Of a stretch of 62,787 nt of DNA, positions 1-62,787 are shown one piece after another. A model generated the notes under the pieces. That model was not told the origin of the DNA and did no database searches. It saw only the letters and a program-made list of their open reading frames with translations. The translations under genes were made by a program, and so were the position numbers. The stretch lies in the IMG/VR virus record IMGVR_UViG_3300044714_000076, positions 1 to 62,787 of that record, one strand, 5' to 3'. The number at the start of each line of letters is the position of its first letter. The first letter of the stretch is position 1. The stretch comes from a virus.

Positions 1-164
1 TTTTCATTACGGACCTGCGTAGTTCCAGTCATCCGAACGAAAATCCCACAATTCAATGCGAATCTGGCGCATTTCTTCTTGATGCTTCTTTTCAATTTCG
101 TAATTCTTTTTGTAAACACGCGAGCAAGCGCGACAAAAACGCTGTTTTGCCCAAAAGTAAGTAT
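1..164. repeat. Left copy of 164-bp terminal repeat
   Basis: Bases 1-164 match 62624-62787 except at position 127 (A here, C at 62750). The repeat is most likely an assembly overlap of a circular or circularly permuted genome. A true short terminal redundancy is possible but less likely, because the repeat lies inside a coding region. Confidence 0.95.
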
Positions 165-510
165 TTTCAGGCGTGTATTCATGTCCTTGTGGGCAGTGCG
201 TTTTTCTTAGATTATTAGGGGCAACGCCAACCCCGCGGCGAATATTTTCACCGCGAGTTACCGGCTCAAGGTGATCTGGGTTACAGCAACCAGGATTTCG
301 ACAAAGATGGTCGATATCTAATTTTTTGGAAATTCGTTTTCTAAGTAGTGTGAATACCAAACGGTGTACGGCCCACGCTTTTTTACGCCAACTCACAGAG
401 CCATAACCAGTCTTTTTATCTTTGAACGCGCCTACCCAAATCCAGCAACCAGAGTTTGGCTCTGGTATAATATCCTGCTCCACAATTTTTGGTAGTCCAG
501 TCCAGCTCAT
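7..510 (-). CDS. HNH homing-type endonuclease
   Basis: This 167-residue protein has a typical free-standing phage HNH nuclease layout. An N-terminal CWIWVG segment is followed by the HNH core DIDHLCRNPGCCNPDHLEPV at about residues 65-84. A C-terminal zinc knuckle pair follows (HCPQGHEYT and FCRACS). The start at 510 is chosen because GAGGAAAAT precedes it and its ATG overlaps the TGA of the upstream nuclease gene (507). Such genes nick or cut DNA and often spread as selfish elements. Its stop abuts the start of the VRR-NUC gene across the contig junction, so it sits inside the leftward operon. Confidence 0.9.
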   Translation of the reverse strand: MSWTGLPKIVEQDIIPEPNSGCWIWVGAFKDKKTGYGSVSWRKKAWAVHRLVFTLLRKRISKKLDIDHLCRNPGCCNPDHLEPVTRGENIRRGVGVAPNNLRKTHCPQGHEYTPENTYFWAKQRFCRACSRVYKKNYEIEKKHQEEMRQIRIELWDFRSDDWNYAGP

Positions 511-1220
511 ATTTTCCTCTTTTCGGAAATAAACCAATGCTCGCAATCTTCTACGGAACACCAGCCACAGAGTCCAGATTTGCGTTTTTCCCAGTTGCCT
601 GTTTTGCGTTTCTCGGTGATGAGGTTCATCAGTCGGTTAATTTCAGCCCACGTCCCTTTGAAATCCGAAAGATCGTGCATCCGACCAGTATGATCGTGTT
701 TGAGATACACGTACCGACCAATAATAGTTCGTAAATTTGGATACTTAGCCTTGAGCAACAAGGCGTTTGTTTGCAACTCAAATGGATCCTCGTATTTAGG
801 ATCAGATGTTTTCCAATCGGTCAATAGCGCCTTATCGTTAAGCATGACCGTGACATCGTTTTTTCCCCTAAACCAAACATCATTATCCCAGAATCCAGTT
901 GCACGTCCGCCGCTGGTCATGCCTAGCTTTTCTTCGCAGATGACTTGGTACTGATCGAACGGAGCAGCGTGCTTTTCCCAGTCTCTCATTTTATCAGGAA
1001 GCACTTTGCCTTTACCGACACGCTTTTCCATCGCGTCGTGAACCTCGTTGCCCCATGTCATTTCGGGGGTTTCGCGATAGACCTGATCTTTCTTAATGTA
1101 CCTGCGAAACATGGCGTGTTCGCAGTTGATGAATCCCTTGAGATTCGTAAACGTACCAATAAACGGCCGCCGATCGAGGAAAGCCGGGATGTCGCCTGGA
1201 TCGGCGTCTTGGAGGGTCAT
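507..1220 (-). CDS. Cas4/RecB-like PD-(D/E)XK nuclease
   Basis: The protein has 237 residues. Around the middle it carries GKNDVTV followed by ALLTDWKTS, the G-x-x-D and D-x-K pattern of the RecB/Cas4 branch of PD-(D/E)XK nucleases. The C-terminus has a cysteine cluster (CGWCSVEDCEHW) that together with an N-terminal Cys could bind an iron-sulfur cluster as in Cas4. It likely processes DNA ends during replication or recombination, next to polymerase, helicase and VRR-NUC genes. The start at 1220 overlaps the preceding 33-residue gene by ATGA. A longer upstream reading has no ribosome-binding support. Confidence 0.85.
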   Translation of the reverse strand: MTLQDADPGDIPAFLDRRPFIGTFTNLKGFINCEHAMFRRYIKKDQVYRETPEMTWGNEVHDAMEKRVGKGKVLPDKMRDWEKHAAPFDQYQVICEEKLGMTSGGRATGFWDNDVWFRGKNDVTVMLNDKALLTDWKTSDPKYEDPFELQTNALLLKAKYPNLRTIIGRYVYLKHDHTGRMHDLSDFKGTWAEINRLMNLITEKRKTGNWEKRKSGLCGWCSVEDCEHWFISEKRKI

Positions 1221-1318
1221 CGGCGGTCGCTCTCGTAATCGTTGGTCGCGACGAACCACGCTAAATAACCGATCGCTGCCAAGCCGATCAGCAATGCAAA
1301 CACTCCAAGCACACTCAT
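1217..1318 (-). CDS. 33-residue membrane micropeptide
   Basis: ATG at 1318 opens a short reading frame (MSVLGVFALLIGLAAIGY...) that is one predicted transmembrane helix followed by a polar tail ending in SDRR. It is joined at both ends by ATGA overlaps, to the lysine-rich gene upstream (stop at 1315) and the Cas4-like gene downstream (start at 1220). This makes translational coupling likely. Function unknown; it could affect the membrane or be a small regulator. Confidence 0.65.
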   Translation of the reverse strand: MSVLGVFALLIGLAAIGYLAWFVATNDYESDRR

Positions 1319-1659
1319 CCAAATATCTTTCCAAGCGCAGCGGCAATCTTCTGCCTCGACTTCTTCGGCAACTTCTGCAATCCAGCACCGATCGAGAGCA
1401 GCGCGCCAGATTCTTCCTCGGACAAGCTGCCGATCTCCAGCAACATGCTGATAGGCAGCCTCATTTCCTTGACGGCGCGCGGTTTGCGCGCTTTGCGCTC
1501 CTTCTTGGGAGCGGGTGCGGCTTCCTTGGCCGGCGCCGTGCCATTGGTGGCACCCTTCTTCGGCGGTATCTTCCGCTTCTTCTTTTCCTTGCCCGCCGAA
1601 GGCGGGTCGCCTTCAACAGGTGGTTGGCCTTGCTTGAATTCTGCAAAGGGATCACTCAT
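1315..1659 (-). CDS. Lysine/proline-rich hypothetical protein
   Basis: This 114-residue protein has a strongly basic, low-complexity middle (KEKKKRKIPPKKG, KKERKARKPRAVK). A better-ordered C-terminal half resembles a small helical domain. The basic stretch suggests nucleic-acid binding, but no family was recognised. It sits in the leftward replication operon and overlaps the previous gene by 8 bases. Confidence 0.75.
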   Translation of the reverse strand: MSDPFAEFKQGQPPVEGDPPSAGKEKKKRKIPPKKGATNGTAPAKEAAPAPKKERKARKPRAVKEMRLPISMLLEIGSLSEEESGALLSIGAGLQKLPKKSRQKIAAALGKIFG

Positions 1660-1957
1660 TGCTCAGTTCCTTCCGGTTAACGTCTTGGGCGTCATGAACA
1701 TACCCGTCACGAGGATTGATGAAGGTGGTTCCTTCGGCGACCGCGATCGTAGCGGTTGCGCCAAGGCCGCCACTGACAACCGAGATGGTGTCGCCCGGAG
1801 CGTAAGCCGGCGGTACATCCTCGATGTAAGTCGTAATATCGACTGGCAACCCATCGACGCGAGCCTGGAGCTTGGTCACCAACTCGGCCAATTCCCAGCG
1901 CTGGGAGATTGTTGCTCGGATGCAGATTTTGTCGCCGTCGTCCACAATGCTATACAC
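1652..1957 (-). CDS. Hypothetical protein, GTG start
   Basis: This is a 101-residue acidic protein, predicted mostly beta-strand, of unknown function. The start is GTG at 1957, preceded by a strong AAGGAGGAA site, which decides the start. It overlaps the upstream cysteine-rich gene by 8 bases and the downstream lysine-rich gene by 8 bases. Confidence 0.75.
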   Translation of the reverse strand: MYSIVDDGDKICIRATISQRWELAELVTKLQARVDGLPVDITTYIEDVPPAYAPGDTISVVSGGLGATATIAVAEGTTFINPRDGYVHDAQDVNRKELSNE

Positions 1958-2141
1958 GAGGTTCCTCCTTGATGTCTGCTCGCCGCTTGAAATCCTGGCA
2001 GCGGAATCGCGCGTCGGTTTGCTCGCCGTAGTTCAACGAAGCGGCATTCCCACAACGTCCGTTCCACTCGCCTTCCTTGATCCAAGGCCCGGTGCAAGTC
2101 TCGCAACAGTTTGGCGGCCATTTTTGCCAAGAAGGAATCAT
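1950..2141 (-). CDS. Small cysteine-rich (zinc-finger-like) protein
   Basis: The protein has 63 residues, with CCETC near the N-terminus followed by single cysteines at GRCGN and RFRCQD, which could form one zinc site. Tryptophans surround the first knuckle. An AAAGAGGTG site lies upstream of ATG 2141. It overlaps the next gene by 8 bases. No function can be assigned. Confidence 0.65.
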   Translation of the reverse strand: MIPSWQKWPPNCCETCTGPWIKEGEWNGRCGNAASLNYGEQTDARFRCQDFKRRADIKEEPRV

Positions 2142-2148
2142 ACTGGTA

Positions 2149-2277
2149 TCACCTCTTTGCAGGAGCAGAGCCACGACATCCCGACCGACCATTGATGATG
2201 CGGCCAACCAAGATCAGGCACGGATATGTGCCAACCGCACATAAGAAAGTCCAGAACGTGCTCGTGGCGGATCTCAC
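2149..2277 (-). CDS. Possible 42-residue membrane peptide
   Basis: A GTG at 2277 overlaps the polymerase stop as GTGA, the same coupling used elsewhere in this operon. It opens a 42-residue frame with a hydrophobic core (FWTFLCAVGTYPCLILVG) and a basic end (SAPAKR). It fills the otherwise empty gap between the polymerase gene and the next gene, and its 3' end carries that gene's ribosome-binding site. The start codon and lack of a clear upstream Shine-Dalgarno make it uncertain. Confidence 0.45.
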   Translation of the reverse strand: MRSATSTFWTFLCAVGTYPCLILVGRIINGRSGCRGSAPAKR

Positions 2278-4145
2278 TTACTGTACCGTTGGGATAGCGT
2301 GGCCTCGGCATCTAGGGGAATCCCTGGCAGCCAGTCAGGCGTCTTGCGAAACTCGGCTAAAAAATCTTGAGCATGCTGCTCTTGCTGTCCATCGTTGTCA
2401 ACAAGAATCAGCAGCTCATCGTAGGGCCAGTTGAGAATCCGAAAGCCCTTGGCGGTGATGCGGTTCATTGCCTGTGAGACAATCACGCGGCTGACAGCTT
2501 CGCAAATATTTTGCACCAGTTTCGAATCCCACATCTCCTTCCAGCCGTGGCGCGTCCGCATCCGCCAGAAGCCGCTCGACTTGAATTCGTGTACATCCTC
2601 GTCGGGGCCGGGAATATGCCATTCCAGCGTATCATAAATCAGAGGCTGACCCGCGGGCAAGTAAATCCGATGATCGCGGATCGTTAGCGGTCCCCATTGC
2701 ATAGTGGAGCCTTCGGCCAAGCGTCGTAACGCCAACTTGGCCTGTCCCCAGTAGCCAGTGTTGCGATCGCAGACCTTGGGATGTGTGCGACGGAATAGGT
2801 CAACCCACCGATCTGCATCGTCACGGCTTAAATTAACCGGCGGGCCGTACAAACCGACTCGCGCCGTCTTTTGAAACTTTTCGCCGGCCGCACCGTAAAT
2901 GCACATGAGGTTAGCTTGCTTGGACATGCCCCGCTTTTGCTCCATCTCCAGGCGCCGCGGATCGTTCTTAGTTGGTTTGTAGATGCGCTCGCCGTAGAAC
3001 TCGCACGCGCCGGGAAGATACGGGTCCTCGCCGTTGCGCAATTGCTCGATCACATCGTCCTGTCCTGCCAGATACATGCAAACCCGGAATTCTATTTGCG
3101 AGGCGTCAACGGGAGCGAGCAGATAACCGTCGGGCGCCAGGATGGCCTTGCGCATGTCGGAGCCGCGCTTGAAATTGAGCCAGTTGGCGCCATCCCCCCC
3201 TGATACTCGCAAAGTACCAGCGCCAGCGTATTTGAGGTAAACACACAGAGGTCCCCTAGTGTCCATCCAGCCCAGGGTTTCGGCGCGGGTTTGCATGAGC
3301 GTTGATTTTTCACCTAGCCTCGCTTCTGCCAGCGCGCGAACGCGAGGCGAATCATGTTCGCGCAATTCTTCCATGAATTGATCAGTCTTTGCAAAACAAA
3401 AAATTGGGCCGCGCTTTCCTTCCTTCGTTTTTGGTTCAACTCCCTCTGCGCGTAATAAAACAGCGAACTTCTCGGCGGACTGCAACTCGCTTGCGGCAAT
3501 CCCCAGCTCCTTGAGGCGCGCGGCCTTGCCATGTTCTTCCCTCTCCCAGATTCGCGCCAACATCTCGGTGTCGGCGCGCAAAACCGGATTCACAAACATG
3601 CGGATCACGGTGTCCATCACCGTGAATTCTTCCTTGGGGATTTGCGGGCCGAGCTTCTTGAATAATTGCCACGTTAAATCTACGTCGTGGCAGGCACCAT
3701 CTGCGACTTGTTGCTGTACGTTGTGAGGCACCTCGTGCCAGTGCTTGCCGCGGAAGGCGTTGTAAGGGACGGTTTTAGCGGCTAGTCCGAAGTGCTTGGC
3801 GAGAGCGTCGAGGCCAACACTGAGATGGTTGCCCAAAAGTAAGCGGGCACAGGAAAGAGTATCGAGGTAGAGTTTTGGAACGATGCCGTAGTGATGCGAG
3901 AGGATAAGGCCATCGAACTGGGCGTGATGGCAGATGATCGCGGTGTCGCTCCAGTCCTCTTGCGCGAAGATGTAACGCGCTTGCCGGTCGTCATACCATT
4001 TGGGATCGGTGTCGGCACTCCACTTGACGGCCCAGCCGTGGCACTCGAAGCGCTTATCGCGCACGTATGCCTCGGTGGTCATTTTACTTAGAGTGTATGA
4101 TTCAGAATCGAAAAATGTTTCGGCGTCAGCACAAATGATTCTCAC
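2274..4145 (-). CDS. Family A DNA polymerase with 3'-5' exonuclease
   Basis: This 623-residue replicative polymerase has the T7/Pol I type layout. The exonuclease domain shows D7/E9 (CADAET), H73-x4-D78 (CHHAQFDGL) and the HDVD region at about 153-156. In the polymerase domain, motif A is VDASQIEFRV at 346-355 (D347), motif B is RGMSKQANLMCIYG at 405-418, and motif C is WPYDELLIL around D576/E577. Motif C normally reads HDE, but the histidine position is tyrosine here. The start is GTG at 4145, overlapping the upstream gene as GTGA. It probably works with the primase-helicase (5892-8276), the SNF2 helicase and the ssDNA-binding candidate. Confidence 0.95.
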   Translation of the reverse strand: MRIICADAETFFDSESYTLSKMTTEAYVRDKRFECHGWAVKWSADTDPKWYDDRQARYIFAQEDWSDTAIICHHAQFDGLILSHHYGIVPKLYLDTLSCARLLLGNHLSVGLDALAKHFGLAAKTVPYNAFRGKHWHEVPHNVQQQVADGACHDVDLTWQLFKKLGPQIPKEEFTVMDTVIRMFVNPVLRADTEMLARIWEREEHGKAARLKELGIAASELQSAEKFAVLLRAEGVEPKTKEGKRGPIFCFAKTDQFMEELREHDSPRVRALAEARLGEKSTLMQTRAETLGWMDTRGPLCVYLKYAGAGTLRVSGGDGANWLNFKRGSDMRKAILAPDGYLLAPVDASQIEFRVCMYLAGQDDVIEQLRNGEDPYLPGACEFYGERIYKPTKNDPRRLEMEQKRGMSKQANLMCIYGAAGEKFQKTARVGLYGPPVNLSRDDADRWVDLFRRTHPKVCDRNTGYWGQAKLALRRLAEGSTMQWGPLTIRDHRIYLPAGQPLIYDTLEWHIPGPDEDVHEFKSSGFWRMRTRHGWKEMWDSKLVQNICEAVSRVIVSQAMNRITAKGFRILNWPYDELLILVDNDGQQEQHAQDFLAEFRKTPDWLPGIPLDAEATLSQRYSK

Positions 4146-4462
4146 AACCGCACCAGCCGGTAAATCGAGCCGTGCCCTTTGGTCGAAACAATCTTAAGCG
4201 GCGGCTTGAATTGAGCCAGCTTCTTATTCACGTAATGCGTGGTGGTAGCGACGATCTGGTGGCAGTAATTGTCACCGTTGCGGTTGGAAAAAATCCGCTC
4301 GCGGATGGCCTGATGGCTGATACCGTCCGGGGATTTCTTAAGCAGGTTGAAAAGTGCTTGTTGGTTCGGTCCCATGTGCACCACCTTGCCCTCGAAACCG
4401 ACGAGATCCGGCGTGAGCTGGCCGCAACAGGGGCAGCGGTAGTTTTTCCTTGAGGCCATCAC
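4142..4462 (-). CDS. Zinc-ribbon plus winged-helix regulator
   Basis: The protein has 106 residues. The N-terminus has a CPCCG zinc knuckle. From about residue 32 the chain resembles the DNA-binding domain of OmpR/PhoB-type regulators: a helical QQALFNLLKKSPDGISHQAIRE-like segment, then a wing ending STKGHGSIYRLV. There is no receiver domain. It is likely a phage transcription factor co-expressed with the polymerase. The start is GTG 4462 (GTGA overlap with the preceding gene) or the adjacent ATG 4459. Confidence 0.75.
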   Translation of the reverse strand: MMASRKNYRCPCCGQLTPDLVGFEGKVVHMGPNQQALFNLLKKSPDGISHQAIRERIFSNRNGDNYCHQIVATTTHYVNKKLAQFKPPLKIVSTKGHGSIYRLVRL

Positions 4463-4548
4463 TCGCGCCGCAAAACCGAGTCGTAGGCGTAAGTGGTGAG
4501 ACCGACCAGGACCAGCCAGATCAGCGTGAAGGTGAGAGTTGTGATCAT
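4459..4548 (-). CDS. 29-residue membrane micropeptide
   Basis: ATG 4548 overlaps the preceding stop as ATGA. The peptide (MITTLTFTLIWLVLVGLTTY...) is almost entirely one transmembrane helix, with a charged end DSVLRRE. Its stop overlaps the start of the winged-helix gene. Function unknown; the coupling at both ends supports translation. Confidence 0.6.
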   Translation of the reverse strand: MITTLTFTLIWLVLVGLTTYAYDSVLRRE

Positions 4549-4661
4549 GACCGTCGATCCGGGTGCCAAGTGTCGGGCCGCGACTGCCGCCGGCAGACCA
4601 GCCAGACGGAGAGGATCACGCCTGCGGCAGACAAGAAGTGGGAAGCGAGGAAGTAAATCAT
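4545..4661 (-). CDS. 38-residue membrane micropeptide
   Basis: ATG 4661 overlaps the stop of the HTPGPW-family gene as ATGA. The peptide starts with a hydrophobic helix (MIYFLASHFLSAAGVILSVW) followed by a basic tail (CRRQSRPDTW). Its stop overlaps the next micropeptide. These two consecutive single-helix peptides may form a small membrane complex, but this is inference from adjacency only. Confidence 0.6.
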   Translation of the reverse strand: MIYFLASHFLSAAGVILSVWLVCRRQSRPDTWHPDRRS

Positions 4662-4987
4662 TTGGGCACTCCAATTGCTTTGCTGATGGCAGCAAGTGCT
4701 AAACGAACTGCGTCGCCGTAGGCATCAATAGTTTCCGCGCCGTCGTCCGCCCTGAGAAAAGACTGTAATGCAGCAAGCAAATCCGGTGCAGCAGCGATCA
4801 GCCGAGCATTGTCGGCGCTTTCGGACGTGATTCGATTGCCTGGTCTAGCAGACCGAGTATTATAGTAACTGCCATCGTGAACATCGTTTTCAGAAACGCA
4901 AATTCTGTCTCCATATCCAAAATTGGGGGCTCTAATAATCCAGCCTCCCATACACTCAGAGACGATCCAAGGCCCAGGCGTGTGCAT
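4658..4987 (-). CDS. HTPGPW-family phage protein (unknown function)
   Basis: This 109-residue protein begins MHTPGPW and has DNARLIAAAPDLLAALQ in the middle. This two-motif signature is common in small phage proteins of unknown function. A second member lies at 56846-57187 in the same arm. GGGGAGAGTGAT directly upstream of ATG 4987 sets the start. The same GGGAGAGTGA-ATG leader recurs before 8552 and 9001. Confidence 0.8.
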   Translation of the reverse strand: MHTPGPWIVSECMGGWIIRAPNFGYGDRICVSENDVHDGSYYNTRSARPGNRITSESADNARLIAAAPDLLAALQSFLRADDGAETIDAYGDAVRLALAAISKAIGVPK

Positions 4988-4988
4988 A

Positions 4989-5255
4989 TCACTCTCCCCA
5001 ATTAAACTGTTTCCCGTTCCGCAACTGGCTCTCGACGCCGGCACATACATTGACATACCGTTTCCACACCGGACCCGGAATAGCTTTCGATTTCTGCTTG
5101 CCGGCGATGTGAGCGGCCGTGCGCGGTGGCGTCTTGCCCCACTCCATCCAGTTTATCGAGACGACGCTGTACCCGGACAGCTCCGAGAGTTTTTCCAGGG
5201 AAAGGCCAAGGGCTTTTCGCCAAGCGCGCGCCTGTTCGTGAGGCTTGATGCTCAT
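4989..5255 (-). CDS. XRE-type helix-turn-helix regulator
   Basis: The protein has 88 residues. Residues 6-50 (ARAWRKALGLSLEKLSELSG then SVVSINWMEWGK) fit the XRE/Cro helix-turn-helix. The C-terminal part is short, and no oligomerisation domain is visible. It is the first gene of the leftward arm and lies beside the divergent control region, as expected of a Cro/CI-like switch protein. The nearby palindrome at 5394-5406 is a candidate binding site. A strong promoter places the predicted transcription start about one base before the ATG. Confidence 0.8.
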   Translation of the reverse strand: MSIKPHEQARAWRKALGLSLEKLSELSGYSVVSINWMEWGKTPPRTAAHIAGKQKSKAIPGPVWKRYVNVCAGVESQLRNGKQFNWGE

Positions 5256-5262
5256 GACTCAC

Positions 5263-5291
5263 TCTCTACCATGCGCGAGCAAGCCTGTCAA
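5263..5291 (-). promoter_or_regulatory. Leftward sigma70-type promoter for the left arm
   Basis: On the minus strand a perfect TTGACA (5291-5286) is followed after 17 bases by TAGAGA (5268-5263). The predicted start is about 5256, one base before the XRE gene's ATG, so the message would be nearly leaderless. Confidence 0.55.
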
Positions 5292-5296
5292 CCATA

Positions 5297-5325
5297 AGAA
5301 AAGGCCCCGCCTTTCGGGCAGGGCC
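5297..5325 (-). terminator. Leftward intrinsic terminator upstream of left arm
   Basis: Stem GGCCC (5303-5307) pairs with GGGCC (5321-5325), with an inner GCC/GGC pairing. Read leftward, it is followed by TTTTCTT. It would stop leftward transcripts entering from the right of 5325 while leaving the 5263-5291 promoter unaffected. Confidence 0.6.
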
Positions 5326-5393
5326 AAGTTTGGGTAGAAGGGAGTAAGGACAAACGAGATCAAAGGTCCACGGCCGAAGCGTAGCACAACTTT

Positions 5394-5423
5394 CTTGACG
5401 GTCAAGTGACTTAGGGACAGAAT
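5394..5423 (+). promoter_or_regulatory. Rightward promoter with palindromic operator
   Basis: TTGACG (5395-5400), 17 bases, then CAGAAT (5418-5423) forms a candidate rightward promoter. The perfect palindrome CTTGAC-G-GTCAAG (5394-5406) covers its -35 box. It also supplies a leftward -35 (TTGACC) with TACGCT 16 bases further left, so back-to-back promoters could share one operator. Confidence 0.5.
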
Positions 5424-5450
5424 GAAAAACCCCGCCACGAGGGCGGGGTT
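5424..5450 (-). terminator. Second leftward intrinsic terminator
   Basis: A 9-bp stem AACCCCGCC (5428-5436) pairs with GGCGGGGTT (5442-5450) around a 5-base loop. Read leftward it is followed by a run of T (5424-5429 region). Read rightward the downstream sequence is not T-rich, so it would only form a 5' hairpin on rightward messages. Confidence 0.65.
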
Positions 5451-5529
5451 GGGTTCTGAGCGGCTGGATGAGCGGTGTTGCAGCTCCTCATTTAGCCGAG
5501 CACCCCCACTTTGTCAACGGGTTGTCGGC

Positions 5530-5895
5530 ATGTCCAAATCAAACTTCTTAGACGCGCGTCGCCGTAAATTCCTCGAATCCGAGCCGGCCAAGCAGGCAAT
5601 GGCGGCGGCCAGCGATATGGACCGCATCTTTTTCGAACTGAACCCCACCCGCAACTATCACCTGCGCCCGCCGATCCTCAACGAATTCCCGCCGGACGAT
5701 ATCGTTAAGTCCTTTCCGGGCGAGATCGAGACGTTTTTTGTCGTGGTGTGCCAGATCACTCGCGGTGTCCGCAGCAGGATCTTAACGTCAAGTCCTGGTA
5801 CGCCTGATATCTACGAATCCGACGAGGAAGAATTCGCGAAAGCTTTATGGGAAGGCATAATTGAAGGCAACGGCTACGCGGTGTTGCCGTCATGA
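5530..5895 (+). CDS. Hypothetical protein upstream of primase-helicase
   Basis: The protein has 121 residues, with a basic N-terminus (LDARRRKFLE) and an acidic C-terminal third (SDEEEFAKALWEG). No domain was recognised. ATG 5530 is chosen over upstream codons because the region 5422-5529 holds a terminator hairpin and a promoter. Its stop overlaps the primase-helicase start as ATGA, so it is the first gene of the rightward arm. Confidence 0.7.
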   Translation: MSKSNFLDARRRKFLESEPAKQAMAAASDMDRIFFELNPTRNYHLRPPILNEFPPDDIVKSFPGEIETFFVVVCQITRGVRSRILTSSPGTPDIYESDEEEFAKALWEGIIEGNGYAVLPS

Positions 5896-8276
5896 GAGAG
5901 GACGCGCTGAAATATGCCGGCCGCGGATTCCGCGTGCTGCCGCTCGTCCCTAAAGGCAAAAAACCCACATTCAAAACCGGAAAACTGCACGCCGCGGCGA
6001 GCCGCGAGCCAGCCAAGATCGACGAGTGGTTCCCCGACGACACGCGCCGCAATCTCGGTACTGTTGCCGGCCCTGACGAGTTCGACGGCCGAGGGCTGTT
6101 CGCGCTTGATGTGGACGGCGCCGATGGGGTGGCAGAACTGGGCCGACTTCTGGGCGCCGAGCGCCTAATTCCCACCTGGCGCGTCCGCTCGGGTCGCGAG
6201 GGCATAGGCGAACACGTCTATTACCACGGCAAGGTGAAGTCATCGTCGGCGAATGGTCTAGAGGTGCGGTCGGAGGGCAAGATCCTCGTCCTGCCGCCTT
6301 CCGTGCATAAGAGCGGGCGCCGGTACGAGGTCGTGCAGCCCGAGCGGCTGATCGCCGATGCCCCGGAATGGCTCATAAAAATCCTTAATGAGCGTGAGAG
6401 CGCGGGCGGGAAACGAGAACGAAAGCAGAAAGCCGCTACTGTTCCTAATTCGGTCGTGCCCGAATACTTGCGGCTGAGTGTGCTGCCGCGGTTGGCCGAT
6501 CGCGCGGCAGCAGATTTCCTTATTGTCGAGCCCGAGGATTTGCTGGCTGCGGCTGCCGTGTTGCCCAATCCAGACCTGCCATGGGAAAGCGAGGAAGGCG
6601 GTTTCAACGAGATCGGACTGGCCTTCTGGCGGGTCAGCGGAGGCCAGATGTATGGCCTGGAGGCGTTCAAGATCGTCGCGGCCAAGTCGAAGAAATGGGA
6701 CGGCGGCAAGGAGTGCGAGGAACGCTGGGCAAATTACGCGGTATCACCGCCAACCGATTACACCTTCGGCTCGATCAAGTTTTGGATTTGGAGGGTCATT
6801 CCAGGCTGGGAAGTGCCATCACGCGAACCAAAAGCTATCCAGAGCAAAGAGGTAGCGCCGGAACCTGAAGCAAAACCGCAGGCCGACGACTTTTTTAAGC
6901 CTGAAGAAGGAAAAGTAAACGGCCACGCCACGTTAGCACAATTTTTCAAAGACATAGATTTAGACAAGCCCGGCAACCCCCTAATAAAACTTAACGAAAA
7001 GTTCGCCGTCATAGGCGATTTAGGTGGCAAATGCCTTGTCATGTCATGGGTGGCCAGCAAGGTCGATCGCGCAGTGAATGTGCCGTCTTTTCAAACATTT
7101 AAGAGCTTTACCGAACGTTTTGGACACAAATACATCATGGTCAAGCGCGATGGCAAAGACGGGGAGGTGGTCGAAGAAGCCAAGCAACTCGGGGCTTACT
7201 ACCTCAAATGGCCGCACCGCCGCACCTTCGAAGGGATCGACTTGGTGCCGAACGGCGAGCGCGAGCTGCCCGGCAAGGTGCTCAATCTGTGGCAGGGGTT
7301 CGCGATCGAGCCCGCCGCAGGCAGGTGGCCGCTCATGCGGCGCCATATCCTAGACGTGCTCGCGGCCGGTGACGTGGCCTCGGCGCGCTACATCGTCGGG
7401 TGGGCCGCTTGGAGCGTACAGCACCCCGGTGAGCGCGCGGAGGCGGCACTGGTGCTCAAAGGGGGCAAGGGAAGCGGCAAGGGCACCTTTGCCGACGCCA
7501 TGCGCCAGATATTCGGGCAGCATGGCTTACATATTTTCAATTCAAAGCACCTTGTCGGCGCCTTCAACGGGCATCTGCGCAATTGCCTTTTCCTATTTGC
7601 CGACGAAGCGTTCTGGGCCGGCGACAAACACGGCGAGGCGGTGCTGAAGGGAATGCTCACCGAGCCGGTGCTCATGATCGAGCAAAAGGGGATCGACGCT
7701 ACCGCCTGGAAGAACAGGTTGCACGTCATCATGGCGGCCAATGCCGAATGGGTGGTGCCGGCGAGCCACGACGAGCGGCGGTATGCCGTGTTCGAGGTGT
7801 CGTCGGCGCGCATGAACGATGAAGCCTACTTCGCGGCGTTGCGCGCGGAGATGGCCGGCGGCGGGCTTGCGGCGATGCTTTACGATTTGCTGGCGTTGGA
7901 TTTGAAGGACTGGCATCCCCGCAAGATCGTGCGCACCGCGGCATTGGCCGAGCAAAAGGCGCGCAGCCTGGATCCACGCCATGAGTGGTGGGAGTCGGTG
8001 CTGCAAAGCGGCGTGCTGCCAGGTCGGCGCGATGCCACTCATGGGGCTATCCCGGCGACAACCGTTTATGACCGTGCGCGCGACGATGTTCCTAAGCTAA
8101 AAGAGGCTTCGGCGACAGCCTTGGGGAGGTTCCTGAGAGGTTTCGGGGCTGAAGGGTTGCACCGCGAAAATGGTAATTATTGGCGTTTTCCGAATTTAAT
8201 CGAGGCTCGACGCCTATGGACAATTAAATTCGGCGAGTGGCCATGGCGCAACACTTTGGCCGATTGGCACCCTTAA
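5892..8276 (+). CDS. Primase-polymerase / helicase fusion (replication)
   Basis: This 794-residue protein joins two replication activities. The N-terminal 170 residues match bifunctional primase-polymerase (Prim-Pol) domains: LFALDVDGADG (D73/D75 metal site), SGREGIGEHVYYHG at about 104-117, and VLPPSVHKSGRRYE. The C-terminal half is an NrS-1/D5-like superfamily 3 helicase: Walker A GGKGSGKGT near residue 523, FLFADEAFWAG (Walker B), and MAANAEWVVPASHDERRYAVF (sensor region and arginine finger area). It should prime and unwind DNA for the family A polymerase. Directly after its stop lies the iteron-like array. Confidence 0.92.
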   Translation: MREDALKYAGRGFRVLPLVPKGKKPTFKTGKLHAAASREPAKIDEWFPDDTRRNLGTVAGPDEFDGRGLFALDVDGADGVAELGRLLGAERLIPTWRVRSGREGIGEHVYYHGKVKSSSANGLEVRSEGKILVLPPSVHKSGRRYEVVQPERLIADAPEWLIKILNERESAGGKRERKQKAATVPNSVVPEYLRLSVLPRLADRAAADFLIVEPEDLLAAAAVLPNPDLPWESEEGGFNEIGLAFWRVSGGQMYGLEAFKIVAAKSKKWDGGKECEERWANYAVSPPTDYTFGSIKFWIWRVIPGWEVPSREPKAIQSKEVAPEPEAKPQADDFFKPEEGKVNGHATLAQFFKDIDLDKPGNPLIKLNEKFAVIGDLGGKCLVMSWVASKVDRAVNVPSFQTFKSFTERFGHKYIMVKRDGKDGEVVEEAKQLGAYYLKWPHRRTFEGIDLVPNGERELPGKVLNLWQGFAIEPAAGRWPLMRRHILDVLAAGDVASARYIVGWAAWSVQHPGERAEAALVLKGGKGSGKGTFADAMRQIFGQHGLHIFNSKHLVGAFNGHLRNCLFLFADEAFWAGDKHGEAVLKGMLTEPVLMIEQKGIDATAWKNRLHVIMAANAEWVVPASHDERRYAVFEVSSARMNDEAYFAALRAEMAGGGLAAMLYDLLALDLKDWHPRKIVRTAALAEQKARSLDPRHEWWESVLQSGVLPGRRDATHGAIPATTVYDRARDDVPKLKEASATALGRFLRGFGAEGLHRENGNYWRFPNLIEARRLWTIKFGEWPWRNTLADWHP

Positions 8277-8470
8277 CCCTTCAGGACCCTTCAGGACCCT
8301 TCAGTATAAGCCATTGATACTATTATATTCCTGAGGGGTTGAATAGTAATGAATAGTTTAATCTCACACGTGAGGCCAATTCTTGCTTTCTTACCTATGC
8401 GGCATAAAGGAGAAAACGCGCATAAGATTCGTGACTGAAAACAAACCCTTCAGTGTTCAGAACCCTTCAG
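8276..8470 (+). repeat. Iteron-like array, candidate replication origin
   Basis: Three tandem 10-base copies of ACCCTTCAGG start at 8276, 8286 and 8296. Further direct copies lie at 8445-8454 and 8462-8470. A one-mismatch inverted copy (CCTGAGGGGT) lies at 8330-8339. The interval between them is AT-rich (for example 8304-8370) and contains the short palindrome CTCACACGTGAG. Position next to the primase-helicase gene fits an origin. Confidence 0.6.
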
Positions 8471-8487
8471 CCGACTAAAAATCCCGC

Positions 8488-8516
8488 TTGACTCCTCCTC
8501 TAGTAGAGAGTAAAGA
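8488..8516 (+). promoter_or_regulatory. Candidate promoter for 8552 gene
   Basis: TTGACT (8488-8493), 17 bases, then TAAAGA (8511-8516). The flank TAGAGAGTAAA at 8504-8514 recurs at 8966-8976 before the next gene. Confidence 0.4.
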
Positions 8517-8551
8517 GTTAGGCGTGACGGGAAAAGGAATGGGAGAGTGAT

Positions 8552-8893
8552 ATGCGGAAAGTCAGTTTTGAGCAAGCGTGCGCGCGGTTTGTTCATCGCT
8601 ACACGATGGACCATGTTCCACAATGGGCGCGGCGGGCACGCGACGACGGCAGTTTTTATGCGCCGCAGTTTGCCAGTGATCGCGAGTGGTACGAGTGCAC
8701 GATTTTTCCAGGCGAGCCGGGTGTTCACGGCAATAGTTCCCATTGCTACACATCCGGGCAGACGTGGCCGCTCGGGCAATCGTTGGCGCGGCCTTATAGG
8801 GGCAAGGCGGCTTACTTGTCGCGCGATGTGGAAACGAATACGCCGCAGATGGTTATCGACCGAGCGAAAGAGGACTTGTGCCTAGTGCAATAG
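8552..8893 (+). CDS. Hypothetical protein
   Basis: The protein has 113 residues, rich in Arg, Trp and Tyr (ARFVHRYTMDHVPQWARRAR). No family was recognised. ATG 8552 is supported by GGGAGAGTGAT immediately upstream, the same leader as two other genes. It has its own candidate promoter and a strong terminator at 8913-8940, so it may be a single-gene unit. Confidence 0.7.
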   Translation: MRKVSFEQACARFVHRYTMDHVPQWARRARDDGSFYAPQFASDREWYECTIFPGEPGVHGNSSHCYTSGQTWPLGQSLARPYRGKAAYLSRDVETNTPQMVIDRAKEDLCLVQ

Positions 8894-8912
8894 GGGAAAG
8901 GACATAGGCCAG

Positions 8913-8940
8913 AAAACCCGCCATAGCCGGCGGGTTTTTT
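8913..8940 (+). terminator. Intrinsic terminator after 8552 gene
   Basis: Stem AAAACCCGCC/GGCGGGTTTT (8913-8922 with 8929-8938) around ATAGCC is followed by T residues to 8940. This is a strong rightward terminator. Confidence 0.85.
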
Positions 8941-9000
8941 ATGCTTGACTTATGATTTGGATTGGTAGAGAGTAAAAGGATCGAAGCAAGGGAGAGTGAC

Positions 9001-9258
9001 ATGGCCAAGATACGCGCGACGTTTACGACAGCGTTTGAGCAATACCGTGACCGTGAGGGCCAAGCGTTCACCATTTTGCGCAAGGTGACTAAGCGCACCA
9101 TGACGGATGCTGACCGCCTGGAGTATGATGCCGAATGCCTGCCTATGTACAAAATCAGGTTTGCAGATGGCCACGAAACGAGTGCATGGCCGGAAGAAGT
9201 CGAGGAAGGCTGGGAAGTGACACGCTTTACGCCAGCGGCGCCAAGCTATGGCGCTTAA
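9001..9258 (+). CDS. Hypothetical protein
   Basis: The protein has 85 residues with a central AFTILRKVTKRT segment and a C-terminal YKIRFADGHETSAWPEEVEEGW. This looks like a small beta-barrel-type fold, but no family was recognised. ATG 9001 follows GGGAGAGTGAC. The upstream TAGAGAGTAAA motif (8966) repeats the one before the 8552 gene. It is followed by its own terminator. Confidence 0.7.
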   Translation: MAKIRATFTTAFEQYRDREGQAFTILRKVTKRTMTDADRLEYDAECLPMYKIRFADGHETSAWPEEVEEGWEVTRFTPAAPSYGA

Positions 9259-9286
9259 TGCCGCGCGCCAGCTGTGACACGCCAAG

Positions 9287-9312
9287 AGGCCGGCTTAACC
9301 GCCGGCCTTTTT
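9287..9312 (+). terminator. Intrinsic terminator after 9001 gene
   Basis: An 8-bp stem AGGCCGGC (9287-9294)/GCCGGCCT (9301-9308) is followed by TTTTT. The stop codon of the opposing gene (9295-9297) lies in its loop, so the hairpin separates converging transcripts. Confidence 0.85.
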
Positions 9313-9696
9313 GTTTTCGGCAGCTGCGAGCGTCTGTGGGGCAAAGCGCCTAGCGTTAAATTTTTTGATATTGGCAGCTCGGCGCTGCCGATCGGCTTTG
9401 CGACATTGCTTGGCATAATCGAGATCGGTTTGCGCGCGTGCGACTAGGCGCGCTTCCAGGTATTCCCAGATCCAATTAGGGATGCGCGCGCGACCTCTGC
9501 GCCAGTCAACGATCTGTTGATAGTGAACGCGAGCGTCAAAGAACCTGACAAAATCAGCGTGGCCGTGCGAGCATCCTAGGCGCATTACAAGCGTCTCGAA
9601 AAGTATCTTAGACCTGTGTTTTGCGAGATCAGCAGGGTGCTCTTGCGGCGCGATGCTCTCTGCGGCTGTGGCCGAATTCGATTCGTCGATTTCCAT
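9295..9696 (-). CDS. Leftward HTH-like regulator candidate
   Basis: This 133-residue basic protein is encoded against the rightward arm. Residues about 45-85 (CSHGHADFVRFFDARVHYQQIVDWRRGRARIPNWI) look like a Cro/XRE-like helix-turn-helix: helix, DFVRFF turn, recognition helix, then WRRGRARIP. The C-terminus is an Arg/Lys-rich tail ending KKAGG. It borders a 418-base non-coding region with two palindromes, so it may be a repressor acting there. Its ribosome-binding site is weak. Confidence 0.6.
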   Translation of the reverse strand: MEIDESNSATAAESIAPQEHPADLAKHRSKILFETLVMRLGCSHGHADFVRFFDARVHYQQIVDWRRGRARIPNWIWEYLEARLVARAQTDLDYAKQCRKADRQRRAANIKKFNARRFAPQTLAAAENKKAGG

Positions 9697-10114
9697 GCGC
9701 GCGACGCTACCCGATCAGCGCCAGGCAGACCACCTCGGCCGTTTGGCAGCTCGCGCCGGTAGCCAATGGCTTGATGTTAGGATTACATTCCAGCTTACTC
9801 TGTTACAACACTGTAACTAACCATTGATTTGATTGAAGAATTTTAGGTCAGCATCCTTGACCTATGCTACCCATGCTAGGGTTCGTGCTCTTAGCTGCGT
9901 CGGAATGTCGCACCCTGCGCCAGGTCGATTTGAGGTTAGCTAATACCCCATAGGGTATAGTAACCGGCGCGAGTATCGGCCGCGCGAACACGCATCGGCC
10001 CACACGCAAGAGAGGAATCTGGGTAGTCCAACCTATGCGGCCCCCGGAAATTTTCCCAAAAATTTTTTGCATTTCCCGCTTGCACTACATTGTAGTTTTC
10101 GTTACGTTCGGCGC
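9697..10114. promoter_or_regulatory. Gene-free divergent control region with palindromes
   Basis: No convincing gene lies here. It separates the leftward regulator (9295-9696) from the methyltransferase (10115). It holds two perfect inverted repeats, GTTACA-acac-TGTAAC (9802-9817) and ATACCC-CATA-GGGTAT (9943-9958), both operator-like. The methyltransferase promoter with its own palindrome is at the right edge. Confidence 0.6.
10080..10108 (+). promoter_or_regulatory. Methyltransferase promoter with CTACA operator
   Basis: TTGCAC (10080-10085), 17 bases, then TACGTT (10103-10108). The spacer contains the palindrome ACTACA-T-TGTAGT (10084-10096), positioned to block RNA polymerase when bound. 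The predicted start coincides with the ATG at 10115, and no Shine-Dalgarno is visible, so a leaderless message is plausible. Confidence 0.6.
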
Positions 10115-10603
10115 ATGACACTCGGCTCTCACCAAAAAACAATCGGCGCTTCGCAAAACTGGATTACGCCGAAGTATATTCTCGAAGCTCTCGGCTCTTT
10201 CGATTTAGATCCGTGCGCCTGCTTCCCGGCGCCGTGGAAATGCGCACAAAATAATTTGTTGGAAAACGGACTTGAGTGGCCATGGGAAGGCCGCGTCTGG
10301 CTCAACCCACCGTTCAATCGGTACGAGGTCGGCAAGTGGATCGCCAAGCTCGCGGCGCACGGCAACGGGATCGCGCTGCTGCACGCCAGGACCGAAGCTG
10401 CCTGGTTCGAGCCGTGTTGGGAATTTGCTAGTGCAATTTTATTTCTCGCCGATCGATTGTACTTCCACTATCCGAGTGGTGAGCGCGCGGAAGCTAACAG
10501 CGGCGCCCCGGCTTGTCTCGTGGCGTTCGGCGATGCAAACGCTTTCGCGCTGTCTAAATCTGGGCTAAAAGGAAATCTTGTCACCGCATGGAATATGCAA
10601 TGA
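10115..10603 (+). CDS. Phage N6-adenine DNA methyltransferase (Dam type)
   Basis: The protein has 162 residues. It has WITPKYILEALGSFDLDPCA (the ITP and DPCA motifs of phage Dam-like enzymes) and the catalytic WLNPPF motif, with cofactor-related residues around ALLHARTEAAWF. It should transfer methyl from S-adenosylmethionine to adenine N6, protecting phage DNA from host restriction or marking replicated DNA. ATG 10115 is preferred because the promoter places transcription start there. It is followed by a chain of tightly overlapped small genes. Confidence 0.9.
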   Translation: MTLGSHQKTIGASQNWITPKYILEALGSFDLDPCACFPAPWKCAQNNLLENGLEWPWEGRVWLNPPFNRYEVGKWIAKLAAHGNGIALLHARTEAAWFEPCWEFASAILFLADRLYFHYPSGERAEANSGAPACLVAFGDANAFALSKSGLKGNLVTAWNMQ

Positions 10604-10809
10604 CCCCCAACCTCACATCTTCCCTCAACAAAGCCCTGGACGACCAAATCTCAAAACTGTTCGAGAACCTGATTCTCAATATGATCGCCCCAACCTACAG
10701 CCAGGACAAGTCCACCCCGATCCAGCGCTTCGAGGCTGGTTTCAAGATCGCACTCCAGGCTTATGAACAGGCGAGCGCCGTTATCGAGAAGGAGCAATCC
10801 AGTGGTTGA
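10600..10809 (+). CDS. Small hypothetical protein
   Basis: The protein has 69 residues, predicted mainly helical (TSSLNKALDDQISKLFENLI). Its ATG overlaps the methyltransferase stop as ATGA. No recognised family. It is part of the overlapping small-gene chain to 11554. Confidence 0.65.
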   Translation: MTPNLTSSLNKALDDQISKLFENLILNMIAPTYSQDKSTPIQRFEAGFKIALQAYEQASAVIEKEQSSG

Positions 10810-11008
10810 ATGGATTTCCTTCTTCCCGGAAGTCTGCAAGCACGGCGTCGATCAGCGCTATAAATTCACTTCGGAGAAATTCGAGGATGGCAGCGTGTTG
10901 AGTGGAATGACTCGCGCTATCTGCCGCCAGTGTCTCGCCGAGATCGACCTGCGCGCGTGCCTGGAGTATGTTCGGGCGCACGACACCGTGAAGGCTGATG
11001 ACGAATGA
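10802..11008 (+). CDS. Small hypothetical protein, possible zinc knuckle
   Basis: The protein has 68 residues. GTG 10802 is chosen because AAGGAG lies about 8 bases upstream and the frame overlaps the previous stop. It has CKHG and ICRQC with an acidic C-terminus (HDTVKADDE), so one zinc site is possible. No family recognised. Confidence 0.65.
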   Translation: MVEWISFFPEVCKHGVDQRYKFTSEKFEDGSVLSGMTRAICRQCLAEIDLRACLEYVRAHDTVKADDE

Positions 11009-11178
11009 CAATTTACACCTACGACAAATCTCAAGGTAAAGTGGTCGAACGCAAACCGAAAGATAATGCGCCGTTCGATTTACTCCCGGCGCCAAGCTTC
11101 GATTTTCAGGAGCACCTCGAAACACTGGAATATTGTCGGCGCCTGATGCTCGGCTATCCACTGGAGCCAACCAAATGA
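11005..11178 (+). CDS. 57-residue hypothetical protein
   Basis: ATG 11005 overlaps the previous stop (ATGA), and its own stop overlaps the next ATG (11175). The protein starts MTIYTYDKSQGKVVERKP, and its C-terminal half is helical (EHLETLEYCRRLMLGY). The double coupling is the main evidence that it is real. Function unknown. Confidence 0.7.
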   Translation: MTIYTYDKSQGKVVERKPKDNAPFDLLPAPSFDFQEHLETLEYCRRLMLGYPLEPTK

Positions 11179-11351
11179 TCTACCTCGCCCTTTTTCTTTT
11201 CTTCTGTTTCATCGCCCTATGCGTTCTCCACGACCGCCACAAACCAAGAATCCTGAAACCCGACGACAACCGCCCCTTCACCTCCGACGAACTCAAGCAG
11301 ATGGGCATCGTGGCACCCGAGCGCTATGACTGCGAGACGTTTGTGCGATGA
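11175..11351 (+). CDS. 58-residue single-pass membrane protein
   Basis: The N-terminal MIYLALFLFFCFIALCVL is one transmembrane helix, followed by a polar cytoplasmic-type tail with TSDELKQMGIV. It is joined by ATGA overlaps on both sides. Function unknown. Confidence 0.7.
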   Translation: MIYLALFLFFCFIALCVLHDRHKPRILKPDDNRPFTSDELKQMGIVAPERYDCETFVR

Positions 11352-11554
11352 ACCTTTCCTTGCGCCGCCGGCAACGCCTGCCGAAGCAACGTGGGCGTAC
11401 GCAATTCACCAGCGGAGAATTCGTCCCGGTGGCCGCGTTGCAAACCGATCGCAAGGGTGGCGAGTGGCTATCGCGCGAGCTGGACGACACAGGTGGCGCT
11501 CCACAAATCGGGCGAGATAAACTTCTCGAAGCTTTGAAACGAGAACACGCTTGA
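11348..11554 (+). CDS. Small basic hypothetical protein
   Basis: The protein has 68 residues, with an Arg-rich N-terminus (RRRQRLPKQRGRTQF). It is the last gene of the overlapping chain that begins with the methyltransferase. Its 3' end overlaps the next promoter's -35 box. No family recognised. Confidence 0.6.
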   Translation: MNLSLRRRQRLPKQRGRTQFTSGEFVPVAALQTDRKGGEWLSRELDDTGGAPQIGRDKLLEALKREHA

Positions 11555-11579
11555 CTTCCACTACAATGTAGTTTACCCA
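11551..11579 (+). promoter_or_regulatory. Promoter with second CTACA operator
   Basis: TTGACT (11551-11556), 17 bases, then TACCCA (11574-11579). The spacer contains ACTACA-A-TGTAGT (11560-11572), matching the palindrome in the methyltransferase promoter except at the central base. Confidence 0.55.
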
Positions 11580-11630
11580 TCCAACCGCTGCTCCCTCGCA
11601 CACCGCCCCCAGCGCAACGAGGCGAGTAGC

Positions 11631-11685
11631 AGGCCGGGCGGGAACACCATGCCCTCCCAAGCCCCTCGCCCGGCCTTTTCTTTTT
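11631..11685 (+). terminator. Leader terminator / attenuator hairpin
   Basis: A perfect 10-bp stem AGGCCGGGCG (11631-11640)/CGCCCGGCCT (11667-11676) with a 26-base loop is followed by TTTTCTTTTT. It lies between the 11551 promoter and the gene at 11698, so it could end a short RNA of about 100 bases or attenuate downstream expression. Confidence 0.7.
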
Positions 11686-11697
11686 CAGGAGATTCCC

Positions 11698-11859
11698 ATG
11701 CAAGCTGGCGAACGAGTGAAGGATGAAACGACGCTTCGACGTTGGTGCGTGGAGCAAGCAACCTTCATTCACAAAAATCAAAATACTGTGAATACGCAGG
11801 CCGTGCTTGACGATGCACAGAAACTGTACGAATGGGTCATCAAGACCGATGCCCAGTAA
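11698..11859 (+). CDS. 53-residue hypothetical protein
   Basis: ATG 11698 follows CAGGAGATTCCC, a good ribosome-binding site. The protein (MQAGERVKDETTLRRWCVEQ...) looks helical throughout. It overlaps the next gene by 11 bases in another frame. Function unknown. Confidence 0.7.
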   Translation: MQAGERVKDETTLRRWCVEQATFIHKNQNTVNTQAVLDDAQKLYEWVIKTDAQ

Positions 11860-12010
11860 GTATCCGCTGCCAACCTCGGTCAGACTACCTCCCGATCTCA
11901 AGGAATTCCTCAAGCGCCACGCCGCGGCCAGTAACCGCAAGCTGGCGGGCCAGATCATTCATATCCTCAAGGAGTGGCGAGCGATGGCGATGCGGGTGAG
12001 GGCGAAGTGA
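11849..12010 (+). CDS. Arc-like ribbon-helix-helix regulator
   Basis: The protein has 53 residues. TSVRLPPDLKEFLKRHAAAS then NRKLAGQIIHILKEW gives the beta-strand, helix, helix pattern of Arc/MetJ-type repressors, including a proline before helix 1. It is expected to bind DNA as a dimer, possibly at one of the local palindromes. The start at 11849 fits the family's short N-terminus. Its stop overlaps the next ATG. Confidence 0.75.
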   Translation: MPSKYPLPTSVRLPPDLKEFLKRHAAASNRKLAGQIIHILKEWRAMAMRVRAK

Positions 12011-12252
12011 TGAAGCGGGCAGAGGCACTGTCAATCATTGCGCAGGAGATGGGTAAAGGCACGGAGGATTTTAATTCCCCCTGGCTTCGAGTGTGGGAAC
12101 GACTCGGGATGATAAAGCTTGATCTGACTCCGCTCACTGAAATGGAGGCATTAGCGTCAGCCATTGGTGCTGCTAAGGACAGTGGGCCACTTACAGCTGT
12201 TCGCGTCGCAAGATTTCTTGAAGATCACGGTTACGCGGTAAAGCCGAAATGA
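12010..12252 (+). CDS. Hypothetical protein
   Basis: The protein has 80 residues, mostly helical (MKRAEALSIIAQEMGKGTED). No recognised family. It is coupled to the RHH gene upstream (TGATG) and overlaps the first glycosyltransferase downstream (ATGA), making it the last small gene before the sugar island. Confidence 0.65.
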   Translation: MKRAEALSIIAQEMGKGTEDFNSPWLRVWERLGMIKLDLTPLTEMEALASAIGAAKDSGPLTAVRVARFLEDHGYAVKPK

Positions 12253-13298
12253 AAACCGCCCTCATCACCACCACCATCAACGTCCCCCGTGTCCTCTCCC
12301 TCTATCGCGCCTACGATCCCGACGTGATGTTCTTCGTGGCCGGCGATCTCAAGACGCCGGATGAGACGAAGGAGTTCTGCGACTCTTTGGGCAATTGCGT
12401 GTACCTGCATCCTGATGAGGACAAGCATTGGAAGTTGGCCAAGTTCATTACGCACAACACTGACAGCCGACGTAACTACGCATTGCTCCAAGCGATGCAG
12501 TGGAAGCCAGATTTGATTGTGAGCATTGACGACGATGTTATTCCTATTGGCGAAGATATTTTTGGTGCGTTTAAAAAGCTATTTTATGGAACCGGCGTGA
12601 GTGTTGATTATTTAAAGCGCGAATCACCCGTAGAATTTTTACGGCCTTGGGATGGTCTCATGCTTGGTGCGGAAAAGCAGTGGGTAAACCACGGTAGTTT
12701 TGCCGTGCCTTTACATCTGGCGCGCGGGCTTCCTTACGACGAGCAGTACGTTTTGCACCCTGGGTTTGTCGTGGGCGCGACGATTGGTGCCGCGCAGGGC
12801 ATCATTCTTGGTACGCCGGATTCTGATGCCGCAACGGCTATTGCGCAGCGGCCATTTATCACTAGCGTTACTGATATTTTGCGCGAAGGTTTTGTAACTG
12901 GCTTGGCATCAAACTCGGTTTTTAACAGTCAGTTTACTATTTTCCGCGGTGAGTTGGCGCCTGCTTTCGCGCAATTTTACTTCGCCCAGCAACGCAATAC
13001 CGACATATTTTCTTCTTTGCTTATGCGGCGTATTATGCGTCAGTATAACTACTACACGTACTATGGTCCTCCATTCTCGTACCACGCCCGCGCCCCTCGC
13101 CCCCTCCTGAAAGACCTCCAGGCCGAGCGCTACGGCGTGGACAACATTGTGGCTTACGCGGACTACCTCAATCGCGCGCCGCTGCGCAAGAACATCTCGG
13201 TTGTCGAACAATGCCGGATCCTCGCCCAAGGCTGGAACGGTCCCGAGCTGGAGGCGGCGATGGCTTGGCTCGACGATTGCGAGAAAGTTTTAGCATGA
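12249..13298 (+). CDS. STELLO/RGP-like glycosyltransferase
   Basis: The protein has 349 residues. The N-terminus ALITTTINVPRVLSLYRAYD, the FFVAGDLKTPDET stretch, TDSRRNYALLQAMQ, and the acidic motif IVSIDDDVIP (about residues 92-101) resemble STELLO/reversibly-glycosylated-polypeptide type GT-A enzymes, where the DDD motif binds metal and nucleotide sugar. It probably transfers or isomerises a sugar on a phage or host surface target. It opens the sugar island and overlaps its neighbours by 4 bases on both sides. The family assignment is moderate. Confidence 0.7.
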   Translation: MKTALITTTINVPRVLSLYRAYDPDVMFFVAGDLKTPDETKEFCDSLGNCVYLHPDEDKHWKLAKFITHNTDSRRNYALLQAMQWKPDLIVSIDDDVIPIGEDIFGAFKKLFYGTGVSVDYLKRESPVEFLRPWDGLMLGAEKQWVNHGSFAVPLHLARGLPYDEQYVLHPGFVVGATIGAAQGIILGTPDSDAATAIAQRPFITSVTDILREGFVTGLASNSVFNSQFTIFRGELAPAFAQFYFAQQRNTDIFSSLLMRRIMRQYNYYTYYGPPFSYHARAPRPLLKDLQAERYGVDNIVAYADYLNRAPLRKNISVVEQCRILAQGWNGPELEAAMAWLDDCEKVLA

Positions 13299-13627
13299 CC
13301 TGGCGCGTCCATCTCGACAACATGGTGCGCCGCGGCCTGATGGGCTATCGCATGTACGTCATGCGGGAGGACTTCGATCGAAGTATTTCGATGCTTCATG
13401 GCGCGCAATTCCACACATACCCGGAAGGCAGCTTTGCGTCCGAGGACGAGTTCTTCCTGTCCGACGAACAACCGGGCATCGACACGCGCGCCTTCCTCCA
13501 GGCCATGTCCGACGCTGCCTGGGAGATCGGCATCAAGCCCAAGCAGATCGAGGACAACTCGAACGAGTTGAAGGCGACCAAGTTTCATCTGGAAGATATG
13601 CGTCAGTTGGCGGGGGTAAAGAAGTGA
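13295..13627 (+). CDS. Hypothetical protein in sugar island
   Basis: The protein has 110 residues: a basic N-terminus (MVRRGLMGYRMYVMRED), then an acidic central part (EDEFFLSDEQPGIDTRAF). No family recognised. ATG overlaps the previous stop. It may be an accessory of the flanking transferases. Confidence 0.65.
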   Translation: MTWRVHLDNMVRRGLMGYRMYVMREDFDRSISMLHGAQFHTYPEGSFASEDEFFLSDEQPGIDTRAFLQAMSDAAWEIGIKPKQIEDNSNELKATKFHLEDMRQLAGVKK

Positions 13628-13941
13628 ACGCAAAGCAACGAACTATAATGCTCGAAAATCTTGCTCGTATGATTGGCAACGAGCTGGATTCGGTAAAGCA
13701 TATTATCCGCGGCATCCAGTGGCGCACCGACGCCATTATCAAGCATCTCAATGTGAACGTGCAGCCGGACGCGCTGGAGCCAATTGTGAATCCGCCGCCA
13801 ACTTTTATTAACAAGATCATAACTGAGGCGCGCGGTGATTTTGTAGGAGCCCAGAGCAAAATGCCGAGACGAAAACCGAAACGTAGCCAGCGACGCCGTA
13901 GGGTTATCCCGAAACGCGACTTTCGACGGAAGAAGAAATGA
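13624..13941 (+). CDS. Small protein with very basic C-terminus
   Basis: The 105-residue product starts with GTG 13624, overlapping the previous stop. The N-terminal half is helical (MLENLARMIGNELDSVKHII). The last 25 residues are dominated by Arg and Lys (RRKPKRSQRRRRVIPKR), suggesting contact with nucleic acid or a charged polymer. Function unknown. Confidence 0.6.
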   Translation: MNAKQRTIMLENLARMIGNELDSVKHIIRGIQWRTDAIIKHLNVNVQPDALEPIVNPPPTFINKIITEARGDFVGAQSKMPRRKPKRSQRRRRVIPKRDFRRKKK

Positions 13942-15266
13942 ACCGCACCGCAATAGCATTTAGTACCTGCGATCGCGTCGAACTGTCCCGCCAGTCGATC
14001 GAGCCGCTTTTGGACGACGACAGGTTCGATGTTTTCTGGAATGACGGGAGCAAGACTGACGAGGGCAAACAATTCCACCAGCAGAATCCGCTCGGTTTGA
14101 AAGGGTTGCGGTCGCGTGTAACGGGCGGCTCTGGTCCGGCCATTGTCTTTGCGCTCAGCCAGATGCTTGCGGCTTCCGGTTACGACAAGATCGCTCCGGG
14201 TACTGCCATGTCGCTCCGATCTCATGGTGAAGCTGCGAAGGGCTACGAATACATTGCTTTGCTTGAAAATGATGTTGTTATTGATCGGAATTGGTTCGAC
14301 CAGACGATGGTCCTGTTCGAGCAAGGCAAAGCCGATGGCCTCGAAGTCGGTGCCGTCTCCGCACGTTGCTACGAGGACCGCATCCTCATCCAGCGGCCGG
14401 GTTATGCTATCTGCCACAATCTCGGCGCCGGCATGATCGTATTCACGCGCGAGGCCGCCGAGCTGGTGCTGAACCAGTATCGGGTGCAGTGGACCAGCGA
14501 GAATCGCCAGACGTTTGCCACGCTGACTGGCTCCGACATCGGCAAATTCTGGGCTTTCCGCGGTCAGGAACATTTTCTCGTGGCCGACTGGCGGTGGGAC
14601 GCCCTTCTCGCCAGCCGTGGCCTCGCCTCCCTCGCACTTACGCCGTCGCCAGTCCAGATGATCGGGCAGATACCGCCGCTCGAACAGCAGGGCCTCACTA
14701 TCGCAACTGGACCTGTCACTAATCGCATTGATGACAGCATGTTCAATCTGTATCGCAACAACCTCCACAACATCCGCCTGGGCAACTGGAAACTTCCCGA
14801 CACCCTGTTCCACCGCGATAACAATGGCGGCACGACGATCTTCGCTCACCAGATCGGCGCCATCGGCGGGCACTATCAGGGCAAATGGAAACTGAAGGAC
14901 GCCCCCGGCTTCGGCCCGTTCGGCTGGATCGCCGACAGTGAGCAGGAGGATTTCGACCCGCGGATATTCATCCCCGTCGCCGGCCCGTGCGAGGTGATGG
15001 TCTCGGGCGGCTCCGTTGGCGGCCAGATCGAGATCGTGGACGAGCAATCGGGTTTCAACGCGAGACCCATCTTGCCCGCCGAAGGCGGGTCCGGCACCAT
15101 CGTCTCCGTGAACCTGCCGGGCAACGTGTCCTACCGCACTATCCGCATTAACATGATGACGCCAGGCTGCTGCTTTTACGGTATTCGAACTCACCACGAG
15201 CAGCCGCGTGTGCAGGGCTGGAAGTTCGACTGGAATACTTTGCCGCATGGGAGGGTGGAGTTGTGA
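13938..15266 (+). CDS. GT-A (family 2-like) glycosyltransferase with beta C-domain
   Basis: The protein has 442 residues. The N-terminal AIAFSTCDRVELSRQSIEPL and YIALLENDVVIDRNWFDQTM (acidic metal-binding region near residue 110) fit a GT-A nucleotide-sugar fold. The last ~150 residues are beta-rich (EVMVSGGSVGGQIEIVDEQS), as in a carbohydrate-binding or jelly-roll domain. It is likely to glycosylate a virion or host-surface target. It is coupled to both neighbours by overlaps. Confidence 0.7.
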   Translation: MNRTAIAFSTCDRVELSRQSIEPLLDDDRFDVFWNDGSKTDEGKQFHQQNPLGLKGLRSRVTGGSGPAIVFALSQMLAASGYDKIAPGTAMSLRSHGEAAKGYEYIALLENDVVIDRNWFDQTMVLFEQGKADGLEVGAVSARCYEDRILIQRPGYAICHNLGAGMIVFTREAAELVLNQYRVQWTSENRQTFATLTGSDIGKFWAFRGQEHFLVADWRWDALLASRGLASLALTPSPVQMIGQIPPLEQQGLTIATGPVTNRIDDSMFNLYRNNLHNIRLGNWKLPDTLFHRDNNGGTTIFAHQIGAIGGHYQGKWKLKDAPGFGPFGWIADSEQEDFDPRIFIPVAGPCEVMVSGGSVGGQIEIVDEQSGFNARPILPAEGGSGTIVSVNLPGNVSYRTIRINMMTPGCCFYGIRTHHEQPRVQGWKFDWNTLPHGRVEL

Positions 15267-15499
15267 AGGCAAATGTTGTTCAATTCATGCGAGGAATATC
15301 TTGGATGGAAGAAGAATTGCTGCGGCTTAGGATGCAACAGACGCATGACGAGATCAGAAAAAATCTCAACACGGCTTTGTATGGTGACCGGGAAGGTCAG
15401 CCATTACCTAAGAAAACCGTTCGGGAAAAACTTTCCGATTTGAAATGGCGCATACAGGCGGCGTGGTTGGTACTGCGCGGTCGTGCTGATATTTGCTAG
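15263..15499 (+). CDS. Hypothetical helical protein
   Basis: This 78-residue protein starts at GTG 15263, overlapping the glycosyltransferase stop. It is charged and helical (WMEEELLRLRMQQTHDEIRK). No family recognised. Confidence 0.6.
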   Translation: MKANVVQFMRGISWMEEELLRLRMQQTHDEIRKNLNTALYGDREGQPLPKKTVREKLSDLKWRIQAAWLVLRGRADIC

Positions 15500-15507
15500 G
15501 AGTGAAG

Positions 15508-16512
15508 ATGAAAGTTCTAATAACCGGCGCGTGCGGCTTCATCGGTCGCCACTTCGTCAAGCGTTTGCTCGACGACGGCCACATCGTCACCGCCATCGAC
15601 AATATGTATAGCGGCCAAGAACTCTACGACTGGATGTTCAAGCCCAACGCCTACGATCCCAAGACGCGCTCCGTCCCCAACCTCCAGCTCATGATCGGTG
15701 ACTGCCGCTCTTTCTTCGCCTCAAGCGGCAACATATGGTCTGCCAACCGCTTCGATCTTGTGATCCATTGTGCCGCGATCGTCGGCGGTCGGGTCAAGAT
15801 CGAGGACGACCCGCTCGAAGTGGCGATCGACCTTGCGATCGACGCGGAATTCTTCCGCTGGGTCACGAGCAAAAAACCATACCCGAAAGTGGTATATTTT
15901 TCATCGTCCGCGGTATATCCGGCAGAGCTTCAGACTAAGGAGAAGCACGTTGCGTTGGCTGAGTCCTACGTGGATCTCAATCAGAATCGCTTTTCGAAGC
16001 CGGAAACCAGCTATGGCTGGTGCAAATTAAACGGCGAATATCTGGCGAAGATCGCGCATCATATGCACAAGCTTGAAGTTGCGATTTACCGGCCGTTTGG
16101 TGGCTACGGAGAGGACCAAGCTCTGACCTATCCGTTTCCTTCAATCATCAAACGTGTTCGCGACGGGGAAGATCCAATCATGATTTGGGGCAGCGGCGAA
16201 CAAGAAAGAGATTGGATTCACGTTGACGATATCGTGGAGGCGGTTTTACAGACTTATGATAAGCTCAGTGGTAAAGTGCTCAATCTTGGCACCGGCATTC
16301 CAACTTCATTCTTCGAATTTGCTGAAGAAGTGGTGCGCGCGTCTGGCATCTGCGCGGTAAGCGATCCAAGTATTCGCAACGATCCCCTCAAACCCGAAGG
16401 TGTTTTCAGCCGTGTCGCCGACATCCACGAGATGTCCAAGATTTACACGCCCAAAATCACCCTCGCCGAAGGCATCGAACGGGCACTTGACAGGGCCAAA
16501 CCGAAGGTGTAG
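15508..16512 (+). CDS. NAD(P)-dependent sugar epimerase/dehydratase
   Basis: This 334-residue extended short-chain dehydrogenase is of the nucleotide-sugar type. It shows the N-terminal glycine motif TGACGFIGRHF, the active-site SSSAVYP and Y-x3-K (YGWCK), and the substrate-side GSGEQERDWIHVDDIV, which resembles GDP-fucose synthase and GDP-mannose epimerase relatives. It would supply a modified NDP-sugar to the neighbouring transferases. AGGAG upstream sets the start at 15508. Exact substrate unknown. Confidence 0.85.
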   Translation: MKVLITGACGFIGRHFVKRLLDDGHIVTAIDNMYSGQELYDWMFKPNAYDPKTRSVPNLQLMIGDCRSFFASSGNIWSANRFDLVIHCAAIVGGRVKIEDDPLEVAIDLAIDAEFFRWVTSKKPYPKVVYFSSSAVYPAELQTKEKHVALAESYVDLNQNRFSKPETSYGWCKLNGEYLAKIAHHMHKLEVAIYRPFGGYGEDQALTYPFPSIIKRVRDGEDPIMIWGSGEQERDWIHVDDIVEAVLQTYDKLSGKVLNLGTGIPTSFFEFAEEVVRASGICAVSDPSIRNDPLKPEGVFSRVADIHEMSKIYTPKITLAEGIERALDRAKPKV

Positions 16513-16539
16513 TTGATTGAACTACATTGGGAGATAGTC

Positions 16540-16914
16540 GTGATCGTGGCCGACCTTGAACAGCAGGATTGCATCACTTGCGGCTGCATTTTCGGTGTGC
16601 CCGGGGGTTTTACTGCGCAGCGCCGGAAAGATAAAAAGACTTTTTATTGCCCGAATGGGCACACTATGTCGTATACCGAAAGTGAGGAAGATAAATTGCG
16701 CCGTGAGCGCGATCGGTTGACGCAACGCTTGGCTCAGAAGGACGATGAGATTAAGGATTTAGAGAATCGTCGGCGTGCAGCGTTCGGGCAGGTTACAAAA
16801 TTGCGCAAGCGAATTGGCAACGGCGTTTGTCCTTGCTGTACGCGGTCGTTTACGAACCTGCGCGAACATATCAAGACCAAGCACCCGGATTTTAAAGCGG
16901 AGGCCGTGGCATGA
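16540..16914 (+). CDS. Double zinc-finger hypothetical protein
   Basis: The protein has 124 residues. An N-terminal zinc site (CITCGCIF, then FYCPNGH) is followed by a coiled-coil stretch (about residues 45-85, RRERDRLTQRLAQKDDEIKD) and a C-terminal C2H2-like finger (CPCCTRSFTNLREHIKTKH). GTG 16540 is preferred, with GGGAGA 7 bases upstream. A TTG at 16513 is the alternative. It overlaps the recombinase start, so it may be its DNA-binding partner. Confidence 0.7.
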   Translation: MIVADLEQQDCITCGCIFGVPGGFTAQRRKDKKTFYCPNGHTMSYTESEEDKLRRERDRLTQRLAQKDDEIKDLENRRRAAFGQVTKLRKRIGNGVCPCCTRSFTNLREHIKTKHPDFKAEAVA

Positions 16915-17606
16915 TCTTCTGCTACGCACGAGTCTCCTCCATCGAGCAAGCCGCAGACGGCAACGCCTCGATCCCCGAGCAGTTGCGTAAGGGCAAGGCT
17001 CTTGCTCAGATGCGTGGCGTAGCCGGCAAGGACGTGATCACCTTCATCGATAAAGGTGTTAGCGGCTCCACACCCCTCGCCTTCCGCCCGCAAGGCAAGG
17101 AGATGCTGGAATCGGCCCAATCTGGCGATGTAATTTGCGCCGCCAAGATGGACCGCCTGTTTCGGTCGGCCATCGACGCGCTTCAGACCGCTGAGGAATT
17201 AAAGAAGCGAGGCGTTGAACTGGTCCTATTGGACATCGGAATTGACGCGGTGACCGGCAACGGCGTTGGCAAACTGTTCTTCTCGATTTTGGCGGTGATG
17301 GCCGAGTTCGAACGCGACCGAATCCGCGAACGAACCGAGGAAGGTCGGCGCGGCAAGCGCGCCCGCCGCGGCTTCATGGGCGGCGGCGTGCCGATCGGGT
17401 TCAAGGTTCAGGGCAAAGGCCGCGAGGCCCAGCTTGAGGAAGATGAGCGCGAGCAGGCGGCGATTGCCAAGGTGAAGGAACTGCTGGAAAGCAAGCACCA
17501 GCCTGGTCGTATTGGGCGGTACTTGACGAAATACTATCCAACGCGATCTGGAAAGCCTTGGCAATGCGTGCAAGTGCAGCGCTTGATAGCGCGGTTGGAG
17601 GCGTGA
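16911..17606 (+). CDS. Short serine recombinase (resolvase plus partial recombinase domain)
   Basis: The protein has 231 residues. The N-terminal catalytic domain has YARVSS (catalytic Ser9, Arg7) and AAKMDRLFRSAIDA (the conserved K-x-DRL-x-R block). An E helix region AVMAEFERDRIRERTEEGR follows. The rest (GGGVPIGFKV, GRIGRYLTKYYPTRSGKPW) resembles the start of the Recombinase domain of large serine recombinases, but the zinc-ribbon/coiled-coil half is missing. It could catalyse inversion, resolution or integration. No recombination site was identified by eye. Confidence 0.88.
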   Translation: MIFCYARVSSIEQAADGNASIPEQLRKGKALAQMRGVAGKDVITFIDKGVSGSTPLAFRPQGKEMLESAQSGDVICAAKMDRLFRSAIDALQTAEELKKRGVELVLLDIGIDAVTGNGVGKLFFSILAVMAEFERDRIRERTEEGRRGKRARRGFMGGGVPIGFKVQGKGREAQLEEDEREQAAIAKVKELLESKHQPGRIGRYLTKYYPTRSGKPWQCVQVQRLIARLEA

Positions 17607-17887
17607 TGCAAAGTTTTTTGTTCACGAAAGACGGCTTTATCAATTTGGATAATGTTTGCTACATGACGCCAGCGCCCGGCGCTGAAGGTTTAACTCATAC
17701 GCGCATGGTGTGTCCCGCCGTCGATCTCAAGATAGAAATGCCATGGCCTGAAGTTAAGGCAATGATCGAGAAATTGATCAGGGATCAATACGAATACAAT
17801 ATGAAGTGGTACAATCACTCTGCCGCTCAGCGTAAACAGGATTTGGAAGATATGGTAGATAAACTGACGGGGAATCATGGGCGATAG
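17606..17887 (+). CDS. Hypothetical protein
   Basis: The protein has 93 residues. A short beta-rich N-terminus (MQSFLFTKDGFINLDNVCYM) precedes a helical C-terminus (AQRKQDLEDMVDKL). The TGATG overlap with the recombinase stop sets the start. It overlaps the TPR gene by 11 bases. Function unknown. Confidence 0.65.
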   Translation: MQSFLFTKDGFINLDNVCYMTPAPGAEGLTHTRMVCPAVDLKIEMPWPEVKAMIEKLIRDQYEYNMKWYNHSAAQRKQDLEDMVDKLTGNHGR

Positions 17888-19307
17888 ACCGCAAGCAATC
17901 CGTATGTACAACGCCGCGTTCGACGCGGTGCGAAACCAGAATTACAAGGACTGGGCCACCCACGCCTTCGGCCTCCTGCAATCCGCCTGCATCGTCGATC
18001 CGACCATGGGGCAGGCGTGGGCGGATAATGCGAACTCGAACGGCGATATCAACCGCCTGCACGCCGCCGTCGCCTGCTACCGTCGCGCGTTGGACGGCGA
18101 TCTCGGCACCGACAAGCAGATCGAGGTTCTATCCAACATTTCCTGGCGCCTGAACCAGCTCGGCGAGCTTGAGGAAGCCTTGAAGTTCGCCCAGATGGCC
18201 GTCGACCTTGGTCCTCACGAGGCTTATCCGTGGGTGAACCTGTCCCAAGCCCACGGTGCGTTCGGCCAACGTCTGGCTGCCGTTTCCACCGCTCGCAAGG
18301 GTTACCAGATCAAGCCACACGATACCGCCACCCAGTTCAACCTCGCCTTCGCGCTCCTGTTCAACGAGGAATATGCCGAGGGCTTCAAGTTTCTGGAGTC
18401 CCGGTTCGAGCACCGCCTGAAGAACTATCTCACCTATCCGTACCCGAAGTGGGAGGGTGAGAAGGACGCAACGGTGTTCCTCGTTGCCGACCAGGGCATG
18501 GGTGACACTTTGTCGTTCGCTCGCTTCCTCGATCACGCCTCAAAGCGGGCCAAGTATATCCACGCCATGATCCAGCCCGCATTACTGCGGGCGTTCACCG
18601 AGGCGTTCGTGCATCTGCCCAACGTGAATTTCACGCCGACCTCGACCTCATATCCGCCGGCCGATGCTTGGACCACGTTCGTCTCGTTGCCCTACGCGCT
18701 CAAACTGACTGATCAGCAGATCAAGGATGCACCGCACCCGAGGCTTCCGGTGTACGGTATGGCCGATACTTGGAAGATGCCGGACATAAAGCTGCACATC
18801 GGTATCGCCTGGGCCGGCTCGGCGTTCAACGATCTCGACAAGTGGCGCTCATTCCCCCTCACCCACTTCCTCGATCTCTACAAGGTGCCCGGCATCCAGC
18901 TCTACTCGCTGCAAATGGACGATCGCAAGCGGGATCTGAACGACTTCTGCTGCGAGTCGCTGGTGCGCGACATGAGCCCGTGGGTGTCTGACGTGGTGGA
19001 TACGGTGTCGGTCCTCCAGAAACTCGATCTGGTCATTACTTGCGAGTCGGCGCTGGCGCACATAGCCGGCGCCATCGGCAAGGAGGTGTGGATACCGTAC
19101 TCGTTTCATGCCCACGACTACCGCCTCGGTCACGACGGCAAATCGATGCTGTGGTATCAGAAAACGCATCGGTTGTTCTTGCAGGATCGCGACATGCGAT
19201 GGGATAAAACGTTCGACCGGATCGTTCTGGCTTTGAGGGAGAAGATCAATGAACGCGCAGAAGTTGGTCAGCAAGTTGGAAGAAGCCATAAAACAGCGAG
19301 AGCGTGA
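17877..19307 (+). CDS. TPR-domain glycosyltransferase (GT9/GT41-like)
   Basis: The protein has 476 residues. Residues about 1-165 contain several TPR-like helical pairs (RLNQLGELEEALKFAQMAV, AVSTARKGYQIKP). The rest fits a GT-B heptosyltransferase/O-GlcNAc-transferase-like domain: FLVADQGMGDTLSFARFL, IGIAWAGSAFNDLDKWRSFP, VDTVSVLQKLDLVITCESAL and AHIAGAIGKEVWIP. TPR-GT proteins often glycosylate proteins, so a virion protein is a plausible acceptor. Nested at its 3' end is the next small gene. Confidence 0.8.
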   Translation: MGDRPQAIRMYNAAFDAVRNQNYKDWATHAFGLLQSACIVDPTMGQAWADNANSNGDINRLHAAVACYRRALDGDLGTDKQIEVLSNISWRLNQLGELEEALKFAQMAVDLGPHEAYPWVNLSQAHGAFGQRLAAVSTARKGYQIKPHDTATQFNLAFALLFNEEYAEGFKFLESRFEHRLKNYLTYPYPKWEGEKDATVFLVADQGMGDTLSFARFLDHASKRAKYIHAMIQPALLRAFTEAFVHLPNVNFTPTSTSYPPADAWTTFVSLPYALKLTDQQIKDAPHPRLPVYGMADTWKMPDIKLHIGIAWAGSAFNDLDKWRSFPLTHFLDLYKVPGIQLYSLQMDDRKRDLNDFCCESLVRDMSPWVSDVVDTVSVLQKLDLVITCESALAHIAGAIGKEVWIPYSFHAHDYRLGHDGKSMLWYQKTHRLFLQDRDMRWDKTFDRIVLALREKINERAEVGQQVGRSHKTARA

Positions 19308-19413
19308 AATTTGGGGTAAGCACGGCCACGACATAGATACTTGGGAACATTGTGAATTGTTGCGCGAAGCGGTTTGGCAGTTGAAAGAAACCGATAGCTA
19401 TATTTTTGGTTAG
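19249..19413 (+). CDS. 54-residue hypothetical protein
   Basis: ATG 19249 follows GAGGGAGAAG and overlaps the TPR-GT gene by 59 bases in another frame. The product is helical and charged (NAQKLVSKLEEAIKQRERE), ending TDSYIFG. It stops two bases before the FkbM gene. Function unknown. Confidence 0.6.
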   Translation: MNAQKLVSKLEEAIKQREREIWGKHGHDIDTWEHCELLREAVWQLKETDSYIFG

Positions 19414-19415
19414 AT

Positions 19416-20228
19416 ATGCCCCAAACAGTTAACATCAACTTCGAGATCAACAAGCGCAAGTTCGCGTTCAAGATGACGCACGATCCGTCGTCGCTACCTG
19501 ACCGCGATATGATGCTGTGCATGGACCAGTTCGGTTGCCCCGAACCCGAGGTCATGCATCTGTTAACTCGCGTCCTTCGGCCCGGCGACTTCACCATAGA
19601 CGGCGGCGCCAACATCGGCTTCTTCACCATCGTCATGTCGAAGCTCGTCGATGTGAATGGCATCGTGCTGGCGGTGGAGCCAGGCGAGAACAATCTGCCC
19701 AAGCTGCGCGACAATCTCAAGCTTAACGGTTTGAAGAACTTCGAGATTTGTAACCGCCCGCTTTGGTCCTCCAACGAGGACGTGACGCTGCACTACAGCC
19801 AGCACGGTGGCATGAACTCGCTGAGTGCCTACCAGCCGATGATGGGCAAGAAAATCTTGCAAGGTATCATGCTGAGCACTTGGCACACCACGCCGCGCCT
19901 GATCAAGCTGGACATCGAGGGTGCCGAGGAACAGGCGCTGCGCGGTGCGCAGAAGCATCTTGTCAACCATGTTCCCTATATCGTGTGTGAACTGAACCTG
20001 CCGGCACTCAAGGGTCTTGGCTCGACTCAGGAGACCTTGCGCAAGTACATGCGTTCGTGGGGCTACTCGACGTTCGTCCTGTTCCGCGATGGGTCATTGC
20101 CTTGCCTGATCCCTGACAACACTCAGATATTCGAGGACGAGGATAACAACGGCACGGTCAACGTGCTATTCTCGACGGTCGAAGCAGTGAGCAATGTGTG
20201 GCCGAGGGCGGTGTTGAGATATGCCTGA
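19416..20228 (+). CDS. FkbM-family methyltransferase
   Basis: The protein has 270 residues. FTIDGGANIGFFTIVMSKL (motif I for S-adenosylmethionine), VLAVEPGENNLPKLRDNLKL and TPRLIKLDIEGAEEQALRGA are diagnostic of FkbM methyltransferases, which commonly O-methylate sugars. With the adjacent transferases and epimerase it probably methylates the glycan being assembled. It overlaps the next gene by 8 bases. Confidence 0.88.
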   Translation: MPQTVNINFEINKRKFAFKMTHDPSSLPDRDMMLCMDQFGCPEPEVMHLLTRVLRPGDFTIDGGANIGFFTIVMSKLVDVNGIVLAVEPGENNLPKLRDNLKLNGLKNFEICNRPLWSSNEDVTLHYSQHGGMNSLSAYQPMMGKKILQGIMLSTWHTTPRLIKLDIEGAEEQALRGAQKHLVNHVPYIVCELNLPALKGLGSTQETLRKYMRSWGYSTFVLFRDGSLPCLIPDNTQIFEDEDNNGTVNVLFSTVEAVSNVWPRAVLRYA

Positions 20229-20736
20229 CATCAGCGGCGACGAATTCACTTTGTTGGAGATTGCTAGTCACGGCGAGTCGATGATCCCGATCGGCCGTTG
20301 GGAAAAGCCGTTGAAAAGTCTTGCCCAAAAGGGGATGATGTTTGCAAACGACTCGGTAAATTACGTGATTACTGAGGCTGGCCGCGCGGCGCTCGGCGGG
20401 CATAAGCAAGAAGTCGATACCGACTGGGCACAATCTTTCGTTAAGGTGAACAACACCCGTTACTTCGAGCGCACGTCGAAGGCAAAGCCTGCCGGCGCTT
20501 ACGTCGTTCAAGGCGTGCTGTTTTTCAAATTGCTGGATGGCTCGACGTTGACATGCAACTGCATCAAAGACCCCTACGCCTCGAAGATCATGGAGTTGTT
20601 TAATGGCCGTAACGCTGGTCAAGAGCGACCCGGATGCGCAGTGGTTCCACAGCTACCCCGACCGGCAGAGCCACATTCGGAATCCGATCAAGGTCCTGAT
20701 GACGGACAAGCAGAGGGGGACAAGGTACGTCGATGA
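20221..20736 (+). CDS. Hypothetical protein with long 3' overlap
   Basis: The 171-residue frame has a plausible globular part to about residue 127 (ASKIMELF). Its last ~43 residues (NGRNAGQERPGCAVVPQL...) read the next gene out of frame and look non-protein-like. A TAATG junction exists in another frame at 20601. Either a long genuine overlap of 134 bases or a frameshift/sequence error near 20600 is possible. Function unknown. Confidence 0.6.
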   Translation: MPDISGDEFTLLEIASHGESMIPIGRWEKPLKSLAQKGMMFANDSVNYVITEAGRAALGGHKQEVDTDWAQSFVKVNNTRYFERTSKAKPAGAYVVQGVLFFKLLDGSTLTCNCIKDPYASKIMELFNGRNAGQERPGCAVVPQLPRPAEPHSESDQGPDDGQAEGDKVRR

Positions 20737-20959
20737 GCTGGAAGGTGAGTTCTGGTCCCTCGGCGACCACAACAAAGACCGTCGCCGCATCCTGTTGTGG
20801 AAGGTGCCGCCGGACAATCCGTTCTACGATCCGAAGAAGCCGGCGATCTTAAAAATTCCATTTTTACTTTTTGGTGACGAAACGGTGGAAGATCGGGATG
20901 ATATCCTCCTTCCGATCCTGCATGAGATCATGACTGACGCTGCGAGGAAAACGCGATGA
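20603..20959 (+). CDS. Hypothetical protein
   Basis: This 118-residue protein contains KSDPDAQWFHSYPDRQSHIR and a beta-rich centre (RRRILLWKVPPDNPFY). No recognised family. It overlaps the preceding frame by 134 bases and the KTSC gene by 4 (ATGA). Confidence 0.65.
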   Translation: MAVTLVKSDPDAQWFHSYPDRQSHIRNPIKVLMTDKQRGTRYVDELEGEFWSLGDHNKDRRRILLWKVPPDNPFYDPKKPAILKIPFLLFGDETVEDRDDILLPILHEIMTDAARKTR

Positions 20960-21168
20960 CTTGGGAAAAATCAGTCTACTCGACGATGGCCAGTTCGATC
21001 GGCTACGATGCCGAGAAGGAAGAAATGTACGTGACTTGGGCCAACGGGCGGGTTTCGATTTACTCGGGCGTACCGGAAGGCGTCGCGCTGGAAGCGTCCA
21101 CTGCGGCCTCGGTCGGGCAGTTTCTCAATTCGGAAGTGAAGCCGATATACGGACACCGCTACGGATGA
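20956..21168 (+). CDS. KTSC-domain protein
   Basis: The protein has 70 residues. SSIGYDAEKEEMYVTWANGR, a VPEGVA turn, AASVGQFLNSEVKPIYGHRY match the small KTSC domain found in phage and bacterial proteins. The molecular role of this family is not established. It is coupled by ATGA on both sides. Confidence 0.8.
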   Translation: MTWEKSVYSTMASSIGYDAEKEEMYVTWANGRVSIYSGVPEGVALEASTAASVGQFLNSEVKPIYGHRYG

Positions 21169-21407
21169 GCACTCCCGCAGATCCGTTCAACCTTATGGCT
21201 GCGCGGATCATTCATAACGCGGACGCGCACTTCGGCGGCGCCTGCGTCCTAGTACCGCCAGGCGGTGGGAAAGCTTTAGAGCTTCTTATGCTCGACGCTG
21301 CCGAGGACGAAGGACAGTTTTGGGGAACGATTTTGACCCGCATCCAGAATGCCATTCAGGATGCGGATCAAAGGAAGCTACAGAACCGAGGATTTGGCGC
21401 GCGTTAG
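21165..21407 (+). CDS. Hypothetical protein before terminase
   Basis: The protein has 80 residues with a central glycine loop (VLVPPGGGKALELLMLDAAEDE). The loop superficially resembles a P-loop, but no ATPase context is present. It could be a small packaging accessory given its place upstream of terminase, but this is speculation. It overlaps the opposing gene's end by 4 bases. Confidence 0.6.
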   Translation: MSTPADPFNLMAARIIHNADAHFGGACVLVPPGGGKALELLMLDAAEDEGQFWGTILTRIQNAIQDADQRKLQNRGFGAR

Positions 21408-21859
21408 ACTGCGGCCGGATTCTCGGCAGGCTGACCCGTCAGGCCGGAAAAGATACTGGGCTTCGGATCGACAGCAGGCTTCTCGGCTGCCAGTGGCAGC
21501 ACCGGCTTCGGCGCCTCGGCCCGCTTCCACATCTTGGAGCCAACCGCACCCTCGACTGCGGTGACTCGCTTTTCCAGGTCCTCGATCTTCTTGGTGTCGG
21601 CCGCCGGCTGGGCGACGACGGTCGCGAGCTGCTCGGCATGGGTCTGACGGTCCTGGGCGAGCGAGCCGATCGAGACGCCGTGGGCGCGTGAGTCGGCGTC
21701 CAGCGTCGAGATCGCCTGCTTGGTGCCGAGGCTGGAGGCTTCCAGATTCTTGATGCGCTCGTTCTGTTCGGACACAATATCAAGAACTTGCAGCATGGCG
21801 GGCGATTCGTAGTTTTCGGCTTTGAGGGCGGCAACGGCGTCCTCGAATTTCGTAGCCAT
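21404..21859 (-). CDS. Leftward coiled-coil protein
   Basis: This 151-residue protein is read against the virion operon. ATG 21859 has AAAAGGAAAA upstream. The middle has heptad-like helices (VSEQNERIKNLEASSLGTKQ, KKIEDLEKRVTAVEGAVG), and the end is Pro/Ala-rich. Function unknown. An isolated leftward gene here suggests separate expression, or a small acquired unit. Confidence 0.7.
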   Translation of the reverse strand: MATKFEDAVAALKAENYESPAMLQVLDIVSEQNERIKNLEASSLGTKQAISTLDADSRAHGVSIGSLAQDRQTHAEQLATVVAQPAADTKKIEDLEKRVTAVEGAVGSKMWKRAEAPKPVLPLAAEKPAVDPKPSIFSGLTGQPAENPAAV

Positions 21860-21986
21860 TTGGTTTTCCTTTTCGGGGTATAGGTCTGGTCTGCCGACAA
21901 CGCCTGAAGTGCTTTTTGGTTCCGGGAACTTATCTCAAACTACTGCGTTATCCGGCGCGCGCCCTGTGGGCGTAGGAGTTAACGTC

Positions 21987-22205
21987 ATGGCCGGTATTGC
22001 ACTTGATCTGCTTTGGGCGCTGTTTTGGATCATCGTCTGCGCAGGTGTTCTTTTTCTTTTTATCTATGGGATCAAGACTTACGTTTATCCTATTCCGCCT
22101 CGCCTCGAAGGTGGCATCTGGTTTCTGTTCCTCATTCTTTGCCTGATCGCCACGATCACAATTTTTTCCGGTGGAGGTGGCATGCACATGCCGTCCTTTC
22201 GGTAG
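21987..22205 (+). CDS. Two-helix small membrane protein
   Basis: The protein has 72 residues with two transmembrane helices (about 5-27 and 45-61), joined by a short loop with YVYPIPPRLEGG. It ends in glycines and MHMPSFR. TAGGAG precedes ATG 21987. Topology resembles a small holin, but the lysis genes are elsewhere, so the role is open. Confidence 0.7.
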   Translation: MAGIALDLLWALFWIIVCAGVLFLFIYGIKTYVYPIPPRLEGGIWFLFLILCLIATITIFSGGGGMHMPSFR

Positions 22206-22353
22206 CTCCGCACCGGATAAATGCGGCAGCCAAACTGGTCGCCAGCTCGATCTGTGCGAGGATTTTCAGCGTAATCATGAGAGCCAGGTAGCGCCGATTC
22301 CGCCTGATACGCAGCCCTTGCCGAATATCTGCCGGGGGTGTTAGCCTGCCAGC

Positions 22354-24276
22354 ATGTCAGGCTGGTCCCACCAGAAGCGCCTCGCCGTCGAGCGGGGCTT
22401 TTACCAATTCCTGAATCAATGTAGTGTGAACAGCCGAGACGACGGCCATATTTGCCTTGGCGAGCATTTGTACGACGGCCAGCGTTGTACCATCAGCCAA
22501 ATCTTCGACGCGCTCGAAGAAGATCTGCACAAAATCTATATTCTCAAGTCACGCCAGCTCGGTATCTCGACCCTCGTCCGCGCGCTGACCGTTTTTCTGC
22601 TCGGTATCAATCGCGGCCTGTCCGGTGCGCTCGTGTTCGACACCGCCGCCAACCGCGAGAACGCGCGGGCTGAACTGGTGACGATGATCCGCGACCTTCC
22701 CACGTCGCTGAAATTCCCCAAGGTGCGCGGTACTGGTGAGGGTAATCGTGAGGGCCTGACCCTCATCAATGATTCTAAGATTTTGTTCAAATCGGCTGGT
22801 GTCAAGAAATCGAAGTCGAGTGGCACGCTCGGCCGGTCGGTTGGTTTGTCTTTGGCTACGATGAGCGAACTGTGTTCTTTTGATAACGACGAGGGTCTTG
22901 AGGCGTTCGAGAACTCGCTGTCGGACGTGAACCCCGATCGCCTTTACATTTACGAGTCCACGGCGCGCGGCCCGAACAAGTGGAAGCGCATGTGGACCGA
23001 AGCGCGCAAGGACGACTTGCACTGCAAGTGCATTTTCCTCGGCTGGTGGTCCAAGGAATCGCAGATGATCCCCGAGGACCATCGCGACTTCAAGGTTTAT
23101 GGCTCGTATCCGCCTTCCGATAAGGAAGCGGCCAAGATCAAAAAAGTTAAGGAGATGTACGACCACGACATCACGCCGATGCAGCTTGCGTGGATCCGGC
23201 GCCGGATGGACCCCACCGCGCAATCCGAAGGTGACGCCAATCCTGAATTCGAAGGTGATCCATTCCGCATACAGGAGCAACCGTGGGATGAGGACGAGGC
23301 ATGGCAGGTTACTGGCTCAGTATTTTTTCCTCCAGAGAAATTGACCGAGCAGTACGCTTCAAACATCAGCGACAATTTCAAAACCTATATGTACATCGTG
23401 CTTGATGAATTCGCCTACACGCAAGTTCTCAAAGCGCCCAACGCGAAGATGGTCGAATTGAAGGTCTGGGAGCCGCCGGCCAACGGCGCGTCCTACGTGC
23501 TCAGTTGCGACCCTGCTTTCGGTACGTCCGAATCCAACGCTCGCTCGTGCATCGAGGTGTGCCGCTGCTATGCCGATGGTCTCGATCAAGTCGCCGAATA
23601 CGCCTGGCCGCTGATCTCGGCCGAACACCTCGCCTGGGTGATAGCTTCCCTTCTTGGCTGGTATGGCGGTGTTGATTCCGAAATACGCTACGCCCTCGAA
23701 TTGAACGGCCCTGGCATGGCGGTTTTCACTGCGCTCAAGAGCCTGAAATTCCAATTGGAGAACGGCTACCAGCCCAAGGAAATAAAGGAAAAGGGGCTGC
23801 AAGACGTGTTCCGCAACGTCAAGACCTACGTTTATAACCGTGCCGACTCGATGGGCTCGGGCTTCAATTATCATATCAAGACCACCCGGCAGACCAAAAG
23901 CTCGATGCTGGAGCAGTTGCGGAACGTGGTCAATTCCAGTAAGTTTCGCATCCGATCGCATGAACTCGTCGAGGAAATGCGGGTCGTCGAGCGGGACAAG
24001 GACGATGGTGACATTATCGGGGTGCCGAGCGGGAGCCAGGATGATCGGGTGATGGCTTCGGCCTTCGCCGTCCACTGCTGGGAAGAAAAAGTACGACGGA
24101 CTTTGATCAATACCAACCGGACGAGAGACGCGGAAGCGGCGCGGCAGAGGCTGACCTTGACCGATCAGGTGTATTTGTTCCAGCAGAACCAGTTGAGCCA
24201 GTTTTTCAAGGCGAAGCGGATGGAACGTCTGACTACGGCACGCGCTCAGAATTATCGGAACTGGCGGTACAGATAA
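22354..24276 (+). CDS. terL: Terminase large subunit
   Basis: This 640-residue packaging motor has an ATPase and a nuclease domain. The ATPase domain has the adenine-side and Walker A region ILKSRQLGISTLV (K65-T73, the classic terminase variant) and the Walker B-like SLATMSELCSF. The C-terminal RNase H-like nuclease has VLSCDPAFGTSESN near residue 386 and the late Asp motif SGSQDDRVMASAFAVHCW. It cuts and translocates genome DNA into proheads. No small terminase gene was recognised nearby. The start at ATG 22354 has only a weak ribosome-binding site. Confidence 0.95.
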   Translation: MSGWSHQKRLAVERGFYQFLNQCSVNSRDDGHICLGEHLYDGQRCTISQIFDALEEDLHKIYILKSRQLGISTLVRALTVFLLGINRGLSGALVFDTAANRENARAELVTMIRDLPTSLKFPKVRGTGEGNREGLTLINDSKILFKSAGVKKSKSSGTLGRSVGLSLATMSELCSFDNDEGLEAFENSLSDVNPDRLYIYESTARGPNKWKRMWTEARKDDLHCKCIFLGWWSKESQMIPEDHRDFKVYGSYPPSDKEAAKIKKVKEMYDHDITPMQLAWIRRRMDPTAQSEGDANPEFEGDPFRIQEQPWDEDEAWQVTGSVFFPPEKLTEQYASNISDNFKTYMYIVLDEFAYTQVLKAPNAKMVELKVWEPPANGASYVLSCDPAFGTSESNARSCIEVCRCYADGLDQVAEYAWPLISAEHLAWVIASLLGWYGGVDSEIRYALELNGPGMAVFTALKSLKFQLENGYQPKEIKEKGLQDVFRNVKTYVYNRADSMGSGFNYHIKTTRQTKSSMLEQLRNVVNSSKFRIRSHELVEEMRVVERDKDDGDIIGVPSGSQDDRVMASAFAVHCWEEKVRRTLINTNRTRDAEAARQRLTLTDQVYLFQQNQLSQFFKAKRMERLTTARAQNYRNWRYR

Positions 24277-24890
24277 TGGCTCGCTTTCAAATTCGTTGCC
24301 CCGGCTGTCGTAAAGCCTTCCCGTGGGATCCGGCCATCGACCTGCCCGAGCGCTGCCCGCTCAAGGGCTGCGGCTACGTTTCGAAGAAGCGCGATCCCGA
24401 GGTGGACGAGAACGGCGAGATCGTCATCGCCGCACCGTTCCTACGCAGTCATGTGATGAAGGCGAACGACGGCGTTTACCGCGAGCTTGAAGAGTCATCG
24501 CGAGTGAGGGCACAAATGGCGGCCGAGATGGCCGGTGTTCCTGAGTCGGAGATGTCCCATCTCAAGGTAACAAATATCCGCGATAATACGCGAGCGGGCG
24601 AGGTCGCGGCGATGCCGATCGTAAACGACGTGACTCGTCAGATGGACTACATCAAACAGCGCGGAGGTAACGTCGGCTTTGGAGCGGACGTCAACCAGTT
24701 TGGGCCGAATATCATGTCGGGCGCAATCGAGTTGAATGGGCGTCCGCTTGTGAATGGCCTTGAACCGAGCGCGGGCGCGCGGATGCGCAAGATGCTCCAC
24801 CAGCACCACGAGAAGATAAGTCACGGTTCCGCGACCAGCGATATGCCGGCCCTAGAAACGCAGCAGCCGGGGTATAGGCACCGCGCATGA
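24276..24890 (+). CDS. Zinc-ribbon protein between terminase and portal
   Basis: The protein has 204 residues. The N-terminus has CPGCRKAF and RCPLKGCGYV, a four-cysteine zinc ribbon. The remainder is helical, with RVRAQMAAEMAGVPESEMSH, and low in hydrophobics. It overlaps the terminase stop by 1 base and the portal start by 4. Probably a packaging or virion accessory, inferred from position. Confidence 0.7.
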   Translation: MARFQIRCPGCRKAFPWDPAIDLPERCPLKGCGYVSKKRDPEVDENGEIVIAAPFLRSHVMKANDGVYRELEESSRVRAQMAAEMAGVPESEMSHLKVTNIRDNTRAGEVAAMPIVNDVTRQMDYIKQRGGNVGFGADVNQFGPNIMSGAIELNGRPLVNGLEPSAGARMRKMLHQHHEKISHGSATSDMPALETQQPGYRHRA

Positions 24891-26641
24891 TTTTGCCAGG
24901 TGGAATCCCCTCTGACCACCAAAAGCTCATCACGCAAGTCAATGAGTGGATCGAGATTTGTCGCGTCAGCGTAGGGATGCGCAAGTCGTACTACCGCCTG
25001 CTCAACGCCATCGCCGAGACCGGCAAGTACGACGGCACCAAGGCGCTTGTGAACATGATGAACCCGTCCCTGAAGCGGACGGCATCGCACCTTTTCAGCC
25101 CGGTCGAGTTGAAGTTTGCGATGAGCTTCGATCATCCGCAGGCGCCGACCACGTACCAGCGCGGCCAGGAGGTGGCGAAGCAGCTCACGCTTAACTGGGA
25201 ACGTAACGGTACAGGCAATACCTTCGGCCGCGGCGCGTTCGAGGCATTGAAATATGGTGCTGCCTTTCTCAAGCAGTGGACCGAGCGCGACTCCGAGGAT
25301 CATTTGGTTCTCAAAGACCGGCTGGTGATGCCGTGGAATCTCGGCGTTTACCGCGAGGATCGCGGCCTAGACGAGCAGCCGATCATCTGTGAGACGACCA
25401 CGCTCACCATGCCCGAGGTGTGGCAGAAAATATGGAAGTTCCCCAAGGCCGAGGAACTGTTCGCGCGCATCAAGGCACACACTGCCCGCGGCGCCGGCTC
25501 GGAGCCGAACAGCTTCTTCCATCAGGTGCTATCCACCTCGCAATTGAATACCGGCGTGCAAGGTATGGTCAGCCCGGTGCCTGGTGGTATCGTTCAGCTT
25601 AACAGCGACCCGAATTACGCATTGATGGGGCCGACGATCGCTGCCGAGGTGGTCGAATTCCATGAATTGTGGGTCCAGGACGAGCACGATTACGTCACCA
25701 TCCAGATGATCATGCCGGATATCATCATCACGCCGCTTTACAGCCGGATTGAGAAGCGCGATGTGATGATGAAAAAGCAGAATCTGCTCGGCGCGAACAG
25801 CCGTTTGCAGCCTTATCGTATTATCCAGCCCAATGAGACGACCGATTGGATATGGGGGCGCTCCGAATTGGTCGATGTGATCGAGCCGCAGCAGCTTCTG
25901 GCGACGTGGTGCGACGACGCCAAGCGCCTCGTGGGCTTGCAGATCGACAAGTTCCTCGGTTTTTCCGGCGAAAACGGCATGACGGACGAGCTTTACGCGC
26001 AGGCGCGCATGGCCGGCTTCGCCAATCTAGGCCCGAATACCAAAATCGAGGATTTGACGCCGAAATTCCCCGATCAATTGCTACCGATGGTCAAATGGCT
26101 GATGGAAACCATCAACACGGTGCTTGGTTTCCCGCCGATCATGCAAGGTCAGGGCGAACCGGGCGTGCGCGCGGGTTCACATGCCAACACTTTGATGAAA
26201 ACTGCCTCGCCGGACCTGCGGGACCGCTCGTTGCTGGTTGAACAGCAGTGCGCCGCCGCAGCAGACCTCACTTTGACCCTGATGGAGCTGAAGGACGAGC
26301 GGTTTTATTGGACCAAGGCCGATAATCCGATCGAGGATATTGAGAAAACCAAGTTTCTGCTTTCAGACTTGCCGGATGACTGGCGCGTCACTGTCGATAG
26401 CCACTCGTCGTCGCCGATCTTTGCCGATGAGAACGCCCAATTGGTGCTCGCGCTCAACGGACGAGGCATTGTCGATGGAGAATACGTCATCAACAACACG
26501 GATGCTCCCAACAAGGAGACCGCGATTCAGGCGTTCCGAAAGAAACAGGAAGGGGAGAAGCAGATGTTTGAGCAGCTTCTCAAGATCGACCCTGAAGCGG
26601 CGATCAAGTCAATAAGCAAGGGTGGTGGTCACCACAAGTGA
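24887..26641 (+). CDS. Portal protein
   Basis: The protein has 584 residues. Its position right after terminase and length suit a podovirus-type portal (head-tail connector). The N-terminus has long helices with YYRLLNAIAETGKYDG, a polar middle, and a C-terminal helical region (LMELKDERFYW...IKSISKGG). The GFANLGPNTKIEDLTPKFPD region is typical of connector wing/stem transitions. It forms the DNA entry ring and docks the two adaptor proteins encoded downstream. Confidence 0.85.
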   Translation: MILPGGIPSDHQKLITQVNEWIEICRVSVGMRKSYYRLLNAIAETGKYDGTKALVNMMNPSLKRTASHLFSPVELKFAMSFDHPQAPTTYQRGQEVAKQLTLNWERNGTGNTFGRGAFEALKYGAAFLKQWTERDSEDHLVLKDRLVMPWNLGVYREDRGLDEQPIICETTTLTMPEVWQKIWKFPKAEELFARIKAHTARGAGSEPNSFFHQVLSTSQLNTGVQGMVSPVPGGIVQLNSDPNYALMGPTIAAEVVEFHELWVQDEHDYVTIQMIMPDIIITPLYSRIEKRDVMMKKQNLLGANSRLQPYRIIQPNETTDWIWGRSELVDVIEPQQLLATWCDDAKRLVGLQIDKFLGFSGENGMTDELYAQARMAGFANLGPNTKIEDLTPKFPDQLLPMVKWLMETINTVLGFPPIMQGQGEPGVRAGSHANTLMKTASPDLRDRSLLVEQQCAAAADLTLTLMELKDERFYWTKADNPIEDIEKTKFLLSDLPDDWRVTVDSHSSSPIFADENAQLVLALNGRGIVDGEYVINNTDAPNKETAIQAFRKKQEGEKQMFEQLLKIDPEAAIKSISKGGGHHK

Positions 26642-26741
26642 TCTGAAGCGTGGCAGAGGTATCCGCCAGTTGCGCAGATCGAATTCTTGAATTGAACCAT
26701 CTGCCATATACCAGACGATATACCAAGTGGTAATCGACGAG

Positions 26742-27083
26742 TTATCCCATTCCATTCATGCCTCCTGGAATCGGACTGAGCACTCGTGGTCCACCTCGGG
26801 TTAGCCCTGGATCGCTTTGAGCGCGCTGCTGTGCGGTAGCCTGGATGCGCGTGTTGTGCAGCATCAACTCCACCGCTGCCAGTTTCGACTGATCCATGTC
26901 CTCGATCAAGATGCCGTGGATCGACGTTGCCTTGAACTCGGCGTGCTGGCCGAAATCGTCGTCGATATGCAGGTCTTGCGTGGGGTGATCGGTTTTGAAG
27001 TTCTTGAAGCTTTCCGCTTTTTCCTTGGTTCGAAACAGAAAGCGGAGCGAGGCGGGGCCGGCGATGACGGTGATGCTATGCAC
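26742..27083 (-). CDS. Hypothetical protein of leftward island
   Basis: The protein has 113 residues: a beta-rich N-terminal half (MHSITVIAGPASLRFLF), then an acidic segment, and a Gly/Pro-rich end (RGGPRVLSPIPGGMNGMG). It is translated from the same leftward message as the HTH gene, which it overlaps by 8 bases. Function unknown. Confidence 0.65.
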   Translation of the reverse strand: MHSITVIAGPASLRFLFRTKEKAESFKNFKTDHPTQDLHIDDDFGQHAEFKATSIHGILIEDMDQSKLAAVELMLHNTRIQATAQQRAQSDPGLTRGGPRVLSPIPGGMNGMG

Positions 27084-27282
27084 GTTTTTTGCTCCTGAGT
27101 TGCTGGCTGTCCACCCATTTCAAGAACGCTGCTTTGGGGATTCTTGCGCGTGAGCGGCGTAATTTTATGACCGGTGGCCCGTCTTTTTTGCGCATCCAGA
27201 TGTAAAAAGTATTGGCGTGAACGCGCAGGTAACTCGCGGCTTCCTTCACCGTGAGGAAAGCGTTCGAATCCATGTTGACCAT
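27076..27282 (-). CDS. AlpA/excisionase-like helix-turn-helix protein
   Basis: The protein has 68 residues. FLTVKEAASYLRVHANTFYI then WMRKKDGPPVIKLRRSRARI is the winged HTH of MerR/AlpA/excisionase small regulators, including the KEAA(S/A)YL entry motif. It may repress its own promoter (27319-27347) through the palindrome at 27296-27313. The start could be ATG 27282 or ATG 27273. Confidence 0.85.
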   Translation of the reverse strand: MVNMDSNAFLTVKEAASYLRVHANTFYIWMRKKDGPPVIKLRRSRARIPKAAFLKWVDSQQLRSKKRA

Positions 27283-27295
27283 GAGGCGCCTTGAA

Positions 27296-27347
27296 ATACG
27301 AATGAAATCGTATGAAGCACGATAGTTTCAAACCATAGCTTTGGCAA
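27296..27347 (-). promoter_or_regulatory. Leftward promoter and palindromic operator
   Basis: On the minus strand TTGCCA (27347-27342), 17 bases, then TATCGT (27324-27319). Just downstream lies the perfect inverted repeat ATACGA-atgaaa-TCGTAT (27296-27313), spanning the predicted start site. This arrangement is typical of autoregulation by the HTH protein it drives. Confidence 0.6.
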
Positions 27348-27423
27348 GAGGGTGCCCGTTAAGGTGCGGCAGTCGGTGCCTAATGGTGGGCCTGACGTGA
27401 TGCAACCTTGAAAGGGACACACG

Positions 27424-27468
27424 ATGTTCGTCCGCGAAAAGCGCAAGCATCGCAAGGGCCGCAAGTAA
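27424..27468 (+). CDS. Possible 14-residue basic micropeptide
   Basis: AAAGGGA followed by ATG 27424 opens MFVREKRKHRKGRK, a peptide with nine Arg/Lys. It ends five bases before the next gene. It may be a translated leader or a tiny nucleic-acid-binding peptide. Length alone makes it uncertain. Confidence 0.35.
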   Translation: MFVREKRKHRKGRK

Positions 27469-27472
27469 GCCC

Positions 27473-27871
27473 ATGCCTGATGGCACCCCCGGCTCTGTTC
27501 CTGGCCAGCCGCAGCAACCTCAAGCACCTTTCGGTTCTACGCCGGCCGTTTCGCCGTCGCCGAACCGTGGCCACGAGGCTGCCGGGCTACAGAAGCTGGG
27601 GGTCGCACTTCAGAGTCTCACCGATGCACTGCCTTTGGTCGGCGCCAGCTCCGAACCGGGTCAGGCCATTCTCGACATGATCAAGAAGCTGGCCAAGTTC
27701 GTACCGCCTGGAACGATGACGCCGGCTGCCAATCGCAACCAGCTCGAAGCCACGGCGATGAAGCAGGGTCAGAACAATCAGCAGATGCAGGCGCTCAAGG
27801 CGATGCAAGCTGGAGGCCAGCAGGGTAAGCCCGGTGGTGCGCAGCCCCAACCGCAACCGGCCGCCGCATGA
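27473..27871 (+). CDS. Pro/Gln-rich hypothetical virion-region protein
   Basis: The protein has 132 residues, with low-complexity ends rich in Pro, Gln and Gly and a helical centre (LQKLGVALQSLTDALPLVGA, ILDMIKKLAKF). It sits between portal and scaffold genes and is likely part of head assembly. No family recognised. Confidence 0.7.
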   Translation: MPDGTPGSVPGQPQQPQAPFGSTPAVSPSPNRGHEAAGLQKLGVALQSLTDALPLVGASSEPGQAILDMIKKLAKFVPPGTMTPAANRNQLEATAMKQGQNNQQMQALKAMQAGGQQGKPGGAQPQPQPAAA

Positions 27872-28047
27872 GCATTTTCAAGACCGAGGTGCCTGAAGGA
27901 ATTTGCTGCACGATGGATCAAGTCGCGCGGACCAATAACGCGGACGATTTCAGCACCGAGAAACTGCCGTGGCTGGGCAAAGCCGCGAAGATGGATGTGC
28001 AGAATACGCAGCGCGGGGCTGTTCGAAGAAAGTCAGGAGAAAACTGA
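27868..28047 (+). CDS. 59-residue hypothetical protein
   Basis: ATGA overlap with the previous gene and TGATG with the next support translation. The product (MSIFKTEVPEGICCTMDQVA...) ends in a basic tail (AVRRKSGEN). Function unknown. Confidence 0.65.
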   Translation: MSIFKTEVPEGICCTMDQVARTNNADDFSTEKLPWLGKAAKMDVQNTQRGAVRRKSGEN

Positions 28048-28232
28048 TGCCAAATATCTTTCAAAACTCCGCGAAAACGATTCCCATGAAAGCCGACGAC
28101 CAGACCATTCGCGTCGATCTCGACGTGAACGAGATTGGCGGCCGGAAAAGCCATCTGCCGGCAACGGACAAGTCAGGCTCGCTCACGTTGAGCCACGTTC
28201 CGAACGCCGGCTCGACCACGGGTGGGAAGTAA
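28047..28232 (+). CDS. 61-residue hypothetical protein
   Basis: ATG 28047 overlaps the preceding stop, and GTCAGGAGAAAA is upstream. The product contains QTIRVDLDVNEIGGRKSHLP and is polar with beta propensity. It lies just before the scaffold gene. Function unknown. Confidence 0.65.
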   Translation: MPNIFQNSAKTIPMKADDQTIRVDLDVNEIGGRKSHLPATDKSGSLTLSHVPNAGSTTGGK

Positions 28233-28235
28233 CCC

Positions 28236-28832
28236 ATGGCCAAGATGATCGAGGTTGATGAGACCGAGTTTGCCAACGGGCAGGAGACCATCAAGGCCGT
28301 TCGCGAGATGCTGGCGCACCCCGATGCGGCCTTGCTCGTCGAGCGGGCGCGCAAGTTGGTGAAACCAGACGTGCCAACACCGCGGCTTGACGCGCACAAG
28401 CAGGCCAACGAGCCGATCGAGAAGCTGGAAGCGAAGATCGCTGAGCTTCAGAAAAAGGTTGACGACAAAGAATCTGAGCGCGAGAAAAACGAGAAGTTGG
28501 CTGCGCTTCAGAAAATGGTTGACGCCGGCCATGAGCAACTGAAGCGTGAAGGCTGGCAGCCTGACGGTCTCAAGGCGCTGGCCGAGTGGCAGGAAAAAAA
28601 GGGAATTCTCGACCCGATTGATGCCGCTGCCGCTTACGAGCGCCAGCATGGCTCGCAGGTCGCGCCGGCCACGCCGTCCAGTCATATCGGCGGCTGGGAC
28701 TTCACCAATCCTTCGACGCAGGACGAGGACTACACCAAGAAGCTCTTGGAGACCAAGGGTGAGAGCGAGTCGCTTGTCATGCAACAGGCGATGAAATCGC
28801 TGAATGAGTTTCGCGGTTCGAACCGGCGCTGA
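28236..28832 (+). CDS. Putative capsid scaffolding protein
   Basis: The protein has 198 residues: acidic, helical and coiled-coil in the centre (about residues 65-100, EPIEKLEAKIAELQKKVDDK) with a flexible C-terminal third. It has no cysteines, and this size, composition and position immediately before the major capsid gene suit a scaffold. Identification is by context, not by motif. Confidence 0.65.
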   Translation: MAKMIEVDETEFANGQETIKAVREMLAHPDAALLVERARKLVKPDVPTPRLDAHKQANEPIEKLEAKIAELQKKVDDKESEREKNEKLAALQKMVDAGHEQLKREGWQPDGLKALAEWQEKKGILDPIDAAAAYERQHGSQVAPATPSSHIGGWDFTNPSTQDEDYTKKLLETKGESESLVMQQAMKSLNEFRGSNRR

Positions 28833-28864
28833 TGCCGAGTACATTCGACCTAGGAGTTAGGTAA

Positions 28865-29905
28865 ATGCCCCTTCCCGGTATCGGCGTCGCACCTGCCGCA
28901 GGTTCACTTTACTCTGAGTTAGCAAGTACTACACGCAGGGCTTTCGTCCCGCGTCTCTTTGTACAAATCTATTTTGGCTCGCCCACGCTTTTCTACATGA
29001 TGGGCAACGCCCAAAAAGCTGCGGGCGGCCTCAACCAAATCACCATACCGTTGCAAGGCGGATCGATGGTGCAAGGTCAATTTACCGGTTATGGCGGCGG
29101 CTTCAACTCACCGCAGATCATCCCGGCGATTCAGAACGGTCAATGGAATCTGGCGTACTGGGTCGTGCCGGTTCCGCTGCCCTTCGGCGAAACGATCATC
29201 CAGGCAACCGACCGCGAGATCAGCCTGCTCAAAGCCCGCATGAACGACGTTGCTGCGGTGACCAAGCAGAATTTCGCCAGCCTGCTGTTCTCCAACAACA
29301 CGGCGAACTCGCTTTACCCGAACAGCTTCTACGATGCCTTCGACAACGGCACCAACGTCCCGAATTACGGTGGCATCAATCGGAATGCGCAGGGCAACAC
29401 GGCCTTCCAGGGCCAGTACATCAACACCAACAACGCCGCGCTGTTCTCGTTCTCGTCCGGCTTCACGCGCCAGAATATGGCAACGATGCTGTCCTACATC
29501 ACCAACCAGGCCGGCGGCGAAGCGCCGACCTTTGTGGTCATGTCGCCCGGCGATTACGCGACGCTGAACCTGTCGTTCATCGGAACGGAAAACACCTACA
29601 TCGTCCCCGGCTCCACCTACACGATGGATACCGCGGTGCGGTCGAGCTTCCCGAACCTCGTTGTCTCGGGCATCCCGATCTTCCAGGATCACTTCTGTCC
29701 GACCAATCACGCCTACGCCGTCAACACCAAGTACACCGCGATGTACTTGTCCGAGGATGCCGCGTTCGATTTCAGCGGGTTCTACTCGCTGGTGCCCTTG
29801 GGGCAGATCGGTCAGCAAGGTGTCGTGGTCGTCGGCTACGATGTGGTGTCCGCGAAGTCGGTGTCGGGCGCGCACATCTACAATATCCAGAATAACCAGT
29901 TCTAA
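28865..29905 (+). CDS. Major capsid protein
   Basis: The protein has 346 residues. AGGAGTTAGG before ATG 28865 is a strong site, as expected of the most expressed gene. It follows the scaffold, is rich in Asn and aromatic residues, and lacks low-complexity repeats. It contains a helical spine-like stretch (ISLLKARMNDVAAVTKQNFA) followed by beta-rich sequence (SGFTRQNMATMLSYITNQAG). These features fit an HK97-fold shell subunit. No clear prohead protease motif is visible. Confidence 0.8.
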   Translation: MPLPGIGVAPAAGSLYSELASTTRRAFVPRLFVQIYFGSPTLFYMMGNAQKAAGGLNQITIPLQGGSMVQGQFTGYGGGFNSPQIIPAIQNGQWNLAYWVVPVPLPFGETIIQATDREISLLKARMNDVAAVTKQNFASLLFSNNTANSLYPNSFYDAFDNGTNVPNYGGINRNAQGNTAFQGQYINTNNAALFSFSSGFTRQNMATMLSYITNQAGGEAPTFVVMSPGDYATLNLSFIGTENTYIVPGSTYTMDTAVRSSFPNLVVSGIPIFQDHFCPTNHAYAVNTKYTAMYLSEDAAFDFSGFYSLVPLGQIGQQGVVVVGYDVVSAKSVSGAHIYNIQNNQF

Positions 29906-29917
29906 GGAGCAACTTGA

Positions 29918-31066
29918 ATGCCAGCCCCCCTCTCAGGTCCCGGCGTTGGGCTCCCAGTCCCCACTTCGCTTTATCCCAGCGAATTGAACAACGCGCCCTA
30001 CGATTTCGCGACCAATCACGTTTGCCTCGCGCCCGGCGAGAACATCGTCATTCCTGCCGGCGACTGGTTCCTCGGCATGGGCGGCTATTTGGTGATGCAG
30101 TGGCGGGATCCAATCACCAACTTGTGGACCTTCACTTCCGGCGGCGCATACAATCGCACGAAATTCGTCAAGAGCGATGGTTTCAACGTTCGCATGGCCA
30201 ATCTGACCGGCTGCCCGGTGTCGGCGTTCATCGCCAGCCAAGGCTCGGCTTATGTCCAGTCCACGACCACGGTTACCGCGACCGGCGGCACCTCGACCTG
30301 GCAGCCGATCGTCGGCGGCGCGCTCGCGTTTGTCGGCGGCTCGGTGGCTTCGGTCGGTGGCGGTTACGGCATCGCACCGCTTTGCCTTATCCCGGCGCCT
30401 CCCGGCCCTTCGAACAACGCGAACGGCGTTGGCGGCGTTGCGGCGAGCGCTTACGTCGGCATCTCCAGCGGTACGGTGGTCCTGACCGGCGTGACTTTTA
30501 CCAACCAGGGTGCCGGCTATCCGTCCGCGCCTGCCAACTTCGCGCTTTTGCCGGTGCCGACCGATCCGAATCTCTCAGTTGGTATTACGCTTGCCACTGT
30601 TGCGTTCAGCCTGACCAACTCGGGCTTGCTGACCGCGGTGCTTTGCACCAATCCGGGCGCCCCGCTCGCCACGCCGACCGCCATCACCTTGGCTGTCTCG
30701 GGCGCGGGTGTGACCGGCACGGTGTCGGCGGTGGTCATGCAGACCATCACGGCGGCGTCCGTGGCCGGCGCCGGTATCGGCTACGCGGCGTCGTCGCCGG
30801 TCATTACGGCCGGCGGTGTGCCGTCGCAGGGCACCATCACCGGTTCGCCGAACCATCAGTATCTGTCGTGGTTCCCGCGACCGGCGAACATCGCCATCAC
30901 CGGCGCGACGCAAGGCGCACCCGGCACGATCTACGATGGCGGTCTGTTCCTCGCCGCGCCTATCGTCTCGTGGCCGCCGACGCTCGGCGCCACCGGCACG
31001 GTCGGCACCGTCTCGCTGGTCATGGGTAGCGCGCCCGATATCGCGGTCATCCAGCCGGCTCCGTAA
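29918..31066 (+). CDS. Virion protein with GxGY-type repeats (decoration or fibre-like)
   Basis: The protein has 382 residues. A globular N-terminal ~110 residues is followed by Gly/Ala/Thr-rich beta repeats, including SVASVGGGYGIAPLCLIPAP and VTFTNQGAGYPSAPANFALL. The same repeat type occurs in the 32114 and 33519 proteins. AAGGAG upstream sets the start. Placed directly after the capsid gene it could be a head decoration or head-fibre protein. Confidence 0.65.
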   Translation: MPAPLSGPGVGLPVPTSLYPSELNNAPYDFATNHVCLAPGENIVIPAGDWFLGMGGYLVMQWRDPITNLWTFTSGGAYNRTKFVKSDGFNVRMANLTGCPVSAFIASQGSAYVQSTTTVTATGGTSTWQPIVGGALAFVGGSVASVGGGYGIAPLCLIPAPPGPSNNANGVGGVAASAYVGISSGTVVLTGVTFTNQGAGYPSAPANFALLPVPTDPNLSVGITLATVAFSLTNSGLLTAVLCTNPGAPLATPTAITLAVSGAGVTGTVSAVVMQTITAASVAGAGIGYAASSPVITAGGVPSQGTITGSPNHQYLSWFPRPANIAITGATQGAPGTIYDGGLFLAAPIVSWPPTLGATGTVGTVSLVMGSAPDIAVIQPAP

Positions 31067-31311
31067 TGGCGACGTACTCGCTGAGTGCAACGGGGGTCGT
31101 GGCGGGCGGGTTTCAGTTGAACACCGCCAAGATCTACGATATTCCCGATCTCAGCTCGTCGGGCGTTATGACCGGCGTGGACGAGGGCCGCAAGCAGGCC
31201 ATGCGGCTTGGCGATCCGATTCTGGTCAAACAGCCGGACGGGTCGCAGCGGTGGATGAAGCTCGACGCCGAGCGATCGACGGGGGCCAATCCTATTTTGG
31301 TGCCGGTTTAA
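31066..31311 (+). CDS. Small virion-region protein
   Basis: The protein has 81 residues: beta-rich N-terminus (TYSLSATGVVAGGFQLNTAK), then ILVKQPDGSQRWMKLDAERS. Its ATG overlaps the previous stop by one base. It could be a head-completion or cement protein. No family recognised. Confidence 0.65.
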   Translation: MATYSLSATGVVAGGFQLNTAKIYDIPDLSSSGVMTGVDEGRKQAMRLGDPILVKQPDGSQRWMKLDAERSTGANPILVPV

Positions 31312-31348
31312 CCGTGGTATAAGCACGGCAGAGGTAGCTTGCCGTGCT
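31312..31348 (+). promoter_or_regulatory. Hairpin switch over adaptor start codon
   Basis: A perfect 9-bp stem AGCACGGCA (31322-31330)/TGCCGTGCT (31340-31348) places the GTG start (31344-31346) in the stem and GAGGTAG in the loop. An alternative stem CCGTG (31312-31316)/CACGG (31324-31328) would disrupt it. No T-run follows, so translation control rather than termination is inferred. Confidence 0.6.
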
Positions 31349-32117
31349 CGCGCAATATTTGACCCTTACCCAGAATTTGCTTCAGGCGCCGGGTGCGCCT
31401 GTTTCGCTTTATCCTACGGCGTTGCTCACCAACTATATCAATATCGCGAGAGGTCAGGTTGCTGGCGAAGCGCAGTGCATTCGGCGCATCGGTACGATCC
31501 CCACCATAATCGGCACTCGTGGCGGGTATGCTTTTTCCTCGATCACGTTTACCGATACTGCGGTGCAAGGCGCGATCAATGTCCGACGCATCATGTATAA
31601 TGTGGGCCAAGGGCAGGCGTGGATTAAAGGCAAGAGTTGGAGCTGGTTCGACTTCCAGAGATTCAACAATCCTGTGCCGACGAGCGGAGCACCGACCGAA
31701 TGGGCGCAACACGCACAAGGATCGGCGGGTACCGGGTCGATAACGGGCGAGGGCACCGGCACAATGTCGAGCGGGTCGTTCTATATCGATCCGATTCCCG
31801 ACATGGTTTACACGTTGAATTGCGATTGCTGCTGCTATCCGGTTGCATTGGTGCTCGACACAGACAAGGAAGCACTGCCTTATTTATTCACGGATGCAGT
31901 ACCCTACTTTTCGGCCTATCTAGCTTTGATGTCGGCGCAAACCTCGACGCGGCTGCAACAGGCCCAGCAACTATTCGCTCTGTACGAGCAGTTCATGGCG
32001 CGAGCGCGCAACTTTTCAAACCCTGACCTTAATAATTTTGCTTACGAGCAATCGCCCGACCCGTTCAAGGCGAATAGACTAGGCACGGGTCAGGCACCGC
32101 AGCAAGGGGCTGCGTGA
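31344..32117 (+). CDS. Head-tail adaptor protein, copy 1
   Basis: The protein has 257 residues. It is a paralogue of the next gene: both have L-x-x-YI-x-x-AR-x-x-V-A-x-x-AQCIR near the N-terminus, a CCC(Y/I)P motif in the middle, and DAVPYF toward the C-terminus. The family resembles podovirus tubular/adaptor proteins (T7 gp11/P22 gp4 role) that seal the portal and hold the tail. The start is GTG 31344, supported by alignment with the paralogue, and lies in a hairpin. Confidence 0.65.
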   Translation: MLAQYLTLTQNLLQAPGAPVSLYPTALLTNYINIARGQVAGEAQCIRRIGTIPTIIGTRGGYAFSSITFTDTAVQGAINVRRIMYNVGQGQAWIKGKSWSWFDFQRFNNPVPTSGAPTEWAQHAQGSAGTGSITGEGTGTMSSGSFYIDPIPDMVYTLNCDCCCYPVALVLDTDKEALPYLFTDAVPYFSAYLALMSAQTSTRLQQAQQLFALYEQFMARARNFSNPDLNNFAYEQSPDPFKANRLGTGQAPQQGAA

Positions 32118-33046
32118 TGGCATCGCTGAATAGCTACATCGCACAAATCCAAAGATTTGCTCGCGACCAGAAGCAAACTTTTCTCGATATTGGTAATCTG
32201 ACCGACTACATCAATCAAGCTCGTCGCGAAGTGGCGATGCGCGCGCAATGTATTCGGGCCGTTCCGCCGATCAGCGGTTCAATCATTTCGTGGACCGTGA
32301 CGAACGAAGGTTCGGGCTATTCGAGCAGCCCGACGCTCACGATTACCGGCCCCGACTTTCCAAGCGGACAGCTTCCGAGCCCTGGCGGCGCGCAAGCGAC
32401 GGCAAACTGCATCGTGTCCGGCGGTAAGATAGTCGCGATCTTCAGCACTTTTGGCGGTTATGGCTACTTCCAGCCGCAGATGACGATTACGGATGTGAGC
32501 GGTACTGGGGCGACGGCTACTGCTGTGCTCTCGCCGATTGCGCAAGTGAAACAGAATCAGGAAGTGTACAATTTTTCCGATTTCGATTTGAGCACGTTTC
32601 CCGGCGTGAAGGAAATTTACTATGTGCGCTCGGCGTCGATCATTTATGCGAACTATCGCTATTCGCTGCCGTGCTACGCCTTCTCGATTTATCAGGCATA
32701 CGTGAGGCAGTACCCGTTTCAATACCAGTACGTGCCGACGTTCTTCAGCCAATTCGGGCAGGGAGCTGCTGGCTCCCTGTTTTTCTATCCCTACCCGAGC
32801 CAATCGTACCAGGTCGAGCTTGATTGCTGCTGCATTCCGAGCGACCTTACGGACAACCAATCGGTCGAGGCAATCCCGGATCCCTGGTGCGACGCGGTGC
32901 CATACTTCGCAACGAAGCTGGCGTTTGAGGAACTGCAAAACCTCAATGCGGCGCGTTACTATGAGGATCAGTTCAATCGACGCGCGCTTGGCTATTCACA
33001 GTACGCGAGAGCCGGGCGGATGATCAATCCATACGGTCGCGTGTAA
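32114..33046 (+). CDS. Head-tail adaptor protein, copy 2
   Basis: The protein has 310 residues. It shares the YINQARREVAMRAQCIR, LDCCCIPSDL and WCDAVPYFATKLAF motifs with copy 1, but carries an inserted repeat segment (VTNEGSGYSSSPTLTITG...) at about residues 58-135. The insert is the GxGY repeat found in the 29918 and 33519 proteins. It overlaps copy 1 by 4 bases. A perfect intrinsic-terminator-like hairpin lies inside its coding sequence (32759-32784). Confidence 0.65.
   Translation: MMASLNSYIAQIQRFARDQKQTFLDIGNLTDYINQARREVAMRAQCIRAVPPISGSIISWTVTNEGSGYSSSPTLTITGPDFPSGQLPSPGGAQATANCIVSGGKIVAIFSTFGGYGYFQPQMTITDVSGTGATATAVLSPIAQVKQNQEVYNFSDFDLSTFPGVKEIYYVRSASIIYANYRYSLPCYAFSIYQAYVRQYPFQYQYVPTFFSQFGQGAAGSLFFYPYPSQSYQVELDCCCIPSDLTDNQSVEAIPDPWCDAVPYFATKLAFEELQNLNAARYYEDQFNRRALGYSQYARAGRMINPYGRV
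32759..32784 (+). terminator. Intragenic intrinsic terminator in adaptor 2
   Basis: An 8-bp GC-rich stem CAGGGAGC (32759-32766)/GCTCCCTG (32772-32779) with a 5-base loop is followed by TTTTT (32780-32784). It lies well inside an open reading frame, so it could only act as a partial terminator when translation lags. Confidence 0.6.
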
Positions 33047-33056
33047 GGAGAATTAA

Positions 33057-33518
33057 ATGGCTGTTGCAACCTTAGAAAAACTCGAGAACATCACGACAAT
33101 CTCAACCTTGCGCCGCTTCGCCCTCCCCGACCTCGACACCCATGGCGCCTTCCTCCTGGAGCGCCTGAAAACCTCCTATTCTCATCTCAATGACCGCTTC
33201 ATTCTCGGCTGGATCAGATCGTTGCTCTACGACAACGCGAACCTGTTTCTCTACCAGGATCACAGCGTCGCACTATTCCAGCTCACCAACATCTACTCGC
33301 TGGCCCCCAAGCCCGAGATCATCGAGCGTTTCGTTTTCTGCAAGGAAGGTTTCCAGAAGGAAGGTGGCGCGTTCTACGCCGAGGTGGCGCAGTGGGCCAA
33401 GTCGCTGAGTGTGGAGAAAATCTGGGTTGAGGAACTCTCGGACGTTCCTCACGAGATCATCAAGGAAAATATCGGCCGCATCTTCACGAGGCAGCAGCAG
33501 TTCGCCCGGATTTCGTAA
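33057..33518 (+). CDS. Hypothetical virion-region protein (possibly GNAT-like)
   Basis: The protein has 153 residues. FVFCKEGFQKEGGAFYAEVA followed by a helix and EKIWVEELSDVPHEIIKENI is faintly reminiscent of small acetyltransferase-fold phage proteins, but no acetyl-CoA motif is clear. GGAG precedes ATG 33057. Its stop adjoins the nozzle-like gene. Confidence 0.6.
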   Translation: MAVATLEKLENITTISTLRRFALPDLDTHGAFLLERLKTSYSHLNDRFILGWIRSLLYDNANLFLYQDHSVALFQLTNIYSLAPKPEIIERFVFCKEGFQKEGGAFYAEVAQWAKSLSVEKIWVEELSDVPHEIIKENIGRIFTRQQQFARIS

Positions 33519-35843
33519 ATGCCTCCTAACCAGCAACAACAGCCTCAACAGGGCGATCTTGCTGGCCTGACCTTCAACCAGTTTGCCGGCGTCAACACGG
33601 CCACGACTCGTCCCGGTGTGCCGGACGAGATGGCCTATTGGCTCGACGGCTTCATGCCGCTCGCCCCAAGCAATCTGCGCACGCTGTACGGCATCGGCAA
33701 CGCGATCTATACCGCGACCGGCGGCAAGACCATTGTCTGCTTCTATTTTTACAACCTCGGTGCCACACCCTATGCAATCGTTTTCCTCTCGGACGGCTCC
33801 GCGATCCAGGTCAACACCTCGACCGGTGCTGCGACGACGGTCCTCACGGCTGGCACGATCATCGGTCCTAGCATAACCACACTCGGCATCACCCAGTACG
33901 GTTCGCAGTATCTGATCATCGTCGCCAATCAACCTAATGGCTACTGGGTCTGGGATGGTTCCTTGCTTTACACAGGCGGTACTCTTGCTCCGCAAGTCAC
34001 GCTGACGAATGTGGGCAGCGCTTACCAAACACCACCTTCAGTGACCGCGAGCGGCGGTCACGGTTCGGGTGCGACATTTGTCGCTACGATCGGCGGCGGC
34101 GTCGTGACCAACGTTACCGAGACCAATCCAGGGTCGGGCTACTTGCCGGGCGACGTGGTGACGCTGACTTTCACGGGCGGCACGCTTGCCGGCAGTGGCG
34201 CGTCTCTTACCGCTGTTCTTACTCATGTTGCCGCGGGTTCGGGCGGTGTGCTGACGCCGAATTTCGTTTTGATCAGCTCTGGCGGCGGGAAAAGTGTTTA
34301 CCAATGTACGGGCATTACGATCACGAGTGCCGGTTCTTCTTATAGCACGAGTCTTTCTGCTGGGTTTAACGCGACGCCGGCTGGGTCGTTCTGGGGAGTA
34401 AACGTATTGGCGCCCACCCCCGGCGTATCGGTCACCGAAACTACCGGCGCGATCACAGGTGCAACTCTTGCCGCTAATCCGAGCAACCCTAATAATTATT
34501 ATGAGACGCCAACCGCTTCGCCGGCTTTTCCTACGATCTCGGTGACCGATACCAGCTATTACTATGTGTCGAGCGTCACGATCAGCAATGGTGGAACGAA
34601 TTACAGCCCCGGCACAACGATCACGGCATCGGGCGGCGGTACGCCAACAACGCAAGCGTCAATTCTACCTATTATTTCGTCCGGCGTCATCACGGGCGTT
34701 AATATCACCAATGGCGGCGTCTACGGATCGAACACACCACCAACCCTGACCGTGACCGATACTGCTGTCAGTGCCGCCGGCACGGTTACCCTCATGCCGT
34801 TCGGCATCCAAGGCACCGCTGCGGAGACTTATCAAGGCCACGTCTGGGTGGTGAATGGTACGCTCATAAATTTCAGTGCCCCAGGCAGTGTTTCTAACTT
34901 CGCCACGAGCGCAGGCGGCGGGTCAGATCAGACCAACAACTCCTACACCAAGGTCGGTTATTCCCAACTCGTCTCGACCAACGGCTTCTTATTCCTGATC
35001 GGCGACTCGTCGATGGATTACATCTCGGGCGTCGTCACGAACACACCGCAGGGCGGCAATCCGACGACGACTTACACGCAGAACAACAGCGATCCCGAGG
35101 TGGGCACGCCTTATCCGGCCGCAGTGACGACGTTGGGGCAGGAAATTCTTTGCGCCAATTCGGCCGGCGTTTTCGTCTCGTCGGGCGGCGCGTTCGTCAA
35201 GAAGTCGGAACCGATGGACGGCGTGTACAACACGACACCAAACTTCAACGGCTTGCAGCTCAGCGCCGCCAAGGCAACGATCTTTGGCAAGCGGGTGTGG
35301 ATGGTGCTGGTCAATATCGTCGATCCGGTGGCGAACACCACCCAGAACAAGATTCTCATGTACAATGGCCAGCGTTGGTGGGCCTCGACGCAGGATGTGG
35401 CGTTAGAATTCATCGGTGGGCAGGAGATCAACTCGGTTTACACCGCATGGGGAACCGACAACACGCATCTCTATCCGCTGTTCCAGGTGCCATCGACGGC
35501 GTTTGCCAAGACCGCGCAAACAAAACTATGGGACGACCCGGGCGGTATCGAGTCGTCTAAGGCCGACTCCCGCTTCTGGAGCGTGTGGCAATACTACAGC
35601 GCGACCAATCCGAATTTCTTCCTCGACGTGGATGCCGTGGGGATCGACTCTGGCGGTAATCAGTACACCAATACGCAATCCTATACGATCACTGGACCGA
35701 CCGGCACGGGGTTCTTCGTGACTCAGCCGCTTGCTGTTGGGCAACAAGGCGTGTTGACGGGAATGACGATCGTCACGAGTGCTGCCGATGCCGCGCTGAT
35801 CGTTGCGAAGATCGGCGCCGAGAACGTGGGATTCCGCGGATGA
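33519..35843 (+). CDS. Tail nozzle/stabilisation-like protein with repeat insert
   Basis: The protein has 774 residues. The N-terminal part (LTFNQFAGVNTATTRPGVPD, LAPSNLRTLYGIGNAI) and the C-terminal half (AAETYQGHVWVVNGTLINFS, LFLIGDSSMDYISG, CANSAGVFVSSGGAF) suit the beta-propeller nozzle proteins of podoviruses (T7 gp12 type). Between about residues 150 and 420 lie five or more GxGY-like beta repeats (VGSAYQTPPSVTASGG, NPGSGYLPGDVVTL, NGGTNYSPGTTITASG). These may extend from the tail surface. It overlaps the next gene by 4 bases. Confidence 0.7.
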   Translation: MPPNQQQQPQQGDLAGLTFNQFAGVNTATTRPGVPDEMAYWLDGFMPLAPSNLRTLYGIGNAIYTATGGKTIVCFYFYNLGATPYAIVFLSDGSAIQVNTSTGAATTVLTAGTIIGPSITTLGITQYGSQYLIIVANQPNGYWVWDGSLLYTGGTLAPQVTLTNVGSAYQTPPSVTASGGHGSGATFVATIGGGVVTNVTETNPGSGYLPGDVVTLTFTGGTLAGSGASLTAVLTHVAAGSGGVLTPNFVLISSGGGKSVYQCTGITITSAGSSYSTSLSAGFNATPAGSFWGVNVLAPTPGVSVTETTGAITGATLAANPSNPNNYYETPTASPAFPTISVTDTSYYYVSSVTISNGGTNYSPGTTITASGGGTPTTQASILPIISSGVITGVNITNGGVYGSNTPPTLTVTDTAVSAAGTVTLMPFGIQGTAAETYQGHVWVVNGTLINFSAPGSVSNFATSAGGGSDQTNNSYTKVGYSQLVSTNGFLFLIGDSSMDYISGVVTNTPQGGNPTTTYTQNNSDPEVGTPYPAAVTTLGQEILCANSAGVFVSSGGAFVKKSEPMDGVYNTTPNFNGLQLSAAKATIFGKRVWMVLVNIVDPVANTTQNKILMYNGQRWWASTQDVALEFIGGQEINSVYTAWGTDNTHLYPLFQVPSTAFAKTAQTKLWDDPGGIESSKADSRFWSVWQYYSATNPNFFLDVDAVGIDSGGNQYTNTQSYTITGPTGTGFFVTQPLAVGQQGVLTGMTIVTSAADAALIVAKIGAENVGFRG

Positions 35844-36415
35844 GCCTGCCCGCCCTTTACGCGCAACCGACCGATCCCGCGTCGTGGCAGGCGTGGGCAT
35901 GGAATCATCAGGCCAACCACTTTGACATCGTACAAGCGGGGATGCGCTACCAGAACACGTCGCTCACTATCGCGACGAACATCGCTTCGTTGTCCGGCGG
36001 CTTCGTGCTCGGCTTTGCCTCGACGACTGGCGTGAAGGTTGGCATGGCGGTGAGCGACACGACCACGCCGGCATCGATCGCGAACGGCAGCGAGGTGAAC
36101 GCGCTCAACACGACCGAGGTACAGATCGGCATTGCGCTGACAGGGAATGTGGGGAGCGGTGACAGCATTTTTTTTGGGCCGGGGGCAAACGTGTTGCCGT
36201 TGACCCAATATCAGCTTAGCCCGGTCGATCCAGACAATCTCGGTATGTGGCTATATCAGCATCAAATCGCGCATAATCAGATCAATCAGGTACTTGGCAC
36301 CCAGGGCTTCAATCTGTTAGACTTGGATTGGGATGACCCGGACCAATTCCAGCAATGGATTAACCAGAACGCATCCGAGCATCAAACAATTTGCACCGCT
36401 TTAGGCATCGGGTAG
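35840..36415 (+). CDS. Hypothetical tail-region protein
   Basis: The protein has 191 residues. The Trp-rich N-terminus (PASWQAWAWNHQANHFDIVQ) and C-terminus (LDLDWDDPDQFQQWINQNAS) are linked by a beta-rich centre. It is coupled to the nozzle gene (ATGA). It could be a tail plug or a connector to the internal virion proteins. No family recognised. Confidence 0.65.
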   Translation: MSLPALYAQPTDPASWQAWAWNHQANHFDIVQAGMRYQNTSLTIATNIASLSGGFVLGFASTTGVKVGMAVSDTTTPASIANGSEVNALNTTEVQIGIALTGNVGSGDSIFFGPGANVLPLTQYQLSPVDPDNLGMWLYQHQIAHNQINQVLGTQGFNLLDLDWDDPDQFQQWINQNASEHQTICTALGIG

Positions 36416-36424
36416 GAGGTTTGA

Positions 36425-37645
36425 GTGTCGTTTTTTTCTGATCTTCTGGAAGGCCACACCGGGAATCTCGGGAATGACCTCAATCCCTCCAACATCCTCT
36501 CGGACGCCGGCTCCGACTTCGCCAAGCAACCGACGTGGGCCAAGGACCTAGAAATCGCTGCCCCACTCGCGATCGGCACCGTTCTGACGGCCGGTGCTGA
36601 CTTGCCCGGCCTTGCCGGTGCGGGCGGCATTTTCGGCAGTTTGGGCGCTGGTGGGGCTGCCGCTGGTGCGGACGCCTTGGGCTTCGCGGGCGACGTGGGG
36701 GCTGATGCGGCTACCGCGGGCGGCACGGACGCTCTGGGCGCCATCGACACGGCCATAGGCGCTGGCGGGGCGGCTCCAGGTAGCGCGCTCTCCCTGGCGG
36801 CTCCTGACATCGCCGCTGCGGCTCCTACGGCGGCCGGCGCCGCGTGGCCTGCCAGCCTCGATCTGGGCGCTGGGACCGCGGCAGACGTGGGTACGGGGGC
36901 TGGTGGAGCTGCTGCGACCGGTGCTGGTGCCCCTTTGAGCCTGACTGGGGCTGCCACGGATACGGCGGGCACAACTGGCTCTGGTGGGATTTTTGATTCG
37001 TTGACCAAGGGCGTTACTTCAGCGTTCACCAAGAACCCGCTGGGGACGACCTTGGGGGTTGGCGGCCTAGCGCTGACTGGTTACGAGGGTATCCAGCAAA
37101 AGGAACAACTCAACGCGCTCAACAAGCAGGAAGCGCAGAATGCCATCACCGCCGGCAACACAGCCGCGCTCGCACAGTCGATCGCCGCGCCGCTTTTGAA
37201 TAACGGCCAGGCGCTGACGACCTATCTGACCAGCGGCACGCTGCCGCCGCAGTTCCAATCCCAGGTCGATCAGACCATTGCTTCCCAGAAAGCCGGCATC
37301 ATCCAGGGCTACGCATCGCGCGGCATGTCCACCGACCCGAAGCAGAACTCGCAGCTTCAGCAGGACTTGGCGGCGGTCGATAACTCGAAGAACGAGTTGA
37401 TGACGCAGCTCGAAAGCCAGCTTTCGACCGCTGGCAACCAGATGATCCAGACGGCAAACGGGTTGCTGAGCCAAGGGCTGAGCGCGACACAGCTTGAGTC
37501 GCAAATCCCGATTCAGATTTCGCAGCTCAACCAAGAACTCAACCAGTCGATGTCGCAGGCCATCTCCAACTTCGCTGCGGCGATTAACGGTGGCGGTCAG
37601 AGTGGTAAGAGTGTGACGCTGAATCTTGCTGGGGCAACAGGGTAG
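36425..37645 (+). CDS. Internal virion (ejection) protein A
   Basis: The protein has 406 residues with GTG start 36425, GGAGG upstream. Residues about 40-190 are extremely Ala/Gly-rich and hydrophobic, as in membrane-inserting ejection proteins. The C-terminal half is helical and Gln-rich (NALNKQEAQNAITAGNTAAL, QLNQELNQSMSQAI). Together with the next two genes it occupies the position of podovirus internal core proteins, which form a channel through the envelope. Confidence 0.65.
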   Translation: MSFFSDLLEGHTGNLGNDLNPSNILSDAGSDFAKQPTWAKDLEIAAPLAIGTVLTAGADLPGLAGAGGIFGSLGAGGAAAGADALGFAGDVGADAATAGGTDALGAIDTAIGAGGAAPGSALSLAAPDIAAAAPTAAGAAWPASLDLGAGTAADVGTGAGGAAATGAGAPLSLTGAATDTAGTTGSGGIFDSLTKGVTSAFTKNPLGTTLGVGGLALTGYEGIQQKEQLNALNKQEAQNAITAGNTAALAQSIAAPLLNNGQALTTYLTSGTLPPQFQSQVDQTIASQKAGIIQGYASRGMSTDPKQNSQLQQDLAAVDNSKNELMTQLESQLSTAGNQMIQTANGLLSQGLSATQLESQIPIQISQLNQELNQSMSQAISNFAAAINGGGQSGKSVTLNLAGATG

Positions 37646-39354
37646 TGTCTAATCTTGATACAACAACCGATGCGAATGTACCGCCTCTGGCGGTTGTTGG
37701 CGCTACTGGTAAAAGCGATTCACCCGCCACGGGTGCTCCTGGGAAAAGTCTCGACGACCTGACCGGCGGCAGTGACGCGCAGTACGACGCCATCACCAAG
37801 GCCGACCTCGCGCTGACCAAACAGAAGATCGGCGCCGAGGGCGGCATGGCCGCAATCCAGAAGCGTCAGGACGACGCCTACGCCCAGCGTCAGGAGCGAA
37901 TGCTCGCCCAAGAAGGCGCGACCATGGACGATCTCAAGCCATGGAATGCCGAGAAGGAGATGGGCAAGCGCGAGACCAACCTGTGGGAGCAGTTCGGCTC
38001 GCCGGGCTTCGTGATCTCCATGCTCGCTTCCGCGTTCACGGCGATGCCAATGAACTCCGCGCTTAATGCCGGCGCTGCCGCAATGAACGCGATCAACCAG
38101 GGCAAGATGGAGGACTACCACAAGGCGTTCGACGCCTGGAAGGAGAACTCCAACCTGACCTTGAAGCGCCTCGATATCGAGGAACACGAGTTCAACCAGA
38201 TCGGTGATCTTCGCTCCAAGAACATGGAGTCGTGGCGGGCGCAGGCGACGGCTTTGGCGGCGCGGTTCAATGATCAGCGATTGGCACTTTTGCTTCAGGG
38301 TGGTTTGGATCAGCAAGTGCTTGACGCGATCGACGCCAAGGCGAAGTCAAAGGTCGAGTTGGCGGATGCGACGCAGCGCTTGCAGGATAACGAGACGCGC
38401 CGGCAGATCACCATGGCGCTACTCGGCGATTCGAAGGACCCGAAGAAGATGGCGCGGGCCGCACAGCTTGCCGAGGCCATCACCCAACCAGGGCCAAAGA
38501 CGCCGGAACAGCTTGCCGTTGCCGCGGTGATCAGCGATCCCGACTTCGCCGCGCTTTCGACGGCGGATCAAAACAAGCGGATCAACGAGGCGGTGCGCGG
38601 TGTTGCCAGTGCGCGGTATGGCGGTCATGCAACGCCAATCATGGGCGAAATTCAGCGCCAGCTCGACGCTTCGGATGCTGAACACCCAGACGATAGCCCC
38701 GAGCAACGTGATCAGCGGCATATCGAGATCATTAAGAATGTTTCGATCGCGCAAAAACCGGCCAATGCGGGCGCACCATCGATGGCGAAGGAGCAGGCAC
38801 AGCTTGTTGAGGAATACGTGAAGGCCGGAATGCCGCGCGACGAGGCAATCAAGAAAGCCAAGGAAGCTGCTGCCCCGCCGATCACCGGCAATAAGCGCGT
38901 CGATCTGGAATCTCATCTCGGCCAATACGATGACGCGCTGAAGATCATCGATGGCATCGATAAGACCTTGAATAAATACGCAGGCGCTGCCGGTGTGGCG
39001 GGACGCGCGACACGCATGGGCGAGCGGGTTGGCAATATCCTTGGCTCGAACAATACCGATCGCGTACAGATGATGCGCGATATCGAGCAATTGCAGGTTA
39101 TGGGGCCGCGTCTCTTGCTCGACCAGAAAACCGGTCGCCCGTTGTCCATCGAAGCCGGCAAGATCAGCGATATCATCGCCGGCTTGAACATGGGCGACAC
39201 CACGGCGAACACTTTGCGCGCCATGAAAGAAATCCGTGAGCGGCTGACGACAATCCGCGATCGCGACAAGGCGCAGATGGGTGGCGCCTCTGTCGCCGAT
39301 CCACCGCCTACGACCGAGGATAAGCCTTGGGAAAACGATCCGATCCAGAAATGA
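37645..39354 (+). CDS. Internal virion (ejection) protein B
   Basis: The protein has 569 residues with a GTG start overlapping the previous stop. It is helical, charged and coiled-coil-rich (AIQKRQDDAYAQRQERMLAQ), with one short hydrophobic Ala-rich segment (about residues 125-150, ISMLASAFTAMPMNSALNAG). Context suggests a core protein ejected with DNA. No enzymatic motif seen. Confidence 0.65.
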   Translation: MSNLDTTTDANVPPLAVVGATGKSDSPATGAPGKSLDDLTGGSDAQYDAITKADLALTKQKIGAEGGMAAIQKRQDDAYAQRQERMLAQEGATMDDLKPWNAEKEMGKRETNLWEQFGSPGFVISMLASAFTAMPMNSALNAGAAAMNAINQGKMEDYHKAFDAWKENSNLTLKRLDIEEHEFNQIGDLRSKNMESWRAQATALAARFNDQRLALLLQGGLDQQVLDAIDAKAKSKVELADATQRLQDNETRRQITMALLGDSKDPKKMARAAQLAEAITQPGPKTPEQLAVAAVISDPDFAALSTADQNKRINEAVRGVASARYGGHATPIMGEIQRQLDASDAEHPDDSPEQRDQRHIEIIKNVSIAQKPANAGAPSMAKEQAQLVEEYVKAGMPRDEAIKKAKEAAAPPITGNKRVDLESHLGQYDDALKIIDGIDKTLNKYAGAAGVAGRATRMGERVGNILGSNNTDRVQMMRDIEQLQVMGPRLLLDQKTGRPLSIEAGKISDIIAGLNMGDTTANTLRAMKEIRERLTTIRDRDKAQMGGASVADPPPTTEDKPWENDPIQK

Positions 39355-39357
39355 TTT

Positions 39358-42303
39358 ATGGTTGATCTCGCCAACATAGGACCCGAAGGCGTCACCGCGG
39401 ATTTGGAGAAAGCACCTCCAGCCGTGACCGATGCCGATTCCTACGAGAAGATCGCCGCCGGCGCCGACTACCTCGATCCCAAGGGCAACAAGCGGACCAA
39501 GCCGTATCGCGTGAAGGACGCGGATGAGTACGCCGCGCTCCCCGAGGGCGTGCCGTACATCGATCCCGAAGGCAATTCGCGGGTCTCGCCGAAGTACGAG
39601 GACTTGGATTTCACCACCCAGACGCTCTACAACATGAGCGTGACCGATGCCGAACGCAAGAAAGCGCTGGAGCGCGGTTATCCTGGCAAGGTCAAGACCA
39701 ATAAGCAGACCGGCGAGATGTACGTCGATGAGGACGGCACCTTGCGCCGCTCTCGCGGCTATAACAAGTCGCCGATGTCCATGATTGCCTCTCAGGCGGC
39801 GCCGGTTCTTGGCTCGATTGCGGGCGAGGTCGGTGGCGGTATTGCAGGCGGCGTGGCTGGCTCCGTGGTGCCGTTTGCCGGAACTGCGGCGGGCGCCACA
39901 GGCGGGGCAATAGCCGGCGGCGCTGCCGGCGGCGCTGCGGGCCAGGGGTTCAATGACGCCATCATGGCGCTGGCCGGTGTGTACGACCGTACCGGAACCG
40001 AGGAAGCGGTTGAGCTGGGCATGGCCGGCTTGTTCGGTGGTGTCGGCACGGCTGCCGGGCGAGGCCTGGCTGCGGCAGCACCTGCCATCAAGGGCGCGGT
40101 CAAGAACGCACTGCCAAAGGCCGCTGCCGACTTCCTTGGCGCGACACCCGAAGGCGTGTCACAAGCCAGCGCGCTGCGCGAGCAAGGCACCATGGTTCCG
40201 CCTTCGGCTTGGGCCAAGGAAGCGCCGCACATCATCAATATCTCGGAGCGGTTCGACCCGGCATTTCGCACCCAGGACCCGCTTCTGCAATCAGCAACCG
40301 AGCATTATGAGACCAAGGGCAAGGATATTCTCACTGGGTTGGGCGCGGATACCGGTAAGATCGGCAAGCTGACTGATCCCGAGGCGGCAGTGTCTACCGA
40401 GCGCGCGGGTGAGGCTGTGTTGGGCCGCACGCGCGAGGAATTACGCAAGACGGATGAGGCGTTGCGCCAGGCACTCGAAGTCAAGCGCACGAACCTGGCT
40501 GGCTCGATGACGGAGCGTATTGCCGCGCAGGAGTCGCAAACCCGGCAGCTCGAAACGGCGGCGGCCGAGGCGCGCAAAGCGGCGCAAGGGGTGATCGATG
40601 CCGGGTTTCAGGAGATTGACAAGTCCAGCCAAGCCGCGATGGATGCCGTCAAGGCCGGGCACAACGGCGGAACTCTGTGGCAGCAGGTTGCCGAGAAAAT
40701 TCAGAAGGTGCGCGCCGGTATCATGGGCCGCGCCAACAAGATGTATTCCGAAGCGGACTCGCTGGCCGGCGGGTTGAAGCCGGACATTAGCGGCTTGCCG
40801 GAACGCGCACAACAGTTTCTCAACGAATTGCCCGAAGGGTTTGAGGGCAAATATCCCAGCATCGTCAAACAAATTCGTGATATGGCTGGAGAGATCGATG
40901 AGGAAGGTAAAGTCATCCGCGAGCCGGTTCAGCCGACATGGGCGCAGTTGCATAATTTGCGCTCGATCATGCGGCAGAATTATAATCGCCTCGATCTTAC
41001 GCCTGACGTGAAGCAGGGCACATTCAAGTTTTTCGCCAATCGCGTTGATGAAATTCTCAATGACGCGAACGCCGTGCCCGAGTTGAAGGCAGCGGCCAAG
41101 CAGCTCCGAGAGGCCGACAATTTCTATCGCAAGAACATGGGTGCGTTCAACGACAAGCGCATCCAGGCGGTTATGGACGGCCTCGACGCTGGTTTGCCTG
41201 CCGATCCCAAGGTGTTGTTCGATACCATCGTCAAGGAAGGTCGCTCGGATCTGACCAAGAAAGTGTCCGAGATGGTCGGCCCCAACCTATGGGCCGGGGT
41301 CAAGGCGGCTGACGTTCGCGAGATGCTGGAGCAATCCAAGTCGGTCACAGGCGAGATCGACGGTAAGAGGTTCGTATCGCAGGTGCTGGAACGCTATCGT
41401 AGTGGGATGCTCGAAGCCGTTCACGGCAAGGAGGTCACGCAAAAGTTGCTTCAACAGGCGCAGAACATTGAAGCGCTGGCCGGTCGCCTGAACATCCCGG
41501 TTCGTCCTGGCGATACGATTCGCGATGTAATTGAGACCGCGCGTACCGCGGGCGAGGCTGCCAAAGCTGCGGCCAAACGGGACCCGTTGGGCACCTTGAC
41601 CCGCGAGATGAAGGGTATCGAGCGGCAGCTTGCGGCGACCAAGCAGGCCGCGCGCAAGAATCTCAAGACCAACAACGCACTTGATTTTCTCTATGATGAG
41701 TCGGTTGGCGCGTCCGAGGCTGTGGACAAGATTCTCGGTAGCGAGGACTTGATTATCGCTGCCGCTTCGAAGTTTGGGCCGACTTCGCCCGAGTTCAACT
41801 TGTTGCGTCAGACCTGGGCGCAGAAGCTGCTCACCGGCACGTTAACGCCGAGCAGTAAACTCGCGAAAGTTTCCGAGGAAGTGCAGCGTATCATGTTTCC
41901 TGGTGTCAGCCTCGACCAGATGAAAACGCTGGCGAAGGAGATGGACTTTCTCATGGGTACGCGCGGTGGGCTTGGCTCCAGCATGGCCGGCGGCCTCGCG
42001 GCGATGTCCAAGGTCGAGCACCCGTGGTCGAGTATTCCGCTGGGCAAAGCGGCGGGTAAGCTTATTCCCGGCTTCGACGCTGCCGGCCGCTTCATGCTCG
42101 GCAAGTATTTCAAGTTCGTCACCGAGCTGGCCAACAATCCGGCGTTCTTGCGCTGGGTCGAGAAAGGGCTTAAAGGCGACGATCAGGCGCGCGAGATGGT
42201 CAAGGAATTAGTGCAACAGCGCATGAAGATTGGCGGCGCGATGGGCGCGGGTGTCGGCGAGTCGCAATTCCAGACGCCGAACCAGAACGTGATGCTGCAA
42301 TGA
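39358..42303 (+). CDS. Large internal virion (ejection) protein C
   Basis: This 981-residue protein is the second largest gap-free gene product of the tail module by length and lies where podoviruses encode their largest core protein. It has a glycine-zipper hydrophobic segment (about residues 145-195, GEVGGGIAGGVAGSVVPFAG). Long helical regions follow (TERAGEAVLGRTREELRKTD, ETAAAEARKAAQGVIDAGFQ). No lytic transglycosylase motif was found. It overlaps the HNH gene by 4 bases. Confidence 0.65.
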   Translation: MVDLANIGPEGVTADLEKAPPAVTDADSYEKIAAGADYLDPKGNKRTKPYRVKDADEYAALPEGVPYIDPEGNSRVSPKYEDLDFTTQTLYNMSVTDAERKKALERGYPGKVKTNKQTGEMYVDEDGTLRRSRGYNKSPMSMIASQAAPVLGSIAGEVGGGIAGGVAGSVVPFAGTAAGATGGAIAGGAAGGAAGQGFNDAIMALAGVYDRTGTEEAVELGMAGLFGGVGTAAGRGLAAAAPAIKGAVKNALPKAAADFLGATPEGVSQASALREQGTMVPPSAWAKEAPHIINISERFDPAFRTQDPLLQSATEHYETKGKDILTGLGADTGKIGKLTDPEAAVSTERAGEAVLGRTREELRKTDEALRQALEVKRTNLAGSMTERIAAQESQTRQLETAAAEARKAAQGVIDAGFQEIDKSSQAAMDAVKAGHNGGTLWQQVAEKIQKVRAGIMGRANKMYSEADSLAGGLKPDISGLPERAQQFLNELPEGFEGKYPSIVKQIRDMAGEIDEEGKVIREPVQPTWAQLHNLRSIMRQNYNRLDLTPDVKQGTFKFFANRVDEILNDANAVPELKAAAKQLREADNFYRKNMGAFNDKRIQAVMDGLDAGLPADPKVLFDTIVKEGRSDLTKKVSEMVGPNLWAGVKAADVREMLEQSKSVTGEIDGKRFVSQVLERYRSGMLEAVHGKEVTQKLLQQAQNIEALAGRLNIPVRPGDTIRDVIETARTAGEAAKAAAKRDPLGTLTREMKGIERQLAATKQAARKNLKTNNALDFLYDESVGASEAVDKILGSEDLIIAAASKFGPTSPEFNLLRQTWAQKLLTGTLTPSSKLAKVSEEVQRIMFPGVSLDQMKTLAKEMDFLMGTRGGLGSSMAGGLAAMSKVEHPWSSIPLGKAAGKLIPGFDAAGRFMLGKYFKFVTELANNPAFLRWVEKGLKGDDQAREMVKELVQQRMKIGGAMGAGVGESQFQTPNQNVMLQ

Positions 42304-42842
42304 CCACCCTCGCCGACATCGAGAAACTGGCGCAAAAGACTGGGAAGAATACAGTAACATTTGCCGAATTGCGAACTCTTTTGCGGTACAATCCTGAAAC
42401 TGGAGAATGGTGGTATCGAGCTGCGGTTAATAACAGATTTAAGCCCGGTGTTCGAGCAGGGTCTACCGGAGCATACGGCTATTGGATGATCGCAATTGAC
42501 GGACGTAAATATAAATCGTCACGATTAGCTTTCTTATATATGCGCGGCAGATGGCCCGAGCAGATGATGGATCACATCGATTGCAACCGCGCAAACGATA
42601 AATGGTCAAATCTTCGAGAAGCCACGCCAACACAAAATAGCGCTAACAGGCGTAAAGAGCGTCGCAATAAAAGTGGTTACAAAGGCGTCTCTTGGTTTTC
42701 TGCTGCTAAAAAATGGGTCGCTCATATAGGTGATGGTAATACCCAGAAAAATTTAGGTTACTTTGACGATCCTGCGGAAGCGCACGCCGCCTATTTCAAA
42801 GCTGCTAAACAGCGCTTCGGCGAATACGCGAGGGCCGGATGA
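42300..42842 (+). CDS. HNH endonuclease with AP2 DNA-binding domain
   Basis: The protein has 180 residues. The HNH core is RWPEQMMDHIDCNRANDKWSNLR at about residues 83-105. It is followed by NSANRRKERRNKSGYKGVSW and an AP2-type domain (KKWVAHIGDGNTQKNLGYFD). This is a typical mobile homing endonuclease lodged in a virion operon. Its first 14 residues (MTTLADIEKLAQKT) resemble the start of the next gene (MSAIKDIEDLLRKT), hinting at how it inserted. Confidence 0.9.
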   Translation: MTTLADIEKLAQKTGKNTVTFAELRTLLRYNPETGEWWYRAAVNNRFKPGVRAGSTGAYGYWMIAIDGRKYKSSRLAFLYMRGRWPEQMMDHIDCNRANDKWSNLREATPTQNSANRRKERRNKSGYKGVSWFSAAKKWVAHIGDGNTQKNLGYFDDPAEAHAAYFKAAKQRFGEYARAG

Positions 42843-43090
42843 GCGCAATCAAGGACATCGAAGATTTGCTACGTAAAACCGCTCAACAAGCGATACTTCC
42901 CGATACATCGATTGAAAATCGAATAGACGCCCTTCGCGTGATGGGCAGTTACTATACCGCGCTGAAGAAAGCCGCCGGCCAGGAGCCTCCCGATCCGGGG
43001 GGCGATCCGACCATGGACGATATGCGTTCGCAAATCGAGGAGTCAGGGAATGGCAGAGCCGTTCAAACTCGAAGTCGTTCCCGAAACTGA
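42839..43090 (+). CDS. Small hypothetical protein
   Basis: The protein has 83 residues: helical N-terminus (MSAIKDIEDLLRKTAQQAIL, RIDALRVMGSYYTALKKAAG) and a polar, basic C-terminus. It is coupled to the HNH gene and overlaps the membrane gene by 41 bases. The helical start shared with the HNH protein suggests it was the original neighbour of the large core-protein gene. Confidence 0.6.
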   Translation: MSAIKDIEDLLRKTAQQAILPDTSIENRIDALRVMGSYYTALKKAAGQEPPDPGGDPTMDDMRSQIEESGNGRAVQTRSRSRN

Positions 43091-43340
43091 TCCTCCTACG
43101 CAAGATGCTTCGGCGGACGTAGCCCGCTCGGATGCCACTACGGCCATGTTCATGATGGCGCTTGGCGCGTTGTCGAAGCGTGCTTTGGTCGCTCTTGCCT
43201 CAATGTTCTCGCTGCTTACCGCTGGCAGTGCCTTCTGGCTCTGGTTCCTCACTCCCAAGCCCGACGTTTATCAGATCGTCTCGCTGACGATCTATTCTAT
43301 CTTCATCCTCGCGCTCAATTGGCTGGTGAGGACGCGATGA
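43050..43340 (+). CDS. Two-helix membrane protein (holin-like)
   Basis: The protein has 96 residues: an acidic soluble N-terminus of about 40 residues, then two transmembrane helices (ALVALASMFSLLTAGSAFWL and YQIVSLTIYSIFILALNWLV). GTCAGGGA is upstream. Holin-like topology, but it lies at the start of the exported fibre cluster rather than beside the lysozyme. Confidence 0.65.
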   Translation: MAEPFKLEVVPETDPPTQDASADVARSDATTAMFMMALGALSKRALVALASMFSLLTAGSAFWLWFLTPKPDVYQIVSLTIYSIFILALNWLVRTR

Positions 43341-44515
43341 TCAGGGTTCTGATTTTTCTTGCTGGGCTGCTGGCACTTATTCCGACACAAGCGCAAGCGC
43401 AAGCTCCCGTTCTTGTCTATTGCGATACCGGGGTAAGCGGCGCAAATCGCTACATCCCCTGCAATACGACTTACCCTCTTGCTGTTTCCGCGTCAGTTAC
43501 CGCGTCTATTTCCGGTTTTACCGCTACATCCACTGGGACGCCCATTTCGGTTACAACTGGCGGGGTTACTGGTACACTTCCAAGCGGCACGGTTGTCGTC
43601 GCAACAAACGCCGGGGCGACCAATACTGCTTATTGCGCGCTTGGTGGGTCTGCTACCACTAGCTCGCAACCAATTTCTCCCGGCGGGTGGTTTGCGTTCA
43701 CGGTCGGCGTATCAACACAGTTAACTTGCATTACCTCAACTAGCACCACGACCGTTAACATGACCGGCGGCGCAGGATTGCCAACTGGAACGGGTGGGGG
43801 AGGCAGTGGAGGGTCTGGAGGCGCCGTCACTATCGCTTCTGCCGGCGTAGCCAGCGGGGCTTACGCTTCTGGCTCGATCGCTTCCGGCGCCATCGTTAGT
43901 GGTGCCGATGTCACGGAAGGCACCACTGCGGAAACCACGGTTTATGCGGGCTCCGGCGGTTGTACGGTCGTTGCATGCCTCAAGGGTATTTATTCGGGCG
44001 TGACCGGAGCGATTCCTGCGGGCACAGCACTTATCGGAAAAGTCGGTATTGATCAGACAACACCGGGGACGACCAACGGCGTACAGGTCAATGCCGCGCT
44101 TCCGGCAGGTTCAAATGTTATTGGCGGCGTGACTGTAAGCGCGCAGGCCGATCCTTGTTTTGCGAGCGCCAAGACTAATCTTGCCATCAACGGCAATAGT
44201 ACAAGTTCGACACAGCTAATCGCGCTTTCTGGTAGCACGACAATCTACATTTGTTCGCTATCGTTGATCGCCGCCGGTGCAACTACGGTTGCGTTTACGA
44301 CCGGAACAGGAACTGCGTGCGTGACAAATAATGCGGCTGTTATCGGCTCGACCACGGCAAATATTGCCAACAGCATTTCGCTGGCGGCTAATGGCGGTCT
44401 TACGCTGGGTAGTGGGGTGGGCACCATTGCCAAGGGAGTCGCATCAAGCGAATTCTGCATGATACTTGGCAGCTCAGTCTACGTCGCGGGCAACCTCACC
44501 TACGTCCAACAGTAG
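43337..44515 (+). CDS. Secreted Gly/Thr/Ser-rich tail-region protein
   Basis: The protein has 392 residues. MIRVLIFLAGLLALIPTQAQ then AQAPVLVYC is a classic Sec signal peptide with AQA cleavage sites. The mature part is beta-rich, with cysteines (YCALGG, LTCITS, ADPCFAS, FCMIL) and a glycine linker near residue 155 (GTGGGGSGGSGG). It resembles fibre-like adhesins of phage tail clusters. ATG 43337 overlaps the previous stop. A signal peptide on a virion-region gene is unusual. Confidence 0.7.
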   Translation: MIRVLIFLAGLLALIPTQAQAQAPVLVYCDTGVSGANRYIPCNTTYPLAVSASVTASISGFTATSTGTPISVTTGGVTGTLPSGTVVVATNAGATNTAYCALGGSATTSSQPISPGGWFAFTVGVSTQLTCITSTSTTTVNMTGGAGLPTGTGGGGSGGSGGAVTIASAGVASGAYASGSIASGAIVSGADVTEGTTAETTVYAGSGGCTVVACLKGIYSGVTGAIPAGTALIGKVGIDQTTPGTTNGVQVNAALPAGSNVIGGVTVSAQADPCFASAKTNLAINGNSTSSTQLIALSGSTTIYICSLSLIAAGATTVAFTTGTGTACVTNNAAVIGSTTANIANSISLAANGGLTLGSGVGTIAKGVASSEFCMILGSSVYVAGNLTYVQQ

Positions 44516-44519
44516 CGTC

Positions 44520-45464
44520 ATGAAGCGGATTATCTGCACATACATCGCGGTTTGTGCGCTGTTTGTTGCGGCTTGGCAGTCCTTTGCCCAGGTGCCTATG
44601 ACCGGCGCTGGACTGCCGAAGCCAGCAGTGAGCGCGAGTTATCAAGGTCCTGGCGACCTTTCCAACCTCGGAACTTGGACGGCATGGGGTAGCTGTGCGC
44701 GGGCCTGGAACGCGGCATACGCCGCCGCGCAAAGTCCGCTTTGCGATCTTGTTGACACCTCAACCGGGGTAGCAACATGCACGCTGAGCGTTGGAACGAA
44801 CGGCTTTGCCAATGTGTCGTCGGCGGTGTGCGTGAGCAATACCGTCAGCGTAACAACGTTCTGCACGGTCACTCATACCGGGTGCAGCGTAACCAAGGTT
44901 TACGATCAGAGTGGCAGCAGCAACCACTTCACCCAAGCCACGCTTGGGAACATGCCAACGCTTACGCTAAGTGCGCTCAACAGTTTGCCGGGACTGACGT
45001 TTGCGGCCGGTTCGATGCAGATCAATACCGGATCAATCACGCAAGCTGTGCCGTTTTCAATATCATCTGTCTACGAGCGAACCGGAGGATTTACCACACA
45101 GACCGGTGTGGTTAACCCACAAAATGCGACCACGGCCGGATGCGGCCCGTATAGCACGGCAGCGACTATTTATGTTGGTGCGGTGACGGGGATTGCGGCA
45201 TCCGATAGTGCCTATCACGCGCTGCAATGTGTCAACCAGAATACAGGCGGCACTGTCGTTTCTGTTGTCGATGGGACAACTTCGACCGGGACGGCCGGGG
45301 CAACAGGTTTTGTGGCTACGCCCGCGCGCATGGCGCGCGGCACGGGCGGTTCTCTGACAGGCATCATCATGGAACTTGGTATTTGGTCTGGTGCTTTTAC
45401 ATCCACCGAATATGGTGCGCTCAACACCAACCAGCACAGCGCGACCAATGGCTACAATTTTTAA
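44520..45464 (+). CDS. Secreted lectin-like protein (arabinofuranosidase B-like fold)
   Basis: The protein has 314 residues. The signal peptide is MKRIICTYIAVCALFVAAWQ then SFAQVP. The mature part shows ARAWNAAYAAAQSPLCDLVD, a cysteine-flanked beta stretch and VTKVYDQSGSSNHFTQAT. This arrangement resembles the ConA-like catalytic domain family of alpha-L-arabinofuranosidase B, often used as a sugar-binding module in phage tails. Catalytic residues were not verified. Likely glycan recognition. Confidence 0.65.
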   Translation: MKRIICTYIAVCALFVAAWQSFAQVPMTGAGLPKPAVSASYQGPGDLSNLGTWTAWGSCARAWNAAYAAAQSPLCDLVDTSTGVATCTLSVGTNGFANVSSAVCVSNTVSVTTFCTVTHTGCSVTKVYDQSGSSNHFTQATLGNMPTLTLSALNSLPGLTFAAGSMQINTGSITQAVPFSISSVYERTGGFTTQTGVVNPQNATTAGCGPYSTAATIYVGAVTGIAASDSAYHALQCVNQNTGGTVVSVVDGTTSTGTAGATGFVATPARMARGTGGSLTGIIMELGIWSGAFTSTEYGALNTNQHSATNGYNF

Positions 45465-46755
45465 GCGGCTGGTTGTTGCGCTCATCGCAATAATTTGTCT
45501 GTCGAGCGACAGCGGCGCTTTTTGGCACGGCGCTCCTGTTGGTCTTATTGGCACACGAGCCAAGGTGGACGGCAATAAGAGCGGCGGCATTACCAAGGCG
45601 ATGTTCCGCAGTGCCTTCTATTTGCCGAACGGCAGCACAACAATACAGTTTCTAGAAGGCTGCTTTTATGTGGCCTCTGGTGTAGAAACAGGGCCAGGTT
45701 CCAGTTGCGTTATCACTGAAAGCGTCGAATACAACGGAACTTGCACCCCAGTAAAGTTCTCTGGGTCATCAACCGGCACAATACCAAACAATGGCACACT
45801 GTTGAGCGACCCGGTTACCCTATCTGCGCCCGCTGGTGCTCTCGCCTTTCGTCGTCAATACCAAACAAACTCATCCGGGGTTACTTATCAGTGGGATAAC
45901 TCTGTAAATTTTATCGATACGTCGCTGGGGGATGCAAGTGTCACGTCTAGCCCAACTGATCAAACGGTTGCATGTGGAGCACTGACCGATAGCGGAACCA
46001 TTGGGATTCATGCGCCGCTGGCGATTATTGGCCCCTTAAATCAGCCCGGCGTTTGTGTTGTAGGCGATAGCATCGCGTATGGTTCACAAGGGACGTTTGA
46101 CGCCACAGGCGATATCGGGATTATTGAGCCGTCTTTAGGAACAGGTTTTGCTTGGACCAATATATCAAGCAGTGGAGATCAGGCTGTAGCTTTTGTTGCG
46201 GGACACTCAAATCGGTCGCTCGTGTTTCCTTATTGCTCCACAGCTATAATTGAATATGGCCGCAACGATATTTACGCTTCGCCGTTCGATACGGCGGCAC
46301 AACTTGAAACCAACTTGACCACAATTTATGGCTACTTTGGATCAAACACCAAGACAATTATCGAAACAACTTTAATTCCCGACACCCCGTCATCGACAGA
46401 TGAGTGGGAGACAACTGCAAATCAGTCTACCCAAGCGCCATATGAAGGTTATCGGCAAAGTTTTAATTCTGCTTTGCGCGCCGGGACGTTCGGCCCGAGC
46501 GGCGGCTATTTCGATACTGCCAGTGTGATCGGCACGCCGTCACCGAATTACCAGTTTTGGATCGTCAACGGGACGCCGTATTATTGTACTTACCCGCAAA
46601 GCAGCTTTGCTGGCGTTCACCCGAGCCCAACTTGCTATGGGATTGTTGCTAGTTCCGGCATCATCGATACAACCCGGATTCAATGGTTGCTAAACCGCGA
46701 CCTAGATCCGGCATCGAATGACAATAGCCCAGCGTTTCTACGAAAGGCAGCTTAA
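45448..46755 (+). CDS. Secreted SGNH/GDSL-type hydrolase (spike-like)
   Basis: The protein has 435 residues. An N-terminal hydrophobic signal (IFKRLVVALIAIICLSSDSG) precedes a beta-rich ~190 residues and an SGNH hydrolase domain: VVGDSIAYG (Ser208), IIEYGRNDIYA (Asn273) and AGVHPSP (His391). The usual Asp three residues before the His is Ala388, so activity needs checking. Such domains deacetylate surface polysaccharide. It overlaps the preceding gene by 17 bases. Confidence 0.75.
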   Translation: MATIFKRLVVALIAIICLSSDSGAFWHGAPVGLIGTRAKVDGNKSGGITKAMFRSAFYLPNGSTTIQFLEGCFYVASGVETGPGSSCVITESVEYNGTCTPVKFSGSSTGTIPNNGTLLSDPVTLSAPAGALAFRRQYQTNSSGVTYQWDNSVNFIDTSLGDASVTSSPTDQTVACGALTDSGTIGIHAPLAIIGPLNQPGVCVVGDSIAYGSQGTFDATGDIGIIEPSLGTGFAWTNISSSGDQAVAFVAGHSNRSLVFPYCSTAIIEYGRNDIYASPFDTAAQLETNLTTIYGYFGSNTKTIIETTLIPDTPSSTDEWETTANQSTQAPYEGYRQSFNSALRAGTFGPSGGYFDTASVIGTPSPNYQFWIVNGTPYYCTYPQSSFAGVHPSPTCYGIVASSGIIDTTRIQWLLNRDLDPASNDNSPAFLRKAA

Positions 46756-46764
46756 AAATGCAGT

Positions 46765-46791
46765 TTTACCTGGAACTTTTCATGCTATACT
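46765..46791 (+). promoter_or_regulatory. Candidate extended -10 promoter before fibre genes
   Basis: TTTACC (46765-46770), 15 bases, then the extended -10 TGCTATACT (46783-46791). It lies just after the SGNH gene and about 40 bases before the ATG at 46829, so fibre genes may have their own start. Confidence 0.45.
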
Positions 46792-46828
46792 GCACGCCTT
46801 CGGCAGTCGTTTTAGCGTGGTTTTTGCG

Positions 46829-47323
46829 ATGACCAGCGGACAACCAATTCTTCAGTCGGGAAGCGTGACGCCCGGACATTTATGGAGCGTGACGACGGAC
46901 GGCGTGGCGCAAGATTCGGGCGTCAGCTTCAACAACACGCAAGCTATTTTTCAATCAACCATTACCAACGTCAACTTCAACTCGGCCAATACCGACAACC
47001 AGGTCTTGATCAATTTACCGGTTGGGTTTACGCGATGGCGGATGCAAAATATTTATTTGTCCGGCGCATCAGGAACGTTGACAACAGCAACATGCGGGCT
47101 GTTTACCCAACCAGCAGCAGGTGGCGTTGCTATTGTCACAAGTGGATCGGCTATCAATGTAAATACCAGCTCGATAGACACTAACAACAACGGGCAAGTA
47201 TTTACAATAAATAACCAGAATACTTTGTTTTATTCAGACACGGCTATTTATTTTCGCGTTCAAAACCCGCAAGGAAATGCTGCGACAGGAAACATAACGG
47301 TTGATTATGTTGTTCTTCCTTAA
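46829..47323 (+). CDS. Tail-fibre-like protein without signal peptide
   Basis: The protein has 164 residues, beta-rich and Asn/Thr-rich. The N-terminus (GQPILQSGSVTPGHLWSVTT then DGVAQDSG) is nearly identical in pattern to the mature start of the next protein (GQPIKQSGNVAPTHAWCVTT). This indicates a shared attachment module. ATG 46829 follows the promoter. An upstream in-frame start would overlap the SGNH gene. Probably a trimeric fibre or fibre-tip protein. Confidence 0.65.
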   Translation: MTSGQPILQSGSVTPGHLWSVTTDGVAQDSGVSFNNTQAIFQSTITNVNFNSANTDNQVLINLPVGFTRWRMQNIYLSGASGTLTTATCGLFTQPAAGGVAIVTSGSAINVNTSSIDTNNNGQVFTINNQNTLFYSDTAIYFRVQNPQGNAATGNITVDYVVLP

Positions 47324-49313
47324 AATTTACTTGACGTGGCTTGCAATCTGCCTGCCGGCCCTGGCGCAAACCGGACAGCCGATCAAGCAATCGGGCAACG
47401 TGGCGCCTACACACGCATGGTGCGTCACGACCAACGGAATCGCGCAAGATTGCGGCACCGCAGCTATTCCCTTTCTCACCTCGATTGGCGCCGTCTACAA
47501 CGGTCCCTCGATCTGTGCCTGGAGCGCCTTGTCCACGTCGGGAGCGGCGCAGGAGTTGTGTCTGGGAGCGACGACGGCGGGAGGTGCCGAAATCACTGTG
47601 CAAAACGTTGGATCTGCTTCTGCCCTTCCGCTTTTGTTGAATCTTAACGGCACCATCTACCAATTTCCATTCTCGACTTCGGGCGTAATTGGTCCTTCCA
47701 GTTCTATGGTTGGCGATATTGCAGAGTGGAATAACACGTCCGGCACCTTGCTAAAGGATGTTACGCCGACAGCGATGATTGATCAGCTTTGTGCCACAAA
47801 CGGCGATCTTTTGGTTCGACTAACCGGCACTTGGCAATGCCAAGCAACAGGAACAAGTGGTCACGTCGTTCCGTTCCTTGATGGCGCTAATACATGGTCA
47901 GCCACGCAGACTTTTGCGGATGGCGGTGCGTGGTCCAGTTCTGGAATTTCTGGATTATTGTCGCTGGCGATAACTGGTGGAACACTGTCTGCTGGAGCTA
48001 GTGCGCTCGCAGTAACTGTAACCCAACCGGCTTCTCCAGCAACAAAACAGGAAGCCGTTAGCATAGCCGTTACAGGTGCAGGATCAGCCAACCAAGTAAA
48101 CGATGCCTTTGCGGTAGCATATAATGCTGGTTACACAGGTGCAAACAGAAGTATTGCAGCTGATGTAGATAATTTGAACGCCGGAACCGCAGCCACCGTC
48201 GTTCCAGCTTCTTCTCTTAATAATAGCCGTGGTAATATGGGAATTGCCTCGGCTGCACTTGGATCCACCACGACCGGCTACAACTTTGGTATTAATGGTT
48301 TTGCAGGAGGCGGTTTAACAAATGTCGGCGGATCATTTCTTTCTCAAAGCGCAAATAATAATAATTCCGGCGCCAACATAGCGGTGGTTGGCAGTGCGCT
48401 TAACAACGGAACTGGTTCTCCAGCATATCAAATTGGCGGCTGGTTTTCTCTTAACCAAACAACCACTCCGTCTGCTTCGGCGGCATTAATAGCTGATAAC
48501 GCTTCGCAAAGTAATCCTGTAGCCCTTTTTCAAGTTGCCGGGACGACCAAAGTCGAAGTTGATGCAAGTGGTAATTTGACCGCACCAGCATCCAGCACTC
48601 TTACAATAGTCGCACCAAGTAGCGGGAATATAGCAATAAATCTTGGCTCGGATGCTACCGGCGACCTCTATTACCGTAATTCTAGCGGCAATTTTACCCG
48701 CCTGCCAATTGGCACGACAAACCAGCAATTGGCCGTATCCGGTGGACTCCCGGCGTGGACAGCCAGCACCAATTCCGTGGCGTATCTTTGCACGATCACC
48801 GCCAACAACTCGGCATCTCTCAATAACGCTTCGCCGACTTCGGGCAGTTGTCCGCTCAACAACACCTACACATCCTACCAGCTAATCTTCCAGAACATCA
48901 TCCCGGCAACGGACGAGAAAATTCTGGAATTGCAAGTCCATTCTGCCAATGGCGGCGCATCATATAAAACGACAGGGTATATTACATCGGAAAATTTTTG
49001 CGCCAATAGCACTTGCGCTGGTGGCAATCCGACGGTGTATATTCCACTCACTTATCCGTCTGACGCCAATGCGGCGGCTTTGCATAACGCTGCGCCAGGA
49101 TTCAGCGGTACAGTCGTTATCATGAACCCGTCAGTATCAGGTCTAATCAGCATAAGCACGAATAGCGCCGGCTACCTTGACGGTGGGGGGCTTGCCGGTA
49201 CAACGAGCACTTTCGGCTACTGGAATACAGCCGCTGCCGTTGACGGCTTCCAAGTCCTGATGGACTCTGGTAATATCACCTCCGGTTCGATCCTCGTATA
49301 TGGAATTCAATGA
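47307..49313 (+). CDS. Long secreted tail fibre
   Basis: The protein has 668 residues. The signal-like start MLFFLKIYLTWLAICLPALA then QTGQPIKQSG precedes a long fibre. The middle and C-terminal part include the common fibre motif TGDLYYRNSSGNFTRLPIGT followed by TNQQLAVSGGLPAW, and a C-terminal globular domain with YTSYQLIFQNIIPATDEKIL. Receptor binding is the likely role. ATG 47307 overlaps the previous gene by 17 bases. A TTG two codons earlier is an alternative. Confidence 0.75.
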   Translation: MLFFLKIYLTWLAICLPALAQTGQPIKQSGNVAPTHAWCVTTNGIAQDCGTAAIPFLTSIGAVYNGPSICAWSALSTSGAAQELCLGATTAGGAEITVQNVGSASALPLLLNLNGTIYQFPFSTSGVIGPSSSMVGDIAEWNNTSGTLLKDVTPTAMIDQLCATNGDLLVRLTGTWQCQATGTSGHVVPFLDGANTWSATQTFADGGAWSSSGISGLLSLAITGGTLSAGASALAVTVTQPASPATKQEAVSIAVTGAGSANQVNDAFAVAYNAGYTGANRSIAADVDNLNAGTAATVVPASSLNNSRGNMGIASAALGSTTTGYNFGINGFAGGGLTNVGGSFLSQSANNNNSGANIAVVGSALNNGTGSPAYQIGGWFSLNQTTTPSASAALIADNASQSNPVALFQVAGTTKVEVDASGNLTAPASSTLTIVAPSSGNIAINLGSDATGDLYYRNSSGNFTRLPIGTTNQQLAVSGGLPAWTASTNSVAYLCTITANNSASLNNASPTSGSCPLNNTYTSYQLIFQNIIPATDEKILELQVHSANGGASYKTTGYITSENFCANSTCAGGNPTVYIPLTYPSDANAAALHNAAPGFSGTVVIMNPSVSGLISISTNSAGYLDGGGLAGTTSTFGYWNTAAAVDGFQVLMDSGNITSGSILVYGIQ

Positions 49314-49314
49314 C

Positions 49315-49887
49315 ATGACCGACCGCTTCCCAATCTGCCTGCCGTTCACATTGCAGCAAGAGTGCAATGTCTATACCGGCACCGCGGCCGACTGGTCCAA
49401 TCCCCGTAACTTCGACGACGACCCGCACGATCCTGGCGGTGAAACTCAATGTGGCATCACCGGCAGCGAATATGATCTGTGGCTGCGGTTGCAAGGATTG
49501 CCGCAACTCGATGTGCGCAAGATTACGCAGATGCAGGGCGAGGCTATCTATCAAGGCTCATACTGGAATCCGAATTGCGCCAAGTGCCCGGCCGGTGTCG
49601 ATTTGTGCGTATTCGATGAGAACGTGAACGCAGGTCCGCGCACGTCCACTATTCTGCTACAACGCGCCTTGGGCATTACCGCAGATGGCATATGGGGACC
49701 GGCGACTGACAAGGCTGTGGCGGCCATCGCCAACCCCGCAGCGGTCGTCAACGCCTTCACGGCTGAGCGAGAGGCTTATTATCGCTCGCTCTCGACGTTC
49801 AAATACTTCGGCACCGATTGGATTCGGCGGTCGCAAGAAATCGATGCGGAATCCCTAAAGATGGCAACAGGAGCAACCAATGCCTAA
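49315..49887 (+). CDS. GH108-type N-acetylmuramidase (endolysin)
   Basis: The protein has 190 residues. DPHDPGGETQCGITGSEYDL is the DPGG-T-GIT signature of glycoside hydrolase family 108. The expected catalytic Glu is probably E16 (LQQECNVYT), with a longer than usual gap to DPGG. The C-terminal DENVNAGPRTSTILLQRALG and DGIWGPATDKAV is the peptidoglycan-binding module of this family. It hydrolyses cell-wall glycan at lysis. No signal peptide is seen, so it needs a holin, presumably the next gene. Confidence 0.88.
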   Translation: MTDRFPICLPFTLQQECNVYTGTAADWSNPRNFDDDPHDPGGETQCGITGSEYDLWLRLQGLPQLDVRKITQMQGEAIYQGSYWNPNCAKCPAGVDLCVFDENVNAGPRTSTILLQRALGITADGIWGPATDKAVAAIANPAAVVNAFTAEREAYYRSLSTFKYFGTDWIRRSQEIDAESLKMATGATNA

Positions 49888-50245
49888 CATCGACCCGAAA
49901 GTTATTTTCTGGATCTCAATTGCCATCGCCGTGGCGGGAGTTGGCAGCAACGCGGCCCTTTGGACGGGAGCTATTCCAGCAGGTTCGATCGACATGCTTA
50001 CGGCATGGAACCATATCATCAGCGTTGTAGGACAAGTGGTGATGCCCCTCTTGCTTGGGCAAGGCATGACCAACGCAGGGCGCCTTGCAAACGTTCAATC
50101 CGTCCCCCTGGGACAGAAGCTGGATAGTCTCGCCGCGAACAATCCCGAGGTCAAATCGATCGTAACGACGGCGGCTCTCGCTAACGCCACAGACAGCGAC
50201 AAGATTGTTTCAGCGCCGCCTCAAGCGGTAAAGGCCGCGTCATGA
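49880..50245 (+). CDS. Putative holin
   Basis: The protein has 121 residues with two transmembrane helices (about 8-28, KVIFWISIAIAVAGVGSNAA, and about 42-60, AWNHIISVVGQVVMPLLLGQ). A polar C-terminal half has KSIVTTAALANATDSDKI. It overlaps the endolysin gene by 8 bases, which supports a lysis role. Confidence 0.75.
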   Translation: MPNIDPKVIFWISIAIAVAGVGSNAALWTGAIPAGSIDMLTAWNHIISVVGQVVMPLLLGQGMTNAGRLANVQSVPLGQKLDSLAANNPEVKSIVTTAALANATDSDKIVSAPPQAVKAAS

Positions 50246-50412
50246 ATCCTGCCGACATTTTCAAGTTCCTGCCTTACGCCGAACGCATGGCCAAGGCGGC
50301 GGCAACAATCGAACGCCTGGAAAAGGACCCTGACGTTCAGGACGTTATTAAGCTCGTGGGCGAGCTTGGGGCGTTGATAGCTCAGGAACAGAAGCCGCTG
50401 CAAACCGGTTGA
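50242..50412 (+). CDS. 56-residue helical protein in lysis cassette
   Basis: ATG 50242 overlaps the holin stop (ATGA). The product (MNPADIFKFLPYAERMAKAA...) is a helical soluble peptide with KLVGELGALIAQEQ. It could be a lysis accessory. No family recognised. Confidence 0.65.
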   Translation: MNPADIFKFLPYAERMAKAAATIERLEKDPDVQDVIKLVGELGALIAQEQKPLQTG

Positions 50413-50495
50413 ATTTCGTGGGCAACTGTTGCCCCAAAGACACACTGAAGGTTGTAGATTGCGCATGGGCATCTCGCCCTCATCAGGAGAACACC

Positions 50496-51248
50496 ATGCG
50501 TAACTTCTTTCTTTCTAGTACCGCGCTCGTCGCGCTGGCAATGCCGGCCATGGCTGCGGATATGCCGGTCAAGGCCCCCCCGCTCCAGCCTACCACAGCC
50601 TATCCCTATACGACTTCGGGCATTTACTGGGGCCTGACTGCCTTTGCTTCGGACACGACCTTCAACGTTAATGCTCCGGGCTCCAATACTGGGGACGTGT
50701 CGGCGATCGGCGGTTCTATTGGCGTCCTACTCGGCTGGTCAACGCCGATCAATGGCGGCGCTCAGTTTGTTCGGATCGAGGGATCAGCAGCAGCGCAAAA
50801 CCTTAACGGGACGGCATCGCAGACCGCTGGTATCCTTTCGATGAAGGGGCCGTGGCGAGTGGAAGGCGTGGCTGAGATTGGGATGCCCTGTGCGAACATC
50901 GTAGCCTATCTGCCAGCGAATCTCGGCAGCCTGTTGCCGACGCTCCCTGCGCTTCCCACGGGTCTCGTAGCAACGAACTGTCATGCGTATATCGGCGGCG
51001 GGGCCGCGGGCGAGGACATCAGCGCCAATCTCACCCCCGTCGGATCGCAGGGTTCCGAATGGTCCGGCGCTGGCGTCGTCAAGACCGGCCAGATTTGGCA
51101 GTTGGCAAATGGCTATGCGGTCGAGACGTGGATCGAATATGAAAGCAATGGGCGCTCGATTGGCCTCAATTCCGGCGGCCCGATGTTCACGTCGTCAATC
51201 CAGGGACAGACCCACAAGATCACGACAGGCGTTAACTTCGACTTCTAG
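50496..51248 (+). CDS. Phage-encoded outer-membrane beta-barrel protein
   Basis: The protein has 250 residues. The signal peptide MRNFFLSSTALVALAMPAMA is followed by ADMPVKAPPLQPTTAYPYTT, the start typical of Rhizobiales outer-membrane proteins. The mature chain alternates strands (SGIYWGLTAFASDTTFNV, GAQFVRIEGSAAAQ, YAVETWIEYESNGRS) and ends in KITTGVNFDF, with the terminal Phe used by the barrel-assembly machinery. CAGGAGAACACC sets the start. It probably enters the host outer membrane, where it could alter phage receptors (superinfection exclusion) or help lysis. Confidence 0.8.
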   Translation: MRNFFLSSTALVALAMPAMAADMPVKAPPLQPTTAYPYTTSGIYWGLTAFASDTTFNVNAPGSNTGDVSAIGGSIGVLLGWSTPINGGAQFVRIEGSAAAQNLNGTASQTAGILSMKGPWRVEGVAEIGMPCANIVAYLPANLGSLLPTLPALPTGLVATNCHAYIGGGAAGEDISANLTPVGSQGSEWSGAGVVKTGQIWQLANGYAVETWIEYESNGRSIGLNSGGPMFTSSIQGQTHKITTGVNFDF

Positions 51249-51257
51249 TACTTTCGG

Positions 51258-51283
51258 ATGGGCGGTCGCCAATGGCCGCCCAT
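51258..51283 (+). terminator. Hairpin after the beta-barrel gene
   Basis: ATGGGCGG (51258-51265) pairs with CCGCCCAT (51276-51283). The following sequence (ACTTTCG) has only a short T run, so termination efficiency is uncertain. Confidence 0.45.
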
Positions 51284-51310
51284 ACTTTCGTACCCGGTAC
51301 TTTAGGATAA

Positions 51311-51643
51311 ATGATGCCGCGCAAAAGACCCTCTAGAATGTCCGTCTGGAACGCGGGGACGGCGGTGAACGTATTTGCCATTCCAACGCTGACATTCGTG
51401 TTTTTGGCCGGCGGGTTCTATTTTGTCGATAAGTATAAGTTCGAGGTCTACGACGCTGCGGCTGCCGACGTGCTGGCAATCAAGCTGCACAATGCCGGCC
51501 AGGACGAACAGGTTCGAGAAATCCAAAATCTCCTGACGAGAATTTCCAGCCAGGTTGATGCTTTGCGCAACAACACGCCGGTTTCAGGTCCAGGAGCAGG
51601 CGGCGGTGCGGCCGTTGGCGGCAGCAGTATGCGCGGGCCGTGA
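51311..51643 (+). CDS. Single-pass membrane protein with coiled coil (spanin-like)
   Basis: The protein has 110 residues: a basic start (MPRKRPSR), one transmembrane helix (VFAIPTLTFVFLAGGFYFV), a periplasmic-type helix (VREIQNLLTRISSQVDALRN) and a Gly-rich end. The layout resembles an inner-membrane spanin subunit. An outer-membrane lipoprotein partner was not seen, unless the beta-barrel serves that purpose. Confidence 0.6.
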   Translation: MMPRKRPSRMSVWNAGTAVNVFAIPTLTFVFLAGGFYFVDKYKFEVYDAAAADVLAIKLHNAGQDEQVREIQNLLTRISSQVDALRNNTPVSGPGAGGGAAVGGSSMRGP

Positions 51644-51649
51644 TGTCAG

Positions 51650-51898
51650 ATGGATTCCACCTACATCGCCCTTGGCGCTGTTATCCTTGCGGCAATTACG
51701 CTCGCATCGCAGATGCTCGGCAAGAGTCTGTCTATCCGCGAGCATGAAGAGTTTTCCAAGAATACTAAAGAACGGCTCAGCGATCTAAAAAGTGATTACC
51801 AGCGCGAAAGCAACCGACTTGAAGATCGCATCAAAACCCTTGAGCAGACTCGACCGACAACTGGCGAGATTGAGGCGCGGCTTGACAAGAAAACTTAG
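51650..51898 (+). CDS. Small membrane protein with long coiled coil
   Basis: The protein has 82 residues. One N-terminal transmembrane helix (MDSTYIALGAVILAAITLAS) is followed by a highly charged coiled coil (LSDLKSDYQRESNRLEDRIK). It lies directly after the previous spanin-like gene, so the two may act together at the envelope. Confidence 0.6.
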   Translation: MDSTYIALGAVILAAITLASQMLGKSLSIREHEEFSKNTKERLSDLKSDYQRESNRLEDRIKTLEQTRPTTGEIEARLDKKT

Positions 51899-51901
51899 GT
51901 C

Positions 51902-52079
51902 ATGCCCTCCATCGAGCTTCCCGCCAACGGCAAGTGTCCCAAATGTGGGGCAGCAATTCCCAAGGCCAGGATCGTAAAGCACGAATCCAAGCTCGAAGGC
52001 GTTCCACTATTACGATTGCCCCAAATGCGGGCCGGTGCTGGTCAAGGTGTGGGACATCAGCGTGCCTGCCAAGAAATAA
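51902..52079 (+). pseudogene. Zinc-ribbon protein broken by a 1-base frameshift
   Basis: Frame 1 gives MPSIELPANGKCPKCGAAIP and KHESKLEG. After about 52001 the sense continues only in another frame: FHYYDCPKCGPVLVKVWDIS then VPAKK, stop at 52077-52079. Removing one base near 52001 joins two CPKCG knuckles into one 58-residue zinc ribbon. Either a real frameshift, recoding, or a sequence error. Unshifted, the frame would run to 52093 with non-protein-like sequence. Confidence 0.65.
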
Positions 52080-52173
52080 CCGCAGCCGGGTAAGCCGTCC
52101 CGCCGATTCCAATCCAGTGGATGAAATACCACAGATCGTTCTCCCACCAGAACCGGCAGACGTGGGCGATCAT
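52057..52173 (-). CDS. 38-residue Trp-rich membrane peptide
   Basis: ATG 52173 overlaps the upstream stop as ATGA. The product (MIAHVCRFWWENDLWYFIHW...) is aromatic-rich and hydrophobic, ending SWQAR. It is the last gene of the leftward arm and runs 23 bases into the opposing zinc-ribbon gene, marking the convergence point. Confidence 0.55.
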   Translation of the reverse strand: MIAHVCRFWWENDLWYFIHWIGIGGTAYPAAVISWQAR

Positions 52174-52433
52174 TGGGTGGTCTGCCGCGTCCGCGGTGCG
52201 CGTTCCCGAATCATGTAATCCATGATGCGAAAACACGTCGTCACGTCCTGCTCGGTTAGAAGCGCACTCATGCGCAGTGCGCGGTTGGCCTCGTACATGC
52301 AATTGAGCTGCATTGCCATGATGTAGGCCACATCGCGATCTTCCGATTGCTTGGCCTTTTGTAGCACTTCCTTGAGCGGAATTTTACTCACTTCATCCGC
52401 AATGTCGGCTTCAACGTCGTGTGAATTGGTCAT
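52170..52433 (-). CDS. Hypothetical helical protein
   Basis: The protein has 87 residues: acidic N-terminus, then long helices (EVLQKAKQSEDRDVAYIMAM, ANRALRMSALLTEQDVTTCF). AAAGGAG lies just upstream of ATG 52433. No family recognised. Confidence 0.7.
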   Translation of the reverse strand: MTNSHDVEADIADEVSKIPLKEVLQKAKQSEDRDVAYIMAMQLNCMYEANRALRMSALLTEQDVTTCFRIMDYMIRERAPRTRQTTQ

Positions 52434-52474
52434 TCCCAGCTCCTTTGGTTAAGTTTTTTCCGACAGGTCTCTTG

Positions 52475-52669
52475 TTAGCGTGGACAATCCGTGGGTCGGA
52501 ATAGCCAGTGCTGACAATGAGCGTATTTCATACCAGTTAGATCATCGCGACGCATAGCCGCGCCAAAGCGGTCATCCCAATAGAGTTCATGTGCAACAAA
52601 GCAAACGAACATTAGTTTGAAAACGCACCAGCATAGAATAGCTCTGCGAGACGCGACCGACATTTTCAT
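52475..52669 (-). CDS. 64-residue single-pass membrane protein
   Basis: A hydrophobic N-terminal segment (AILCWCVFKLMFVCFVAHEL) is followed by a polar tail with cysteines and histidines (KYAHCQHWLFRPTDCPR). AGGGGA precedes ATG 52669. Function unknown. Confidence 0.65.
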   Translation of the reverse strand: MKMSVASRRAILCWCVFKLMFVCFVAHELYWDDRFGAAMRRDDLTGMKYAHCQHWLFRPTDCPR

Positions 52670-52687
52670 TCCCCTGTTTGTTGGCCA

Positions 52688-52915
52688 TCAGCGCCGCTTG
52701 CGCTCAAGTTCGGTTGCGCCCTGATGGATTCGGCATCGTGTGTGCAGAATTTGCCTACCTTTGTGCATGCGCCATGAAAAGCGATATTCATGGGTGAGCC
52801 CGCAATCGCAACAAGTGATAAACCAATATTGTGGCACGGTCCTCCATTGCGAAAAATGCCGCGACGTGAGTTGCACGGATTTTCTCTGCTTAAGGTCTTT
52901 CCAGCGGAATGTCAT
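52688..52915 (-). CDS. Small Zn-knuckle phage protein
   Basis: The protein has 75 residues. TCCDCGLTHEYRFSWR is a Cys-rich motif often seen in small phage proteins of unknown function. The flanks are basic. AGGCAA precedes the ATG, a site reused before 58859. Confidence 0.65.
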   Translation of the reverse strand: MTFRWKDLKQRKSVQLTSRHFSQWRTVPQYWFITCCDCGLTHEYRFSWRMHKGRQILHTRCRIHQGATELERKRR

Positions 52916-52933
52916 TTGCCTGCTATTCGTTTA

Positions 52934-53110
52934 TTACTTTCCACGTTCAAACTTGGCTCTCAGTTGTTGGTATCGAATGAGGTCTTTGAGGTCGTTTGCC
53001 TCTGCGCGTTCGAGTGCGTCGCACATTTCACGAATCAGAAATATTTCCGCGCCGCTCTCCGTCGCGTGTTCGTCAAGCCACTTTTTGGCGCGCTCGGTAA
53101 GATCGCTCAT
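52934..53110 (-). CDS. 58-residue helical hypothetical protein
   Basis: ATG 53110 overlaps the upstream stop (ATGA). The product (MSDLTERAKKWLDEHATESG...) is a charged helical protein ending RAKFERGK. Function unknown. Confidence 0.7.
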   Translation of the reverse strand: MSDLTERAKKWLDEHATESGAEIFLIREMCDALERAEANDLKDLIRYQQLRAKFERGK

Positions 53111-53400
53111 GTTTCCCCGGCTGTCTGCTCAATAACATCTAAGCGCGCAATATCAGCCATCCCCGCCGCCAACTCTGCATCGCTAGTGTAAAGCTCGCTG
53201 CGCATGTCGTAGTGATCGACGATGCGACGTAGCTGCGCCTTTAACGCCGCGATCACCTTCGCGTCGAGTTCGATCTTGGTAAGTGACCGTAGCAATAAGT
53301 CCGTAAGTGTGCAGACGGCATTGTGATGCCCATAAGCCTTGCGCATTTCATTTGCTGCCGTCCGAAAATCATCGACGTTGAGGGATTGGCCATCACTCAT
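53107..53400 (-). CDS. Hypothetical helical protein
   Basis: The protein has 97 residues, helical (FRTAANEMRKAYGHHNAVCT, AKVIAALKAQLRRIVDHYDM). AGGAAGAAAAT precedes ATG 53400. It is coupled to the next small gene. No family recognised. Confidence 0.65.
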   Translation of the reverse strand: MSDGQSLNVDDFRTAANEMRKAYGHHNAVCTLTDLLLRSLTKIELDAKVIAALKAQLRRIVDHYDMRSELYTSDAELAAGMADIARLDVIEQTAGET

Positions 53401-53416
53401 ATTTTCTTCCTGCTGT

Positions 53417-53731
53417 TCAGGGATTGGCCGGTTGCGCTGTCCATTCTGGACGCGCCTCGACCTTAACGAGCTTCGCGAGCATTTCCGTTTGAAGGTCTAT
53501 GCCAAATATTTCGGCAATCATATAAGCGTAATTGCCGATATCGGCGAGTTCTTCGATCATTTTTACTCGGCGCTCGTTTGAACCGGCGTCACCGCGCCAG
53601 TCCTTCTTGACGAGATTGGCAAGTTCACCTGCCTCCCCGCAGAGGGCCAGCGTCATGAAGCGCAGCTTGTCGTCCCCTGCGAGCGGTCCCCACCCAAGAT
53701 GTCGGCGTAGATGGTCCTGCAATTCGCTCAT
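53417..53731 (-). CDS. MazG-like nucleotide pyrophosphohydrolase
   Basis: The protein has 104 residues. CGEAGELANLVKKDWRG and KMIEELADIGNYAYMIAEIF carry the E-x2-E and E-E-x2-D metal-binding motifs of the all-alpha NTP pyrophosphatase (MazG) family. Phage members may trim host nucleotide pools or alarmone levels. GGGAGAAAG before ATG 53731 fixes the start. A longer frame exists but overlaps the upstream gene. Confidence 0.85.
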   Translation of the reverse strand: MSELQDHLRRHLGWGPLAGDDKLRFMTLALCGEAGELANLVKKDWRGDAGSNERRVKMIEELADIGNYAYMIAEIFGIDLQTEMLAKLVKVEARPEWTAQPANP

Positions 53732-53934
53732 GTTCTTTCTCCCTGCATTGGACGGGTATGTGCCCGAAACTCTGCGGTCACGAATAGCGTGCACGTCCAG
53801 TTATCGGCACACTTCTCAAACATCCGCATTGCCTCTAGCTCGTTATCGAAGTGCATATCGCCCCTATCTGGGTCGTCAAACTTCAGAAGCCATCGCGGCT
53901 TGCGTTCGGCTGGTGGTCCATAGGTGCATAGCAT
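53728..53934 (-). CDS. Hypothetical protein
   Basis: The protein has 68 residues with KPRWLLKFDDPDRGDMHFDN and ADNWTCTLFVTAEFRA, predicted alpha/beta. Its stop overlaps the MazG start by ATGA. Function unknown. Confidence 0.65.
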   Translation of the reverse strand: MLCTYGPPAERKPRWLLKFDDPDRGDMHFDNELEAMRMFEKCADNWTCTLFVTAEFRAHTRPMQGERT

Positions 53935-53958
53935 TTCAAGTTTCCGTCTGTTCGGCGG

Positions 53959-54174
53959 TTAGTCGGACATTGCCTCGGACATGAGGTCATTCACGACTCC
54001 GATCAAATCGTCGATTGTCATGAACAATCGGGGACCAGATGTCATGACAACAGACACTTCCTCCACAGGCAACTCGATACAAGGACGACCGATGCCCTTG
54101 CTTCGTTCGCGCATCTTCTGCCGCGCAACTTCAAGCCCGTTGAGAACTTGAGAAGTGATCGAAGGTTCAGCCAT
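53959..54174 (-). CDS. Hypothetical protein
   Basis: The protein has 71 residues (MAEPSITSQVLNGLEVARQK...), with an acidic C-terminus (DDLIGVVNDLMSEAMSD). GGGAGAAGAGC before ATG 54174 fixes the start. No family recognised. Confidence 0.65.
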   Translation of the reverse strand: MAEPSITSQVLNGLEVARQKMRERSKGIGRPCIELPVEEVSVVMTSGPRLFMTIDDLIGVVNDLMSEAMSD

Positions 54175-54212
54175 GCTCTTCTCCCGACATTCGTCCTGAC
54201 TGTCGCTGTTTG

Positions 54213-54671
54213 TCAGGCGGCTTCTCGCCACCCGCTCATCATTACAAAGCCGCTGCCGGCCATCGCTCGCGCTTCCGCGCCAGAGAAGCCCATGGTGGCG
54301 GGAGTAATCACGCTCCAAAGCCCCAACACCTTGCCGAGCGCGAATAACTGGAACGCCGCGCCCTGGTCGCCGATCTCGGCTCCGACCTCGATGTAGGAAG
54401 GACCGCCGGCAAGGCGCTCGGGCTGCGGATAGGTTTTCAGGATTTCGATCAACTCGTCCTTGTGGCGTTCCGCTGCCGCCTTATCCACACCGATCACGAG
54501 AAATTCGAGATCAACTTTTTCAAGATCGGCTGCTTGCGGATCGTCGCTCGGTGGCATCGCATAGATTTCTGTCACCTTGAGATTGGGCGTCTCGCGTTCC
54601 GTAATTTCCGGCCCCTTGCGAAGCTGCACGGTCGTTGCGGCCAAAATCTTGTAGAGCCTATTGAGGTCCAT
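54213..54671 (-). CDS. Hypothetical protein
   Basis: The protein has 152 residues: helical start (DLNRLYKILAATTVQLRKGP), mixed acidic centre, and a Gly/Ala-rich C-terminus (IGDQGAAFQLFALGKVLGLW). AAAGGAGAGA is upstream of ATG 54671. Function unknown; the second half could be an enzyme-like alpha/beta domain. Confidence 0.7.
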   Translation of the reverse strand: MDLNRLYKILAATTVQLRKGPEITERETPNLKVTEIYAMPPSDDPQAADLEKVDLEFLVIGVDKAAAERHKDELIEILKTYPQPERLAGGPSYIEVGAEIGDQGAAFQLFALGKVLGLWSVITPATMGFSGAEARAMAGSGFVMMSGWREAA

Positions 54672-54720
54672 TGGGTCTCTCCTTTAGTTGGGGCACTAAC
54701 CCCGTGTATGTCGCCGGCTG

Positions 54721-54912
54721 TCAGTGTTTTCGACGTTTGGTGGATACGGTCGTCACCGACCCGCTCGCTTCCACAATTTCGACAAGGCCATAGATTGCGA
54801 CCTTTACGGTCTCGCCTGCATCCGCAGTGGTATCGATCGCCCGGTGAGGGTCAAAATATTCGTCGCCCTTGCGGCCGGCGATCTTAACGAACAGCTTTTT
54901 CGGGAACTTCAT
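54721..54912 (-). CDS. Small beta-rich hypothetical protein
   Basis: The protein has 63 residues. MKFPKKLFVKIAGRKGDEYF and ETVKVAIYGLVEIVEA suggest a small beta fold. It ends with a basic tail (TKRRKH). AAGGA upstream. It overlaps the preceding gene by 29 bases. Confidence 0.7.
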   Translation of the reverse strand: MKFPKKLFVKIAGRKGDEYFDPHRAIDTTADAGETVKVAIYGLVEIVEASGSVTTVSTKRRKH

Positions 54913-55216
54913 TTGCGGCGTCCTTCTGTTTTACGATTGTGGGTATCCAACTAAGAGGCGGGTTTTTGTCCAATTCGGGCAGTTCCTCCATTCCTTCGAT
55001 TACTTTGGCCAGCGCCGCAGCCTTCGCTTCCTGGGTATCCTCTTTCCAGGAAAATGAGATAAGGCCCCGCTCCGCTCTGATTTTCCCCTTCTTGGTCTTG
55101 AAAAACTTTCGGGTGAAAACCATTCCGCTCAAGCGGCCGGTCGCACGCTGCTGTCCCTTCTTGTCGGGGAAGGTCAGTGATTCATCTAGAAAAGTGGGGG
55201 CGTAGTAGCACTGCAT
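54884..55216 (-). CDS. Hypothetical protein
   Basis: The protein has 110 residues with basic centre (RKFFKTKKGKIRAERGLISF) and helical C-terminal half (AKAAALAKVIEGMEELPELD). Possibly nucleic-acid binding, inferred from charge. No family recognised. Confidence 0.65.
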   Translation of the reverse strand: MQCYYAPTFLDESLTFPDKKGQQRATGRLSGMVFTRKFFKTKKGKIRAERGLISFSWKEDTQEAKAAALAKVIEGMEELPELDKNPPLSWIPTIVKQKDAANEVPEKAVR

Positions 55217-55444
55217 TGGTCTATTCCCATGAAGCTAGCGACTAACGACGCATAATTCGGTGAAGGTTCCTAACCTGCGTCACCTACAACCGCTGCCGAT
55301 CCGTTCGGTCCCGACCGGTTCACTCTGAGCCGGCAAGAGAGTGGTTTTTTCCGTGCCACCACCAAGGGTCCAAGAATGGTTATCCGCTCTCAGTCACCAT
55401 CCAAGTCATTGCGTGTCCCTCTTTCGAGGTTGCGGCGCAAAACT
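55217..55444 (-). other. Gap with doubtful frame-broken small gene
   Basis: No clear gene lies in these 228 bases. On the minus strand 55389-55270 reads ITILGPLVVARKKPLSCRLR then VNRSGPNGSAAVVGDAG without a good start. Just upstream, ATG 55402 opens only MTWMVTESG before a stop. A two-base shift would join them, so a frame-broken small gene is possible. Confidence 0.35.
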
Positions 55445-55711
55445 CTATGCCACCTTCTCGCTGCTCTTTTCCATCCGCACCATTTCTGCTGCCAAGATAT
55501 TCTCCGCATAGGCAACACAGCGCTTTTTTGTCCGGCACCATGAAATGCCGTGCGGTGAGTTCAGGTGTTTGCTGTCCGACAAGCGGGTGGCGGCTAAACC
55601 AAAGCCAGCATCGCTAGCGTGATAAATATAAAACCGAATGCCAGACACCTCAGCCTGATATTCGCTCTTTTCGCGGCCCGGCAGCCACTTTATTTTGTTT
55701 TCCGTGCTCAT
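55445..55711 (-). CDS. Hypothetical protein
   Basis: The protein has 88 residues (MSTENKIKWLPGREKSEYQA...), with GIRFYIYHASDAGFGLAATR in the middle and a C-terminus VRMEKSSEKVA. ATG 55711 overlaps the upstream 27-residue frame (ATGA). The end repeats, with a 2-codon insertion, the end of that frame. Function unknown. Confidence 0.65.
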   Translation of the reverse strand: MSTENKIKWLPGREKSEYQAEVSGIRFYIYHASDAGFGLAATRLSDSKHLNSPHGISWCRTKKRCVAYAENILAAEMVRMEKSSEKVA

Positions 55712-55791
55712 GCCACCCTGCTCTTTTCCATCCGCATCCGCTGCACGGTATGGGTGTTCTCCCGGCTGGCGCGGCTGTAGTCCATTTTCAT
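55708..55791 (-). CDS. 27-residue peptide or gene remnant
   Basis: ATG 55791 overlaps the upstream stop and its own stop overlaps the next ATG. The peptide MKMDYSRASRENTHTVQRMR then MEKSRVA ends like the next gene's product. DNA at 55710-55736 matches 55447-55479 except for 6 bases. It may be a remnant left by a local duplication or deletion. Confidence 0.5.
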   Translation of the reverse strand: MKMDYSRASRENTHTVQRMRMEKSRVA

Positions 55792-56069
55792 CTTTTGGCC
55801 ATTTCGGCAGCAAATAGATCGCGGATATGCTGTGACAGATTAAAGTCCTCTGTTGAACTTCCGCATTCTACGCCGCCTTGTTTCGGGAATAATTTTTCAT
55901 TCAGCCGAAGCATTAGATCGTCGCCCCTCCTAAAGAACAAGCTACTATCAGGAAATGACATCGTATCGTCTAGCGCGCATGGTGACTGCGGATTAGAAGG
56001 AGTGCCTCCGGTTTGCGCTGGTGCAAAAGGCCACATGGCAATTACTCCTAAGAGGTTTCGTCGAATCAT
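55788..56069 (-). CDS. Hypothetical protein, possible signal-like start
   Basis: The protein has 93 residues: MIRRNLLGVIAMWPFAPAQT could be a weak export signal. The rest is polar, with DLMLRLNEKLFPKQGGVECG. GGGAGCGG is upstream. It overlaps both neighbours by 4 bases. Confidence 0.6.
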   Translation of the reverse strand: MIRRNLLGVIAMWPFAPAQTGGTPSNPQSPCALDDTMSFPDSSLFFRRGDDLMLRLNEKLFPKQGGVECGSSTEDFNLSQHIRDLFAAEMAKR

Positions 56070-56269
56070 GATGCCGCTCCCGTGAATTTCCTATACCCCG
56101 CCATAAACGCCTCATGGTCCGCAGCCGACCTAAACTTCATCCCTTCCAGCCATTGCCAAGCGCGATAAGCGAGGACTTGCAATCCGCCGGGCCATTGCGG
56201 GCAGGCAGCATCGGCCCATTTCCGAAATGACGGGGCGTCGGTTGGGATTTTGTCGGCGGGGAGGTTCAT
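56066..56269 (-). CDS. Hypothetical protein
   Basis: The protein has 67 residues (MNLPADKIPTDAPSFRKWAD...), rich in Trp and Ala (CPQWPGGLQVLAYRAWQWLE). GGAGGACAG before ATG 56269 fixes the start. Function unknown. Confidence 0.65.
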   Translation of the reverse strand: MNLPADKIPTDAPSFRKWADAACPQWPGGLQVLAYRAWQWLEGMKFRSAADHEAFMAGYRKFTGAAS

Positions 56270-56493
56270 TCTGTCCTCCAACAACGCACGCCTTCGTCTG
56301 TGGTGCGGCAGGAAAACTTGCCTTTGATGGCTTTGCCAAATCCCGTTGCTAAGGCCGCCGCTTTTCCAATTTTGATGTCAGCCGGGAAAAGGAAGGAATC
56401 GCCAACCTTCATCTGCCGCCAAGGATATTTGGCGCCCGCCTCGCGTCGAGGATGCTCTGGCATCGGAACTTTCTTATCGACCGCAATGTCCAT
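56266..56493 (-). CDS. Hypothetical protein, first gene after a promoter
   Basis: The protein has 75 residues: KYPWRQMKVGDSFLFPADIK then IGKAAALATGFGKAIKGKFS. This pattern (motif GDSF.., A-x-A then basic K-x-F-x-C/R) is common in small phage proteins of unknown function. GGAGG before ATG 56493 is better than the upstream GTG. It follows the promoter at 56516-56543. Confidence 0.7.
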   Translation of the reverse strand: MDIAVDKKVPMPEHPRREAGAKYPWRQMKVGDSFLFPADIKIGKAAALATGFGKAIKGKFSCRTTDEGVRCWRTE

Positions 56494-56515
56494 AATGGCC
56501 TCCACAGTCCGAGTA

Positions 56516-56543
56516 TATTTAAAGCAAATCTAACCATTGTCAA
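56516..56543 (-). promoter_or_regulatory. Strong leftward promoter inside left arm
   Basis: On the minus strand a perfect TTGACA (56543-56538), 16 bases, then TAAATA (56521-56516). A 17-base spacing to AAATAT is equally possible. It should restart transcription of the distal small genes from 56493. Confidence 0.65.
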
Positions 56544-56572
56544 GGGCCAATATAAGGCCTACTAAACCTCAG

Positions 56573-56821
56573 TTACTCGGCATTGATTGCGGGGCCGGGA
56601 ATTGCACCCGACGCCAATAGGCAGCGCGCACGACTACGTTGGTCGCTCTGCGCTTCCCGCTTCCGGGTCGTAGGCCGTCGCCTCGCCGGATTTCGAACCA
56701 TGTCTCTGAGAATTTGGCATCCCGAACAGAGGCCATCGTAAAGTGAGTGAACCTTTTGCTTACAGCGATGGCACGTCAGAACTTCGCCAGCGCAGCAAAT
56801 GTAGTGGTGGTATCGAGCCAT
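56573..56821 (-). CDS. Zinc-finger protein
   Basis: The protein has 82 residues. YICCAGEVLTCHRCKQKVHS and GLCSGCQILRDMV give two Cys pairs for a zinc ribbon, followed by a very basic region (RNPARRRPTTRKREAQ). ATG 56821 with GGGAAAG just upstream is chosen over ATG 56833. Likely nucleic-acid binding, inferred. Confidence 0.6.
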   Translation of the reverse strand: MARYHHYICCAGEVLTCHRCKQKVHSLYDGLCSGCQILRDMVRNPARRRPTTRKREAQSDQRSRARCLLASGAIPGPAINAE

Positions 56822-56845
56822 AATCTTTCCCATGCTATGCAGAAG

Positions 56846-57187
56846 TTAACCGCCAGAAGCTTCAATCAGAGTGTATCCGGCTGCCGCAGCAAAAACGGTT
56901 CGCGCCTCATCGTGTGCAGCCCATAATTCGGCGCGCTGGTCTGGCGTCATGGATAAAGGGTTCATCGTCGGCTGATCCATCAGCCGTGCAAGAGCCTTTA
57001 ACAATCGAGGCGCCGCTATGATCAAACGAGCGTCATCCTCTGTTAGCGGCCACTCCTTCGAATGTGAACCGCAAATCCCCGGAGTCTCATCCTCATAGAA
57101 CGCACACTCTACTTTCAAATTGCTCGGGTCCTCATCGTTGAGGACCCATGGCCCCGGCGTATGCTTTTCTTTATTCTCTTCCTTCAT
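56846..57187 (-). CDS. HTPGPW-family phage protein, second copy
   Basis: The protein has 113 residues. HTPGPWVLND near the start and DDARLIIAAPRLLKALARLM match the family signature also seen at 4658-4987. CGGAG is upstream. Two divergent members in one phage suggest distinct roles. Function unknown. Confidence 0.8.
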   Translation of the reverse strand: MKEENKEKHTPGPWVLNDEDPSNLKVECAFYEDETPGICGSHSKEWPLTEDDARLIIAAPRLLKALARLMDQPTMNPLSMTPDQRAELWAAHDEARTVFAAAAGYTLIEASGG

Positions 57188-57203
57188 GGAAATTCTCCGC
57201 TGC

Positions 57204-57350
57204 TCATAGCATCCATTCTGGCCAAGTGCCGGGAATCATCCAACTGCACATTGATCCGGCCCGATCTCCAAAGCAGCCGTCGAACGGCGTGCGGACAAAT
57301 ATCATCGCCGGAAACTTCTTGCCGCTGCCGGGTACATAAACCACCATCAT
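57204..57350 (-). CDS. 48-residue hypothetical protein
   Basis: ATG 57350 follows AGGAGAACACC. The product MMVVYVPGSGKKFPAMIFVR then TPFDGCFGDRAG... ends in Trp/Met-rich sequence (CSWMIPGTWPEWML). The strong ribosome-binding site supports it. Function unknown. Confidence 0.65.
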   Translation of the reverse strand: MMVVYVPGSGKKFPAMIFVRTPFDGCFGDRAGSMCSWMIPGTWPEWML

Positions 57351-57388
57351 GGTGTTCTCCTACCTCCAAAACGGACAGATATCTGTCA

Positions 57389-57613
57389 TTACTCGCCACG
57401 CTGGGCGCGCTCGAAACGCCTATGCTGGCGCATGTTGTGCATCCTCCCCCGCTGATCCACCTGTTCTTTCTCAACTAAAAGAATGGCGTCCAAAAAGTCT
57501 TGGGCGTGCTTCTCGTTGCCCAATTCGAGTTCGTTGCGATAGGCTTGGCGCATCAATCGTAATTCCCATTCTTGTCTAGCCTTCGAATTGTTGGGGAGTG
57601 CCGGTTTGTTCAT
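57389..57613 (-). CDS. Hypothetical helical protein
   Basis: The protein has 74 residues, charged and helical (RQEWELRLMRQAYRNELELG, AQDFLDAILLVEKEQ), with a basic tail. No family recognised. Confidence 0.65.
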   Translation of the reverse strand: MNKPALPNNSKARQEWELRLMRQAYRNELELGNEKHAQDFLDAILLVEKEQVDQRGRMHNMRQHRRFERAQRGE

Positions 57614-57622
57614 TTGTCTGCC

Positions 57623-58156
57623 CTATCCGAACGGATTACGTGCGCCCTTTTGAAGCTCTAGCCGAAATCCCATTGCCTCGACCCAATCAAAAAAACTCTG
57701 TAGTCTTGGCATCTGTTCTCCTCGCTCCCACTTCGCGATTTGAACGCAGTGAGAACCTAGAATTTTGGCAAGGCGTTCCTGGGTCATTCCGTTTTTCCGC
57801 CGCGTCTCGCGCAGCGTGCGGATTATAGAATGCCGCGATTGTTTTGTTGAAGGGTCTCGCCTCAATTTCATTTGAGCGGCCATCTTGGTAATCGCAGGCT
57901 GCGGGTGTCGGGGGATAGCCGTCAAGATTTCGGCCCATGAACCGCGCGGCCAAAGGCGCCGCAAGGTGGCGCGCTCGGGGCCGGTCCAGGGTGTCCTTGA
58001 ATTGTAAAGGCGCTTGATACCTTGAGAGATTACCTGATTGCGAATTGCCGCCTGAGTGCGGCCGGGAAACTGGCTCAGAATATTGCGCCATTTCTCGACA
58101 GGATAAATCAGCCGGACGAGTTCCAGTTCTTCCGCAGTCCAAGGTTTTCCGGCCAT
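57623..58156 (-). CDS. Tandem Myb-like plus XRE regulator
   Basis: The protein has 177 residues. Two Myb/SANT-like repeats, each with spaced tryptophans, lie at about residues 5-48 (KPWTAEELELVRLIYPVEKW, FPGRTQAAIRNQ) and 54-95 (TPWTGPERATLRRLWPRGSW). An XRE helix-turn-helix is at about 110-165 (RETRRKNGMTQERLAKILGS, IAKWERGEQMPR). Three DNA-binding units in one small protein is uncommon. Probably a late or middle transcription regulator. Confidence 0.75.
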   Translation of the reverse strand: MAGKPWTAEELELVRLIYPVEKWRNILSQFPGRTQAAIRNQVISQGIKRLYNSRTPWTGPERATLRRLWPRGSWAEILTAIPRHPQPAITKMAAQMKLRRDPSTKQSRHSIIRTLRETRRKNGMTQERLAKILGSHCVQIAKWERGEQMPRLQSFFDWVEAMGFRLELQKGARNPFG

Positions 58157-58193
58157 TCATAATCTGCCTGTTAATTCCGTATATGCCGCCGTT

Positions 58194-58598
58194 TTATGGA
58201 CGCGCTTTGCCAGCAACAAACTGGCGGATGCGCTTTGTTACGGCGCGCTCGCCGACTGCGCCCTTCTGATACTTTGCCGGGTACTTTGATTGGGCAAATA
58301 GAAACTCGACCTCAGAAAGCTCGATGCCAAATAACGAGGCGGCGGCATCAAAGCCTATGTTGTCGCCGTGCTCTGGCGAAATGTAGTAGCGCGCTCCGCC
58401 ATTGGTGAGACCGGCGCGCTTAAAGGCCCCGCTCAAAACTGCCAGCCCCATAGCGCAAGCCGTGGTCCCGCAATTGAGCGCCACTTCCCCGTCGTCGCGA
58501 GCGTTACCCCAGTCGTACAAATCGAATTTGATGCCGTTCTTGTTCTTGGCGTCCGCTTCGAGCAGATCGGCCAGCTTCAAAAGTCTGCGCTTGTTCAC
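58194..58598 (-). CDS. Phage protein with CGTTACAMG motif
   Basis: The protein has 134 residues. LLKLADLLEADAKNKNGIKF, NCGTTACAMGLAVLSGAF and DAAASLFGIELSEVEFLFAQ form a pattern recalled from small phage proteins of unknown function. GTG 58598 follows AGGAGGATACC, which fixes the start. Confidence 0.7.
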   Translation of the reverse strand: MNKRRLLKLADLLEADAKNKNGIKFDLYDWGNARDDGEVALNCGTTACAMGLAVLSGAFKRAGLTNGGARYYISPEHGDNIGFDAAASLFGIELSEVEFLFAQSKYPAKYQKGAVGERAVTKRIRQFVAGKARP

Positions 58599-58613
58599 GG
58601 TATCCTCCTACCT

Positions 58614-58859
58614 CTAAGTTGGCGACATACTTGTTGACAGTGGCAAGAAGTCGGACGAGTTGATGATGCGATTGCATTCGTCCATCGCCGAGCAAATTTG
58701 CCTAAATGTAAGAAGGTCCATTTCGATCTTAATCAACAGATCGTCTCGCGCGCCTTCCCATACCGTTTTCAGTTCCTCAATGTGATCGATGCCGTGCAGC
58801 GCCAGATCAATGCTATCGATGGCGTTTCGCATTTCAGTGTATTTTTCTTTCAGGGTCAT
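58614..58859 (-). CDS. Small coiled-coil protein
   Basis: The protein has 81 residues, acidic and helical throughout (MTLKEKYTEMRNAIDSIDLA, DHIEELKTVWEGARDDLLIK). AGGCAA upstream. Function unknown. Confidence 0.65.
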   Translation of the reverse strand: MTLKEKYTEMRNAIDSIDLALHGIDHIEELKTVWEGARDDLLIKIEMDLLTFRQICSAMDECNRIINSSDFLPLSTSMSPT

Positions 58860-58866
58860 TTGCCTG

Positions 58867-59145
58867 TTAACCTGTCGAAAGCGCCCGAAGCTTTTTCAGG
58901 TACGCGATACGCTTGCGCGGCGACAACCGTGGCACCGGAAATTTGGAGTTCTTCGCGATCAGCTTCTCCAACTTGTCCAGTGTTGCCCACGCCATCGCCG
59001 CATCCATCGGCCCCGCGCCTGGCTCGACGCCCTGCTCCACCCAGGATCTCATGGTCGGATGCGGGCGATCGAACCAGCGGGCCAGATCGGCAACTGTGAG
59101 GTTGCCGTCCTTCTGACATTTCTGGAGTCGGGACTGGAAAGTCAT
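58867..59145 (-). CDS. Putative HTH DNA-binding protein
   Basis: The protein has 92 residues. LTVADLARWFDRPHPTMRSW (about residues 16-35) is a good helix-turn-helix, and the C-terminus is basic (PRLSPRKRIAYLKKLRALS). It overlaps the ssDNA-binding candidate by ATGA, so it is likely part of the replication operon. Confidence 0.7.
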   Translation of the reverse strand: MTFQSRLQKCQKDGNLTVADLARWFDRPHPTMRSWVEQGVEPGAGPMDAAMAWATLDKLEKLIAKNSKFPVPRLSPRKRIAYLKKLRALSTG

Positions 59146-60146
59146 GACTTGAAAAACGCATCCAGGTCGTTCGCCAGGTCGGCTGGCGGCGCTTCGGGTT
59201 GCTGAATACCGAAGTTGGGGGCGGCTTCGGGGCGGAAGGGGGCCATGGTCGTCTGGCCGTTCTCGGGAGCTGCCGGTGCGGCTTCCTTCTTGGGACGCCC
59301 GCGAGTTTTGGGCTGCTCAGAAGGCATTGCGTTGCCGGCAAGACCTGTTCCCGGGCCAGTCTGCGCAGCAAGTCGTTCGGCGGTTTGCTGGGGCGCCACC
59401 AACGCTCCCTGAATCGGCTGATCCAGCCGGCCCACGATGCCATCGGTTGCGTGGCTCAGAAGCATCTCGTTGCGGAGAGCACCGGCCTCGGGATCGATGA
59501 AGTAGCTCGACGCCGCGAACTGCACCACGCCGCTCTTATCAGCCTCGAACGTGAGCCGTGTCACAACATCGCGCATGTCGGCACCAGTCTTGCCGAATTT
59601 TTCCTTGTATTTTTTCCAGTTGTCGAACGAACCAGGAGTGACGCGGAACTGGAATGCAATCTTGTGCATCAGCACCCACTTCGCTTCCTTCGGATTGGGC
59701 AAGTCCAGAACGAACACCGCAGCCCACAGCTCGTCGCGGCACGCCTTCACCGGCTTGCCTGTCAGTTTCGACTGCGCAGAACCACGCTTGTTCCATTCGC
59801 AACTATTGCACATATGCCCACCCGCAGCGTTCTGCGGCTCGGTCGCTTCCCGGCTGGCGGCGATGCCATTCGAGGACCAGCAAAGCGGCGGATCGTTGCT
59901 TTCGGGAGTCCACGGTTTTTCGGGATCGTAAAGCAGCTTGCACATCTTGTCGGACAAATCGAAAATGCACACGTCGAGATACTTCGTCTCGACCGGATGC
60001 TTCTCACCGGCAGCATCGATCAGGGTAAAATTGCTGCCCCGAATCGAAATGTGAGGTGGCATGGCTGAACCCATGCCCTCGGTGGCGCGGTCAGCCAAGC
60101 GCGGCAGGGCAGCTTTTTGCAGGTAGTCGGGTAGTTGCGCGGTCAT
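59142..60146 (-). CDS. Candidate single-stranded DNA-binding protein
   Basis: The protein has 334 residues. The N-terminal ~230 residues are beta-rich, with a possible zinc site (DPPLCWSS, HMCNSCEWNK, KACRDEL). A Pro/Ala linker with an AT-hook-like KTRGRPKKE follows, and the C-terminus ends in the acidic-aromatic tail DLANDLDAFFKS. Such tails are typical of phage and bacterial ssDNA-binding proteins and recruit replication partners. It lies beside the SNF2 helicase genes. Assignment rests on layout, not on a firm family match. Confidence 0.55.
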   Translation of the reverse strand: MTAQLPDYLQKAALPRLADRATEGMGSAMPPHISIRGSNFTLIDAAGEKHPVETKYLDVCIFDLSDKMCKLLYDPEKPWTPESNDPPLCWSSNGIAASREATEPQNAAGGHMCNSCEWNKRGSAQSKLTGKPVKACRDELWAAVFVLDLPNPKEAKWVLMHKIAFQFRVTPGSFDNWKKYKEKFGKTGADMRDVVTRLTFEADKSGVVQFAASSYFIDPEAGALRNEMLLSHATDGIVGRLDQPIQGALVAPQQTAERLAAQTGPGTGLAGNAMPSEQPKTRGRPKKEAAPAAPENGQTTMAPFRPEAAPNFGIQQPEAPPADLANDLDAFFKS

Positions 60147-60550
60147 TACGATCTCCGTATGTTGACCCGGTTGAAATAGTTCACCTCAATTCCAGGAGGC
60201 GGCTGGTTCTTGTTATCTTCGAGGTACTGTTTGAGCGCGTCTTTCTGAGGGGCGCCAACTTGCAGCAGCTCGTTGCCGATCGCGTCCCAATTCTCGTTCA
60301 CGAAATCGAGGTACTTGTCGCGGTCGATCACCTTTGGCGTGGTGATGGTCGAGATGTATGCGGTCCCATTATCCGTGGACATGGAATTCTGCTTCTGCTC
60401 GTGCATCATACCGAGCAGGATACCCTTGATTTCGTCCATACGCTTCTTGTGCGGCGCGAGGTGTTCGGTGAAGCGCTTGCTCTCGGCGGCACACCAGTCG
60501 TCCAGCTTGGTGTGTTCGGCGATGAGGTCGGCGGCGGTAATATTATGCAT
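60146..60550 (-). CDS. Hypothetical phage protein with helical N-terminus
   Basis: The protein has 134 residues. AEHTKLDDWCAAESKRFTEH and KKRMDEIKGILLGMMHEQKQ form a helical hairpin, followed by TAYISTITTPKVIDRDKYLD. This resembles small recombination/ssDNA-binding accessory proteins found near phage SSB genes, but no function is certain. It overlaps the neighbour at 60146 by one base (TAATG). Confidence 0.65.
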   Translation of the reverse strand: MHNITAADLIAEHTKLDDWCAAESKRFTEHLAPHKKRMDEIKGILLGMMHEQKQNSMSTDNGTAYISTITTPKVIDRDKYLDFVNENWDAIGNELLQVGAPQKDALKQYLEDNKNQPPPGIEVNYFNRVNIRRS

Positions 60551-60722
60551 CGTTTTCACACTGGCAGTTAGGATGCGGATTACCGCGCTCGCCATAACCA
60601 CACGCGGTACAAAATGTATCGTTGTACCGAAGATTCGCAAACACTTCCGCACGCTGCTGCCACGGTAACTCAATGAGTGCCGCGAAACAATTTTCATAAG
60701 CGGCTTTTTGCTGGTCGTTCAT
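60543..60722 (-). CDS. 59-residue zinc-finger protein
   Basis: ATG 60722 overlaps the helicase stop as ATGA, and its end overlaps the next gene by 8 bases. The product (MNDQQKAAYENCFAALIELP...) has FCTACGYGERGNPHPNCQC, a C-x2-C...C-x-C zinc site. It fills the space between the helicase and the next gene. It may be a helicase or SSB partner. Confidence 0.7.
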   Translation of the reverse strand: MNDQQKAAYENCFAALIELPWQQRAEVFANLRYNDTFCTACGYGERGNPHPNCQCENDA

Positions 60723-62350
60723 AGCGCGTTCGCTTTCACCAGGTCGAGAAGGGCGCCTTGCAGCGCGAGGTTATTTTCGAGACGCCTGAATATTTCTCGT
60801 TCGAGTGGGTTACTGACGAGTTGGACGACGGCGGTGGGAAAGCGCTGACCGGGGCGCTGCATTCGAGCGTTGGCTTGGGCATATAGCTCGGGTTTCTCCG
60901 TTGGCCCGAACCAGACGATAGCGCGTGCTGCGTAGAGATCAAGGCCGTGTCCCATTGTTTGCGGGTCGGCCACAAGAACTCGCAACGGGTTTTCCAAATC
61001 CTGGAAAGCCTGGAAAATGTTGCTACGATCTTTCTGACTGACATCGCCGTTCACTATGGCTGCGCCGTATTTATCCTTGATGTTCTTATAGATGATATTG
61101 ATTATGCTTGTCAAGGGGCTAAAAATTATTGCCTTCCCAGGCACTTGCTCCAGTACGTCCATCAACTCGGCGTGTCGGGGCTTGGCATCGATCGCGTGGA
61201 CTCGGTGGTTCTGGTCGTAGATAGCTCCGAGGCTGATCTGGACGAACTTGATACGCGCCGCGGCCTCATTCACTGCTGATATGGCGGCGCCAGACTTGAC
61301 CGTGACCACAAAATCCTTCTTGAGATCGGCCATGAGCTTCTTTTGCTCGGCCGTTAATTCCACCTCACGAAGCTGGGTGGTCGTGGGGGGCGAATCCCAG
61401 ACATCTTCTATGGCAAAACGAATTGAGGGCTTGAGCAACGCGCGGGCCTTCTCGTAGCCGTCCTTGCGCGGCACCCATTTAAAACTGTTGGGCGCGACCT
61501 GATACATGGTCTCCATTTGGAATGACTGCTTCGACTTGCCGAAAGCATTGTTCAGGAGCTTGGCAAGGCCATAAGCGTCTGTTGGAGCATTCGGCGTTGG
61601 TGTGCCAGTAAGCATCCACAGGTAGTCGCGCTTTCCAAATACGAGACGAGCGATACGGTGACGTTTAGTGGTGGAATCCTTATAAGCACTAGCCTCATCG
61701 CAAATTGCGATCTTAATGTCATCTCGTTCGGCCAAGGCTTTACTGAAACCGTCCAGCTCAAATCGCTTTCGCGTGTGGGCGCCGACACCAACGCCATCGA
61801 AGTTGACGATATAAAAATCGGCCGGGCGAGCGAGTGCAGCCAAGCGTCGATTAGCGTCGCCGTGGAGGATTTCAACCGTGCGCGCACCGAGGAAATTTTT
61901 GAAGATACCATCGCTCCATACCCTCTGCATGATCGATAGTGGACAGACGATAAGCGCCCGGCACGTCCCAGGCTTGTGCATCCGCATCACCGCATCGGCC
62001 GCCCACAAGGTCGAGAGCGTTTTGCCCACGCCCATGTCGGACAGCACGAAGCACCGCGGGTGCAGAATCATGAAATTGGTGGTCAGCTTTTGCGACTCGT
62101 AGGGGTGGCCGATCGAGGGGTGACGGGGCCATTTGTAGTTTTCGTCAGTTAGGACTGGCGGAACTGGGAAGTTGAAATGCCGAAGGACTTGCGACGTGTG
62201 CAAGTTGCGCGGCACCGCCAGATAATGCCCGTTGATCTCGCGCGCCTCGGGGATCGCCTGGCGCAACTGGTCGGTCAGGAATTGCGAGGTATTCCTGTAG
62301 ATGAGAAGTTGACGTTTTTGATCCAGGTAAAATTCAGGAGTCGTGTTCAC
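60719..62350 (-). CDS. SNF2/SF2-type DNA helicase
   Basis: The protein has 543 residues. Q-motif-like HPYESQKL (about 82-89), Walker A LSDMGVGKT (103-111), DEAS box (AICDEASAYKDSTTKRHR, 218-221), motif III WMLTGTPTPN (245-254) and C-terminal motif VI QANARMQRPGQ are all present. This matches phage SNF2-family helicases/translocases used in replication and recombination. GTG 62350 overlaps the VRR-NUC gene by 17 bases. Confidence 0.92.
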   Translation of the reverse strand: MNTTPEFYLDQKRQLLIYRNTSQFLTDQLRQAIPEAREINGHYLAVPRNLHTSQVLRHFNFPVPPVLTDENYKWPRHPSIGHPYESQKLTTNFMILHPRCFVLSDMGVGKTLSTLWAADAVMRMHKPGTCRALIVCPLSIMQRVWSDGIFKNFLGARTVEILHGDANRRLAALARPADFYIVNFDGVGVGAHTRKRFELDGFSKALAERDDIKIAICDEASAYKDSTTKRHRIARLVFGKRDYLWMLTGTPTPNAPTDAYGLAKLLNNAFGKSKQSFQMETMYQVAPNSFKWVPRKDGYEKARALLKPSIRFAIEDVWDSPPTTTQLREVELTAEQKKLMADLKKDFVVTVKSGAAISAVNEAAARIKFVQISLGAIYDQNHRVHAIDAKPRHAELMDVLEQVPGKAIIFSPLTSIINIIYKNIKDKYGAAIVNGDVSQKDRSNIFQAFQDLENPLRVLVADPQTMGHGLDLYAARAIVWFGPTEKPELYAQANARMQRPGQRFPTAVVQLVSNPLEREIFRRLENNLALQGALLDLVKANAL

Positions 62351-62630
62351 GGCGAACGGCTTTGATTTCGCGAATGACCATCTCGGCAGTACCGGCGGTG
62401 CTGTATCCGCCCGCCTGTTCTATTTCTTCCATCCGCGTGCGCTGCAATCGGGTTGGCTCTTTTCCTTCTCGCTTCACCTCGATACCCCAGAATTCGCCCT
62501 TTATGCAGGCACAAATATCGGGCACACCTGCTTTACCGAAGCCCGCCATGTACGGCAGAAAGTACCAAGCGCCGATTGAATCGAGGTACTTTTTGATTTC
62601 TGCTTTTTCGTGCGATTCGGGAGTTTTCAT
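62334..62630 (-). CDS. VRR-NUC domain nuclease
   Basis: The protein has 98 residues. The chain KYLDSIGAWYFLPYMAGFGK then AGVPDICACIKGEFWGIEVK and RLQRTRMEEIEQAGGYSTAG fits a stand-alone VRR-NUC nuclease. The D-x(n)-E-x-K residues (PDI..., GIEVK) are visible. These are structure-selective nucleases, often encoded next to phage SNF2 helicases as here. Its ATG overlaps the HNH stop across the contig junction by one base. Confidence 0.92.
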   Translation of the reverse strand: MKTPESHEKAEIKKYLDSIGAWYFLPYMAGFGKAGVPDICACIKGEFWGIEVKREGKEPTRLQRTRMEEIEQAGGYSTAGTAEMVIREIKAVRREHDS

Positions 62631-62787
62631 TACGGACCTGCGTAGTTCCAGTCATCCGAACGAAAATCCCACAATTCAATGCGAATCTGGCGCATTTCTT
62701 CTTGATGCTTCTTTTCAATTTCGTAATTCTTTTTGTAAACACGCGAGCACGCGCGACAAAAACGCTGTTTTGCCCAAAAGTAAGTAT
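62624..62787. repeat. Right copy of 164-bp terminal repeat
   Basis: Identical to 1-164 except C instead of A at 62750. Together with the left copy it shows the ends join. Confidence 0.95.
62630..62787 (-). CDS. HNH endonuclease, 3' partial copy
   Basis: This is the C-terminal ~52 codons of the gene annotated at 7-510, repeated because of the terminal overlap. It is not a second gene. Confidence 0.85.
   Translation of the reverse strand, partial: TYFWAKQRFCRACSRVYKKNYEIEKKHQEEMRQIRIELWDFRSDDWNYAGP

Follow-up and report, generated by a model that had tools for sequence, protein, structure and literature searches.

Fibre-type genes with predicted Sec-type signal peptides and paired cysteines in a group of tailed phages

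The assembly of tailed phages, that of their fibres included, is described as taking place entirely in the cytoplasm. The adsorption protein pIII of filamentous phages is Sec-exported, disulphide-bonded and receptor-binding. In lambda, an exported beta-barrel protein, Lom, is encoded beside the tail genes (PMC12309495). Sec-exported tail fibres were not described in the literature that was found, most subscription papers lying outside this search. Here we have analysed a phage sequence of 62,787 nucleotides (IMG/VR virus record IMGVR_UViG_3300044714_000076; hereafter the window), in which fibre-type genes of the late region are predicted to carry signal peptides (SPs).

The gene cluster and its predicted export signals

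The genes of the cluster and its neighbours, which are referred to below by their start positions, are as follows.

43050..43340, + strand: small hydrophobic protein, directly 5' of the first fibre gene and overlapping it; 47-61% conserved in four relatives
43337..44515, + strand: SP-bearing first gene of the cluster, 392 aa; predicted SP codons 43337-43399; 10 Cys in the mature part
44520..45464, + strand: SP-bearing lectin/GH54-like protein, 314 aa; predicted SP codons 44520-44588; 8 Cys in the mature part
45448..46755, + strand: SP-bearing SGNH hydrolase, 435 aa; predicted SP at about 45448-45516; 8 Cys in the mature part
46829..47323, + strand: SP-less paralogue, 164 aa; N-terminal anchor motif GQPILQSGSVTPGHLWSVTTDGVAQDSG and a jelly-roll domain; 1 Cys
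47307..49313, + strand: SP-bearing long fibre, 668 aa; predicted SP codons 47307-47366; anchor domain 47367-47756; tip at about 48759-49310; 10 Cys in the mature part
47367..47456, + strand: N-terminal anchor motif QTGQPIKQSGNVAPTHAWCVTTNGIAQDCG, predicted to be exposed by SP cleavage of 47307
49300..49887, + strand: GH108 endolysin by domain match, next after the fibre genes
50496..51248, + strand: SP-bearing protein resembling an outer-membrane beta-barrel, near the cluster

The SPs were called by a tripartite rule of our own (n-region charge, a 9-residue hydrophobic core and small residues at -3/-1) and not by SignalP. All four ATG starts lie where the first-pass annotation of the window had placed them, with a full-length frame running from each, and that of 43337 overlaps the preceding stop (ATGA). 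By this rule the presence of predicted Sec-type SPs on four genes of the window was confirmed, viz. MIRVLIFLAGLLALIPTQAQA followed by QAP in 43337, MKRIICTYIAVCALFVAAWQSFA followed by QVP in 44520, MATIFKRLVVALIAIICLSSDSG followed by AFW in 45448 (cleavage site within a few residues) and MLFFLKIYLTWLAICLPALA followed by QTG in 47307. Among the 28 genes of the late region, only these four, the outer-membrane protein gene 50496 and the membrane-anchored 51314 passed the rule, and the pass rate of shuffled N-termini was 1.1%. When the N-terminus of each gene was shuffled 5000 times, the gene's own score was reached 27 times for 43337, 6 times for 44520, 92 times for 45448 and 215 times for 47307. 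Due to this last count, the SP of 47307 is the weakest when taken singly, and its call is backed by the SPs on 14 homologues of the 47307 anchor domain.

The first-pass annotation had reported four SP genes in a row and regarded SPs on fibre-type proteins as out of the ordinary. The latter view is supported, and SPs are indeed predicted on all four genes, but the row consists of five genes, with the SP-less 46829 lying between. Its functional labels fared unevenly. The protein encoded by 45448 is an SGNH hydrolase by its match to PHROG 8480 (7.6e-29), with the Pfam models scoring below cut-off, and it contains the SGNH blocks (GDS/GxND) VVGDSIAYG and YGRNDIY; the C-terminal domain of 47307, its tip, likewise corresponds to PHROG 14820 (2.7e-16). 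For 44520 there is a partial likeness to GH54 (Pfam) over 47 residues, at 23.6 bits and thus under the curated cut-off of 25. As 43337 matched no family in domain searches, the label "fibre-like" for it is without homology support. As to the exported beta-barrel, which that annotation had set beside the fibres, SP-bearing proteins with mature N-termini similar to that of 50496 recur in the relatives L098, L099, L100, L114 and L115, but proximity is its sole link to the fibres. The cysteine signature, the SP-less 46829 and the breadth of the pattern's recurrence, which are described below, were absent from that annotation.

The SP-less 46829 was considered as a possible capsid cement (decoration) protein; its predicted structure (pLDDT 78) reached Z 8.0 to 7eel_H, with unrelated jelly rolls nearly tied. 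An SP-like stretch lies upstream of it in a neighbouring frame; the possibility that it is a gene with a disrupted SP was ruled out, as an SP-less form of 160-164 aa is kept in many relatives. As a point counting against docking of the exported proteins, this protein could be the actual virion component and the exported ones non-virion.

Recurrence, variability and cysteine parity

The SP pattern recurs on the fibre genes of relatives that have the window's capsid protein, and it is present also in phages where this capsid protein was not found. The SP genes sit between the internal-virion genes and the lysis genes and show mosaic variability. In four relatives, most of the late structural genes match over nearly their full length, whereas the SP genes are missing or matched only in part. 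The late region is otherwise conserved, and the SP genes are its hypervariable ones, in the manner of receptor-binding proteins. The gene 36425 is partly variable too (45-51% coverage in three relatives), and it could be an SP-less receptor-binding protein, which would likewise count against docking. A relative of 44520, L003:6576 (46% over 90%), is also SP-bearing. No match to 43337 or 44520 was found among 50,697 phage records, no relative of 44520 or 45448 was recovered from viral_contigs with patterns built on each, and neither 44520 nor the 47307 tip had a sequence match in the PDB. When the alignments of the tip and the anchor were used to scan 84,980 prokaryote species genomes, neither of the two scans detected a match, and hence no prophage or host. 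The anchor motif also had a match in Salmonella Chi-like phages, at E about 1 and in a gene whose neighbours are recombination and methylase genes, and this was judged to be due to chance.

The number of cysteines provides independent evidence for the predicted export. Of 53 SP fibres, 50 had an even number of Cys in the mature part (binomial p 2.8e-12, although the homologues are not independent), whereas only 34 of the 53 had an even number over the full length. Where an odd number of Cys lies inside the SP, the mature count was even in 17 of 18 cases. This set consists of a first curated set (even in 41/43, and after clustering in 36/38) together with the SP genes missing there, including the exception L006:7614; its cleavage sites were set partly by eye and its SPs were called by our own rule. 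In an automatic set, even counts were observed for 38 of 41 SP proteins versus 48 of 98 SP-less ones. The cysteines thus appear to be even in number and gained or lost pairwise, as is found for disulphide-bonded extracytoplasmic proteins, and the predicted export and disulphide bonding of the SP fibres are well supported at the sequence level.

The same coupling is seen within individual families. In the anchor-domain family, for which the AlphaFold model is poor (pLDDT 62.7), all 15 SP members contain a Cys pair, 13 of them at identical aligned positions, and Gly/Gly stands in its place in the one SP-less orthologue, L109, which lies in a locus sharing synteny with the L112 locus. A C...[WY]xPC pair is also present shortly past the SP in 43337 and likewise in L003, L098, L108 and L115. 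Members of the tip-domain family have 4-21 Cys when SP-bearing and 0-5, mostly 0-2, when SP-less. In the Collar-domain tail-fibre family, exactly four Cys are present in 6/6 SP members, at columns that are never Cys in the 64 SP-less members. The N-termini of this family read ...TAKA followed by AFWQWSKTA in the SP form and MSFWQWSKTA in the SP-less form, so that the predicted cleavage restores the SP-less N-terminus and the SP looks, at the level of predicted sequence features, like a segment cleanly added to a canonical tail fibre. In a tree of this family the SP label needs 2-3 changes, possibly including losses, with long branches and unsettled bootstrap values.

Proposed export, oxidation and docking, and the competing readings

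We propose that the SP-bearing genes encode receptor-binding fibres and fibre-borne enzymes, each of which would be made with a cleavable Sec SP and exported to the host periplasm, where it would fold with intramolecular disulphides, presumably formed by the host Dsb system. Cleavage of the SP would leave an N-terminal anchor motif matching the N-terminus of SP-less paralogues. Virion assembly in the cytoplasm would proceed without such fibres; the oxidised fibres would meet the virions, and dock via the anchor, when the cell has been opened by endolysin and holin. As lysis frees cytoplasm and periplasm alike, the gain from export would lie in oxidative folding or in reaching the envelope ahead of lysis, and the Cys pattern points to the former. 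Sequence analysis provides the predicted SPs, their recurrence, Cys parity, the coupling of SP and Cys pair, the clean add-on and the hypervariability; Dsb dependence and docking after lysis we infer. That receptor-binding fibres go via Sec, acquire their disulphides in the periplasm and attach to virions once the cell has lysed has, in our estimation, about an even chance of being correct. The chances are similarly balanced for the broader proposal that, in a widespread group of tailed phages, a part of the virion is built extracytoplasmically, SPs and paired Cys having been joined to cytoplasmic fibre genes in several lineages. This clade is known here from sequences alone.

It is possible, although we regard it as a tentative alternative, that the exported proteins are not virion components but work in the periplasm or on the infected cell's surface, where receptor glycan would be bound or stripped against superinfection, or debris coated against the trapping of progeny. 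Export and oxidation fit this equally, an SGNH hydrolase and a part-GH54-like protein could trim surface glycans, the exported beta-barrel nearby recalls Lom in lambda (PMC12309495), and hypervariability would suit a receptor-matching decoy too. However, the anchor motif, common to the SP-less paralogue, is kept right behind the SP of 47307, Collar members keep the canonical tail-fibre N-terminus, and the SP-bearing L008 gene is homologous along its entire mature length to an annotated Bradyrhizobium phage tail fibre; further, nothing in the late region was recognised as an alternative fibre, and the cell surface is out of reach by Sec alone. Of the two outcomes that the first-pass annotation had put forward, assembly after lysis is thus favoured, though unproven, by the SP before a shared anchor motif, the Collar add-on and the hypervariability, and a surface decoy or receptor masking is the less probable of the two. 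Use of a single exported pool for both purposes, docking on virions and also masking receptors or clearing surface glycan around lysis, draws on the evidence common to both readings, and the search for internal in-frame starts skipping the SP, which could yield a separate cytoplasmic form, found scattered weak codons only and none conserved; being less economical, such dual use is unlikely.

Two further explanations appear far less probable. If the hydrophobic N-termini were uncleaved virion or membrane anchors and the proteins stayed reduced, then the AxA-type cleavage sites, often with Gln at +1, the even Cys counts that emerge on removal of the SP and the start of SP-less homologues at the predicted cleavage point would be difficult to account for, and we consider this very improbable. 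Equally doubtful is a derivation from host exported surface proteins (morons) with no relation to fibres. Bacterial exoproteins also combine SPs with lectin or hydrolase domains and the nearby outer-membrane protein looks host-like, but there are SP relatives that match the Collar domain (PF07484) and show weak homology to the T4 short tail fibre, the 47307 tip also occurs in SP-less proteins of Pelagibacter phages that are encoded next to tail-fibre genes, and both scans of prokaryote genomes gave zero matches. For the Collar and tip families this explanation is already contradicted.

Under either a virion or a cell-surface role, proteins that decide host range appear to cross the periplasm and acquire disulphides, and the Cys-parity test offers a cheap means to separate true phage exports from false SP calls. 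If the proteins are on virions, there would be an extracytoplasmic step in tailed-phage morphogenesis, virions from one cell could share fibres, and their stabilisation by disulphides may make the fibres suited to harsh environments. If the proteins are retained on the cell, they would constitute a widespread and fast-evolving exported anti-adsorption system.

Comparison with known systems

Lom and 50496 are of one general kind, a late-region phage protein with an SP, but Lom is not a fibre and leaves the SP-bearing fibres unexplained. The pIII protein and the SP fibres are alike in principle, with no homology claimed; unlike the SP fibres, pIII is anchored in the membrane and becomes part of a filamentous virion during extrusion, with no tail and no lysis. 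The SGNH proteins of Rhizobium phage RHph_Y25 and Mesorhizobium phage Lo5R7ANS are homologous to most of 45448 (29-32% identity) but lack an SP, starting with MSLMLGLSLSLNN and MGILMPVLRRTLW, respectively. The short fibre-like proteins of Pelagibacter phages HTVC019P/HTVC034P have the C-terminal tip domain in common with 47307; unlike 47307, they are without an SP, contain 1-3 Cys and carry the tip as a separate short protein. Bradyrhizobium phage ppBeUSDA76-2 and Microcystis phage Mae-JY35 have Collar fibres with which the SP-bearing L008:5355 aligns over its full mature length, including the N-terminal anchor domain, at 39% and 36% identity, respectively. These two fibres are without an SP and have one Cys, whereas the SP versions have the SP together with four Cys.

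Signal peptides in the fibre cluster

The window is a 62.8-kb virus record, in which the main genes around the fibre cluster are organized as follows:

22354, terminase
28865, capsid gene
up to 42303, tail and internal-virion-like genes, upstream of the fibre cluster
43337, first protein of the fibre cluster, with a Sec-type signal peptide (SP)
44520, lectin/GH54-like protein with an SP
45448, SGNH hydrolase with an SP
46829-47323, fifth gene of the fibre cluster, a short SP-less paralogue among the four SP genes
47307, long fibre with an SP
49300, GH108 endolysin, after the fibre cluster
49880, holin-like gene, after the endolysin

The fibre cluster lies where T7-like phages have their tail fibre gene, downstream of the genes for internal virion proteins and upstream of those for lysis. 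The first-pass annotation had assigned correct starts to the four SP-bearing proteins, each of which opens with an n-h-c signal peptide; its description of them as four genes in a row holds for the presence of four SP genes but overlooks the SP-less 46829. The predictions were made using a tripartite rule of our own rather than SignalP, and all four fibre genes pass it, together with only two others of the 28 late genes, viz. 50496, encoding an outer-membrane beta-barrel-like protein, and 51314, whose product is membrane-anchored. The rule is passed by 1.1% of shuffled N-termini and by 14 of 438 arbitrary ATG frames. The SP of 47307 is weak when considered alone (its score was reached by 215 of 5000 shuffles of its own N-terminus), but is backed by 14 further homologues of its anchor domain, the region directly after the SP, that also carry one.

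Other features of the window were also noted. The mature part of the beta-barrel-like protein (50496-51248) starts with ADMPVKAPP, and its counterparts, only 28-33% identical, lie near lysis genes in several relatives. An HNH-endonuclease-like gene (42300-42842), which separates the fibre cluster from the large internal-virion-like gene, had no match in the compared stretches of four relatives. The protein from 15493-16512 carries MKVLITGACGFIGRHFVKRLLDDG close to its N-terminus and resembles NAD-dependent sugar epimerases/dehydratases, and the neighbouring genes 12249 and 13938 may encode glycosyltransferase-like proteins; that from 16911-17606, beginning MIFCYARVSSIEQAADGNASIPEQLRKG, resembles serine recombinases.

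Variability and recurrence of the fibres

Most late structural genes match nearly full length in the four relatives (capsid 76-95%), but 43337, 44520, 45448, and 47307 are absent or only partly matched in most of them, a mosaic pattern which is typical of host-range genes. Since gene 36425 is likewise partly variable, a hidden SP-less receptor-binding protein may exist. SP-less homologues of the SGNH protein are present in Rhizobium and Mesorhizobium phages, and the C-terminal tip domain of 47307 is found without an SP near tail-fibre genes of Pelagibacter phages. The SGNH protein (45448-46755) contains GDS and GxND blocks; the Asp usual before the catalytic His seems to be missing (FAGVHPSP).

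A scan with the anchor motif retrieved 18 loci, many of which have the same two-gene arrangement: a short motif protein (about 160-164 aa) that lacks an SP and, immediately downstream and often overlapping it, a long SP fibre bearing the motif directly after its SP. In the window, the N-terminus of 46829 (GQPILQSGSVTPGHLWSVTTDGVAQDSG) matches the post-SP residues of 47307 (QTGQPIKQSGNVAPTHAWCVTTNGIAQDCG). An AlphaFold model of 46829 is a jelly roll (mean pLDDT 78) preceded by the low-confidence motif, and among solved structures it comes closest to capsid cement proteins of phages (Pam1 7eel with Z 8.0 and 3.1 angstrom over 107 residues, KHP40 with Z 7.8), with unrelated jelly rolls scoring nearly as high. 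We infer that 46829 may be a cytoplasmic, virion-bound partner with the common anchor. One SP-less motif protein (L111:4280-5974; L numbers denote loci of relatives or other phages) exceeds the usual paralogue size, with 564 aa and 11 Cys.

The window capsid protein is common to 14 of 15 contigs checked (67-95% identity), and the clade looks uncultured because this protein's only two matches among phage records are metagenome-derived, at about 34% identity. SP fibres also occur in phages where this capsid was not detected (L004, L006, L008, L015, L024, L066, and the group of Collar-domain tail fibres), in a search that had no internal positive control but whose query matched 14 contigs in a separate comparison. 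In an uncultured Manatee Spring phage (MW202444.1), L015:5326-9087 encodes a protein of 1253 aa that has a strong SP (MRKILLVLTLLFATIPALA), contains 4 Cys, and has a short segment in common with 47307.

Cysteines of the SP fibres

After SP removal, the window fibres 43337, 44520, 45448, and 47307 contain 10, 8, 8, and 10 Cys, respectively. Of 53 SP fibres, 50 have an even number of Cys in the mature part (p 2.8e-12 under random parity) but only 34 in the full-length protein; among the 18 fibres whose SP itself contains an odd number of Cys, 17 have an even mature count. The exceptions are L004:7392 (17), L006:7614 (21), and L115:4389 (1); the first two, both large SP fibres and the main departures from even parity, have the Cys-bearing segment SATGSGNCLSSGNACTLATAC in common. 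The AxA rule was used to place some cleavage sites in this set by eye. When the proteins of these loci were instead selected fully automatically, counts were even in 38 of 41 SP proteins (minimum length 150 residues) and in 48 of 98 SP-less proteins with at least two Cys. A first curated list gave 41 of 43 (36 of 38 after clustering), but as it omitted some SP genes, the 53-fibre figures are relied upon. Intramolecular disulphides would be expected to give such even counts, which also speak for the SP being cleaved off.

Cysteines also accompany the SP within individual families. In the anchor domain, the I-C...L-C pairs of 13 of the 15 SP members align with one another, and those of L114 and L115 occur in this region but are spaced differently; L109, the only SP-less member, has Gly/Gly, and its gene lies at an equivalent place to that of L112, between homologous neighbours. 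The window, L098, L101, L102, and L103 also have a further pair, W-C...QD-C, which none of the remaining members has in full; the paralogue 46829 has Ser at both of its sites. In the tip-domain family, SP members have 4-21 Cys and SP-less members 0-5, mostly 0-2.

Among 80 viral loci with the canonical Collar tail-fibre N-terminus, five carry an SP, to which L008, whose fibre resembles the T4 short tail fibre and has a Pfam Collar domain, adds a sixth. All six have exactly four Cys, in columns where none of the 64 complete SP-less members (0 to 4 Cys, mostly 0-1) has Cys. The chance of all six falling among the eight four-Cys members is about 2e-7, by arithmetic that ignores relatedness. Their predicted cleavage products start AFWQWSKTA or ACYQWSRTS, SP-less forms start MSFWQWSKTA, and no start codon was found between SP and anchor in the SP members. 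The tree requires 2-3 changes of SP label, whether gains or losses.

Possible roles of export and comparison with known systems

Since lysis releases the proteins of both the cytoplasm and the periplasm, an SP would be required only if the fibres have to fold under oxidising conditions or act in the envelope before lysis. The Cys evidence points to oxidative folding as its purpose, and the retained anchor motif, together with an SP that is simply prepended to an otherwise canonical tail fibre, points to virion docking. For these reasons we favour, at about an even chance, a route in which the fibres would be exported by Sec, oxidised, and then docked on virions after lysis. Receptor masking or decoy activity by the exported proteins, which the first-pass annotation had also proposed, is possible but rather unlikely, and their dual use appears improbable.

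Filamentous-phage pIII is a functional analogue of the proposed exported, disulphide-bonded fibres. In full-text searches of the open literature, no tail fibres that are exported by Sec and disulphide-bonded were found to be described, and the nearest exported late protein noted was Lom, encoded near the lambda tail-fibre genes (PMC12309495).
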